Of a DNA stretch of 64,000 bases, positions 1-64,000 are shown one piece after another. Every line of letters starts with the position of its first letter. Positions within the stretch are counted from its first letter, which is position 1. Under the pieces are notes generated by a model, which worked only from the letters and a program-made list of their open reading frames with translations, searched no databases and was not told where the DNA came from. This DNA is from Acanthosoma haemorrhoidale (lineage: Eukaryota; Arthropoda; Insecta; Hemiptera; Acanthosomatidae). The stretch is from contig OV884015.1 in NCBI GenBank assembly GCA_930367205.1, positions 35,269,288 through 35,333,287 of the forward strand, read 5' to 3'. The position numbers were made by a program, and so were the translations under genes.

Positions 1-129
1 TCCGGTTTCAACTCTCCAAAAGATATCTTAGATACCAAAACTGTAAAACATGCTGACAATGACAGAGTTTCGACCGAAACTTATGATGCATCAGTGGATC
101 AAAGTGAAAATCGTGGTGTAAAGAATTAA
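1..129 (+). CDS. Possible 3' end of an open frame cut by the window edge
   Basis: Frame 1 is open from the first base for 42 codons and stops at a TAA at 127-129. The peptide is rich in Asp, Ser, Thr and Lys and matches no family I recognise. The frame has no start inside the window. It could be the tail of an exon, the end of a retroelement gag, or chance, since 42 open codons are only mildly unusual in this composition. Confidence 0.2.
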   Translation, partial: SGFNSPKDILDTKTVKHADNDRVSTETYDASVDQSENRGVKN

Positions 130-929
130 GTATTTTGGTGATGAAAAAATAAGTAATTACTTTTTCGACAATCGTGTGTTTCCTATAAAACTAAAGGTGC
201 CAGGTGTGTGGTTGAGGAACATGAATCTATTCAGTTTTATATATGAACGTAGATCTTCAAGATAATTTAGTGGATGGTCTGTCGTCACGTAAGGTTGTGA
301 TTGAAAGTGGTGTTAGGGAAAGTGCTAAAGACAGCCTGCTGTTAAAGGGACGAACCAACCCCCGGTAATTGACTCTGCCAAGGGATGAGTTTTACGAGGC
401 CGTGGTTATAGCCGTTTCGATATAGGGCCGCTTTACATAAGCCGTACGTACGCCTTTTCAGAGGGCCAACATATGCACTCGGAGATCTTCTCGACACCGG
501 TATCTGATAATCCATTATTGATTACATATGGCCGTTTCAGTTCCTTTCGCGAAATTCTAACCCATGTTGTTATTAACATTCAAGTACAATGCACAAAGCA
601 TCACATAAAAGTTTCGTTGAGCCAACCAAAATTATTTTATTAACTTTTTTTAACTGTACTCCTATAATATGATACATCTTAGTAATCAGAACGTAAACAA
701 TTTTAATTGTTTCAACTACATAACATAATAGAAAAATATTTATTAATCACAAGTTTTTTTTTACTTTATTTATTAATTCACAACTGTGATTAGAGTCAAA
801 ACCAGCGAATGTGCTGTAAATATAATAAAAAATTGCATGTCTGCCATAAAGGCAGAGGGCATCCTGTGATACAATACCTATATTATTGAGGTCAAATTTG
901 AAGATATTTTATTGTTATTAATTTAAAAG
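130..929. other. Stretch without a recognised gene
   Basis: The first 400 bp are less AT-rich than what follows, and short interrupted frames can be read in them, including a Gly/Arg-rich piece near 390-410. That could be retroelement gag debris, but nothing is diagnostic. From about 600 to 900 the sequence is plain AT-rich DNA. Confidence 0.4.
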
Positions 930-1740
930 ATCTCTATTCCCACGTCTCCGCAGTCGCCATTGAATGTTACCAGGTAAGTCATGTGTAGTCCTTGTATTAG
1001 TGGGTTAGGGAGTCCGTGTGGTTTGTTGTGAAAGTTTCTGTATAATGTTGTAGTGCAGTCGTTAACGCAAGTAGTTTTGAAATCAGTGTGACCTCACGTA
1101 AAACGGTGCACCTGTGATAATTCTTAGAGCTTTTGATTAGAAAATCTGTATAGTTCTGATGGTAGTTTTCTCATCAATTAATTTGGCGAAGTTTTTAAAG
1201 TTGGTACAATAGATGATTTAATAGTTTTAACCGGTAGTAGTGTTAGTGCTTTCAATTTCGTATGCGGTTTCCAAGTCAGCCTCTTATCCAACGTAAATCT
1301 TAAGCATCTAACTGTGTCGGTTCGCAACTATGAAATAGAATCAGAACCAGCGTACAAAATAGGAATGTCATCCAGTGATACCTCCCCGTAAATGTATGTA
1401 GGATTAGCATCATAACATATTACAGCCTCTATTTAAGTCGGTGTGGAGTATATTTAGACTAGTCAAGTGTAGACAGTTCCTGTGTTAGTTTGCAGTATCC
1501 TGGTTATTTTGATTCTGTCTACCATTGGATTCACCATCGGTGTAAGATAGTTATATGATTTTGAAGAATTAGGGAAAGGATCGTGTTTACAGAAAATAGC
1601 TATGTCGTTTGGGTAAAAGGTGGTACGTGTGTGGGGGAGTGCAAGTATATCGTGGATTTAAATGGTATAAACAAGTGGATTAAAGGGGTCAATACCAGGT
1701 ACTTTTACCAGGTGATAGGTAGAACTTTTCATCAAGATAT
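930..1740 (-). mobile_element. Degenerate Jockey-like LINE reverse transcriptase
   Basis: Reading the minus strand from about 1720 downwards gives the fingerprint of a non-LTR reverse transcriptase, broken by stops and frame changes. Near 1640-1700 there is a relic of the stretch before the catalytic loop. Near 1600-1625 a decayed catalytic motif reads YPNDIAIF, where active elements have F/YADD, so one catalytic aspartate position is lost. At 1250-1330 the thumb-region motif reads VRCLRFTLDKRLTWKPHTK, the usual Jockey VRYLGxxLDxRLTWxxH block. This is a dead copy. The clade assignment rests on the thumb motif. Confidence 0.6.
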
Positions 1741-4700
1741 GATTTTATAATTAAATACTAGGTCTGAGGTAGTAATTTTCTAAGTTAGTACAGAAGTCCT
1801 GTATGCTAAACTATGTCAATGGTTAAACATCGAGAGATTCCCCAGTTAACTACATGTTATATTGTGTACTTAGTATTCCCAGTTAATTTTTTACCAAATA
1901 ATAAATTATATATACTAATTAATTGGCTTATGGCCCTTTATTATGTTTCATCAAATGGAATTAAATGCAAAATACCTTGCCTCTAATGTGGATTGAGTTA
2001 ATCTTAAGAACACAATATTAACGCCTGCTCCAAATTATTGAAACAAAATTGTTTTTCACTGTCGTGAAATCCATTAATTAATGACAATGCAGTTTTGGAG
2101 AAACGGCAGTATTCTTAATGTCCCAACATTCAATGGGAATTCAATTTCATGTCTATACGATAAACCTTCCCAAACAAGGAACTCACAAATACCTGAATAG
2201 ACCTTTACGATGTTCTCATGTATTTCAAGCAATGGTCCTAAGACGGAAGACAATTATCAAAAAAATCCATAAGACAATTTTTTTCCTGTAGTGTCATATT
2301 TTAGTACGTAGTATGCTAGTAACAGTATTATCATATTATCAATATTATCATTTTTTAATTTAATGAAATAATAGTTGCAAATAACCAATCAAGTTAAAAT
2401 GCTGGCTAAACGCCCTTGCACTACTACCACATTCTACTCCCTTAACTCTTACATCATGATGTTGGAAAACACATTTTCTTTTGTTAACACGCATTTCTAA
2501 AAGTTTTAGACAAAAGAAAAATTGAATTTCTATATGCTTATTATTATAATATTCTACCACTAGGAACTAAAAACGATTCAGCTTGGCCTACTTACTCGAG
2601 TGTTAGCACAAAGGGCACTCACCTTACATGGAAGAGCTAAATCGCTTTTCATGGTGGTCCCACAATTTTGCTATACAACACACAATTTAAATGAGACCAT
2701 TTGTGAATATTCCAGAAAAAAATGAATTATTTCCAATAGTTCCCAGTTAATTTAATTAACTAAATAATAAATGTTATATTACAATGAAAAAATACTCAGC
2801 CAACTTTTCATATTAATTGTATTACAGTGAGATCATCATGTATATGAGCTCTTGAATAGATTTACATTACTATGCAGCTATTCAGATGGCTTTAGAAACT
2901 TTCAAATAGTTAGGTCAACTTTACAGGCAGGCTACATTGAGCACAAAGGACGCATTATATCCCCTAATGATACCCTAGCGTTGGTTTATTAAATATCTCA
3001 ACTGAAATGTTCCCACAAAGAGACTAAATCCAGTGTAGTAAATCTCATCATACCCCGTCAGCAAGCATTATGGAAAATTTCTATGGTAAATATTTAACCC
3101 CGAATCATCGTGAATTCTTAATTTAACAAGCCTTTTTCGTTGGAAATCCACAAATATACTTGATGTAAAATCGACTAAAAAGAGTAATGCATAATAATAA
3201 AATATTAATCGAATATTTTACTGATCTTCATAAAAATTGTTTATCATGTTTCTCGGGGGATTCTAATATATAGCCACCCCTATTGCTCTTAATAAAGGTT
3301 GGCTTGTCTCGTCCACTATATTAGATAAGTCATAAAATATATGACACTTAATTAAAGAGGGCGTATTAAAATTATATAAATGTTTACCCTTATAGAATAA
3401 AATTAAGTTAAGTATGAAAGCTATAATTGATTACACCGAGACTCAATTGGAAATTATTATATGTAATATTTAATATTTATTTTTATGATTATTCCTCCTT
3501 CAGTCCATTGTCGATTTCGAAAACCATATTACGATCATTATCCATTATTTGAACCGGTATAGTTATTTTTTATCAATTGAAAATAAATTCTGATAATGAC
3601 ACGAATTTCAATTTATCGTTATAATATTTTAAATGCATCTATTATTATATTACTATCTGACATTATAAAATTATAGGTTATGTAAATTATGTAAACATTT
3701 CTAGCTTTGTCATTAATATTTTTATGATTTCGTTAGCATACCACATAAAATACTATAAACATTAAACTAACTTATGGTTTATTATTTCTAAATAAATAAT
3801 TTGTCTTGAAGATTATATATTTTGAGCTTGACTGAATCCCATGACCGGAATCTCTCGACGTTTGTAATGAAAACTGTAATGAGTAACTCTAATTGAAAAA
3901 CGTGACGTTACTAAAGCAAATCTGGTTATACATTTGAAGGTAATATTTTAGGTAAATTATGTTTACTAAAACATATTCTAACTCATATGGCTACGTGCGT
4001 AACCCAAATCCTCAGTTCCAATTTGTCTTCTTTAATCCTACAAAATCCTCGTCTCGTGACTTTAATTTCGTATTTTACAGTTTTTATTAAAAATAATCAA
4101 ACATGGTACAACCAACAGGTAAAATATAAATTATGTCCTTCAGGCTCAGTTTTGGGTCTATTTTCCTTTCGAGATTTCGTGACCCCTGCGGGATGAAGTC
4201 GTTTTTTTAATAAACCGATCACAAAAGAATAATTTGCATTAAAAAACGAATTTGTATTAAATATACATTGGAGATTATTTGTCAACCCAAAACCTGTGAG
4301 AGCCCAAACCTTCCATAAGGTGATAGTAAAAGGACCCAATAAAGCTGCCCAAATAGGCTCCTGGACTTTTCAATTTCATGGCTTTTAATGCTTGAGGGCT
4401 CCGCTACAATAGGTGTCCGAAAACACAAAAGGTTGTTTTATGCCAAAAACACTTAGGTATTTCCTTTTATTGACAGTACAAGTATACATTCTTGTCCGAT
4501 GGAGGTTCAATAACCTTGTGTTCCTTCTTTGAGGTATGAAACTACCTTAAATTGTCACTGTTTACCAAGTAACCCATATTATTGAAGCTACCAACGTTCT
4601 TCAATTCTTAACGTGACAGATTTCAGAAAACATAAAAATAATAGGAAAATAATTAAGATATACGTGAACCTTGAGTTTAGTTTGTAGATTAGCATATAGC

Positions 4701-7700
4701 TAAATGAGTTGTAGGTTGGATTGGGTTTATGAAAAAAAAAATTTCAATTAATGTAAAGGTTAGCCTTTAGCGAAAATTAATTCATTTTTAAAAAGACCAT
4801 TAGAGAAAATTCCAGAAATCTGATCTATTTCCAATTGGTCTCAGTTAATTTTTAACTAAATAATAAAGGAAATATTTATAATATAAATGATAAATGATGT
4901 ATTAATATAACGTAAGACAGATTTCAGAAAACGTATACAAATAGCAAAAAAAATTAAAATATATTTTAGTATATGCGAACATTATCTGACAAATCACGTT
5001 ACAATTTTTAAAACACTTTTTACCACAGGACGTTGCATACAACAACAAAAATTGGGTTTATGAGAGAAAAAAAAGTAGTTTTAATTTATGTAAGTTGTAA
5101 AGATTTAGCCTTCGGCGATAATTACGCCTACGAACTTGACAGTCATGAACCTAAGTTTACTGTTCCCTAAATTAATTTGTGGTGTTAATTTGTCCCTACG
5201 TTTAGTGAATAGGATTTCCATCGGTGAAAGAAATTATTTGCATTCATTATGGAATTTTCAAGCCTTCTAGTAATTTGCCGCATTGCCATGAAGATGTGAC
5301 CATTGCCAAATAATTTGCGAACATATACTAATCGACTAGGTCAGTGGAGACAAATTCGTTAATATTGAATAAATGCCATGAGATAGCCAGTCCCTGTGTC
5401 AACCTAGCAGACTTTAGGGCACAGATCTTGCGTTTTTTATGTTTATAGGAATGTATATTCCTCTCAAATAAAATAGATTAGTTAAATTAAGAAGCTGGGT
5501 GTTCGATACCTTCATTGAGTACTAGCATGACATTTTTCAATGTTATCAAATCGATAGTGGTGATCTTTGAGCTTGAATATTTATTTTTGTTTTGGTATAT
5601 TATTTTTTTACTTTTAATTACCATTAACAAGTACAGTAAAACGAGATATAATGAAAAAGTATAAAACTCGGAGTCAGATTTATTCTGACTGCCTGTCTCG
5701 CCAATTGTATCAAAGGAGCAAGATGAATCGAGAAACATTTATTTCAATAGATGATATAGGATACATAATGGGAATAAATGTATGTTTCTTTGACTTGACT
5801 AAATCCCTCCCGCTTGCCTGTCCAGAAAGAAAAAAAAATAATAACCCCAGGCCGGGTATTGTGTTTCACTGAAACAATGCGTCGTCAAATGGCTTCGTGT
5901 TATGAAAAAAGTTGGAGGTTTCAAATGATCACAAATGAAAAAACGTAGGAACGTTGGCATAATATAGGACTTGTTGCCATTGTTATTTTTAAAAAAAGAA
6001 TACAAATTCCAATCCATTCATTCAACGCTCGTTGAATTCTCGTCAAAATATAATCATTTGACATACATAAGAATAATTTGAGAACGGTACGGTAGTTCAG
6101 AAAGAAAGTTTGATATACATGTATATAACCTGCATCTATTAAGTGAGTATCATATCCTTCATTGAATTGGGAGCATGAAACCTGGCAATGGAGGGGAACA
6201 CTAACTTAATAACTGAATTATAATTGAGGTGTAATGAAAAAGTAGGTATTTGGGCAAAGTAAAGAACTAAAGGAGGTACTCTCTCTACCCTCTCAGGGAA
6301 ACACGATTGACACACGAAGACAACAGTTTAATACTTTGAGAAGCTAAGTATTGTAAAATCCTCACTTTACCAATGGTTACCATCTTCGAGAGATGACCGT
6401 TAAGACTAGGTAGTCCTTCTTTAAGCTGAGGACAGGGCTCAAAATTTTACCCCGTGACAGAAAAATATTATATATAATTATAAAATCAGATTTCAACTAC
6501 CAACGAAAAATTCCCTAGTATTCAGTAGCAGTAAGAGAGAGGCATTGAGAAGCAGGTGCAGTTATTAATGATTAGAAAGCTGATTAGTTTGTTACGAAAT
6601 TTATTCGCTCAAACGTGCTAGTGTCTTCATGTTCGTTATTCTAAAACCAGTGAAATGAATGTAAATTAAAAAAGCAAGTCAACATTTGGAGCAACTACCG
6701 TTTTCCATCATGTGAAATAAGGGAATGGAGGCTGACTTTGAGGAATGACAACCCAAATAGGAAAAAAATTGAAACCAAATGACCAAAGACTGTAAAAAGG
6801 AGTTGAAGAAAATAATTTAAGGTTCCCAAAAAGGTGGTCGACGAAATCCCGTCTAAAATAAATGAATAAAATGTTACCTATCGTATTGTACCTCCACCAA
6901 TGGTTATTGGTATTTATTTCTGAACCATTAATTTGGTACCTCCCTCCTTGGTTGCAAGTTTAATTATTTTAAATTGCTTTTCTGAATACTCGTAAGCTGT
7001 ATTTACTTCTTTATTGTGTGGACCATAATTATAAATTCAGACGCAATACCCTTCAAGTTCAATCAAAAAGTAGTAAGAAAACATTCCGTTCGCTAGGCGA
7101 GAAAACCAAACACTCGAAAGACGATATAGAGACAAAATTGAAAAAAAACAAAGCTTCAATGTCCAATAGACAATAGGGCGGGGGACAGACTCTCTGAAAA
7201 GATTATATCAAGTGAAATCCCATTATTTACACTAGCACGGCTCAAACAATACAACCCTATACAATACACACATGCCTCACTGAATACTACGTGGTCTCCA
7301 TTTCTTTTTATTCCGTTCTACATATTCCACAATTCTCATCTCATTCAATATGGGTAATCAGCTGTCCATCACCTGTAACCAATCCGTGGTTAAAGGTGTC
7401 ATCACCAACAGATTAAATATTTATTTATTTTGGCACGGTTATTAATCCGATGGTTTCGTACTACAAGAAAAAATCCTCATTCCGCACAATAATCAACAAC
7501 TGGCACCAAGTTGAGAACGTTACCAGCAATAGCTACAAAGATTATTCAAAGCCCTAGGAATTAAATGGTCAATCTAAAATTAGGATATAAGGGAAATCAC
7601 AAACGATAAGTTTGCCGTAGAGTCTAAAAAAGGTGGTTAGTTTTATTTTGGGTACGGGTGGGGAATTAAACTAAACTAGCATCATGTCTCTAGTTAAAAC

Positions 7701-8439
7701 GGATAATAAAGGATTGAGTTAAATTTGCGAAAACAATTTTAATGGCTGTTTTGATGACGTATTGGAACTACAGATAAAAATAAAAAAGTAAATTTACAAA
7801 TTATTAATAAACATTCAAGAACTTTCTTTAATTTGAAACTCTGCTCAGTATGGCGGACAAACATTTTTTCTATTATCTAGTAATTAATTAATTAATGTGC
7901 CTTAATTATATTTTAAGGAGTTAAAAATATTTTTGATGCCATCAGGTAATTTTATAGGTAAAATAGTTTACGCGCTCACACCATAAAAAAAAAACACCTT
8001 AAAATAGAAAGTTTCGGGAGCATCCATTAAAACGGCGCACGTTTAAGGATATGTGAAACGATTTCAATACTTATTTTTTCTTGTTTATTTTTTTTTTATA
8101 GCCTATCATCAGTAATGATGAAGTCTAACAAATAAAATTAAGTATTTTTTAGGAAAAATATCGATTAAACATTATTATTATTATTATTATTTTATTGAAT
8201 GAAGTGTTTGAAAAGTTATAATTGAGTTTGTAGGAACATTACTTTGTTAATATAAAAATACAGTTTAGTTCATAATAGATGTAAACAAATTTGATTTGGT
8301 TAAAAAATGTCAATTTTATCTTGGGATTAACTGTATTATCTTTTAATTAACATATTTTTTTGTTATCTCTTCTTCTGTTAGCATTTTAAGTAAATGAATA
8401 TTTAAAGAACTTTAAATTCTTCATTTTTTTTCATATCTC
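1741..8439. other. AT-rich DNA, no gene recognised
   Basis: I found no conserved protein motif, RNA gene or intact mobile element on either strand here. The longest open frames (60-83 codons) lack coding character, and the only visible simple repeat is an ATT run near 8170. Undetected short exons or very old transposon debris could be present. Confidence 0.4.
8170..8191. repeat. ATT microsatellite
   Basis: A run of about seven ATT trinucleotides in AT-rich DNA. No associated feature. Confidence 0.8.
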
Positions 8440-9140
8440 TCAAAATAATAAAAATAGGATAAGGGAAAAATAAAATGGGATACTTATCTTGGATTGGTAA
8501 TTGCCTTTCACTTGGGGGAGTCCCTTTTGAAAGATGTGTGTAGGGGATGAGGAGTGTGGAGGGCCTCGGGAGAGGTGTATCGTTGTATCGGTATGTGTGT
8601 GAGGAGGGTGATATCGGGACGGTGGGAGAGTCCACCGAGGGTTAAGCCGAGGAGTCCAGACCATGGGTCTGTAGTTGACCAGGTCGGGCCTGGTGTGAGT
8701 GGCCCCCGGCAGGGGCTGGCCGAGTCGGCCGTTGGCCGAGGTGTCGACCTTACCGAGAAGCGTCTCTACGTCGGCTTGTTTGGGTCAAAGGCCAGAAACC
8801 TTGTAATTTAAAATTACATGGCCTATGAGTAGGATGCCCTGTCCAGCCGTGCTAAGACCCTCTCTACCAGCCCGGTGAGCTGGGAGGTCAGCTGGTTCAT
8901 CGCTGTGGGCATGGCGTTCCTCATATTGAACATAGCGTCTTTGTTAGCAGCGCGTTAAGGCAGGGGTGCTGGGATTTCTTCAGGCGCCCAGGTTTGGCCG
9001 GAAGTCACCTGTGAGTAGGAGGTGGTTTGTCGTGGTGGAGGGGGGCAGGCACGTATGTAGCCTTGTACGGGCACTGGGGCTGCTGAGGCAACAGAGGTGC
9101 TTGCCTCTACCTGGGCTGCAGAATTCAATGATTTAAACGT
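8440..9140 (-). mobile_element. Jockey-type LINE relic: end of ORF1 and endonuclease part of ORF2
   Basis: This is a distinctly GC-rich island. On the minus strand, 9120-8880 reads as a proline-rich then helical ORF1 tail, with segments such as QGYIRACPPPPRQTTSYSQV and MFNMRNAMPTAMNQLTSQL and one internal stop. After a short gap come LAFDPNKPT-like residues (the Jockey endonuclease start, usually LxFNANGL). Further on, GLSHRPDITLLTHIPIQ followed by a serine/histidine-poor version of the SSDHxPV block matches the end of the APE-type endonuclease. Frames change at least twice and the central endonuclease is deleted, so it is inactive. The sequence turns AT-rich abruptly below 8440. Confidence 0.65.
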
Positions 9141-10374
9141 TCGAGGTGGAACTCGTCCATATTTGGACCACGGTCCAATTTGCCTATTTCAGTCTCTGAA
9201 CAAAGGATTTGAGAGTTACCTGTGACTTAGTAACAGATTCCTCCCACTCCTCTGCAGTCTCCACTGTTACACTAAGTTTATTCAACTTTGTAATAGTCTA
9301 AAGTTAATTAAGACATGAACTTTTAAAATTGCACAAAAGTTTATAAAGTTTAAACAATTTCAAGATCATATGTCAACGTACAGATATCAATTCTTCATTA
9401 GTTTATTGAACAACCTAACCTACAGCTTGTGCAGCAGCGAGTAGCTAGGTTTACAAGGACAAAGTCGCAAGGATATGTAACCCAGTCCATAATTAATATA
9501 TAATAACTTTACAAATGTTCCGCAATAGTACATAGATTACATTTCCTTCTTCTAGTAACCAACAATTTAAAATAATTTGATAGTTACATTTTAAAGGTTT
9601 CATACAGGTCTATATGGTTAGGGATGATTTATTATCATTAAAGCAATGTTCAACCAAATGGTCTATTTGGCCATTTCTATTTTGAAAGATCTTCTATGTT
9701 CACAATCTGCCAAGAATTATAGAAAGAATAAACGTAATTGAATCGATGTGAGATTCATCAAGTCATATTGTGAGAGTGAACCCTAAATCCGATCATAGAA
9801 AATCATCTTGAAATTTCATCATTCCCTCGAAGATTTTTAGGAAAAAAATCAGTAGCTAGTGGCTAGGATGCATATTGTCTATGATGGCAATAAAAAAAGA
9901 CAGGCTATTAAAATTTAATCAAATCTAGTGTACTTGACGGAATTAGAATTTAATATAAAATGTATACTCAATTGTACAGCAAATAATAAAGTCTATATTG
10001 GGGCGTACAGAGCTGTAACCCTTTTTATACATATTGCAACACTTATAATAATAATTGAATTAGCAAATCGAGATTCTATTTTACTTTTATATGGTTTTTA
10101 TTAGTTTCTATTTAAGTTTTTTATTGAGTTACTTTAAATTACAGATGACCAACATAATGTGTTCATTAAAATTATTCGAAGGGGACAGAGTACCCGGAAT
10201 AAATGTCTTCAACACAAGGTTTTCACGAGACTAATTCTCTTCACCCTGATAAATTCGTTTCATAGCTATTGTGGAATGGTTTATAATATTCTTCTATGCC
10301 GCTACTGAATATATCTACGTTAACTTAATCTTTAAATTATTAATTTTTACTTATAGTGTAGATCGTGGAATTGA
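9141..10374. other. AT-rich DNA, no gene recognised
   Basis: No coding motif, RNA gene or repeat boundary was recognised on either strand between the two Jockey relics. Confidence 0.4.
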
Positions 10375-11056
10375 CAATTATCCAAGCTCCTCCATCAGGC
10401 ACGTCACCGGATACGAGCCAGTGCAGACTGGCCAAGAGTGCGACAGTCGCATACCCTTAGGACAGGATTGGGGAAACTGAACGTTTCAAGGACTCACGCT
10501 GTTACGCATTTATAGCAGGTCACGAGGCCACTGCCGTTTTAGTCTCCGAGGAGGATTATAGGGATGAATGGTGCAGTGCAATCACTTTGCTAGGGGATCA
10601 GGGTGGTTGGGTAGGTCACTATGGAATTTCATGAACCTGGAAAGATTGAGTTCAAGAATATAAGGTATATTAAGATCGTATGAAGGGTTTTGTTGCTGAC
10701 GTAATAAGGGGCATTAACTATTTTTCTTAGGACTTAAGATTGAAAGGATTGGATACGCTTGATGTTCGACTTGTTTGCTGTCTCCCATAACTCTATTCCT
10801 AATGTCCAGATTAGCTTAAATATAACTTTGTAGATTAGTAATTTATTTTCTATTTGATGTCCAAAGATGTCCAAAGCGTCTGTTTAGTTCTTGTCTTTTT
10901 AGCCTCGTATGTGGGTTCCATTTCAGCCTTTTGTCAAGATAGAAGCCTAAATCCTCCTGTCTCGGATACAGGAAGTAGGATGGAATTAAAAGTAACTAGT
11001 GGAGATGACTTGCGGCCGAGAGTAAAGGGGACATTTTTCTTCATTAATTTTTGCTA
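10375..11056 (-). mobile_element. Truncated Jockey-family LINE, 3' part of ORF2
   Basis: This aligns by eye with the copies at 39985-40520 and 56028-57543. The shared blocks include the one encoding the C-terminal region after the reverse transcriptase (around 10500-10800, with the family's AKKSNIKRIQSFQSKVL-type segment) and the block near 10870-11000 that encodes the thumb region. It runs into unrelated AT-rich DNA at about 11056, so it is 5' truncated. Several indels and stops break the frame. The 3'UTR is shorter than in the other copies and no clear poly(A) tail or target duplication was found. Confidence 0.75.
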
Positions 11057-14000
11057 TCAATACTACAACTAAAAATCTAATGAGCTTTTTAATGCTTTCT
11101 CAAGCTCCGTCATATTCAACTGAAGTTATCCAAATTTTGCAGAGGCCTTATTGTCGATTTCGGGGGTAAATTCGTAGTTCTACCAGATAACGCCGCACGG
11201 TCAGTGACCCTAAAAACTCAAGAGATAGATTCACACCTCTGTGGATTATTCCAATTATACCACTAATAATAAAAATGTAAATACGATATTAGCTCAATAT
11301 TTAAAATTATCATCTGGAAATACTATAAGTAAAAAGACTACTAAGTAGCCATCTCCTGATTCCCTTAATTCAATTTTGTTGATGATAATATTTACAAATT
11401 AACATACCACTCACTAAACGTGAGATTTTATAAATTTTATCTGCTAGATGTTAGTAATTATTATCATTTTCAAGAGAGGGAGAGAGACAGAGAGAGAGAG
11501 AGAACTGGAGATTTCATGAACTGGTGAGCTAATGAAAAAGAAGGTTTGTTTTACCCCTCCACTAACAAATGTTGTCAGCTTTGTTGTGGAGCGAAAACAG
11601 CAGTTTTGATAGCAGTGAGAAAACAAGGAGCCACCATACCAGTCCACAACCCACCCAACCCTTTCTCAACCCATTTTCGTCAAAGTATCGTATTAATGTG
11701 GAAAACTGAGTTTGCCCCCGTTAATGTTGTAACTGTTATAAGAAAATGTTTCCTTTATTCGTATTTAACTGACTAAAATTTGTTTGCATTCATTATCAGG
11801 GAATAGACGTCGCGGGACTCTTACGTTATTTTCTTAAAACCTTGTTAAATGATTGTGAAAAAAATCAGTATTTTTACATCAAGAATATTGCATTTTATTT
11901 TTTTACATATAGGTCACCAGACATCGTTTTTTCTACGAAATTAAAAAAAACCATTGAAATGACATTAAATACTAGATTCCTTTCGTTGGCCGCGAAAGAT
12001 TCTTTTTTTATAATATCTTCACATTTAGCATGCATATTGAGAAATTATTTAAAATATTTATCATGAGATATTGAGAAATATCCCTCCATAAAGTTTCGAT
12101 TCAACCATTTCTGAGATCGCTATCGCAGAATATAAATGCAGAATACTAAGCCTCTTCTTTCATGCTTAGAAAATATTTTTAAAGGTACCCTGGCTTAAAA
12201 AATATTGATTAATAAATATTTTAAACAAACAATGCGGACTTGAATATGTACATGCACTAAACACATGCGATTCTGATCCACTTTACCATATAGTAATAGC
12301 TAACTTATAACCAATATAACATAGATATTTCCGCAAGGTCTGCCTGCAGAGATGACTAAAAATGGCCTCCTTAAGATCACTTGCTTCGTCAAAAAAAGCC
12401 TTATTAACTGCGATCTGGGATTAACATGGAGCCCCCCTAATGCCTCAAAGGGTGCATTCATACCCTCGACGGTGGCCTTCACCACTTATCTTACTCATTA
12501 CTCAACTAACTTCAATTATAAAAAGTTAGCTGGATTCTAAAATGTCATCAAAATAAATATATGTGACTGTGGCCTAAACTATTTTCAAGACCATCTTCTA
12601 CCTGTTCCGAAGTAATATTTTTTTTCAAATTCTTTACTTGAAAAATCAATCAATTTGCTTACCCAACATTAATAATTGTGATTTAGAAGCTCAACTCATT
12701 CATACCTATACACAACTCCACTCACTCAATATGAAGAGTTCACGCTCATACCAACATGCATACAATATGTAGCTATAAAATCTACCCAGGAGTCTCCAGA
12801 GAGGATTCCCCAGTGAATCTGAGGGAAATTCGGGGGCAAAAAAAACTCCCTCCGCCTCACTTTTCGACAGTAAATTAATAATATTGTAACTTTTTAAACC
12901 AGCAATTGTACCTATGTTAATTTTCAGATATGAGATGCACTGAAAAAATATTTATTATTATTTATGTTACTCGTTGGGAAATGTTAAAGTTGAAATAACT
13001 GTACTGTATTATTTCGATATAATAGTTCGAAGTACTCCGCTCTTTGAAGTGATAACTAAGGAAGTTAAACCGAATAAACAAAATGAACCATCGTAACAGT
13101 TTCCATGTACGTGCTTGCTCTAAAGGGAAAAAAATCATTTGATGCGTTACCCTTCCTGATTACTTGATGATATCTCAGTTTCATCAATACTTGATAATAA
13201 TTTATCAGATAAATACTTCGGTCAAGAGTCCTGTTATTGCAAACTCATGTACCATGCGTTGCATGTATTTACCTAAAACCATACAAGCGTGGCTGTGTAG
13301 AAGTGAACCTAATCTTTTTAAGTAATCGCAGGGGTTTAATCGCAAGTTATTTTTTAACGAAAGATCATTTCACCAAGTTCTGCCTGTTGAGATTAATTCT
13401 TTACTGCCATTATCCTGCGTTTCATGCCGTATATATTTTAAGACATTAAATATATTTATTTCTTAGTTTAATAATTATTCTTTTGATTTTCACTTACGCA
13501 TACTTGCTGCTTTGCCCTGCCTTTTTCAAACGGTTGTGCTTTTACCATGCTCCGATATACATAAAGTTAAGCAATATATGGGTGGCCTAGTTAAGGTGTT
13601 TGTCTTTTTTTGTTTTTTCTTAACCCGTATATTAATGTTTTTTAAAATTAATAATAAATTGTAAGCAATTAAAAAGTTGTGGTTGGCTCCTTACACTTCA
13701 TTTTAAGGAGTGCATAACTTAAAAACTAACACATCTTTTTATTGGTAAAAATTATATAAAAGTGGAAAAAAAGGACTAGGGTGTTCGTCAACTGGAGGTC
13801 GTAAAATTCAAAGTTCTAAAACTATCAAATGTATTGGGAAGATAGTGCGTCTTTTCATCCAAATCGTTTTAAAAAGATATTGTGTTTTTTCAATGTTTTT
13901 TTAAAGGATAAATAATTGAGATCTCCTAATCGAGTATCTAGCCATTGAAGTACCTGTCCCGAGCTCGTGGTTTGGGATTCGTAGGCTCTACAAAATGATA

Positions 14001-14659
14001 GTTTTAACTGCTAAAGTACGCTAATGCTTGAAGAACCAAAAATCTAACATTTTTTTTTGTTATGGGAAGTGAGGGCCGAAAATTTTAATTTTTTAATATT
14101 CTGAAGCCCAAACACTCTGAAAAGAGACACCTGTATTTTAATATTTACGCTGTGTGAAAATTAAATAGTTCTAAAATGCTTTGGAGTCTCTCGAACTACC
14201 TTTTCATTATTTGCACAAAAACTTTTTGGAAAAATATCTATCGTCCAACTCAACCTAAGGAAACTATATAACAACTATCCCAAGTTTTTTTTTAACATAG
14301 CTTCTATTTAATGTCGACAAGTTACCGATTCAGTACACCGTATTCATACCAATTCAATCATTCATAGTCATGAGGATGCCTGAATTAGTGAGACGTTGAC
14401 TGGGAATGTAACAATAAATAAAAGATTTTTGGAGACACTCAAAAGCATATTCGTACAATTTAGTCTTCAAACAATGCATTTATTTTTATTTGGCAAAATA
14501 TAATGTTACAAAATAGTTTAAAAATGAAAGTAAACGTTTTATTATTTTGTCATTACCGCTTGTACAAGTGACGAACGGTTATTGGTTTTATGTTCGTATT
14601 CCGATTGGCTAACGATATTTTTTCTTTATATTGTATCATTTTATCCATTCCTTTTCCTC
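11057..14659. other. AT-rich DNA, no gene recognised
   Basis: Apart from a GA-rich microsatellite at 11472-11503, I see no supported feature. The open frames of 60-76 codons here show no family motif. Confidence 0.4.
11472..11503. repeat. GA microsatellite
   Basis: Imperfect (GA)n run with a GGG and a CA interruption. Confidence 0.8.
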
Positions 14660-16370
14660 CTAGATCAGGAAGCCTGATACGACGATGTTATGACTATACT
14701 TGGGACAATTTAGTAAAGGATAATTTACTTCATGGAATAGATAAATTGAAAACCATCCGATTGTGTTCTCACAATACACAATATCATAGGTATTTTAGGA
14801 AAACTGTCTAGACAACCTTTTACTGGTAAAATTGATAAGCCTCTCATTCATTTTGATGTGTGTGGATCAATCACTGCTGTAGGCTGTGAATCAGAGTTAC
14901 CAAAATAAATGTGGGGGGAGGCAATTCATTGTTCAGCATACTTAACAAATCCGTTTGGTACAAAGACAAGGTTATAGCTTTGAATAAAAGTAAAGAAGTG
15001 GAAGAAGAAACTTCATTTCCATTACTTGTTAAATCAGAAATGGATGTTCCTTCAAGATATAAGGATATTCAATTGTGCAGTGATAGACAATAAAGTTTTT
15101 GAAGAACTTGGAAGAAGATTGTGGAACATTGATTGACGTCAAATGTGGGTTCACTAAAACAAATGTGTGTGAGTTGGTGATATACTAAGTGCGGCCATTT
15201 GTTCGAGGGTCTTCACAAAAGGAATAAGTGAAAGACACACATTGACTAGGAGCGAAATCAGAAACCTTACGGGTATTGTCAGCAGCTGCGATTCAAACAA
15301 TTTTGTTTTTCCTTTGTCAACTGGATGATTATATATGGAGAAATTAAGAAAGGTGTATTTTTGGTATCTCCTCCTAGGGTTGATGTTGAGTCAGAATTGG
15401 TGTTAAAATTGAAAAAATCACTCACTATATAGTTTGTGCTAGTCACCGAAATATTGGTATGAAAACTTTAACTATAAAATGAAAGATTATGGGTTTCATA
15501 GGTCAGTAAACGTATTACTGTGTGTACATTAATAGTGATTTGCATTTGTTATATGTAGGTGATTTATTGATTTTTTGTAGCGATTTAACTGAAATTAGTT
15601 AATGGATTTCTTGAGTTCAAATTTTAAAAGGATTTGGGTTCCAATAAATTTAAATATGTAGAAATAAGTATTGAAAACGTAAATGATAATTTGTACATTG
15701 ATCAAGGTGATCATTTAAATATTGTTGTGAAAAAATTAATATGTCAGAATGTGAATCTGTTAAAACAATTTCATAATAAGATTTTGGAACCAACCCTGAT
15801 AAAGAAGAACTGTGTCATGTCATGTCAACAGTCTTTAATTTATGCCTCTATTGGCATAGCTTTTACTCTGTCACAATTAAGTAGATTCCATGGCAAAACG
15901 TTTGATGATTTGTGGTTAGCTTTAAAACAAGTACTTAAGTACGTAAAGGGCAGTCAAAATTTAAAGTTTAAATATTGTAAATCAGAAAATTCTTTTGTTT
16001 TGGTTGGTTATTCTGATTCAGATTTTGCTAGAGATTTTGACAGAAAATCAACTTCTGGATTTGTTGGTAGTTTGAAGAACCAAAGGGTTGTGTTTCTCAG
16101 TACTGTTGAAACTTTCTTTGACATAAAGAATAAAGCTTCTGAGAAAGCTATGTATGAAAAAGACTTCGTTTGATTTCATTACAAGACATTCATTCATTTG
16201 ACGTCAATACAAGATGTAATATTACATCATTGAAGACAACCAAAGCACAATAAAAACAGTTAATAATCCAGAACAGAAACGTTTAAGACAGTCGGATGTT
16301 AAATACAATTATGTCAAACACCAAGTGGAAAATAATAATATATCGGTCATGTATTTACAAACATAAAGGC
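14660..16370 (+). mobile_element. Decayed Copia (Ty1) retrotransposon, pol region
   Basis: The pol order of a Copia element can be followed on the plus strand across several frameshifts. Near 14790-14880 lies an integrase start (ILGKLSRQPFTGK followed by LIHFDVCGSI). Near 15310-15480 are reverse-transcriptase blocks (FVNWMIIYGEIKKGVFLVSP, then KLKKS). Near 15535-15600 a catalytic-loop relic reads LHLLYVGDLLIFCSDL, with Gly where active elements have Asp. The longest open piece, 15634-16173, carries the RNase H core: VLKYVKGSQNLKFKY, then VGYSDSDFARDFDRKSTSGF. No LTR pair was identified, so the outer limits are soft. The element is dead. Confidence 0.8.
15634..16173 (+). pseudogene. Copia pol fragment with RNase H domain
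   Basis: This 179-codon open piece is the best-preserved part of the Copia relic. Residues 60-115 correspond to the connection region between reverse transcriptase and RNase H (SIGIAFTLSQLSRFHGK, VLKYVKG). Residues 120-155 hold the RNase H block with GYSDSDFARD, the first acidic cluster of Ty1/copia RNase H, followed by KSTSGFVG. The usual ALSSTEAEY block is degraded to FLSTVETFF. The upstream frames encoding protease, integrase and most of the reverse transcriptase are broken, so this cannot make a working polyprotein. Confidence 0.75.
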
Positions 16371-18001
16371 AATTGGTGGGTGTATTCACTAAACTTGTAT
16401 GTGACATGCAATACATAAAGGTTTTATGGTTGATCGTTTCTTGTTCAGATGCTAGATATTATAATTTTTTGATTGTGTATTATGAATATAGTGGAGATTC
16501 AATTTTATCATTTTTAATAATTTGTTTGGCTGTGATAGTCTATAGTAATATCTGGGGATTGTTTTCTTGTATATTGAAATGTTTTAGTTAAATTAAAACA
16601 ATGTGCTATCTTCAAGTTTTAAGTTCTTTCTTTTCGTTTCCCATAAATCATTAACAGGGCTGGCTCTCGTTCACATCTCTCCACTAGTTCAGATGATAAT
16701 TAAACGTTTTATACCCTGCTGCAGATTTTTTTTTTTTTTAATCAACAATCCTCTTCAGGACTGCTGTTGACTTTAATTAGCTCCATCTGCCCCTGACGTT
16801 TCTCTTTATGTCCTTTCCCATAGAGTCCGGATTTTCATTTAAAATGTCGCTATACTTTTTAGAATGTGGAAAACTTTCTGGATCCCTTTTGAGCGATCAT
16901 CTATCGTTGTAGGAATATAAAATTATATTAGTAGTTTCGAGGATCAGTAACCTTACTTTTTTTATTCTTTAGAATGTTGCTAGTCTTATTATTTACTATT
17001 GTAACTAGTTTCTATGCATGTAAATTTAAGTTTTTTGTATGTTTCTACTGAATTGTCCTGAGAATGCCTGTATATGCAAAGCGTTGACCGTTCATCTAAT
17101 AGCAATAATAAAAAATATTTTTGGAGAGATTCCAAGCTTTGTTTGAAAAACTAATTTTCACACAATATATATGTGTCTCTTTTTGATTGTTACTCTTAAG
17201 AATAGTAACAATTATAAGCTAAATTTTATTTTAAAAAATACAAAAAAAAATCATTTAAAGCTGGTGGAATCTGCTTTGTATATTTGACCATATAATTCAA
17301 TTCATAAACCATCTCAACCACTGAAAACCCCATTTTCAACAATTTTTTTTTTCATTTGTTGTGATATTTATACAAAAAGACTGTCCAAAGCTGCATGGAA
17401 GCTTTTATAAGCGAGGTGAAAAGTTATAACTTTTAATATGAGATATTTTCTGAGCCATTACCTTTTTTACGATTCCTTCAAGTTATAATATTTTCGAGAT
17501 TCTTTGGAATATTTAAGATTGAGTCATTCATTTTGTTGACTGATTTTGTAGATCATATACACAGACAGACGAGGGAAGGTTCTATGTTTAGGAATAAATC
17601 CATTTCTTCGGCATCGGTAACTATCCCTAAAAGGTTACTACATTCAGAAAATGTGTGTATTGTTGAACTAGTAAGGAAGAAGTTTTAAGGAAAACGAAAG
17701 GGAGTCTTGTAAGACAAATTGTAAGACACCTGAGTCAGAGTGTCAGTCATGGAGAAAAAGGACTTCTTTTTTTTCTGAACCCCTTTAAATTATAAAATGT
17801 GAAAATATGACAAAATCAATGACAAAATAATTTCTCCTCTTTCTACTATGGGCAGATGCATTTGAAGGAGGTTGGGTTACTCAACAATACAGGTTGTGGG
17901 TAAAAATGAAATGAATTTAATGCTAGGTGATGGGGCTCACCTTCAGTTTGAAAATGTGGGAGAAAAACTTACAAACTAAAACCTAAACCTAGAACCTAAG
18001 A
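16371..18001. other. AT-rich DNA, no gene recognised
   Basis: I see no supported gene here. Poly(T) and poly(A) tracts occur at 16727-16739 and 17340-17352. The 3' flank of the Copia relic probably lies in the first few hundred bases, but its LTR could not be delimited. Confidence 0.4.
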
Positions 18002-18311
18002 CTAAAGCGTTCCAGCCGTGACAGCGTCCTGCCATCCATGGGGGAACGGAGCGGGGGTTATCGTGTTAAACACCAGGTTTGTTAAGCATTGCAGGGAGTC
18101 GAAAAATTTGATATTTCTACGTTGAATGAATTCATCCACCGTAGGCAGCTCAAAGATCTCGTGAAGCTCACTGTTGCTCCGCAGCTCGAATGAAGTACCT
18201 CTGACCACTTTCATCAGTATACCGTTTTGGAATTGTTGGAGTCGCCGAGCTGTCATATACGTCAGATGAGGAAAAAGCGGTGCACCATACAGCAGAGTAG
18301 GCCTGAGTATG
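18002..18311 (-). mobile_element. LINE ORF2 C-terminal relic, part 1 (interrupted by the hAT)
   Basis: On the minus strand the sequence reads LLYGAPLFPHLTYMTARRLQ, then QFQNGILMKVVRGTSFELRS and ELPTVDEFIQ. This is the conserved C-terminal region after the reverse transcriptase in Jockey/CR1/R1-like LINEs, where the consensus is YxxPVWG...LQxxQNxxLRxI...L.IPTVxEFI. The GC content is higher than in the flanks. The relic is cut at 18311 by a hAT insertion and probably continues at 20845. The protein differs from the Jockey family at 40 and 56 kb, so it represents a different element. Confidence 0.6.
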
Positions 18312-18319
18312 CTCTAGTA
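18312..18319. repeat. 8-bp target site duplication of the hAT (left copy)
   Basis: CTCTAGTA is identical to the 8 bases at 20837-20844 on the other side of the element. Eight base pairs is the standard target duplication of hAT transposons. Confidence 0.9.
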
Positions 18320-18589
18320 CAGGTATGGGCAACCTTTGACATGTTATGGGCCAAACTTTAGTGTGCAAATACGTTCGCGGGCCGCGTTTAAAAGTAGTGC
18401 ATTTTAAAGTAGTGTTCATAATTTTTAGCGATAGATATCAGTCAGCCATGAAATAATACGACAATGTTATTACAACACAATTTATTAAAATAACAAAATG
18501 AAATGAAAAAATAGGTACCTACAGCATTAAATTAAATCGTTAAATTTAGAATTGTTACAAACTACGAAAGTTAAATAGCGACACCGAAA

Positions 18590-20395
18590 TCAATGAGACA
18601 CTTGAGCTTGAATTTGGGAAACTAATTCATCGATGTTTGGATTAATTCCACTGGTACAAAGACGTAAAGAATTTTCCAAATTATCGTCAGTCAGCCTTGT
18701 ACGATGTTTTGATTTATTAACTTTCATCAATGAAAAGAACTGTTCGCATTTATAAGTACTGCCAAACGCACAAATCAATCTTCTTGCAAATTTTCTAAGC
18801 TGCGGAAAATGGTCTTCTTCGAGGTATTTTTTGTAGAAATCGCACAACTCCACGTCTTCAAATTTAGATTTTAGGAGTGAGTTTTCTTGAATCTCGATCA
18901 ACTCCATTTGCAAGTGTATTGGAGCATTTTGTACATTACTTTTTGTTGGAGTAGCAAATAAATTGAAACAGTCTTCCATGTGTTTGAAATCGCTAAATCT
19001 GATCGAAAATTGCTCCGACAGTAACTTGAGTTCTTCAGCATATTGAGCGTAAGCAATATTTTCATACGCAGAGAGCGTGGTGAAATGGTAACTGTTACCA
19101 GACAGCATATGTGCCTCCCACAAGCGGATTTTGTTCTGAAACGCTTTCAAATGGCTGTACAAATCATTTACTAACTGTCCTTGTTTTTGAAGTTTCAAAT
19201 TTAAATCATTCAAATGGCCTGTAAGGTCGACAAGAAATGCTAAGTCACATATCCATTTTGCGTCACTCAATTCAGATAGTGGTTTATCTTTTATTTGCAT
19301 AAATTCTGCTATCTCATTTCTAAGCTCGTAAAACCGTTTCAGCATTTTCCCTTTGCTTAGCCATCTGACTTCACAATAATATGTTACGTCGTCATACTCG
19401 GCTGATATTTCATCCAAAAACGCCTTGAACTGACGATGGTTAAGCCCTCGGGATCGAATAAAATTGATGGTTTTTACTACCACATTCATAACATTCTGGA
19501 GTCGAATGGACTTAGAACACAAGTTCTGTTGGTGGATAATGCAATGAAGGACTATCAAACCATCTTTTTGCACATTTAATTCAGTTGCTTTTTCATTCAA
19601 AATTCCGATGAAACCTTTACGTAAGCCGACCATAGAAGGTGCACCATCTGTGCATACTCCAACTAATTTCGACCATGGCAAGCCAAAACTTGTGAATACC
19701 TTTTGAACTTCATTAAAAATGTCCTCTCCTGTAGTGGTTCCTTTTAGCGGCTGTAAAGCAAGCAATTCCTCAGTAATAGTGAATTCTTTATCAACACCTC
19801 GAATAAATATAGCCAGTTGAGCTATGTCAGACAAATCGGTGCTCTCGTCTAATGCTATGGAAAATGATTCAATACCAGTCATACGGCCAGTCAATGTTGT
19901 TTTTATATCATTAGCCATCATTTCTATACGTCGTACAACGGTTCGTCTTGACAAACTAATTTTTTCAAATTCATTTTTCTTTTCAGGACACAAAACACTG
20001 CAAACTTCTGACATACACTCCTTGATAAATTCTCCTTCGGCAAATGGTTTCAATGACTTTGCCAATTTTGAACTAACTATAAAACTAGCTTTCACAACAT
20101 TATCAAGTTGTGTTCTTTGTCTATGAAATATTTGCTGCTGTTTTTCCAAATTTGCGGTAAGTTTCTGGATTTTGTCTTTTCTTATTTGTCCTGTCAGTGA
20201 GAGCAGCGTAGGATGCTTAGTTGAGTAATGCCTCTTTATATTGAATTCTTTCATCACCGAAATGGATTCATTACACATCAAACAAATAGGCTTACCATTG
20301 TGCAAGATAAAGAAGAATTCTTCAGTCCATTTTTCTTGAAACTGGCGACCCTCTGCATCTACTTTTCGTTTCCTTCCACCAGACATCATTTTCAT
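18590..20395 (-). CDS. hAT transposase, GTF2IRD2-like, 601 residues
   Basis: This transposase cuts and pastes the surrounding element. Residues 25-62 form a BED-like zinc finger (C38, C41, H56, H61). The RNase H-like catalytic core shows the first acidic residue at D183 (SIALDESTD), the second at D250 (VGVCTDGAPSM) and the CxxH insertion-domain motif at 285-288 (LHCIIHQQNLCSK). The CEVRWLSKGKMLKR block is at 341-354, and the last acidic residue is E551 in the C-terminal dimerisation region (YKCEQFFSLMKVNKSKHRT). The length is normal for this group and no motif is missing. The predicted start has methionines at residues 1, 3 and 4; any could be used. The protein resembles the hAT domain of vertebrate GTF2IRD2 and its many arthropod relatives. 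The context is a transposon, with nothing to suggest a domesticated host gene. Confidence 0.93.
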   Translation of the reverse strand: MKMMSGGRKRKVDAEGRQFQEKWTEEFFFILHNGKPICLMCNESISVMKEFNIKRHYSTKHPTLLSLTGQIRKDKIQKLTANLEKQQQIFHRQRTQLDNVVKASFIVSSKLAKSLKPFAEGEFIKECMSEVCSVLCPEKKNEFEKISLSRRTVVRRIEMMANDIKTTLTGRMTGIESFSIALDESTDLSDIAQLAIFIRGVDKEFTITEELLALQPLKGTTTGEDIFNEVQKVFTSFGLPWSKLVGVCTDGAPSMVGLRKGFIGILNEKATELNVQKDGLIVLHCIIHQQNLCSKSIRLQNVMNVVVKTINFIRSRGLNHRQFKAFLDEISAEYDDVTYYCEVRWLSKGKMLKRFYELRNEIAEFMQIKDKPLSELSDAKWICDLAFLVDLTGHLNDLNLKLQKQGQLVNDLYSHLKAFQNKIRLWEAHMLSGNSYHFTTLSAYENIAYAQYAEELKLLSEQFSIRFSDFKHMEDCFNLFATPTKSNVQNAPIHLQMELIEIQENSLLKSKFEDVELCDFYKKYLEEDHFPQLRKFARRLICAFGSTYKCEQFFSLMKVNKSKHRTRLTDDNLENSLRLCTSGINPNIDELVSQIQAQVSH

Positions 20396-20622
20396 TTACT
20401 TATCGTTCGATAAACTTAATAAGAAAATAGGTATAATTAGTAAGCACTCAAGATGCACACAAAGTCACAAAGCAAACTTATCACCACGGTAGCTCGAATA
20501 GGACTGAACTAAGTTCCGGCCATCCACCCGCTTATATAGGCAAAATGAAGGAATGATCTAGAATCGTCTAGTGTAGAACAATACAATTGCGAAGCAATAA
20601 TCCTTTGTTGCGCCGCCAGTGT

Positions 20623-20664
20623 GGCGGCAAACATCAATGGCTTTGAACTTTGATGTTTGCCGCC
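20623..20664. repeat. 15-bp perfect hairpin in the 5' leader of the hAT
   Basis: Arms at 20623-20637 and 20650-20664 (GGCGGCAAACATCAA and its exact complement) are separated by 12 bases. They lie about 230 bp upstream of the transposase start. A second, shorter GCCGCC/GGCGGC inverted pair directly abuts it. Confidence 0.85.
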
Positions 20665-20770
20665 TCACTCTTTGATGATCACCGCCACTCGGCTTGCTCG
20701 CTCACTTGATTCCATGAGTATGAGTAAGTAGTGTATTTTTTTTTTTTAAATTGGGTTTTTCAAAATGTCT

Positions 20771-20820
20771 CGCGGGCCGGATCAAATCTTACAGCGGGCC
20801 GGATCCGGCCCGCGGGCCGG
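20771..20820. repeat. Subterminal GCGGGCCG repeats and 20-bp palindrome of the hAT
   Basis: Three copies of a GCGGGCCGG motif occur in 50 bp next to the right terminus. The central pair forms a perfect 20-bp palindrome at 20794-20813 centred on GGATCC. A related GCGGGCCG sits near the left end at 18379. Such clusters are transposase-binding sites in studied hAT elements; that role is inferred here. Confidence 0.75.
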
Positions 20821-20836
20821 CTGTTGCCCACATACG

Positions 20837-20844
20837 CTCTAGTA
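20837..20844. repeat. 8-bp target site duplication of the hAT (right copy)
   Basis: CTCTAGTA, matching 18312-18319 exactly. Confidence 0.9.
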
Positions 20845-20930
20845 GATCAATAGCTTGAGACGCAGTGATAGATTGGGGGAAGCCAATAAATGCGTAAGCC
20901 GAGGAGAGGAAGGATCACGAGATCATTAAC
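20845..20930 (-). mobile_element. LINE relic, part 2 (upstream side of the hAT insertion)
   Basis: If the transposon and one target duplication are removed, this segment abuts 18311 and keeps the same less AT-rich composition. It would lie just upstream of the LLYGAPLF block. A stop near the junction shows that the LINE was already decayed or frameshifted. The assignment is by context and composition and not by a diagnostic motif. Confidence 0.45.
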
Positions 20931-20989
20931 ACCCATCAATCATTGGGGTTTCCAAATTCATGGAAGGGTCAGGGAATTAAAGTATTGAG

Positions 20990-21095
20990 AAAGGACTGGA
21001 TGAGGTTAGAGTTAATAACACGAATGGGACTCTTAAGTCCCGGGTTCGAGTCCCTAACGTGCAAGTATATTTTTCTTTGGCTGCTAATTAGTTAT
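20990..21095 (+). repeat. tRNA-derived SINE copy (B-box half)
   Basis: A tRNA 3' half is visible: an anticodon-loop-like GGGACTCTTAAGTC, then a polymerase III B box at 21042-21054 (GGGTTCGAGTCCC). It is followed by a tail with TTTTTCTTTGGCTGCTAATTA. The same tail motif follows the tRNA-like heads at 22636 and 52421. The A-box half is degenerate here. Confidence 0.6.
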
Positions 21096-21106
21096 ACACA
21101 TATATT

Positions 21107-21170
21107 AATTATAATATATATATATACTAATTATATATATATACTAATTATATATATATATATATATAAA
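21107..21170. repeat. AT-rich tandem repeat (TA runs broken by CTAATTA)
   Basis: TA dinucleotide runs separated by regularly spaced ACTAATT units directly behind the SINE tail. It probably grew out of the SINE's 3' tail. Confidence 0.75.
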
Positions 21171-22635
21171 ATTTTTATGACACGCGTAGGAACAATACTA
21201 ATTCCTTTTTTTAAAGTAAATATGTAAAAAAAAAAGTACACTTAATAAGCGAGGGTTGTTAGAAGTGACAAAAGTAAAAAAAAAAAAGGTTTCCTTACAT
21301 TGATTAACTTTAATTAAGCCCTAACTCTGGACCTCTGACTAATTATTTCATACCTAATGCGACCCTCCATTCATATTCTAAAATACCTTCCTACACTTCT
21401 GGACGTTAAGAAATTTTTTTAAGAATACCATTTTGTTAAATATCTATAAACTACTTTATGAACTTATTTTACAAAAACAAACTAATTTTCATTATTAAGA
21501 AAATAATTTCAGAAGCATTCGATAGACCTATAATTCTCAACATTGTTTGATTTTTTTTTATATTTACACATATATTATGTTAACAATAGTTAGTAAACAT
21601 TTACTAAGCAATTACAAAATAATGCTATGTAACACAGTACGTAATAATCGATATTATACTGTAGGGGTATGAAGCCATATAGAAGTTTGTGTAAAAGGAA
21701 AATAAATAAGCCATTTAACAGTTCAAACAACGTTGGTGTTGACGTTCGGCCTAAATTCTAATAAATATTCTCTTATAACTTCTCTTCGGCAAATTCCTTT
21801 AAAGCCTTTCCCTTTTTGGGATTTAGTGCAGTGTTTACAAGAGTACCTTTTGTAAATAATGTAGTTTTGTTTGGAATGTAAACATCGTTGATTTTCAACA
21901 ATTTCAATACCCAAATCCCAAAAATATGTAAATAATACGCCTGAGCAGAAACGGAAACGTTTTATTTTTTATATTCTCATATATTCCTGGTGTGTTGATT
22001 ATTGAGGAACTAGATTTTTATATTAAGACAATTATTGAAAAATTATTGTTTCTATTAATAATTATCATTTGTGGTGGAAAAAAAATTAGTAGTCAAATGA
22101 ATAAGTAGATAAGAATAGTAAGAAAGTTAACTTGATCAACTCAGCAGGATGGAAAATTTGTAAGCAACATCCTACAGTACGAAAACCGACACGAAAGATC
22201 TGACTCGTTGGCAAATGCTGCACGCTTGGAAAAAAGGAATATTTTATATTGATGTGAATGTCAAGTTCCAATTGGACGGTGAAGGGAAAAACAGCCCTTG
22301 TTGAACCCTCACTAATCGGCAGCTCCTCAAGTGGCCCTGTGAAGCAAGAGGAAAACCTTTATTACTCATTGCACCTCTTTTCAACCTGAATCCCTGGAGC
22401 AACTTCTCTCCCATGGGACGTTGGTCACCCTTGGGTTATGATCATCAAGTTCTGCTTGCCTACCCCAAAATATGGCACTGTAAGATCAACAACGGAATGA
22501 TTCAGAATATGATATGCTAGGAGATAACGAAACAGCGGTGAAAGTATTACACATCTTGAACATTTACAAACTTTACGTATTTACATCCAAAGAAAAGATG
22601 GATTCCCAGGATTGGAACTCAAACCTTGCCCTCGA

Positions 22636-22760
22636 GTCAAGGTAGCTCAGTTGGTAGAGTTCCTAACTGAATATCGTGGAGGGCCCGGACTCGATTCCCG
22701 ATACTGCCAGCACATTTTGTCTTTGGCTTAGTAATATACTGTAAATACTAGCGGGACTTA
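22636..22760 (+). repeat. tRNA-derived SINE copy
   Basis: A polymerase III A box at 22643-22654 (TAGCTCAGTTGG) and a B box at 22688-22698 (GACTCGATTCC) are spaced as in a tRNA gene, but the acceptor stem does not pair fully. The segment after the head (GTCTTTGGCTTAGTAATATA) matches the tails of the copies at 20990 and 52421. The poor cloverleaf and the shared tail argue for a SINE over a working tRNA gene. Confidence 0.65.
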
Positions 22761-23209
22761 TGCCGCAACTAAAATGTTTCAATTACAAATAATCAATAAA
22801 TCTGTCATATTCTCTAATCTAAATTGGTCTAAGCATATACCAGTAACTTCACACATAACAATACCTTCACTATTTCCAGACTCCTAAATCCCATTACAGC
22901 TAACACCCTAACATCAACTTCTCTGAACTTATAGTGCTCATAACTACAACGCGACATATATCAAAGAAACAATACAATTATCGAAAAATACATTTCACAG
23001 AAACTAAACAATACATTTATCGACCTAAACAAACGAGATATAACCAACAACAGAATCGACAGTTCTGCGCTTGCAAAACTACACCTAACTAAAAACTATA
23101 ACTTTTATTTCTCTAACAACCAAAACAAAATACACAGTAGACTTTTATCAGAAACACTACAAACAAATTCATAACTCGATTCAGTCAATCACAAAACTAA
23201 CGAGAAGCG

Positions 23210-23247
23210 AATTTCCATACGCTGTAATCTTTGTGCGTATGGAAATT
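23210..23247. repeat. Perfect 13-bp inverted repeat with 12-base loop
   Basis: Arms AATTTCCATACGC (23210-23222) and its exact complement (23235-23247) flank TGTAATCTTTGT. Nothing nearby assigns it to a known element. Confidence 0.85.
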
Positions 23248-23689
23248 ATTGCTAAAATAACCTGTTTTGTCACACGCAATAGACAACATTTTTTTTTTTC
23301 AATATGATTCATAACGCCCTATTCCATACTCAACATCTTTTTTTGTAACATTCAGCCTCCTGAGCTAAAATGGTTGGTTTTGATTCCGTTTCTCGATCTC
23401 CTAAGTTCACCAAATATCTTAATTAGTTCACATCAACCAACCTCTTCCTAACATGTTATGTAAATATAGTAAGATTCACGTCTATTAACACAATATTTCT
23501 TTTTACAAATTAAATTATGTTATAAAAGTATCTTTAAAAAAAAATTACCATCAATGATGTATTCTTTTTCCGCTCCAACTTCATTTATAACTTTCTATTA
23601 TATCTAGCTGTAACTATCATCTCATCTGTATTGATTTTACAATGGCAGCAATTACCCTCTTTATTTTATATACTTTATAGCAGACCCTT

Positions 23690-24010
23690 TTACGTGACAG
23701 TGAGTGGGAGTCCTGGCACTGGCCAGTTTTTCAATCATGTCCTGAGGGGATGTAGCTCTCGCGCTCTTGGTTAGCAACCCCGCTGGCTCGTATCCCGTAA
23801 CGCGGCTAACGAAGGAGCGTGGGGGACTTCCCAAGACCTCACTTCTTCATTTGCATGCGAGGGAGGTAACAATCATGTGAATTTGGGAGGTCTCTGGGTT
23901 GTTATATGTATGTAAATACTGTATGAATGAAAATTGTAAATATGGTATGAATGAGAACATTTATCACCATTACTTATTGCCCAATAAGGCAGATTGTAAT
24001 TTTATCAAAA
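23690..24010 (+). mobile_element. Jockey-family LINE 3' end (plus-strand copy)
   Basis: This is the reverse complement of the 3' region of the copies at 40 and 56 kb. Recognisable blocks are GTCCTGGCACTGGCCAGTTT at 23711-23730, CTCTCGCGCTCTTGG at 23756-23770, GGGGGACTTCCCAAGAC at 23821-23837, and the terminal GGCAGATTGTAATTTTATCA at 23989-24008. Only the last ORF2 codons and the 3'UTR are present. It is the only copy of this family on the plus strand. Confidence 0.8.
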
Positions 24011-27000
24011 TTAAGTTTTTGAATATTTTTTTTTATCCTATACACTCCTTCTCTTTTTTAAATCTAAATTTGTAATTTTTATATTTTACAACAGATCTAG
24101 ATCTAGATTACATTGATATTTTCTACTGCTAGGAACGTAACCTTTTATTCACCAAATCCTTAAAGAAATTCAATCGACAACCAAGCACCAAGATTTAGGC
24201 CAGCTGAGCCAACGACTGCCAGTCACCATGCCACGCTCCGGCCGGCTTTGCGGTTTCTCAAATGCACCCAATTCACTCCGATAATTCCGAAATCCAAGAT
24301 GAATAGACTTCATTAGCTGCCTCTGGGTGGGTATCTTGCTTTAACTAAATTATCTCATCTTGCATACCGCTCTAAGTCCTCATCTCCCCATTTATCCTTC
24401 TCAATTTCCATTACCAACAAAACATTTTATTCGAAACAATTGTCACTAGTTAATTCAAGTATTGGTGACCTCAATTTTTTTTTGAATACGTAAAAAGTTT
24501 GAACTAACATTTTTTGTAACAATTTTGAACCAAACTTTATGTTTTAAAATATATATAAACATATAATAGATTTAAACAGTGAAGGAGCAGCATGGCTAGA
24601 TGGGTTGGTCGCTGGGGAATTACTTCAATAGCAATAAAATTATGAAAAAATCCTGTATGAAAACATTTTTACCAATAACACTTTTATTTTATTTGTTAGA
24701 CCACCTCTGTTATGGACTGTAAAAGTAAAATATACAACGCAAGTAAAAAAATAAACTAGATTTCAGAAGGTTGCTTTGGTGAGATATTCCCGTTTTGAAA
24801 GCAAAAGCTACGAAACCAACTGCTCTACAATAAACTGTGTTGAGCGTGAAACCTTAATTGGTGTTTTGATATTTGGAATAGTAAAACCTTGTACAGATAC
24901 ATCTAGGGCTGCTTCTACAAGTTACAAGGTCATGTTGATTACTAAGATGTGAATGAGTTGCAAATGTGTTATATAGATGATCTGCAAAGCATGCAGCCAT
25001 TCGGCCAGGAATGATCCGGAATGAAAAAAAATGTAGATGATATACTTTATATGCTAAATGAAAAAAAAATGTAAATGATATACTTTATATGAAAAATGAA
25101 AAAAAAAATGTAGATGATATACTTTATATACAAAATGAAAAAAAAATGTAAATGATATACTTTATATGAAAAATGAAAAAAAAATGTAAATGATATACTT
25201 TATATGAAAAATGAAAAAAAAATGTAAATGATATACTTTATATGAAAAATGAAAAAAAAATGTAAATGATATACTTTATATAAAAAATGAAAAAAAAAAA
25301 TGTAGATGATATACTTTATATACAGAATGAAAAAAAGTACCGTTATCTTGTGAAAAAAGTAAGGTTACAGATGTGCTAACTACGTATTGTCTTTGTACGT
25401 CTAAGTATGTATTTTTACGTTAATATGAATCCTTGAGAGCAGAGTCCCGAACAGCCAGAATTGGTAGTTGTACACCTGCGCGCCGGCAGCATGTCATCTC
25501 GTCTGATAGCGAGGACTGACCAGAAGATTTTGCTATAAAGTACGTTTCATTACAAAGACGGTTTTAACAGTTTACGTAGTTCTTGCTCACAAATGATAGG
25601 TCGTTCAAAACCACGGCTTGTGATTCAAAAGTCTACTTCCGTTTCATTAAAACTTCCGTACCGCAAATGTTACTTGACTATGATTTGTAAAACATTATTT
25701 CATATAATACTCGCCCCTTTCGAATGACGGATAATTTTCTGAATTAGAAAAGTTGTAAGCACTCCGCCGCCCCTACGAAATTGCTCCCCTCAGTTCAGCT
25801 AACAACTGCAATAATAACAGTTATTTCTGCAAGGATTCACAACGGATGAGAGGAAGTCAAAATATCATTGGGTTCAAAATCAGGAATTAACTGTCTACGA
25901 TTAATTTTTTCACAAGATAAAATCCCGCTTGTTTCCATTTTCCAATTTTAATATTCAAAGTGTTATTTGTTTAATGTAGTTTTACATGCATCAATTTGGT
26001 TCGTATTTCGAAAACATGAACAATATTCCTGAAATGCAAAGATGAGTTGTCATCACATTCTTGTTTGAAGCCTTTTTGCTTCCTAAAGTTGATCATTCAA
26101 CATACCTGATCACTTTTTTTTCCAGCAAGTTAGAGGGATCTAATCACACTTGCACGAGTGTTGAATATTCAGACCAATCGAACCATTTGCATGGCCACTT
26201 TGATAGAACACAAAAACAAATAGAAATAACCACAGTTATTATTTAAAACTATTGAACATTTATAAGCATTCCTTTCAATATTCCTTCCTTCCTTTATTAT
26301 CCCTGTTAGATTATGTCTTCTTTTTCCTTGGAAGATAAATAAGTAACCGGCGGGAATGCTTAGAAAGTGAGTGAAGTTGAGCAGTGTTGAAAACTTCCTT
26401 GAGCGATCATCTATGAAAAAAAAATTGGTAACATCACCCGGGAAGCCAAGTTAGGCTTCTTCTGTGTGAAACATTGGGAAAATGCCCGTTAAAAATTTAA
26501 AGCTGTTCTGGATCTCTTCTATTGCCAGCACCTTAAGGATTAAACTCTTGATAGGTCCGAGCTGCCACAATGAGCCTTTGTGAAAAGTAATAAGTGAGGA
26601 ACGAAATGAGAGGAATCGAGATAAGGGGGGTTGAGATATTGAAGACTTGGAGTGTTTTATCGGTGGTATTTTTTGGGGTCAGCTTGGGATATATCCTATC
26701 ATATTTTAGTACAGTGAAAACTTCTTTAAAATTCAACTCTTAAAATATATATATAAATTATTAATATTTTTTCCTTAGTTCTCAAACTTGAAAAAAATAA
26801 GGATAAGGGAAAAATAAAAGGATAAATTTATTTGTATTGTGTGGATCCTTTATGTTTATGTGTATGTTTTTTTTAGTAGGTAAATTTTTAGTAGTTACCT
26901 AAAAATAGAAAAAAAAAGACGAATAACGGAAAACGGTGAGGCCTCAACCTATAAAACAAGTGTTATAAATAAAAATATCAAAGGGCAAACCTGTAATGGC

Positions 27001-30000
27001 AGTACCATTTTATTTCTGATTATATAAATATAGGTCTTGCATTCCACGTAACTCCATTCTCTCAAATTAAGCACTTCCACTTCCTAAAACGGTTTATTTG
27101 CCTTAAAATCTAGACCACAGGGGTTGTGTTTTTTTTTTTTTTGTTTAGTCCCCTCATTAGAGTTAATTTGTAAATTGCCCTTTTGAAAAGATATTTACAC
27201 TTTCGTCCACAGGTTGGTTAGAATTTATTGTAGCTTCAAAATTCAGCTTTGTCTCATGATATAGATCAATCCCTCGATTAATTGGGACAATAAATACCTT
27301 TAATTCAATAATACAATATAATTAGCTTTTATGCAAAACAAAAACAACCCTTCACAGTAAAATTAATTAACCCTTAAGTTTCTCCAGTTAGTCGGCCAAT
27401 ACGGTGGTGCCTTTTTTTACCATAAAGTCGATGAAAAGAAATATGAAATATCACAGGGGCTGATAAAAAGAAAAAGCAATAAATGACAGGGCGTAAAGAA
27501 TTGGAGGATTTTTAGACATTATGTCTTTTGTAAAACATTTTATGAATTCGGATTAAAGGGCACGTGCCTCAATTTGCATCTCTTTCAAGTCAGTTTCCCG
27601 TATCACTTTATATAAGTAATACGAATTTTTCTATACTGGATACAATAACCTATTGTCCATAATAAACGTCTACTCAATATAATAAGGAGTTTTCTACTCA
27701 TTTGAAATCGTCACTGGGTTTCTTCGTAAAAACCATCACAAACAAAATTTAGTTACGTTAAGTTACGTACATTGAATTTATTGTTAAATTGGCACAAAGT
27801 GCATATTATATTTATTTTAAGGATTATCTATTACTCAGTTTCACGCTAATGACTAAATTAACTGCCCAAAGGATCAGTCGTCTAGCAATATTTTCCGTTA
27901 TTCCAAATTTTTATTTTTTTCCAAGTAAAATTTTCTTAGAATAAATATAAACCAAATTTTATTATCTGTTATATTTATAAATTAACAAATTGAATAAACA
28001 ATATTTTGAGATAATTACTACACTAAGTGTTTAAAATATTAGTCAAAATTAATTTATTTATTAATTTTCTAACAAAAATACTTCATTTTGTTTGTTAAAC
28101 TGTTTCGTTCCCTGAGAATACCCTTTTAACAAATAAATAAATTGAAATAATTTTTTAATTGAGATAATGTTCATTCAATAGTGATTTTAAGAAGTATCTA
28201 TTTTTTAGTTTTGATTAGCATACTTATGATTTTCCTTAAAAAATCGTTTCCAATACTTGTCATGAAGATCCAATATTTCAGTAACAGATAAGTATACGCT
28301 TTGATACTAGTGAGGCTATGGTCGCTATCACGCAGCAACGGTCAGGTTTCCCACCTGAAGTTCGAGAGAGACTTCCCATCTCAGGATTAGAAATTAACAG
28401 TTAGGCTGAAAATAAAATTTCTTGCAGCAGCCGGCATGAACCTGAGTTCAAAACTCCATGGCCTCGTCCATTTTACCATACCATCATCTCTTATTTTTCA
28501 TAACACCATAATAAAAAATAAACAAAAAGTGACACTGCTCTAACTAATAGCTAAAAGTTATATTCGTGAAAAAAATTAAGTTAGTTTCGTACTAAAACTA
28601 TTTTTAAAAATATCAACGTACCTTACTCCTGCAAGTAAATCAAGTAAAATAATACCAAAAACTATTCAAAAAATTGGTCCGTTGATGAAACTTGGTAAAA
28701 ATGTTTCACTTGTCAGAGAGTGAAGAATAAAAATAGTTCATAAAGATATCGATGTTTTGGTGGAGTGGTGAAAAGGTTGTTGTAAAATTATTTTTGGTAC
28801 AATCTAGGCGAGTGACGCATATTTTTTTGAGTATCTTATTGACGCTAGATCTAATGCAAGCAAAACCAAGACGACATAACCAATCGTTTTTCTATACGAA
28901 AATCCATTTTTTATTATTATTATATTGTGAACAAGTTCCTTGAATATTTCAAGTCCTGCCTACTTAAATTCCAGTGGTAATTTCTTCCAACCAAATCTAC
29001 TTGCAGTTGGTGTCTGAACTCTCTATTAAAATGGCTTATGAAAAATTCTTAAGGACTTTCTGAGAGAGATAAACCCCAATTATCGACTAATCCAGTTATT
29101 TCAAAAACGAAATGGCACCATACTCTACAGTTCCATTTACTAAATTCCTATAAGTCATTAAAACGGTCATTAAAACGGTGATTAAAATCATGGCTGCGGC
29201 AGCTGCAGAGGTTTGATACGCACTTGACTCCTACTTTCTTTAAAATTCCCCTGCTTTTGTAAAAATTCCAAATCGGTATTCTTGTAAACAACTTGATCCA
29301 GAACTCAGTAGTATAAACAGCCATTATATATGTTTTCTAAAAATGCTTTCCTAAGAATTTTAAGGAGCAATTACTGGTTCTTCTTCGGTCTCTTAAAACT
29401 TATTTTAAGCTATAAAGCAGCAAGTTCCCACTGCCATCCTGACCTCACAACTCTATTTTAGGGGTATGATTCTTGGATGTGAACCGGATTTATAAATGTT
29501 CGATTCTCACTAATGAACCTAATTATATTTTTATATAATTTTTATGAAAGTTCATTTTACGAATGGCTATCGTTAGCTGGAACATTTAGAATTTCAATAA
29601 TTTCCTGAAATTTTAAATACAGTACATAAATACAGCATACTTTAGACGTAGATACATGCTGGATTTTTTAACGGTGTAGTGTTGATTCATCTCTATAACT
29701 CAACCATCTACTTGGTCTACACCCGTTTTCTACGACGACATAATATAAGTAAAAACGTCTAAGTATTATAATAAAATATTAATATATCTAATGAAGTTGC
29801 AGAATTTTTCTTCTTTAATGGAAGATAAACTTGTACAAAGGTGGATCTCTGCCATGTTTGATAATTTATGATAAGCATTGTTTAATACTTTGACGGAAGA
29901 TAACGAATAAATCTGTATCTGTTGGTTGGATTCACCGGATAATTAAAAATCCCCGTCGGAAATTCTGATATTAACATCAAATAAATTTCGAGAAACTAGG

Positions 30001-33000
30001 ATATTATTTTCGGTAATTTATGTGTTTATTCAAAATAGTTTCAGATATTGTGAAAAAAAATCGTAAGTGTACATTATTAGGTATTGATAATTTCTAAAAA
30101 TTTCCTAAAGTAAAGATCGTTGTTTTCTCGAGGAAAAAATTATTAAAAAAATAAATGATCTAAAGGAAATATTTTAACTAATAAACTGGATCCCTATTAT
30201 AGCATTACGAATTAATAATTTGTTAACCACTTCTCATTTTGTGAATGGCAATCCATCTTTGACTTATCACTTAAATATTTAAAATTTTAAAACATTTATT
30301 TTAATATGTTCCGTGAAAGGGTGCATGATAAAATGAGTTATTTAGTGAAATGTGTTTTAGGTGTATATTTTTTTTTAAATTATGTTGAAATGAATGATTT
30401 TATTAATTCACTAATCCCATGAAACAATTAACCAGTCCTTCTTATTTTAATTTTATAACTTTTTTCCAAGAGTGTTTCATTTCGTTTAAATTTCCAATTA
30501 TAAATTATACATGCGCTTAAGTGACAGCAGCCTGAAATTGACGAGGCTATAGGAAAGTTACGTTCACATCCTAGGATGTTTTGTTATTAAATGAAAAATT
30601 GGCAAAAACACAAGTTCGCGACTAAAAAAAGTCCTTTACCAGGGCATGCACTTTTTTTACTAGTTCTTATTCACTTTTTGGTTCCTTAACATTTTAGTAT
30701 CACACTAATAACAGTTAGGCATATTTTTGTTTTTCATAATTATCCTTTAAACACCGATACATATGGCATATTTTGGCTCCCTTCTAGTAAATCCATTAGT
30801 ACCAATGACTTCAAGGGTACATTGGCGTAAAAATCGCATTCAATGGGCCTCACAGTACGAAACGACTAAAAAACGGAAAATTTATGGCCGGTCTAGTTCC
30901 CGATTGGAGCCCCTGCTGCTGAGAATTCCTACGATTTTCTGCAAGCGGTCTTTGGTGGCGGTTGAAGATTTTTCATCTATGAAGATATTTAAATTTATAG
31001 AGCAATTCGGAGAGTGTAAATGACTTATATACCGTTAGTTTAAATATGAAACTCCGAATAAAACCTATTCTTTTCTAATGTATTGAATCTGGCATATAGA
31101 TATTTCGAAAAGACAATGGGATTAATACCAAGCCCATCATTTGTTGTATTCGAGTGAATTGCTTTACTGTGCTCCGGCAATTCTATTTTATTCAATGTGA
31201 TCAGTTCTGATCGGTTATCTGGATTCTGCCCATTAATAATTTTTAAAAAATGAATTAGATATCATCATGTTCATAATCATATAACGGCAAGACATTTATA
31301 GCTAATTTGTGGGGAAAGAATTAGGGAAGAAAAATAATTGCCCACAAAAGAATCTTTATCATTAATATAACGAACCGGACAGATTAGGTAAATGAGACAT
31401 CTTATAGAAAATTGAACCATAACCACCTTATAAACATAGATCCGAATATGATCTCATAAACATGTATGATCATCATACGTTTTTAACATACTGTTCTTGA
31501 TAAATCGTTTAATGACATATACTTTATTAAATGTTATTATTATCTGCCATTGAGTTTTTGTTTTTGTTCCATTTTTTTAATTCAAAATATCCCGTTACTA
31601 ATTAGGAGAAATATTTCAGGCCTTCTTTTACAAGGGACAAATATTACCTATGTATGAAATGATTTCTTTTCTATTGTCCTGAGCACTTTCAACATATAAA
31701 TAATATTCTCAAAGGCTATAAAATAAAATTAGACGAATAAATATTTGGTACAAGTTAAACTAATATACCATACTCATATAACTATTAAAACACACGACAC
31801 CCAATATATAGATAAACATATCACACGAATAAATAATTAGAAATAAGTCATTCGTTTATAAAAAAATACAGATTAAAAGAACATAATAATAAATTGTTTT
31901 ATAAAATATAATTAAATATCACAAAATAAATAGCTAAAACAAATAAATAGTTAAAATACTTTTTTTATATAAAATATAGGTAAGTACTATAAATAGTAGT
32001 TTCTAAACATTGACTAGGTACACTTCGTAAATATGTTCCCAATTTTCTGTTTTAGTCTTTGACAATGGTCTTTATGGGAATGCGCTCAGGATGATAAACA
32101 AGATATCAATAATTTTGGGGTCGAAACCCATCCAGCAATAAAACAATGCCGACAACCAGCATAACACTGAATATTACTTTATGTATTTCTTCTGAATAGT
32201 CTGTTTTTTTTAACGTTGTTAAACAACTGTGAATAAAAGTTCTCTTCATAGATCGGAGATTTTTTGCTTCGTTTCCACTAGGCGACACGTATAAGAAAAA
32301 CGATCTATTGCTCATTTTTTGTAGTTTTTCGAAAACGATAAATTTGTAAGCATACTTATGAGCTCGTTCAAAGATGATACTTTCTTAACTGCTGATTAAT
32401 TAACCGGTCTAAACCTGTTAAAATTTGTTTCTTGATAGGATAGCTGATAAATGAAATTAGTCACGTAGAATGTTAATTGTTTCAGCAATCAAGACGGTAC
32501 TTATGTGCTTCCCAGTTCATAATATCAATTTGAGCAGTTCCTTTTGATCATTTAGAATATATATATTGTTTGTTTTATTATTTAACGAAAAATATATTAT
32601 TGTATACACTGATACATATTTATAAATCTGTGTACTTCTGAATGGTCTCAATCAATAATAACTTATAAAAACTATTTTACGTTTCGTGCAATCACGTCCG
32701 AAACATATTATAAATCAAAAATATGATTGTGAAATCATTAATATGCAACTTCAATTCAATCCGATAAATTTAAAAATCAATTCGTGAATTTATATAAAGA
32801 TAATCACTGTCGCATTTGCTGACTAAGCTAACGTTCTCATATCTCTTTGTTTCTTGATAGAAAGAGGTCCTTTTTTGAGAAATTTTACGAATATTTGTGA
32901 TTAAGTGATTTGTTTTTTACGCTGAAACTAACGTAAAGTTTTAGATTTGGATTCCCGTTTTATACCCTGAAGCTTGACTCACTTGGACTTGGGATATTTC

Positions 33001-33112
33001 TTTATACAAATTGGCAGTTTTCAATTTTTTTCTCCTCCTTTCGAGAAGACATTGGTTTTTGAAGCCTGCCAACAGACAGATGTACGATATAGAGTGATAA
33101 GCCCCCCGTGAC
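24011..33112. other. AT-rich DNA, no gene recognised (contains the minisatellite)
   Basis: Beyond the minisatellite at 25021-25337, no coding motif, RNA gene or delimited element was recognised. Open frames at 26061, 28752 and 30763 (61-86 codons) have no family signature. A less AT-rich patch at 28310-28480 may be a decayed repeat related to 44940-45000. Confidence 0.4.
25021..25337. repeat. Minisatellite, about 8 copies of a 37-40 bp unit
   Basis: Each unit starts with ATG and a run of 7-10 A, followed by TGTARATGATATACTTTATA and a short variable linker. Length differences between units come mostly from the poly(A) run. The linker alternates between GAAAA, GCTAA and ACAAA types, with the middle copies most uniform, as expected from local duplication or slippage. 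Confidence 0.9.
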
Positions 33113-33280
33113 TGCTTACCTTGATGTCGGAGCGAAGGGTGAAGGCTAGGTCTGGATGTCGCGGCGATGTGGCCGCGGTGAGCCTGCCCTCGCCCTTATA
33201 TAGCCCAGTAAGCAACAGGTGCGCGCGGTCATCCCTACCCCGGGGCTCCGGGCCCCCACGCTATTTCGGCTTAACATCTT
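33113..33280 (-). promoter_or_regulatory. Promoter-like GC island with TATA box and 5' splice site
   Basis: On the minus strand a TATATAAG box (33202-33195) sits in a GC-rich island and is followed by GGGCGAGGGCAGGC. Some 80 bp downstream is a strong splice donor, ACATCAAG|GTAAGC, with the intron starting at 33119. A transcript from about 33172 would have a short noncoding first exon of about 50 bp. No downstream coding exon was found below 33113. A promoter carried in an LTR is equally possible, since a TGTTAAGC sequence, a plausible LTR start, lies upstream near 33275. Confidence 0.4.
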
Positions 33281-33439
33281 TCTAGGCAAAGAAAGACTTC
33301 CACGGTCTTCAATGGTAGGTCATTAAACAGACTATTCATACAAGCAAATCTGTACATCAAAAGCACAATATGCACATTATTTTTTTTTATGTAACAAGCA
33401 TTCCTTGAAGATTTATAAAAAACCGGAAGTAAATTTTAT

Positions 33440-33640
33440 TACTTACTAATTATACTTTATAGTATCAATGAAGTTGATTATGAGTTTGATATGAAGTTGT
33501 ATGTTAAGTGGGCATTTCTTGACTTTAAAAAAGAATTTGACACATATGAATTCACTAAAATTGTAGACCAATGTTACCCAACACCTAATAGTTATTCATC
33601 TCTTAATCTTATATTTCGGTATTATCATTATATAATGGCT
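33440..33640 (+). pseudogene. Possible LINE reverse transcriptase fragment
   Basis: A short open frame reads KWAFLDFKKEFDTYEFTKIV, which resembles the first catalytic block of LINE reverse transcriptases (xFxDFxKAFDxV). It is about 50 codons long, isolated in AT-rich DNA, and has no second block. It may be an old relic or chance. Confidence 0.3.
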
Positions 33641-36600
33641 ACAATATAATCCGCTACACCGTTAATTCTTGTTCTGGGCAATATACATGACTGCGGACTC
33701 AAGCATTAAACATAGAACCTGAAAGAAAACTATGAAAATTCACAGTTTTTTTACTTATTAGACTTAATTATTCTTTTATTAGTTGTGATGGCCTAGCAAT
33801 AAAAGAAAAAATAAGACAGAGACGTACTTCCTAAACCTATTTCAGGAATTGGGAATAGATGAACAAGCAATGAAATGAAAGATTTTGACGATTGGGAGAC
33901 TTCAGTCCAAACTAATCCGACTGATTGTAAGAAAAAAATTTGTAAAAGCGTACTATCAATAAATGACGCCTTATTAGCGTAGAATAATTTAATGCTTTTA
34001 GTAATTATAAATAATACCGATGTAAATGATAGATGCTTAATTATAATACATTTACAATATTTCCTTCATGGAAAAATTCTATATTACAAAACTTTAAATC
34101 ACATACTAAAAACGTCCTGTGTACACAGCCGGACAATCAAACCCAATGATACAACAACTTCCCAGTCCTGATTTACCTACAAAATACTTCACGACGACTT
34201 AAGGGGGAAGAAGAAGGGATCTGTGATGATGCATAGCCAATCGTAAATCCAATTATATTGAGATGATACTGGATACACTTCACATTCATGCTGCCATTCA
34301 GATGTCATTATTTCATTGACATGTCAATTGTGTGTTGTTTTTTTTCACAGCTGTGACTTAATGAAAAAAGAAGACGAAATAGCGCATTATGGGCATTTAC
34401 TTTAAAGATCAATGGTTTCTAATCCTTGGGGATAAGGACTTGTGACCCGCCATTATGAAAGTCCCTGATCCTTAAAACGCTTGCAAAAATTAAAAACTAC
34501 TATATCTACTATTACCAGGTGATAGGTTCTGTAAATAATGTGGAGTTGTCACCGTTTAAAAGAATTAGCAGGATCACCAAGCACCGAAATTCAATATTGT
34601 GTGACTCCAATTTTGTTAAATGATTTTCCTAAGAAATCCACTTTTACCTATCCGCAGTGCCAAAATTGGTTTGTTGTAAATTAGTGATATTTATATGTTC
34701 CCAAGTTTTCTGGAATTGAATTTATTTTATAATGGTACAGTTAGAGATTTAGAACTTTAAGACATTCAAATAATCCCGTTATTTAAGGGCAATTTTACGT
34801 TTATGTTGGAATGGTGACTAAATTTGGGGTAGATATACATATTGCCGGGTGTGATTTTGACATGTTTCTGGCAAGCTAAGATGCAAAACCCACACCTCTG
34901 TTAGGTATTGCGTAATGGTAGAGCTCCAGCGCCTGCTTTACTCGGAAACATCCTTACCAGTGCCCTGGAATTCACCTCTGTTGTGGTGTAGTCCAGAACT
35001 ACCCAAAAACGGAAACCCTAGGCAGATATTTTTAATACGTATAATATCAGTGTATATCAGTAATATCAGTAAATGAGTTTATTCAGATACGTGTAGCTAA
35101 TGGATTCACGTCTGGAATTAAAAAATAATAATTAAAAATAATTAAAAAATAAATAAAGCTGTATTTATACAGAAGATGTATTTATACGCGTCAGCAAACA
35201 ATTGGAATCCGTTTTTCTATTCAACAGAATTTTTTTTTGTAAGGTAAAGATCTTGCGTAATGAGATTTCCCTTTGAGAAATTGTGAAGAGCAAACAAGCG
35301 GAATGGAGGAGATAAAAATATTTCATTGACAATTCTCTTATTATTCACTTCAACGCCCTTAAAATGTATATATTAAAGTTCATTCCTATAATTAATAAAA
35401 TGATAATTAACAGGCAGCTAAAATCATGCGGTCAATTAAAGTAAGAATACAGTTAAAAGATACTGTAAATTAGTAAAAGTTATTACTTGGCATATAGGTT
35501 ATAGGAAAAATTAAATTTTGGAGAGATATGTTTTTTTAATCACCAGTAAACGAAAAAATTAAACTCAAGGGGAGATAACAGAAGTTATATACCAACAGAT
35601 TTTGGTATAGATTCCTCCATCATTATTCAACTGAAGCTGTTCGGAGTTAGTGGAGATTTCAGGAATATATGATCAACTATATCCAGATTTCTGAAGCTTA
35701 TCCTACTTTTGGTTTAGGGGGAAGGGGCTTGACATTAACTGAGTGAAAAGTGTCGCAGTCGGTACAAATAAATGAGTATATCCTGCTATTTCTGTGATGG
35801 ATGTAAACTCAGCTTTGGCAGTTTGGCAACAACCTCCAAAACCATAAGCTGGTGTTTTAAACGAGTGAAAAGCCGTTTCAGCTACCAATCAGGATTTATC
35901 GCCCACTGAAGATTTTGTCTGCAATCTCTGTTAAACCAAGGACAGAGGAATATATCGGAAAATATAGGTGAAGGTCAAAAACGCGGTAAGAATTTCCATC
36001 TCTGGTTCACTCACTGTTTTCTTAGTACTCTACAGCCAAACAAAACCTTTTGGGTCTGTGTTATTGGTCTGTCACTATTTTTGACCAGAATGCTGTCGGG
36101 AACCTAAAGCGACACCTTTCAACGTCATGCCAGGCATTTGACCTCTAAGCAATTAGATATTACGAAAAGCCTTCCATAAAGAATACTTCCGAAAACGAAA
36201 GACGAATGATGACGTTGAATGAACATCAAACTAAACTAATGGCAAAGAACTTGTTATTTCCTTGTATGGGAATATTCATTCTCTAGTAAGTAATCTCATA
36301 TTCTCAAAACTTTTAAAACTTTTTGGTCAATTTCTAATTGTCATGCTAACGGGATCAAAAGCCACTTCTGCCATAGTGAATCCCCTAGGTCGTCTTCGGT
36401 GTTATTGACCAATATTTCTTCAAAGTAAGGTTCATTTAATCATAGATATGGATTGATGCATGGATACATCGTTTTCTATCTTTCATCATTATTAAATTTT
36501 CTCAGTTTCACTTTAGTCTTTATTGCTCCAGCTGACCGGATAAACGAAGAAACATTGACTGTCTGCGAAAGCTGGTTAATTCAATAAATCACACTTTAAT

Positions 36601-36884
36601 AGACACATTTTATTTCTGTATGAAACTGTTCTTCATCAAGACATAAATCTATAATGTTTATAAAAATCTCTGTGATGAGCTGTGATAGATTGATTATTAT
36701 TAACTTTAGTAGATAACTGTGAAAAAAACATCTATTTCACTACATTTAAAAGCATCAGGAAAATAAATGAGCTTATTAGCTGTTGACTAGGAGTCCATAG
36801 GAATGACAGTAAATTAGTTGCCGATTTTCGTGAAATCACATATATAACAATAATTTAAAACAAAAATTCAACAACAACTTTATT
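33641..36884. other. AT-rich DNA, no gene recognised
   Basis: No supported feature. A tRNA-like phrase near 34913-34950 was examined and not accepted. Confidence 0.4.
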
Positions 36885-37050
36885 ATGATAAAATTACAAT
36901 CAGCCTCATTGGCCAATAAGTAATTGCAATTTTTACTTCACTCGCTCATTCATACAGTATTTACAAACAGCTTAAGTATAACTTTGTAAATTATTAATTT
37001 GTTTTCTATTGAGAGATGGGATATCCTTTGAAGTAGTCTGTAACAACAAT
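36885..37050 (-). mobile_element. Jockey-family LINE 3' end with internal deletion
   Basis: The terminal 3'UTR (GATAAAATTACAATCAGCCT at 36887-36906, then the TCACTCGCTCATTCATAC block) is joined directly to a block that lies several hundred bp upstream in other copies (TTGTTTTCTATTGAGAGATGGGATATCC). About 0.4 kb of ORF2 end and 3'UTR is missing at the junction near 36970. Neither end shows a clear target duplication. Confidence 0.75.
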
Positions 37051-37639
37051 TAATTGAAAATTATTTTTAGTCCATAATTCAGTGAACAGATACTGGTCCA
37101 ACTTACACCAAGAAGGGTGTGTTAACAATTGGTTAGCACCTTTCAGTACAAAGCATTACAACTAAAGACGACAATAACGCAGCATGTTCTCTGGCGAAGT
37201 GCGAATAAGCAATTCAAGCCCTGATTAGTTCACACTCGGTTTCATCCCATCATCGAACCAGCGCGATAGAGTTAGATCTAGAGTAACTGAGCTTAATTGA
37301 TCCAATAGTTCATGACACTGTATTTTTGTTTACATTATGGGTTCTCATACCTACATCGACAATAAAATCGAAATTTTTATTACAACTGAGTCAAAATTCA
37401 TCTATACAGAAATCAACTTCATTCTAAAAGAGAAAAACTCTGGAAACCCCTTTAGAAATTACCGAAGAATAAAGGTCATTAACGAATTAATTATTTTACG
37501 AAAATGTATCCAGAAAATTCCACTTCATATCTCAAAGTTAATAAGAATAACGTAAATAAAGATAAATAAGATATCATTTAATAACTCACTTACAATGTAT
37601 AAATATTCAACTTAACAAAGGAACCCCACGCTTAATCAC

Positions 37640-37862
37640 TGAGGAAACTCATATATATATATATAAGTTAAAGTCAGAGGTAGCTCTATATTGTAAACTA
37701 ATGCGATCATGGGACGTAAAGATCCCATGATCCCGTATATGTCGGATTACAGAGAGAAATAAAGGCAGTCTATTTCAAGAACTGGAGTTAGTCTTACGTT
37801 CCCGTTTTCCTTCTCTTCATCACATTTTACCCGGTGGCGAATAACTTATATATATATATCAA
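37640..37862. repeat. Inverted-repeat segment with internal 10-bp hairpin, possible LTR remnant
   Basis: TA-rich inverted repeats ending in AAGTTA (about 37650-37667) and TAACTT (about 37846-37860) bracket some 200 bp of higher-complexity DNA. Inside is a perfect hairpin: GATCATGGGA at 37705-37714 and its complement at 37723-37732. An AATAAA lies near 37758, and CATTTTACCCGGTGGCG near 37825 resembles an LTR end plus primer-binding site. A MITE or an LTR remnant would fit; neither is proven. Confidence 0.4.
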
Positions 37863-39984
37863 ATAAAGTTTGCCCTAGTCTATTATTCTGTAATGATATG
37901 TTTTATTACATTAATATTGTTATTCAGCAACGTAAATAAACATAAATTACAAAAACGTAAAGTAAATCATTAATTCTCACTTCTTCTCTAATGAAAAGAC
38001 AATGGAGTGAGTTTAAACAAATAAAGATGACATGTAACAAAGATTACCGAAAAGGATCTTTTATTAATTATTAAGAAGATTGGACAATGTATTGCATTAC
38101 TGAGGAAATAATTCATATATTTTCAGTATAGAGAAGACATATTACTGATTTTTACTACATTTCTTTTAGCTTAATTTATTTACGTACTCTAAGACTTTGA
38201 TCATCGCGGGTGTTTTATAGAATGGTTACCACGATGAGTGGAGATACTAAATATCCTGGGTTGGAAAGTCTCAAACAATGTATGAATAGTTTAAGGTTTT
38301 ATGATTGAAGTTATAGTTATATTACATTTTACATAAATTTGACATTTAGGCAGATATTAAAATTAAAAATAAGAACAACTAGGGAAAATCCAAGAGACAG
38401 GTAATACAGAAAAGAAATTGAACTAATAACTGCGCTTCAATGATATTTCTGGTGTATAATTTTAAAACGAACGAGATCGAATTTGGATTAATTCTGAAAA
38501 TGATACCAAATATACATATAGAATTAAAAATAAACCTGGTATAATGAGTAACATAAAATCGTGACACGATTTTTCTTATCTCTTATGTGTATATATAAGA
38601 GTATATTTGAGTTATATTGAATCCAATTATTGCTGTTAGGGTATTGCGGTAAATTTTCGAGTTAATATTAGCATAATGCGAGTTTGACAGTGCCCATGTC
38701 TGGTCATTAGAGGCCCAATATTGGTAGGTGTTGCCGTCCTAAATCAACTGTTGCCCACGGAAACATCATGTGTTAATAATGAAGCTACACTTAAGAAAAT
38801 TTGTGCATGTCTATAGTTTTACTATAATAAGTTTAACAAGGGACTCATAGAAAATATAATATGCTTAAGAAGTTGACACGCTTGTAGTCCAGGTAAACTA
38901 CAATCGTTCGGTACCATGAAATTCTTTTTATTTTACTTTACGTTATTAAAATTATTGGTTGTGGCATTCTTCCCATAATTCGATTTATATAATTCGAGGG
39001 TGCAATTCGATTTTTATAACTGGATGATTGTACTTATCCAGCCGTTCTATCATTGTACACTTAATTTCCTAGTAGCAAATATGGCCACCAAGTACAGTCC
39101 ATCGCCTTTTTAGTGACCAGCCATCGTTGAATATCAAAATAAAATCTTGGGTCAACACAAAAGAATGTATACAACAAAAACTTATAGTATGTATGACAGC
39201 CACAAAATCCTATTAAGTGTACAGGAATTTTCATGCATAAAAATTATGTTTATGAAGCTATTAAAACTATATAAAGCATTCTAGAATAATTTCTTATGTG
39301 CCATCAATTAAGTAGTTCATAAGAATCAATATATATCTCTCCCTGGAGGAGGGAATATTATCGTCATAAACAAACTCTTTAAAAGGGTTAACTTGCCCGT
39401 TAAAATACTACTGTGAGCTGTTGACACGACTTCCCACCACCTTGCAGAACACCGTGAATCATACAAACCCGTTACAACAAATATCATCCATTATCTAGGG
39501 ATGACTTTTGACCTCAGCCGCTCTTTGATGCCTTATTTTAAGTTTATTAAGTGTCAACTGTTATCAAGCTGTGGACCCACTTATAACACCTAGCAACCAT
39601 GGGAAGCAGACAAAACAACCTTGTTGCGGTATTACAGGAGTTTAGTACTCTCTCACTAAGGGCCTATTGTCTATATCTATTGTCCATAAATTAATCATTT
39701 AATTTACCAATTATCGATTTGAATGCACGTGATTTTCTTTATATGGGCTGTTCCCGGAGGTACTGCCTGTGTGTGGCCCGGTGCCTGGGGTGTCAGCACT
39801 CCGTCATCCCCCTCCTCCCAAAAAATTCAGACGTGAGAAAGCAAAATTTCACCAAAATTACCACAACCAATCCCATCCACTAAATTTATTTTTTCCTATT
39901 ACCTTCCACCTTCTACTCATAGCCTAATTTCACTCAGCCCCAGTTGCTCTTTATATATCTAATTTTTGAAAATCCTTTATTGTG
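37863..39984. other. AT-rich DNA, no gene recognised
   Basis: A small GC-rich patch at 39750-39830 carries no recognised motif. No other feature is supported. Confidence 0.4.
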
Positions 39985-40520
39985 CAATAATTACAATCTG
40001 CCTTTTATAAGGCAATAATAATACAGATAAATGATCTCATTCATATCTTTCATCATTCACTCGCTCATTCATACAATAGGACATGATTGGAGAAACTGGC
40101 CATTGCCAGGACTCCCAATGTCACGCGATTATAGCAGATCACGAGGCCACTGCCGTTTCAGTCTCCGAGGAGGATTATAGGGATGAGTGGCGCAGTGCAA
40201 AGACTGTGCTACAGGATTAGGGTGGTTGGAAAGGCTACTGTGGAATTTCATAAACTTGGAAGGGATGAGTTCTAGAATGTAGGGTATATTAAGGTCGTTA
40301 TGAAGGGTTTTGTTGCTGACATAATAAAGGGCATTTACTATTGTTATCAGGACTTTTGATTGAAAGGATTGGATACGCTTGATGTTCGACTTTTTTGCTG
40401 TCCCCGATAGCTTTAACAATTTAAGGGTTTAAGTATAACTTTGTAGATTAGTAGTTTATTTTCTATTGAGAGATGGGATGTCCTTCGAAGTAGTCTGTAT
40501 AGTTGGCCAAAGCGTCTATA
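39985..40520 (-). mobile_element. Truncated Jockey-family LINE, C-terminus of ORF2 and 3'UTR
   Basis: The 3'UTR block (CATTCACTCGCTCATTCATAC at 40059-40078 and the terminal ACAATCTGCC near 39990) is followed by a 96-codon open frame on the minus strand, 40129-40419. That frame covers LSGTAKKSNIKRIQSFQSKV, TIVNALYYVSNKTLHNDLNI and NPPRRLKRQWPRDLL. It is the Jockey ORF2 C-terminal region, ending at the natural stop. The copy is 5' truncated near 40520 and lacks the 3'UTR section found at 56160-56300. It is better preserved than the 10-kb copy. Confidence 0.8.
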
Positions 40521-43500
40521 TATATCAACGATCTCTATTATATCACCCATCCCGAAACTCCTTCAACATAAAAATCCAGAGTCAAGCCATGGTTTTTACT
40601 TGTCCAAAATTTCATAAACGTCAGCATTAAAAAGACACATCTGTGGTCTTAGGATTCACTGATAACTCTGAACACAGAAATTGGAAAAACTCGCCTCACC
40701 AACTAACATGTGATATCATGGAGGTTCCACTACTATGGAGGAGAGCTTACCATTGTCCATATTGTCACAGAATGTCTTCAACACCACGTCACCGAGGACT
40801 TTTAATACCGACATCGACGAACTGCTAATCGGGGACTCTTTCAAAGAGTTCTAATTTGTCAGGGACTATTGACTAATGAGTAAATTTTGATTTGTGTGTC
40901 TGTAAATAACTGTTGACTATTCACTCATCATGTAATAGAAATTTCGACATCATTGGCTCTCGTGGTTGGACTTTCCTAAAAACAAATAATAATTTTTTTT
41001 TATTATTTTAGTGTAAATAATAAAATAATAATAATATTTCTTAACATTAGTAGGATAATGTAATTATTTATACATAAAAACAAATGTACAGTTAGATTAA
41101 TCTCAGTTAGTGTACATTTGAGAGAAAAAAAGAGAGAGAGAGAGAGACATAGACAAACCCCCCCCCCTCCGGGAGAAAGGTCTGTGGTAAGTTACGGCGA
41201 CGTTTCCTTGTAAGTAATTCCCACATTTTGTGAGTCTATCTCCAGCTTAAAAGGCATCATACTCGGAATGTGTGAAACGCTTTTTCGGCTTTTGTCACGC
41301 TTCTCTTCCTTAGCCTTTGCGAAGATGGCTGAAGTCTGTGCCTTGCCTCTTCTAACTTGCCCTGCTCCTTTCTCCTGCGTCCTTCCATTGCTTTGGTTCA
41401 GTTGTTGATTAAAAACATTTTTAAAAAACAGTGCAATATCCTAAGTTTTGTACTTTATTTTGCTATACTTTACCGTCAGGCCGTTTAAATACCATTAGGT
41501 AGGTTTTGCATTTAAAAAAAAAGCTCTAGATCTACATAAAGGACCTGCCTTTGTACTTACAGTTTACTATCTAAACTCTATCGTTGGGTTTGAATATCTG
41601 TCCTACTGTATAGACATAATCGGAGGATCCGGCAATTAGGTCTGAAGTCATTCTTTGTTTGTTTTGTTGGGTTTTAGGCTGTAAAACACTTAAGCCGCCA
41701 ACGACTACGGTTTTGTCACAATGCCTACTTGCATATTTTAAAATCTGTTTAAAGTGGAACTCAATATCAATATCACAGCGTCTTAGAAAGCATTAAATTA
41801 GATCATCACAATCAATAATGATTCCTGCTAATTTTTCGAAGAGATCTTCTTAAATCAAAACTTAACAGTTCTTTTTTTCCACAACGAATCGCAAAAACTT
41901 TTCCGAAACTGCATATTGACTAAAATCACAGACATGAAATTTAATATTAAGAGATGTAACTTGTAAGTTGAACATCATTCTGTGACATCCTGGCCATATT
42001 GTATTTAGTGCTGCTATGTGGAGTCTAATGTTCTCTAAAATCTGAGTGATAACGTGGAAGGGGTGTGCGATTAACTCCAAATACTTAGGGCAGTTAACCG
42101 TTTGGTTAGCGTCAGTTTTTCTGGTGATCTGTTCTTACTTGTATAAAATATTCACCTTACTAAATGCCACCATAGGCCATGTATCTCAGACTTGTCTATG
42201 TAGTTTTGATATCATTACATTATAAACTTAATGAGAATAATATGTGATTTAATTATATATGACGATTTGTGTGGATAGATAAATGAATATAATTTTGTCT
42301 GACATGTATGACGGAATAAAGCGCTTAGTAGGACACTCCATCTTGAACGCCTTCTACTTGGAGCAATCGTAGGTTTAGTAGTCAAGACAATAAACTGTAA
42401 ACAAACTAAAATCTATTGTTTATTTATCAAGGGTCAACTCACAACCAACAATCACTCAAAAGAAAAAATAGTTGCCAGCTGTTCGTATACAACAGAATTT
42501 TTGTGGCAACATTGTTGTTGCATTAAGTCTTTTGAACTTCAATACTATCATTAATCGTATTAAAAAAAAAATAATTACGATAGTTATGTATGTTTTATAG
42601 TTATGTATAACTAGAGAGTGAGACTGGTGGAGTTGTTAACAGTGCATCACATCCAGAGATCCCGCACTCCCTTAGTCAGTCTGGCAGAAATTTTAACCAG
42701 AACACGATAGTAAAAAATAATATAATTATATATGTAATTAAAAGTGGCTAAGCTAACAAGCTACACATTACGTACAGAAAAAAAGTCTGCACAGAATTAT
42801 CTTTCAATATTTTTGTCTGTGAAGTATTTTTTTCTCTCTACAGCTGTTCAGACATTTCTACAAGTACAAGACCTACAAGACAACAAATAATAAATCAAAT
42901 TTTGGACGGTAGTTGAGTGCGGACTGATGCCAATACAACTAATGGACGATCTGTTAGTTTTCTTTCTTGGCAATAAGTGAGTTGCAATATGGCCTATTCG
43001 AATAGTTAGTACACGTTGCAGCGGCAATCAGCATGCCTAATGCGTCTCCTCAAGCTACACCGCTAACTGCGCCCTATCAGTATTCTGCTTGAGGATCATC
43101 TCGGCTAGCAACTGTTGGTCAATGGAGGATGCAAACAAATTATCAATGAGCCTAGCAACAGTAATAAATATATTATATAATATTATAATTTAAAATAAAG
43201 TTCCAATTACATATCACAGCCCTTAGAAGACAGAAGGATCTAGATATTTATTGACAGTTCCTTAAACAACGGTAATACCAGGGATCTTAATTGTTTATTT
43301 TCCTGATCCAACTACCCTATTTTTCCTCCCAGAACACATCGCCTACCATGGAACGACCCAGGGGACAAAATAGTACTTATTTGAGGAAAGGATTTATAGG
43401 CGCATACGTACACTATCGATTTAAAACAACACAAGTCTGGCACCTCTGAAAGACACCTTCTCAAAATGTACGCAATCGATGATGAACGACACATTTGTGG

Positions 43501-45265
43501 ATCATCTATTACGGATACTTACTAAATAGAAAAGTCCAGCCGTTTCGAGTGTCCACTTTTCCGCCAAATAAAAATATATACATATTTACGTTTAAACGGA
43601 TTTTTATTCTCAAAAATATTTTTTTTATTGAAAAAATAGTGATAAAACAAATTTCACGGATGAGCACATTTTTTACATTAGCCGATTCCGTAGGAAAGAG
43701 CCCTACATTCAACTTACGAAAACATTCAAATTCAAATAGTTAATCAGCAACAGTATGTCTAAGATTACTGTTGTACAATTAATCAATCTGAATTTACAAC
43801 GTCTCAAAATACACTGATGGTGTATAGTTATTATACACTAACAGGGAGTATGGACGCACAAATAAAATATGGAAAAAAATAGGGGTTGAAATATTTTTCA
43901 AGCAATATATCAGAAGATATTTAAGATTTGTGTTCTTGTATTTTATCTTCGTGGTTAAGGACACAGTATATGTTTTTCCTTCATATCCCCTTGTTATTAA
44001 AAATTGTGGAATTCAATATAGATTTTATATAAATGAATCTATTTAGAATAGGTCAATATTATATGTCCTATAGCCAAGCTACATTTCATACAGTTTCTAA
44101 CAATTTTACACTGTGATTTGCGATTGTTACAAAGATATAATGTACATTATACATTCATTGTCTATGCATTTTTAAAAAGTGATGGGGATCACCTTATGAA
44201 TCATAAAACTAACTTACATCTAACAAACAAATTCTTAACCTAAAGGACCCAGTATAGGTATAAGTCGTTGAAGTCAATTTCAATTGGCTTTGTTCTCGTC
44301 AGTAGTATAGCCATTAAATTTTTTTCAATTAAGAATTTTTATTTACCAAGATGGTTCAACAAATAAAATGCAATATTTTTTACAATTATTTAAAAAGTAT
44401 TTGAGAAAGTTATAAGTAATTCCAAAGGTATCTCTGAACATTGTTCCTTCAATTTCTAATTCCTTGTATCTTGTAAACATTTAAAAAAATACAATTTAAT
44501 TCGTAATTAATCCAAAAAAATAATGTTAGTATAGACTTTAAAGATTGATTATGATATTTATTAATTTATGTATTTGTTTTAATTAAATTTTATAGTGTAG
44601 GAGTTTTATAACCGCTACATTTTTCACATGTTTTGATTAAAAAGTCAAGAAAGGGTACTATTTTGGCCCAATTGCCAATGCATATATATTTATATAACCA
44701 ATATTATACTTCACAAAAATAAAGTTAAAAATATAAATTATAAGAGTTTTCGTTTCTGCACCCCACCTATACTTGAAAGGCTTGTTTTGTTTTTATCAAG
44801 AGAAGTATAGTCCAATTATAAATCGTCTTAAAATAATCATCTTAGAAAGTTTCAACTTGAATATGACTTAGTTGTGTTGTTATTTCAAGCTTGAGATAAG
44901 CAACTTTGTTCAGTCTCGGGTCTAGGATTATTTATAGAGGTTGGGTGAATCCCGGGAGGGACTTCCCGTCTCAGGGTTGAGAAACATCCACCGCCCAGGC
45001 AGGAAATAAGACATGTCCCATAACATCTCGTGGTCAGAGCTCGGAAGAGTATTCTGGATGGAATTTCGTATAAAGAAACAAATTTTTTAAACAGCAATGA
45101 TACTACAAAATAAATAAAGACAAATTTTAAGTTTAAACTGGTTTCACCATCTTCGCGAATTTCTATTCACTCCTACATAGTTACAGGATCTCTCAGCAAT
45201 TCCAATTTTCTGGGTATGTGTAGTGAACAATATGTCTGTTATGATTAAATTAATAAAAAACCACT
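40521..45265. other. AT-rich DNA, no gene recognised
   Basis: A GA microsatellite lies at 41131-41147. A moderately GC-rich patch at 44900-45070 resembles a decayed dispersed repeat (see 28310-28480). No gene or intact element was recognised. Confidence 0.4.
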
Positions 45266-46171
45266 TGTCGGGTCGTCACGAGGGGGGTGCCTAGTTACCC
45301 TAGCCCTGGTGACGAAGGGAGGGTTGCTTGAGTTTATAACCTGGACAATCGTTTCATGACGGCTTTACTATCTGACTCCATTTTTGATAGGTATGTGCCC
45401 CGACAATGCACTATTTTCAGGAGAAGAGGTATAGGGTAGGTAGTTTGTGTGGTCTTGGAATGACCACGAATTCACACTCGATATCTGAGGGTAGGCGAAA
45501 TCCGTCCGGATCCCAAAGGTGAGTGTGAACCGGAGAGAGGCAGACTGGACCACCGTGGAGAACACTGCTTGGTAAGTTTGCAGGGCCACGACAACCGTTG
45601 TCCACTAGCGAGAGATCTCTCCCAAAGAGGTGCTAGATTTAGTGAGACGAAGGCAGAAATTCCCACTAGGAAGGTGTGGGGTCTGACAGCGCCGGACTAA
45701 ATCGTAGTGAGGTGAGGAGAGAAAGAGATGCAGAGATTTTTCATAAAGAAGAAGCCAAGTTTCAGAGGTTCAAGCAGAGCAGCCACGAGCCAGTTATAGA
45801 TCCCAGGAGAATGATATACAGGCCCCAAACCGCCGGTCTTAAATACCCAGCTGGCTTCGTCAGTAGCCAATAAGGACTGTTTTTATAGTACCCCATGAGG
45901 TTTGAGTATGTGGTTTCCTTTGTTCTCTGACGCTGCGGAGGCAAGCGCCAGAGACGTGAGCCCGGAAGGGTCTCTCGGCAGCTTGGGTCTAGTACCTGCC
46001 CTGGCAGCTGGTGTCCCAGCTCATATTACTAATTAGCTCCTAGCAGCATGTTTTATTGTTTACCATATTTACAATGATTTATATTTTGGTAATGTTATTT
46101 ACATTTGTTTACAATATATATATACAATAGAGTATAGGGTGATTTATCTTATGTAGTTAGCAGTCGCTACA
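45266..46171. mobile_element. Solo LTR (906 bp) of an LTR retrotransposon
   Basis: The segment starts TGTCGGGTCGTCAC and ends AGCAGTCGCTACA, has the canonical TG...CA ends, and is flanked by a perfect 5-bp duplication CCACT (45261-45265 and 46172-46176). The first 150 bp and last 110 bp match the element at 46631-47320. No internal gag or pol lies between matching LTRs, so this is a solo LTR left by LTR-LTR recombination. A 5-bp duplication fits Gypsy or BEL/Pao elements. Transcription orientation is not established. Confidence 0.9.
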
Positions 46172-46630
46172 CCACTAATGACATTTGGAAGGATGCAAAA
46201 GTTGATAACTAAACGATTCGTATAATGTCCTTCCAAAATGTATTAATTAATAATTTGTTACCAGGTTTCGGACTGATAAGCTAATAATAAAATATAGAAG
46301 GATATTATACACATCTTTTATCCAGAACCACCAACTTTTGCATCCTTCGATATATTATATATTACTGACGATTATAAATAGTGCAAGAATCCCTAAAGAA
46401 GATTCTATAAAACAATAGAATAGAACACTATGTCATATTGGCTATTGTGAACGAGCATGTTGAGGAAGCCAAAATTTTAAATGTTGCCTGAGGAATACAA
46501 TGAAGTAATTGTCAATAGATTCGTTTGTAGAATCTATATTTTGTACATATATAAATTTGTAACAAGGGTATATGGAGAAAAATTCATGAGTAAAATAAAT
46601 TTATTTTTAAAAATGATTACATAAAATATA

Positions 46631-47320
46631 TGTCGGGTCGTCACTAGGGAGGTGCCTGATCACCCTAGCCCTGGTGACAAGTGCGGATTGTTCGAGTTTA
46701 TAACATAGACAATCGTTCCATGACGGCGTTACTATCTGACTCCATTTATGATAGGTATGTTCCCCGACAATGCACTATGTTCAAGTGAAGAGGTACAGAG
46801 GTTTCATAAAGAATTAGTCAAGTTTTCAGAGTTCCAGCGGAAACCAAGCAAGCGTCACGAGTAAAGGCCACGGAAGAGTCGCGAGAGAGACTAACTAACA
46901 GGGCCAGTAGCCCTGCCTTAGGTACCCTCATTACTTCCTGCTGGGAGGCGGAAAGGGTCTGATCCGGTGGCGGTTCACACGCACATCTGGGGCGAGGAAC
47001 GTGACCAGTAGTGAGACACGTGACCGCCGCCTCCTTACCCGATCCGGGGACAAGCCCTGGAGGTAGAGAGGCCCCCTGAAGGGTTGTTAAGTTTATGACT
47101 GCCAGCTGGTGACCCTTTCATGTATATGACTGTTTATGACTGCCAGCTGGTAACCACTTCTCGTGTGAATTAGTTGGCTTCCACCCTTTATTGCTTAACA
47201 CTTTTACAATGATTTACATTTTTTTCTAATACATTTAGTTCATGTTATTTTACTTTTGCTTACAATATATATGAAATAGAGAATAGGGGGATTTATCTTA
47301 TGTAGTTAGCGGTCGCTACA
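46631..47320. mobile_element. Second solo LTR (690 bp) of the same family
   Basis: It starts TGTCGGGTCGTCAC and ends AGCGGTCGCTACA, with a perfect 5-bp duplication ATATA at 46626-46630 and 47321-47325. It shares both ends with the LTR at 45266 but is 216 bp shorter, and the middle differs. A TGACTGCCAGCTGGT phrase is duplicated at 47096 and 47137. The different target duplications show two independent insertions and exclude a single full-length element. Confidence 0.9.
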
Positions 47321-50300
47321 ATATAATTTTAACTTTATCTGATTCTTGAGTAACTTGTCAAAAAATAAGATTAATTTAAGTCCGTTTCGTACCAATTTTT
47401 GCATGGACCAGCAAACTTCTAGGTTTGGTCGCAAAATTGAAATTGAACCACAGGGTAACGACTAGTAAAATTAAGAAAGTCAAAAGTTTGTATTTTGAAG
47501 GTTTTTTTTTTTTATTTAAGACTATCCGTCCCAAAATTATTTTGTGAATTAATTTATTTTCTGCTCGAATTTTTACTCATTCATTATACTTTGCCTTATA
47601 CCCCTTGGACCTAAAACATTTTTCGTTAAATACTAACTCTCTTTCTCATATGCATACATTAGATTTTTTTTCTTTGAACTGATTAATTGTAGAAACAATT
47701 GTATTTTCAATAATTCGAAATAGATTTGCTCGCCGTTAATTTCAATTGAATCAATTGTTGAATATTCAAATTTAGCTCATGAATGAGAAAATTATAAATT
47801 ATTTTTTTAACTTGGCCCCGATGAATTTAGTTAAAACTTGCATTAAGACTAGCTTTAGACATAAGAGACTAAATCAGCCTTCGTTAAGAGTCTTAAATCC
47901 TTTTACTTGACGAACGTAGTCCGCGAGACGAAAAAGTCGTGAAGGGATTCCCCTCTAAATCCTCTATTATCCGTTAATTAAATTGAAAGACTCAGTTGAT
48001 TCAGTCTTTCAATTACTCAAAATCTTGTCCCCCTTCCAGGTGTTGCTCAATGAAAAGCTTGCTAAAAAATGAAAGAAATGGCTAAACTGGGGCGTTAAAT
48101 ATTCTAAAAATATGTACTTTTCGAAATATAAATCTCATATGATTCTTATGATTATGATTCACATCTATTATCATTATCAGGGGGTTATGTGTTATTGAAT
48201 AAAGATTGGTGATTGTGTGTAACTTATTTTAATTGATATTATATTATTTGATATATGAAGTAATATTACACGTTCAAAGTTTATTAATATGTTAAATATA
48301 AAATCAAAAAAATATCGAGTTTTGATAATTTGAGTTATATGGTCCCAGCAATGGTCTTTGACAAGACAATTTTAAGAGGACTCCGTTATTGGTTGAGTCA
48401 ATACTATTAGGTCAAGAATTAGTATGTAAGTTAGTTTTAAGTTTGATCAAAAAGGTGAGTCCCATCACCTTTAGTAGTTAGTTCAGTCCAGTCACGTGTA
48501 ATGTGTATCATTATACTTGTTTATTCCGTTATTTAATTTTTATAAAATAACAAAACCTGTATATAATTAGCAGTAACATACTGTATAATGGTAGCGCTAC
48601 AGGAAATACAAAAATAATTTGTAGATAAATTCGCCTAAGGATCTATAATTGTATATAATTATCTGTAAATTTAAAGGCGCTCTGGAGAAAAAAAGAAGAG
48701 AAAAACAGTCAATACTCGTATCTGAGTCGGGCGCCACCCTTATAAATATTAAGCTAAGTAGAATTGCATCTCCATTTAAAACTTAGATTATTTCCATTAA
48801 ATTTAGATATTTTTATCTATTTGGTTTTTATTATAATTTATTTACATTAGGTATGACTTTTTCAGTAGTCTAATGTTTTTTAATGTGTGGTTTATACTTG
48901 CTTTTTTTTGCTTTTTAATGTTTAACTACAGATTTGATTATTGATGACTAATTTTTCAAATATTTTTAAACGTTTGTAAAATTTGTATTATATATTTATG
49001 TCTACCAAATGATATTGGCTTTTGTGTGAGAGGTTTTACGTTTTATATATACATGTGGTTTTACTAACAATGTACCTCGTTTGAGAGTTTGGTTTTGGGT
49101 TTTCGTTAGTTAATGTTTATGAAATGTAAATTTGTTTCTTAATTTAGGATATTTATAAATACTCGTTACAATATTATAATTTTTACCGGATGATTACGAC
49201 ACAAAAATAAAATACTCAGTATAATAGCGTTAAAAATATTACAGGGAGATGTTAGACTTTCATCAAATTTATTAATGGATAATCTAACTTCTGGCATCGC
49301 TCTTTCGTCATTCTGAACCGATATACCAACAAATTCATCCGCTTAATTATATATTCACTGCTAAAAATCAACCCCTAGTACAGTACTCTTATAGAAGTTA
49401 TAAACAATGTGCTTAAAATAAAGCAATTTATATACAATCCCGTACGGGGACAGTATTAATTCACGAAACATATTGAAGAAAACGGTATCTATATGCAAAT
49501 AAAAATGTGTTTACTAATAGTGGGCGGTGGTAGAAGAAAAAAAAATTGACCTATCAATTTAAAATTCAAATCAATTTCTCTATATTAATCACGACAGGAA
49601 AGCAATATTAATTTTCTTGACGTTCTCACGGAAAGACAAACAACCCTCCCAATACTCCAAGGGGAAAGGGGTAATCGATGGCGTCAAACCGACCTCCTAT
49701 CTCTTTTTAAAATTTTGTACTTTTTAAATATATATATACATGTATAATTGATAGGTGGTTCTTTATTTCACTTGTCCTAATTACGGCCCCATTTGTCTGC
49801 AGCAATAGAGTAATGGGATACTCCGTGTCATAGATATAGCTTATAGCTTGTAGGATACAAACTGATATAAGAATATTTCCATGTCTTATCTCATTTAATT
49901 GCATCCTAAGATACATGAGAATGACATTGAAGCTGCAGAAAAAGTTTGTATCACTATAGAGACGTCGAACACGCATCTGTTTACTAATACACTCCCCCCC
50001 CCCTGAATTTAAGCCTTCTCAAATCACACCTCAAAAGCTATTTAAGTCCTGATTTTTTCCTCATGTGTAAGTTTTTGAGCCAACAATGGAGTATATTTCC
50101 GGCCATTTTTAATACACTTTTTTATACTTTTTAACTAGTTACCTGTTTTTTTGAAGTATAAAAGACTTTTTGAATAGGAGGAATAGTTTGACATATAAAC
50201 GGGTGGTTTTCAGTATTTTTTCCAGAACATGGGACAACATTTTGTGAACGCCATCGCCGGAGTATTTTTCGTGAATTCGTACAGTAATAGCGCCATTACG

Positions 50301-53300
50301 TGTGTGAATTTCTCACTGCCCACACAAAACGGAGTTGTGTACTACTTGCATCACCAAAGATTTTAGCAAGTACACCGTCAGTCAAGGCACCGTCAGCTTG
50401 AAATCTTTTTAGGTATCTCACATTTTGCAATATTGCACGCCCTTATGAAAGCTCAGCGTATACCTGAGCGTCTGGAAACAACATATTTCTCTAATGATGT
50501 AAGCTGTAAAAAACATACAACAATATTGGTGCAAAGCAACAGAATCTCTACAGGTTCGGAAATGGTTAAAGTCCACGTGCTCTAAGCATAAATACAAGAA
50601 TAACAGATTTGAATTATCTTGTTGGTGAATATGGGTAGACAAACATAACTGACAGTAAACCTAGGCCAAATATGCTACTTGGTAGCATCCACTCAATATG
50701 ATTTAAGCATTAGAATTGATCTCTCGTTCAAGAACATATAGCTGAGGAAATGAGAACTCTGTTGATTCAAGTTGCCCATTGTTCCTTAAGGGCTGATGGT
50801 TTTGAGTGGGTAGCTTATGTAAAGAACTTAATGTGATTAAGAGTTCCATGCAACCGGCTCCCAGAATAAAGTGATTCTCACATTAACAAATTTCCACTTC
50901 ATCGTCTGAGATTCGTACAAGCACAAATCATTGCTATTGTTTTATCCTATTTATACACCTAACAAATTTTAGAATTTAAATCCATGAAAATCAGTATTTA
51001 AGGCAATAGTTCCTTCGGATTAAGCCCACTTATGTCACTCCAGCTTAGATCAGTAAAAACGGACGTTCAGGTTACCACCCTTTTATAGTGAGAGTAGGAA
51101 TGTAGATTTTATTGATTGGGTCACCAATAAATAAAAGCGAAAATCCCTCCCACTCAAATATGTACTGTTAGGTAATTAAAATACTAGCCAGCTCATAGCT
51201 GGTACATTAGGAAGATATCGTTACATAATTTTACTAACATGAAACTTGGCTAATGAACTGAAGAGCATTGAAATAAAATTGGATTGCATCATTTCCAAAC
51301 ATTTTACAGGAAAAACGAGATATAGATTCAACGCTGCTGAGGGACCCCCTCCCCCCCCCCCATTCCTGTAGAACAAGAAAAAATCCTTATCATCTCTTTC
51401 TTAAATCAACTGAAATCATCTATTTTGTTGTTTACATTAAATAGTAAATAGATAAAAGATTTTTCTTTTACATTAAATGTAATCAAATAATTTTTAATAT
51501 ATAATTTTGATATGTAGACTTAGAAATGTTTTACGTGTGATACAGAGGTATAAAGTCTAATATATCTAATAATATGTTAGTCAATAGTTATAATCTTGAA
51601 TGTAGTTACAATTAAATTTTAACAAATATGTAAACTATTGTAAATAAGCAGTACTTCATCGTATGTCAGTTTCAATTGTAATACTAATCCTAATAATCGT
51701 TTGTCATAAATAAATGACATGTAGAAGTGAATACTCAAAACAAATTGTACCTTCCTGATTACTATTGCTATATACATATCAAGAAATTTTGAAAATATTT
51801 TAAGTAAACTAGATATTAGACCTTTTCTATAAGGCTTTAAGCTACTACCCGAACAAATGCGGAGAAACGTGTTTTAGATTTTCACCTCACCGGAAGAGGT
51901 TGTTTTTACAGTTGGTGCAAACATGCGAAAATTAGTAGTTACTTGAAAACTGAAGCAGCAATTCTAGTCGAGAAAAATTGTTTTTTTTTTATTTCAAAAC
52001 CCCTTTATTGATCAAAGTTTTACAATTTACAAATTCTCGATTTACAGTTTTCTCCTCTTACTGCATATCTGCGTATGCATTCGAAGGAGGGTAGAATTAC
52101 AATAACAATTTTCTATTTGAAGTTAAAATTCGAGAAAAACGAATCCTCGAGAACTAGCTATACGAGACATCAGCACCATCTATCGAGTATGGCGCTAACC
52201 TTGTTGGCCATGCATATAAAACTCTTTCCTAAGACTTATATAGTTATAATATAAAACTATATAGTTTTGTTTTTTTAATTTTTAGTAATATATATTACAG
52301 ATAAACTCATCATATATATATATATACATAGTAGACTGGTTCATAAGGTCCGTTAAAACAGATTATTAAATTGAAATCTGAAAAGCTACAGATTTTTTAA
52401 TTGGCTGGACTAGTATTCGTGCAGGGATAGCTCAGTGGTAGATTGCCCGACCGGAGTTTATGGATTTCCCGGGTTCAACCCACGGCCCTGTCAGAACCTT
52501 TTTCTTCAGCTAATAATTATTAAACACGTAATTATTTTTTATGTTTTACTTAATTTCAATTATTAACTTATTAAAATATATGTGTATTGGTGACAGTCTG
52601 TCTGTTAGTTGTAATGAAATTAATTTTGTTCAGTTTTAAATGAATTACAGTATTGCATCATTTTTACATTGTGTTTTATTACAAAAAAATTATTTTAAAA
52701 AATGAAGTTACAATTTAAATAATTGTGAAAATAAATCCATTTTTAAACTAAATATAAAAACAAATTAAGACATTTTGGGTAATATGAAATTCTATTTTCG
52801 TGACATTGATATTTTGTGAAGTTTGTCTTCTATCACATCACAATGAGATCCTAAAAATTAATTGATAGATAATTAATATTTATTAATATATATTGGGCAA
52901 TAAACTGTGTTGTCAGGTACATTTGTTCCTTGTTGCTAGGAATTTCTAATCATGGTAGTAAATATTGAAAATTTCTTAGCGAAAGCAGTGTTGTTGATCA
53001 AAAACAACTAAATAAAGCTAGATAATTGGTAATTAAGATCTAACGTGCCCTCTACCTTTGAAATTTGGATCGTTACATTATTTTGGTTTAAAGACTAATC
53101 AAATTTATTGAGTAGGTGTGTAGGGTTGCTTAAAAAAGAAAGAAAAAAAAAGAGAGCAAAAGAGACATTTACAAAATTGTTACTTTCAAACGAGGAGCTA
53201 CGATAATCAACATGAATCCATTACAGGACTTAATTAGATTCCAATTTAGCCTCTACACTGCTTGTTATCTAGCTAATTAGAAGCTGTTGAAGGACCAAGC

Positions 53301-54136
53301 TACAGATAGCCAAGAAATGAAAAGGAACATGGCGGATCTGCATACGTCGGTAGTTAAAGCTTAAGCCGGGATTTGGCCGACTTACCATAGCTCCTTCTGC
53401 TGGACTAGTCTAGACCTTTATCAGCAGACTCCTTCTCAGGGCCAATTTTATCGGTGCCTAATTGTTCAGCCCTTGGAGCACAATCGCAATTTAAGCGTCA
53501 AGAATGTCGAACTGTTTAAGATGTCGACTAATTTATGAACGCTTTCGCTGGCTTTCCTATCCAATATTGTGGCAAAATAGGCCATGACTGCTAATATTGA
53601 CCACTAGGAATGACATCCCTCCAATACCGAGAGTTAGCGAATATTCTGACGAAAGCAATACACTTCGCATTCTCTAAACTGAAAATTCTCTAACAATACT
53701 AAGACAAAGGAATAGTAACGCACGTAGACTTGTGTTATTTATTTTACTTAATACTTATTTATTTAAGAAATGTATTACTAATAAAGGCTTTTTATGATAT
53801 TTTCTTTGAGTAATGGGTAAGACCCGTTCCAACGAGGAAAACAGTTAATGTTATGAATTGAGGAAAACTCTAATTTTGAATGACAACATAATGTACAGAA
53901 ACAAACTTCGAATTCTTCGAATGCTTCAATTTTATATATGAAAATTAAAATTAAATCATCCCTAGTTTAAGTAGACAAGTAACTTAAAATAAACTGAGAC
54001 CGCAGATATTACAGATTAATTGACAAGACTGAGGGAACAGTTTAAAAGAACACATTCATATCGATTACGGAAATCGTACACAATTAAAGAGGAGAAGACA
54101 AATAATAATACTGTAGAGCTAAATGACGAGTGCATT
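47321..54136. other. AT-rich DNA, no gene recognised (contains one SINE)
   Basis: Apart from the SINE at 52421 and C-rich runs at 49989-50002 and 51345-51361, no feature is supported. The stretch 53210-53640 is less AT-rich and contains broken frames, but no family motif was recognised. Confidence 0.4.
52421..52530 (+). repeat. tRNA-derived SINE copy
   Basis: The head shows an acceptor-like GCAGGG pairing with CCCTGT at 52486-52491, an A box (TAGCTCAGTGGTAG) and a B box (GGGTTCAACCC). The D and anticodon stems are imperfect and there are extra bases before the T arm. The tail TTTTTCTTCAGCTAATAATT matches the other two SINE copies. It could be mistaken for a tRNA gene, but the tail and defective stems favour a SINE. 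Confidence 0.65.
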
Positions 54137-54142
54137 TTTATT
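54137..54142 (-). terminator. Polyadenylation signal AATAAA of the repeat-polyprotein gene
   Basis: A canonical AATAAA lies on the minus strand about 55 bp downstream of the stop codon at 54196, which gives a short 3'UTR ending near 54120. Confidence 0.7.
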
Positions 54143-54195
54143 CAATACAACTAAATAATATGCAAAAAGTCAATTACAACAAAAATTTCAGAAAA

Positions 54196-55859
54196 TCAGT
54201 AAAATAAAGAAACATGGCGCATAACTTTATATTTCTCAAAATCAGTCAACTTAGGATTCCTTGGTGATCTAGAAGAGCTTGGTTTTTCTCCTTCCATGCA
54301 CTTCTTGAAAATGTCCTGAAATTGAGCATTAGACATCATACTGCCACCGGATTCAGTATTGTTGCTGCTTTCATCTCTCTGGCCTGATCCAGGAATGTAA
54401 CCGGAACTTTGAAACTGCTGTGATGCGTATTCATAACATTTCTTAAATGTATCGAATCCAAATGGGAAGGACCCACCTGATGGCATGTATCCTGCTAATG
54501 GGTTACTGTTGTCTCTAACGTCGGCTGATCTTTTCTTGTAAGATGATGGTTTTTCTCCTTCCATACACTTCTTGAAAATGTCCTGAAATTGAGCATTAGA
54601 CATCATACTGCCACCGGATTCAGTATTGTTGCTGCTTTCATCTCTCTGGCCTGATCCAGGAATGTAACCGGAACTTTGAAACTGCTGTGATGCGTATTCA
54701 TAACATTTCTTAAATGTATCGAATCCAAATGGGAAGGACCCACCTGATGGCATGTATCCTGCTAATGGGTTACTGTTGTCTCTAACGTCGGCTGATCTTT
54801 TCTTGTAAGATGATGGTTTTTCTCCTTCCATACACTTCTTGAAAATGTCCTGAAATTGAGCATTAGACATCATACTGCCACCGGATTCAGTACTGTTGCT
54901 GCTTTCATCTCTCTGGCCTGATCCAGGAATGTAACCGGAACTTTGAAACTGCTGTGATGCGTATTCATAACATTTCTTAAATGTATCGAATCCAAATGGG
55001 AAGGACCCACCTGATGGCATGTATCCTGCTAATGGGTTACTGTTGTCTCTAACGTCGGCTGATCTTTTCTTGTAAGATGATGGTTTTTCTCCTTCCATAC
55101 ACTTCTTGAAAATGTCCTGAAATTGAGCATTAGACATCATACTGCCACCGGATTCAGTACTGTTGCTGCTTTCATCTCTCTGGCCTGATCCAGGAATGTA
55201 ACCGGAACTTTGAAACTGCTGTGATGCGTATTCATAACATTTCTTAAATGTATCGAATCCAAATGGGAAGGACCCACCTGATGGCATGTATCCTGCTAAT
55301 GGGTTACTGTTGTCTCTAACGTCGGCTGATCTTTTCTTGTAAGATGATGGTTTTTCTCCTTCCATACACCTCTTGAAAATGTCCTGAAATTGAGCATTAG
55401 ACATCATACTGCCACCGGATTCAGTACTGTTGCTGCTTTCATCTCTCTGGCCTGATCCAGGAATGTAACCGGAACTTTGAAACTGCTGTGATGCGTATTC
55501 ATAACATTTCTTAAATGTATCGAATCCAAATGGGAAGGACCCACCTGATGGCATGTATCCTGCTAATGGGTTACTGTTGTCTCTAACATCGGCTGATCTT
55601 TTCTTGTAAGATGATGGTTTTTCTCCTTCCATACACTTCTTGAAAATGTCCTGAAATTGAGCATTAGACATCATACTGCCACCGGATTCAGTACTGTTGC
55701 TGCTTTCATCTCTCTGGCCTGATCCAGGAATGTAACCGGAACTTTGAAACTGCTGTGATGCGTATTCATAACATTTCTTAAATGTATCGAATCCAAATGG
55801 GAAGGACCCACCAGATGGCATGTATCCAGCTAATGGGTTACTGTTTTCTCTCTGTTCAG
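54196..55859 (-). CDS. Secreted six-unit repeat polyprotein, coding exon 2 (exon 3 of the gene)
   Basis: This is the main exon of a predicted 571-residue secreted protein that I do not recognise. It begins at a good acceptor (TTGATTTCAG|CTGAACAG) in phase 1 and joins the signal-peptide exon at 58264-58315 through a GCT alanine codon. It encodes six units of 89 residues. Each holds PLAGYMPSGGSFPFGFDTFK, a cysteine in FKKCYEYA, an N-[SN]-T glycosylation sequon and a second cysteine in DIFKKCMEG (FKRCMEG in unit 2). Units 1-5 end in PSSYKKR followed by SADVRD, a classic dibasic convertase or furin-like site. Unit 6 ends instead in a unique 30-residue tail. The protein is low in hydrophobics and lacks membrane segments. 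Processing into about 89-residue disulfide-containing peptides is inferred; an uncleaved repetitive secreted protein is the alternative. Confidence 0.88.
54281..55859 (-). repeat. 267-bp coding tandem repeat, about 5.9 copies
   Basis: Period starts fall at 54281, 54548, 54815, 55082, 55349 and 55616, all exactly 267 bp (89 codons) apart. Copies differ at only a handful of positions, for example NST versus NNT in the sequon and KKC versus KRC. Some changes are silent. The outer two copies differ most, and the inner copies are nearly identical. Confidence 0.95.
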
Positions 55860-56017
55860 CTGAAATCAACAAAATTAATACTGGTAAGTTAATGTTTTCT
55901 TAGGTATAAATTAAGTAAATTTAGGAGATCTGTTTGTTTAAATGTATTACAAAATAATTTCATGAACAAGTACACAGTGCTTCCCTCCATAAGTTTTCAA
56001 ATTACTAATGAAAGAGA

Positions 56018-56026
56018 AGTTTTGCA
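56018..56026. repeat. Target site duplication of the intronic LINE (3' side)
   Basis: AGTTTTGCA directly precedes the 15-17 base poly(T) tract and matches 57544-57552 beyond the other end of the LINE. Confidence 0.75.
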
Positions 56027-56027
56027 A

Positions 56028-57543
56028 TTTTTTTTTTTTTTTTAATGATAAAATTACTATCTGCCTGATTGGGCTATAGGTTATTGTGCTATATGATCTC
56101 GTTTATACCAATTTACAATTTCATTCACTCGCTCATTCATACTATATATATACAAACAGCCCAGAGGCCCCCCAAGTCCACATGGTTGTCACCTCCCTCG
56201 CGTGCGAAGGAGGAAGCGGAGTCTTGGGAAGTCCCCTACGCTCCTACATCAGCCGCGACACTGGATATGAGCTAGCGGAGGCTGACCAAGAGCGCGAGAG
56301 TCACAGACGCTCAGGACATGATTAGAGAAACTGGCCATTGCCAGGACTCCCATTGTCACGCATTTATAGCAGGTCACGAGGCCACTGTCGTTTTAGTCTC
56401 CGAGGAAGATTATAGGGATGAGTAGTGCAGTGCAATGACTGTGCTAGGGGATTAGGATGGTTGGATAGGTTACTATGGAATTTCATGGACCTCGAAGGGA
56501 TGATTTCGAGAATGTAAGGTATATTAAGATCGTTATGAAGGGTTTTGTTGCTGACGTAATAAGGGGCATTTCATATTGTTCTCAGGACTTTTGGTTGAAA
56601 GGAATGGATGCGCTTAATGTTCGACTTTTTTGCTGTCCCCCATAGCTCTATTCCGTATGTCCAGATTGGATTAAGTATACCTTTGTAAATAAGTAGTTTA
56701 TTTTCTATTGAGAGATGGGATGTCCTTCAAAGTAGTCTGTACAGTTGTCCAAAGCGTCTGTTTAGTTCTTGTCTTTTTAGCCTTGTGTGTGGGTTCCATG
56801 TCAGTTTTTTGTCGAGATGGAAGCCTAAATACAGTACATTCATACCATATTTACAATTCATCATTCACTCGCTCATTCATAAAATATTTACAAACAGCCA
56901 AGAGGCCCCCCAAGTCCACAAGGTTGTCACCTCCCTCGCATGCGAAGGAGGAAACGGCCTAAATACCGTACTGTCTCAGACACAGGGAGAGGAATTGAAT
57001 TTAAAAAGACTGGCGGACAGGACTTGCGGCAGAGGGTAAAGGTTATGTGGGAACATTTTCCTTCATTGACTTTGATTCGCCATTGGTTGCGCCAATACTC
57101 GATCTCATCAAGGTGTTTTTGAAGGTTTTGGGATGCTATATCAGGGTCTGGATGGGTTGACATGACTGCAGTGTCATCTGCAAATGTTGCCAAGAAGGTA
57201 TTGGTGGTAGAGGGGACATCAGTGGTGTATAGATTACAGAGGATGGGACCCAGGATGCTTCCCTGTAGAACTCCTGCTTTAATGGGATAGTAGTTAGAAC
57301 ATTTTAGGATTAGGAATAGGGTCTGTGGTAAATATCCTTTGAGCTTGTAAAGCAAACCTGCGTGCCAGACCCTGTCAAAAGCTTGAGCTATGTCCAGAAA
57401 GGCAGCAGTGCAATATAATTTGGTTTCAAGGGCTGAGGATATGTGATCAACAACGCGAAGGCCTTGTTGAGCGGTGGAAAGTTTGTTGGCGGAAACCAAA
57501 CTGGTGAGCAGGATAAAGGTTTTTGGATTCAACAATTGGAAGT
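56028..57543 (-). mobile_element. Jockey-family LINE insertion with poly(A) tail, 5' truncated
   Basis: This minus-strand insertion of about 1.5 kb lies in intron 2 of the repeat-polyprotein gene. It has a poly(A) tail (poly(T) on the plus strand, 56028-56043), a 9-bp target duplication, and the family's 3'UTR. The part at 56927-57553 is open for 208 codons of reverse transcriptase. It carries the first catalytic block (AAFLDIAQAFDRVWHAGLL), the GVLQGSILGPILCNLYTTDV block, the FADDTAV catalytic loop and the start of the thumb (ETVRYLG). The C-terminal half is broken by a 120-bp internal insertion and by stops. Truncation occurs within the reverse transcriptase. It is the best reference copy for this family in the window. 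Confidence 0.9.
56838..56957 (-). mobile_element. Nested 120-bp LINE 3'UTR fragment inside the Jockey copy
   Basis: A second piece of this family's 3'UTR (the CATTCACTCGCTCATTCATA to AGGCCCCCCAAGTCCAC blocks) interrupts ORF2. It is flanked by a 14-bp near-perfect duplication, CCTAAATACAGTAC at 56824-56837 and CCTAAATACCGTAC at 56958-56971. The duplication looks like a target site duplication, yet the fragment lacks the last 60 or so bp and the poly(A) of the 3' end. Confidence 0.8.
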
Positions 57544-57552
57544 AGTTTTGCA
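57544..57552. repeat. Target site duplication of the intronic LINE (5' side)
   Basis: AGTTTTGCA, matching 56018-56026. Confidence 0.75.
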
Positions 57553-57859
57553 TTTAATTAACTAATTTTGTTCAAACCCATTTTAAAAAAAACTGTTTTA
57601 CTAATTTGCAAATTTTGTTTTTTCTTGTGTAGGCCACCCACACATTATGGAATTTTCGGTAAGAATATACCACTTTTATCCAAAACGTATTATGCTGGTA
57701 TGTTGTATTACGCATATTTGAGCTCTATTGGTGAACATAACATAAATTCTTTAGTTTTTGGTAGATTTACAAGTGGATGTTCGTGCATTACCAAACTTCT
57801 GGGACTTCTTATCTGTAGCTGTTTTGAAAAGCTGAAAAGCTAGCTCTCAAGGGTACCAA

Positions 57860-58190
57860 AGTCAACCTGCAATGGATCTTGATCGTCGTACTCCCTCCGG
57901 CGTACACCGTAACAGAGTGGCTGACGGACTAGCAAAACAGAATGGACCTGCCAAAAATGATTCGACTCAGCGAATAATTAAGGCGTTAAATAAAACTGAT
58001 AATCAGAGAAAGTGTAGTGTCTAAGCTACTACTTGTCACTGCTCCAAAAAGAATTTTACAAGTTCTTTGAGTAAGAGGCAATGTATTGCTTCATCGCACT
58101 ATATCAAATGTTTAAATAGAATGTGTGCTTTGTGGGGCTGGACAATGGATGGAGATCATCTTGATCTATGACCCATCCTATATCTATATA
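57860..58190 (+). pseudogene. LINE relic with RNase H domain and zinc-knuckle end
   Basis: On the plus strand VNLQWI, a frameshift, then VHRNRVADGLAKQNGP resemble the end of a LINE-encoded RNase H (consensus LxWIPSHxGxxGNExADxLAK). Further on, RGNVLLHRTISNV and CVLCGAGQWMEIILIYDPSY in another frame match the C-terminal cysteine-containing block of I/R1-type LINEs. It is 5' truncated and dead, and older than the neighbouring Jockey copy. Confidence 0.6.
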
Positions 58191-58263
58191 AAGTATTTAT
58201 TTTATAATGGATTCTTTTATCATTACTACGTATAGTGAAATAAATGTGAATAATTGTTCTCAC

Positions 58264-58353
58264 CACTTGCAGAATAAATAAGAGAAATGAGGCAGCAATA
58301 AATTAGATTCCGCATGATAAAATTATAACTTTCCTTTTAGCCAGATATGTCAC
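58264..58353 (-). CDS. Signal-peptide exon of the repeat polyprotein (exon 2)
   Basis: This exon is too short for ordinary gene finding. An acceptor (TTTGTTTACAG) precedes 58353. The exon has 38 bases of 5'UTR, then ATG at 58315-58313 encoding MRNLIYCCLISLIYSAS, and ends G|GTGAGAAC at 58264. The peptide has a short basic start, a hydrophobic core and small residues before the predicted cleavage (SASA-EQRE). The exon ends in phase 1, which is the phase the acceptor at 55859 requires. Joining gives GCT (Ala) and an uninterrupted 571-codon frame. The fit of phase, hydrophobicity and splice sites is the evidence; no transcript was available. Confidence 0.75.
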
Positions 58354-61300
58354 CTGTAAACAAATATATGAACTCATTATATTTTTTGTGATGCATTCAT
58401 TTGAAATATTAAGGAAGGAAAGAATGCGCATTTGATGTCAAACAGTAAAATTGTATATTAACATGGGTATCGATGTTTAATGTTATGAGCATTAATTGTA
58501 ATGAAGTTGTGTACTAAAACTTGAATCTTAGTTTACCGACTCCTCTCTAGCCCAGCCTCTGCAATGTCCATTGGGGCATGGGTTGAAGAGAGTGTGATGT
58601 ACCTGCTCTATAGTACACTCATGACCCACAAAGGCATCGCAACTCACCCACCAGCTATTTCTTATTATGCAAATAAATATCTATAAAATGTCAACATCGT
58701 GCGAATTACAAGACTGTTAACCCAAACTATTTTTTTAATCTATGAAAAAAAGAACTGTTATGAGAATTTGACCAAAAGTTCTGCTGTCTTTTCGTGAATT
58801 CATACAACAGAGATCTCAGTACTGTCACAATTTTTTTATTTATACTATATGTTATTTAATAATGACGAAATATAATAAATTTTACTGATTTTTTATAAAT
58901 CCCAAACATCGACGATTAAAAAATTATAACATTGGTTGATTAAAATCGTTTTATGACATTTTTCTTTTTACATTTTTTTTATTAATTTATAATATTTTAT
59001 TAATAATTAAAATTATGGAATGAATTGATTCATATCAAAACAGGAATTTAACAGGAAACATATTGCGATACAATTTACATAAAAAGTAAATAAAAAGAAG
59101 TCAAATGTAACCTTACTTTTTTCATTTTTAGCCAGGGCCGAACCAAAAGTTAAAAAGACAAGACTATTTTAATTGGTCTGGACGGGAAAAAAAAAGTTTC
59201 ACCTTAAGTCTAGTAACATTGGATGGGACAACCAAAAGTTCGGATTACATTGAAATCTACAAATATCAGAGGATAATACACCTTGCATGGAATAATCAGA
59301 ATGTTGCGCATCTCACTTCCAGAAAAATATCCTAATTAAAAAAAATTTGGATTTCCCTCATTATCAGTGTTCAGAACCCCCTACAAAAAAGAACAGACAT
59401 TTTCACAAATGAAACTTACTATTAATAGTTCTCGAAATCACTTCGCTACAGAACATTCAGAAGATAGTATTCACTTCAAGTGGCTACTTTTGAGCAAAAT
59501 ACTACAGTTTTTTAATGATGTGAACAAGTGGAAGGGTCTTGAGCAGAACTGTATACCTGCCTTGTGACTTCATGTAAGTCACTGATGGTTCCGTTATTTT
59601 TAAGTAAGCAACAGCATCCTTCCAAGACCTCCCTGCTTCCCAGAATCTTATCCTTTTCTTATACATATAAGTCTCAGCTTTAGCCTCAGCCACCACTTGC
59701 TCATAGACATTCAAACCAGCATGTTGTAACTCTTAATATTTTTATATACCATTGTTTTCCTTGTACTTCATAATAAAGCTTTTCTTTTTTTTTTTCTTTT
59801 ATAAGACTTTCCTCTACAAAGATTATTTAACTCTACGACATATAAGGCATTGAATATAATTAAGGGATATTTTCACTTTAAATCTAGAAAAAAACTATTG
59901 AACAAACCTTTTTTTGTACAGATCTGTTATTAATGTCATTAATATCTGATGACATGGCAACCTATAACTAATTTTATGAAAAGTAGACTTTTTTTTTCAA
60001 CCAATCACAAGACTAATTGATGCCCGACCTTTAACCTTTAAATGGCACGATTGAGTTGATTATCAAAAATCTCTTTTATTGAAAAATTAATTGAGAATCA
60101 TTTTATTTTTAAATGTTTTAAAATTTGCAAGTATATACCTCCTAAAGAAGCTTTTTGTAGTAGTTATTGTTTTATATCTTCAACAATCATTTTTTCATGA
60201 ATGATTTTGATTTTACTAATATAACAATTAAATATCACTGATGCACAACCTTAACAGTTTACAGTTGGTCAAGAAACAACTCAACCTTAGGAGTTGAAGC
60301 TTTTGTTGGGAGATCGGCATGAGTTGATGAAAAAGAGATATTAAGTTTTCATCAAGTTTATTCCTAAACAATATTTCGACAGAGAGTGTAGGAATACATG
60401 CTTATCTTGGAGACGCAATGGGAAAGACAAGGGATCCTCAATTTGTTATATTTAGTTATTTATGTATACCTAATGTAATAATATATTCATACATATATTT
60501 TTCAAATTCCCCTTTATGAACATATTGTTTTTCAGGCTTTTCAAGAGCCAAAAATGTGGTTCTCTTCTAATTTGGGAAATATTTTCCCACCCAAAGTATT
60601 CCAGAAGGCACCTGCAGGTAGCCTCTCTCTTTCTAATATCTGTGACACAAGGAAGTAAGTTTATCACAAACTTTTCCAGTAGTCTCATCAAATAAATAAA
60701 GGAGTAACAAATCAACTCTATAAATGTGAAATAAAGGTTGGGAACAAAAATTCCTAACACTTTAAGAAGGGTAATTCAACTACTTAAGCCATTTTTGCAC
60801 TTGGTTTAATTTTTTTAACACGGATGTCGGTAGTACATAAAATATAACTATTGTACTGTGTTATAGACTGGGGAATGCCTAACTGGTGAAACACCATTAA
60901 AAAGAACTAAGGGTATAATACATAAATAAACATATTGAATTGAGACCTAAAGTGGCTTTAACTTATTGTTAGATGAAATAACCTTTAATTTTACCTTACA
61001 AATAATTGGTCTCGTTTGTAGATATTTTTTCTTTCAACTAAATAATTTTCACCATTAACTTTGATGTTACACAAAAAGAAAACATAAACCATCAATTCAA
61101 TCATCATTTAGAAATGCAAAAACAATTTTAATCAATTTTTGTGTGCCATTTTGGATATTTCCAGTCAAATTTTGAAAAAATACATGAACTAAATTTTGAA
61201 ATTTTATAAGGGAAAGTGAAAATATTCATTAAAAAAATAAAAATTCTTTACAATCTTTTGAAATAAAAGTGGACTAAAACAAAATAAAACGGGAAGAAGG

Positions 61301-61417
61301 TAACCAGAATCTATAAAATTTTAAATGTTAATTTTGTTGTTTTCAAAAGTAAAGAAACTGTATTTAAGAATTAAATTTATCTTATGTTTAAGAATTAGTG
61401 GTTTAATATCAACTTAC
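58354..61417 (-). other. Predicted intron 1 of the repeat-polyprotein gene
   Basis: This interval is mostly AT-rich. A less AT-rich patch at 58535-58650 and two exon-like stretches (59502-59714 on minus, 60537-60652 on plus) lie inside; none could be tied to a family. A poly(T) tract is at 59783-59792. Confidence 0.45.
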
Positions 61418-61469
61418 TTAAAATAATTTCATAGAACTTGCTTCCAGAACTGATGGTAGGTGACTAACT
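61418..61469 (-). other. Noncoding first exon of the repeat-polyprotein gene (5'UTR)
   Basis: This exon would start at the Inr adenine (61469) and end at a strong donor, TTTTAA|GTAAGTTG, with the intron beginning at 61417. It contains an ATG at 61432 that encodes MKLF and then stops at TAA directly at the splice junction. It therefore cannot supply the signal peptide and acts as 5'UTR with a four-codon upstream frame. Assignment to the downstream gene rests on strand, spacing and the acceptor at 58354. Confidence 0.5.
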
Positions 61470-61498
61470 GCAAGACCATTCAAACCGTTGTTTATATA
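61469..61498 (-). promoter_or_regulatory. TATA plus Inr core promoter
   Basis: TATATAAA at 61498-61491 is followed, 29 bases from its first T to the start adenine, by GCAGTTAG at 61471-61464, close to the arthropod initiator TCAGTY. A short leader and a strong donor follow. Strong TATA promoters are typical of tissue-specific secreted-protein genes. It lies about 390 bp downstream of the BNIP1 stop codon on the same strand. Confidence 0.6.
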
Positions 61499-61861
61499 GA
61501 GGCTAACATTAGTAAAATATTCCTTACATTATCTCATCGCATCAGGACACCAAAAATGATAACTATAACTGACTTTTGACAATAAGGTCATCAACCCAGA
61601 ACAATACAACTGATGCATGTTCGGTTATCATAAACCCTATGGTAATAAGCAGTTCTTTTGCCAAACAATCATATTCATAGAACGACTGATAAAAATCCAA
61701 TATGTATAATAGATAATGCCAAAATTCTAATTACATAATTAAGAAACAATAGATTAAAGGGAAATTAAATAGAGGGTGCAAATAAATAATCTTTAATGAT
61801 AACAAATGTAAACATTAATAATATTTAAAAATAAATTATAAAATTTATAAAAACGCTCTGG

Positions 61862-62049
61862 TTACAAAAGTCTCTTCTTTAGAATGTAAAGTACACAAGC
61901 CATGAAAAAAGCGAAACCCAACAACAGTATGAGCTTATCGGTGAACTGGCGCCTTGAATATTTGTCAAGGAGTTTTCCCGATTGAGAAATTGCACTTCTT
62001 GTTTCTTGGAGTTCCCCACTTGTTCCAGTAACTGTCATGGAAGAATTAG
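61862..62049 (-). CDS. BNIP1: BNIP1/Sec20 SNARE, last coding exon (tail anchor)
   Basis: Sec20/BNIP1 is the ER Qb-type SNARE that receives Golgi-derived vesicles and also acts in ER shape and mitophagy. This exon follows a long pyrimidine tract and acceptor (TTTCTTCAG|CTAATTC) in phase 1 and encodes 61 residues and a TAA stop at 61862-61864. The order is diagnostic: the end of the SNARE helix (ELQETRSAISQSGKLL), then DKYSRRQFTDKLILL, a hydrophobic tail anchor (GFAFFMACVLYI) and a lysine/arginine end (LKKRLL). Human BNIP1 ends with closely similar KYNRRELTDK and VLYIVKKRL segments. The upstream exons were not recognised in the remaining 1.95 kb; they may be short or lie beyond the window. An ATTAAA polyadenylation variant lies near 61797. 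Confidence 0.87.
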
Positions 62050-64000
62050 CTGAAGAAAAAAAAAGTAAAGAGAAAGGACATTAATAGCAAGAAAAAAAAA
62101 AAAGAGGTTTAAGCACATTAACTGAATATTAAATAATTAAACAAATCTTTAATTGAACCAATATAAAAAATTAAGTTGTATGCTGAATAATATTATTATT
62201 GTATTTGGTATTAACCCCCTTAAAGTATTTCAACTTAAACCTGTATAGGATGAACCCTTTGCTAGCTATAGTGGAAAAACTGAATTCATTAAATATTGAG
62301 CAAAAAAATAAATCAATTTCACGCTGTTCTGTTACAAATGAACTGTAACCCATATGCCAGGATTCTTGGGGGTCCATAAATTGTTAGATTATAATACATA
62401 TTTAATGTCATCTATTTTTAAAATTACAGAAACTACTTTTACAGCTTTCGGAAGATATTGTCAACAGCATGATGCAGATACAATATTTGGTACGGAAGTT
62501 TGTATTGTAATGATACTAATATGATCACATTAAATTTATCTATTAGAATTAACTTAATTTTAAGGAAGTGGGTTTTCTGTTGAAATAATTTGTTTAAAAA
62601 TAGTATTTTGAACCTAACAATATAAAACCGGGTATAAAGGTCACCTTTTGGGAAAACCAGGTATATATGATGGGGTGATGGTGTATAATGTATTGTGGCC
62701 TATAAATAGCAGGGTGGAGACAAAGAATGAGTCTGTTGGTTTTAGGTCCTTCATTTTGTAACCCGAAGTTGGGCCCCATCATCTAGCCCCCTTACATTGT
62801 ATAATTTTTTTAGCCATAATCCAATTTTTCTTGGCTTGTAAGACCTTAAATGCAGCTCTGTTCCAGTACAAGGAGTCATACATAACCTTAATGAATATGG
62901 TATTTTTGTTTAGTCAGTTCAGAAGTGTAGTTCTATCATTAGGCCAGGGTGCTGGAGAGAAACCACATGTTTTAGACCATCGAGTAGAAGCCACTAGGAC
63001 TGACAAAACCACCTCCCCCACCCAACAACAAAGATGGTACATTCTTTAAGTTACTATAAATCATTGTTTATATAGGGCAATTATTATTTAAATGATATAA
63101 ATTCCTTTAGCCGATTATGTTAATAGGAAAGATTTGAAATAGACAAAATTATGGTCCTTAAAACCTGAGCAGATTGAATAAAGTGTGCGAAAATAAACTA
63201 TTATTCTTTATAACTTATGTCGTTTAAATCCTTATGATTAAAAAAGTAAAAAATTTTGCAATGATGATTATTGTTATGACAAATAAAATCTTTTTTCCGC
63301 CTACCACAATGTTCATCCATCTCTAACCTGAATTTTCCTTTCTTTTATTATTACTATTACACATGAATAAAATTAAATAAAAAAGATTCCTTCCAAGGAA
63401 GTATTGGTGATGGCCAGAAGGTTATAACCATCTAGCTCAGTCTAGAACTCAACATATGGCAGTCTCTTACTTAATTTTGAGAACTACTAAAATAATATTT
63501 TAATTTATTGATCATAAGTGTTTAATAATTCTATACCTAGGCTTATTGCAATACTCTTCCATTAGCACACCACCATATACTAAACCATTTTATAACTGTC
63601 CAATGGTGAGATAAAACTAGCAGGAACTAAAACCGATCCAATCATTAATTCGATTAGAGAAATTGTGGGTAAAATAAGAATTAATTTTGTATTTTCATTT
63701 AAATGAAGAACAATTATTATGGATATTGAAGTATACCCCATGAGGACTTTGATAACCATTTATATGTACTCATAACAGTTCCACTCTTGTATTGGTTAGT
63801 AAAGTTATGTTACCAACTTCATGTAGGAAAATTCAATGAAAGATTGACCCCCATCCAAAGTAATTTTTCAGAAACAAACCAATTTTTTTTTTTCTTTGAT
63901 TCTTCAGGGCCATCCATCATCCTATACAAAGGGATCTGGTTGGTATAAGTCAATTACTTCCCATAGAGTGGTACATCACTCAATATTAAATATGCAATAT
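62050..64000 (-). other. Predicted intron of BNIP1 and upstream DNA
   Basis: No further BNIP1 exon could be read on the minus strand. On the plus strand an acceptor-like tract at 63882-63908 is followed by a frame open to the window end, but it has no recognisable family and could be chance. Confidence 0.4.

Follow-up and report, generated by a model that had tools for sequence, protein, structure and literature searches.

Gene structure and location

The window, by which is meant the whole 64,000-nucleotide stretch of Acanthosoma haemorrhoidale DNA that was analysed, carries on its minus strand a gene for a repetitive precursor, with the last exon of a Sec20 gene lying upstream on the same strand. 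The coordinates given for the repeat gene in the initial annotation hold, and its proposal of a spliced gene with a signal peptide is borne out by the splice sites and the reading frame. The features of the region are as follows.

61862-62080, minus strand: last Sec20 exon (Pfam Sec20, E 1.9e-15)
61493..61498, minus strand: TATATA, resembling a TATA box, 27 bp before the Inr-like GCAGTT of 61471; predicted promoter, by pattern match
61418..61471 (about), minus strand: putative 5' UTR exon, containing an upstream ORF of 4 codons and followed by the donor GTAAGT at 61417
58264..58353, minus strand: exon 2, with the end of the 5' UTR and the signal peptide; ATG at 58315-58313
54196..55859, minus strand: exon 3, intron-free, 1.66 kb, covering all the mature repeats, the tail and the stop
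54137..54142, minus strand: AATAAA polyadenylation signal, by pattern match

Between exons 2 and 3, a GT donor begins at 58263 and an AG acceptor finishes at 55860, and joining 58264 to 55859 yields 571 open codons, with a precursor that begins MRNLIYCCLISLIYSASAEQREN. The two junctions for which the initial annotation had proposed a transcript check, 61417/58354 and 58263/55860, agree at the sequence level with the exon boundaries given above. When donor and acceptor were shifted within one or two bases, six of nine combinations broke the frame and three kept it, and only the 58264/55859 join among those three uses GT and AG. The stop-to-stop frame of the array (567 aa) is the second longest in the window, between a hAT-type transposase frame of 601 aa and a frame of 208 aa. 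A scan of 61418-61900 found one further TATA-like and four further Inr-like matches besides those at 61498 and 61471, so the promoter assignment is loose and the transcription start is a guess. We are highly confident that the locus is a real gene, and its protein is very probably secreted.

The repeat array and its recent homogenisation

The precursor has 571 residues, with an N-terminal signal peptide, judged by eye, that ends in SASA. In chain order, MRNLIYCCLISLIYSASA and EQRE come before six units, the sixth being 79 residues long, and a tail of 25 residues closes the chain; Ser and Gly together account for 159 of the 571 residues. Tandem Repeats Finder (TRF) reports 267 bp x 5.9 copies with 99% matches at 54280-55851, and a six-frame check of the unit finds the coding frame alone open. 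The units and the tail are laid out as follows.

55579..55845, minus strand: unit 1, preceded by EQRE in place of DVRD; KKR codons 55605-55597
55312..55578, minus strand: unit 2, in which a K to R change gives FKRC; KKR codons 55338-55330
55045..55311, minus strand: unit 3; KKR codons 55071-55063
54778..55044, minus strand: unit 4, the same as unit 3; KKR codons 54804-54796
54511..54777, minus strand: unit 5, with sequon NNT; KKR codons 54537-54529
54274..54510, minus strand: unit 6, homologous over 79 residues, to KPSS, and without KKR
54196..54273, minus strand: unique 25-residue tail SRSPRNPKLTDFEKYKVMRHVSLFY and stop

Two cysteines and one N-glycosylation sequon (NST in units 1-4, NNT in units 5-6) are present in each of the six units, as the initial annotation had stated, and the unique tail that it placed after unit 6 is there as well. 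Its description of six near-identical 89-codon units stands as to the number, but unit 6 is homologous for only 79 of the 89 residues. Likewise, the KKR-SADVRD sequence does occur at all five junctions, but unit 6 lacks KKR, which leaves five cleavage sites.

With unit 3 as the reference, unit 4 shows no base differences, units 2 and 5 show one each, and unit 1 shows three, all silent; unit 6 shows two up to base 230 and is diverged beyond. Because units 1-5 lie within 0-3 bases of unit 3, KKR at five junctions is one observation that has been copied rather than five, and the shared cysteines and sequon likewise count as one observation each, not as independent conservation. The repeats were homogenised too recently for selection on KKR to be testable from the array. 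Several points count against cutting: homogenised arrays also occur in proteins that are never cleaved, five KKR copies of one site prove no constraint, Tyr at P4 departs from the classical furin motif, and the protein searches yielded no relative in which conservation of KKR could be seen. Six independent differences can be counted among the units if the S-to-N change of units 5 and 6 is taken once, leaving aside the segment before unit 1 and the part of unit 6 past base 230, and four of the six are synonymous. This outcome has P = 0.015 when all base changes are given the same chance (19.4% silent expected) and P = 0.089 when only transitions are counted (32.2% silent expected), which weakly favours coding constraint, or purifying selection, on the units, the support being slight and not significant for transitions only.

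A feature new to this analysis is that the unit itself looks like the product of an ancient duplication, since diverged, of an element made up of a Ser/Gly-rich linker and an FKKC helix. Its first half, DVRDNSNPLAGYMPSGGSFPFGFDTFKKCYE, can be aligned to its second half (DESSNSTESGGSMMSNAQFQ, a three-residue gap, then DIFKKCME) with a score of 47. For a fixed split, 2 of 20000 shuffles scored as high, and none of 2000 did when splits were tried every three residues. A single-sequence AlphaFold2 model of a 90-residue stretch places helices at 20-34 and 62-73, both holding FKKC, with weak confidence (mean pLDDT 55.5).

Relatives in the databases and in the genome

The initial annotation recognised no family and proposed a homology search with a single unit. 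Searches of 5.8 billion proteins, Pfam and PDB gave no credible relative of the unit, which supports its judgement. At E up to 1, no unit relative was found with the full precursor (7994 candidates sharing most words scored), with the signal peptide plus one unit (1 candidate), or with the signal peptide plus two units and a Sec20 fragment (4948 candidates). The candidates were about 61 to 1000 residues long across the three queries, and the search requires shared exact 5-residue words, so that diverged relatives, or ones never annotated as genes, may escape it. The Sec20 fragment served as a built-in control: all 7 matches of that query carry a Sec20 domain, and they include proteins of Halyomorpha and Nezara, so some stink-bug proteins are in the database. 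Compared over 61-62 residues, the Sec20 exon shares 97% identity with the protein P0001 and 90% with P0005; the values for named species are 95% (Halyomorpha halys), 94% (Nezara viridula), 79% (Cimex lectularius) and 69% (Nesidiocoris tenuis). By this one exon, the host is a pentatomoid-like bug.

A single unit has no Pfam match. A 200-residue piece with the signal peptide and two units gave Cohesin_HEAT (E 0.0017), Transposase_24 (E 0.034) and DUF6268 (E 2.4), all below the cut-offs and regarded as chance matches lifted by the repeat. One unit searched against PDB gave two fluorescent-protein chains (E 1.3 and 1.5), taken as chance, and none of five pattern matches in viral contigs was confirmed. 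Searches of open-licence literature on insect, heteropteran, hemipteran and stink-bug polyproteins, saliva and precursors turned up no paper that describes the protein in its title or the start of its abstract, and peptide fragments of the precursor led to no related paper among open-licence papers. In the accessible parts of two such papers, PMC5834209 mentions only a virus polyprotein and PMC10570428 does not use the word 'polyprotein'.

In its own genome (865.6 Mb, 72 contigs), the sequence occurs as this gene on C5 and at one further place on C4. Of 7 matches in an initial search, 6 lay in the array and 1 on C4 (8 candidates scored); with the signal peptide and tail included and E up to 10, there were 9, namely 6 in the array, 1 at exon 2 and 2 overlapping at C4 (9 candidates). 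Both searches scored first-look candidates only, a scope in which diverged paralogues may be missed. The signal-peptide exon was matched at C5:35327540-35327602 with E 0.0104.

The C4 fragment (L008, about 4711-4963) begins with GATCAGCCGATG, the SADVRD codons, and holds a single unit, 91-92% identical in DNA, whose frame is broken and which lacks the second helix region, before passing into the start of the unique tail and then into unrelated sequence. Its makeup suggests that a unit and the tail were copied to C4 before the present array was homogenised, and the fragment illustrates the effect of drift on a copy that is not in use. One match row at C4 extends to query residue 5, within the signal peptide, through three TGA stops. 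We claim the fragment neither as a retrocopy of the spliced form nor as an ancestral gene with one intact unit, because the 80 bases upstream match no better than shuffles: of 5000 shuffles, a fraction of 0.49 reach the score for exon 2, 0.82 for the end of the intron and 0.80 for the junction.

Processing, rival explanations and meaning

The explanation that we favour, as somewhat more probable than all others together, is a secreted, tandemly repetitive polyprotein gene whose product is cut at KKR into six disulfide-bonded proteins of 9-12 kDa. The precursor chain would enter the secretory pathway, and each unit would fold as two short helices whose cysteines, found at the same place in each half-repeat, would pair. 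A proprotein convertase would cleave after KKR and a carboxypeptidase would remove the basic residues. The predicted trimmed products are 84 residues and 9268 Da for unit 1, 86 residues and 9369 Da for unit 3, and 110 residues and 12314 Da for unit 6 with the tail, all without glycans; from each precursor the cell would secrete the 84-residue product once, the 86-residue product four times and the 110-residue product once (about 9.3, 9.4 and 12.3 kDa). The tandem layout would yield much of one small protein from a single transcript, and the function is best read as making a small secreted protein in bulk.

Several observations carry the polyprotein reading. The open spliced frame has a signal peptide ending in SASA, the unit is open in its coding frame alone, and four of the six differences are synonymous. 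The N-terminus that cutting would expose at each junction (SSY-KKR|SADVRD) reads SADVRDNS and resembles the unit 1 start, SAEQRENS, which would fit a mature N-terminus retained in every unit. The half-repeat similarity is rare in shuffles, and the modelled helices both hold FKKC. In PMC7179676, KKR is reported as a cleavage site flanking peptides in insect neuropeptide precursors such as that of CCAP, and repeats lying in one intron-free exon fit the tandemly repetitive polyproteins described in PMC3079579.

The classical furin motif requires Arg at P4. The junction reads YKKR, with Tyr at that position, so that, given the specificities of these enzymes, the cutter is likelier to be a PC2-like convertase acting in a regulated secretory cell than classical furin. 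The initial annotation's secreted precursor with basic junctions is supported by sequence, and the release of separate units is plausible; we put it at rather likely. Its five or six copies of one peptide need qualifying, as complete cutting would give six products but one of them bears the unique tail. Its placing of the product in a secretory tissue such as salivary, accessory or silk gland is a conjecture.

The main rival, which we consider unlikely, is a secreted structural protein of repetitive sequence that is never cut, such as one of gelling saliva, egg glue or a seminal plug, in which the units stay linked, the cysteines cross-link chains, the Ser/Gly-rich linkers flex and KKR is incidental. 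The high Ser and Gly content and the missing P4 Arg fit such a protein, and homogenised tandem arrays are common in structural proteins. What speaks against it is that the tribasic stretch coincides exactly with the unit boundary, with a segment like the start of unit 1 coming after it, and that the end of unit 6 lacks KKR. A neuropeptide or hormone precursor, from which short bioactive peptides would be cut out of each unit, would share the signal peptide, KR-type junctions and repeated copies; we regard it as improbable, since the units span 84-110 residues, carry an N-glycan sequon and lack a Gly amidation signal before KKR, and since nothing matched among the general protein, Pfam and PDB families searched. 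At that length, and bearing a glycosylation sequon, the unit has more in common with small secreted proteins than with neuropeptides. Slightly less probable still is a functionless locus, recently expanded or decaying, or an effect of assembly. Its orphan status, the near identity of the repeats and the dead partial copy elsewhere in the genome would agree with this, but the frame, splice sites and signal peptide are intact, TATA/Inr-like and polyadenylation elements are present, and all six units stay open whereas the dead copy, at 91-92% identity, has a broken frame.

The polyprotein reading is best understood as a way of working, not as membership of a homology family, and the gene would work like the nematode polyprotein allergens (NPA) but is not one of them. 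The signal peptide (by eye), similar tandem units in one chain, and a spaced basic motif at 5/5 junctions in near-identical copies are what would be expected of a tandemly repetitive polyprotein, a class that PMC3079579 describes as rare in nature. Like NPA such as ABA-1, as portrayed there, the precursor has near-identical tandem units, two conserved cysteines per unit (6/6 here, which is not sufficient for assignment to that family), basic junctions and few or no introns in the array; unlike NPA, whose motif is given as K/R-X-K/R-R, it has YKKR, in which P4 is not basic. The same source describes NPA as nematode-only. At E up to 10, an NPA family was absent among the Pfam-A matches of one unit and of the 200-residue two-unit piece; Pfam presumably holds one. 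Profilaggrin (PMC5053269) is likewise a tandemly repetitive polyprotein, one chain cut to many copies of one protein, but kinship is unsupported, with no Pfam or PDB match to it. Insect neuropeptide precursors (PMC7179676) share the signal peptide and flanking basic convertase sites of the KKR type, and differ from the present gene, which has long units and a sequon and lacks an amidation signal. Apidaecin is a multi-copy antimicrobial precursor that yields several copies from one chain, as here, but the present units are long, cysteine-bearing and not proline-rich.

We tentatively suggest, as a possibility short of an even chance, that this is a lineage-restricted and perhaps recently born stink-bug gene in which the tandem polyprotein strategy of the nematode allergens evolved independently. 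A half-unit would have been duplicated and a single-unit gene then amplified, giving a new family of small disulfide-bonded glycoproteins released in bulk. An orphan insect polyprotein is notable, and a case with an unrelated unit, in which a live gene and a dead one-unit-plus-tail fragment lie in one genome, would make the origin of such arrays traceable stepwise. Were the product to prove salivary or reproductive, it would add a new secreted protein to those of an insect group rich in pests, with each transcript encoding many copies.

Mobile elements and repeats

Intron 2 of the gene for the predicted secreted polyprotein (the precursor) houses a broken non-LTR retrotransposon, within which about 120 bp at 56102-56219 recur at 56839-56957.

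56046-57553, minus strand: broken non-LTR retrotransposon (RVT_1 match)
18590-20395, minus strand: 601-residue open frame, predicted hAT-type transposase
25020-25336: minisatellite (38-bp repeat, 8.3 copies, 92% matches)

Pieces resembling this retrotransposon lie elsewhere in the window, at 10386-10952, 23705-24007, 36972-37042 and 40078-40517. The 601-residue frame is, as judged from its sequence, a hAT-type transposase; its zf-C2H2_12 and hAT dimerisation matches both exceed the cut-off.

A dead copy on another contig

A dead copy of the precursor, consisting of one unit plus the tail, sits on contig C4 and not on the contig of the precursor gene.

L008 (a piece of C4) 4711-4963 = C4:11454210-11454462: dead one-unit-plus-tail copy

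The 5' end and the Sec20 neighbour

The putative 5' UTR exon closes with a four-codon upstream ORF, and the precursor's putative start is separated by ~390 bp from the end of the last exon of Sec20, a SNARE gene that lies upstream on the same strand.

61418-61432, minus strand: upstream ORF, ATGAAATTATTTTAA
61862-62080, minus strand: Sec20, last exon

This Sec20 exon is a usable synteny anchor for the precursor locus.
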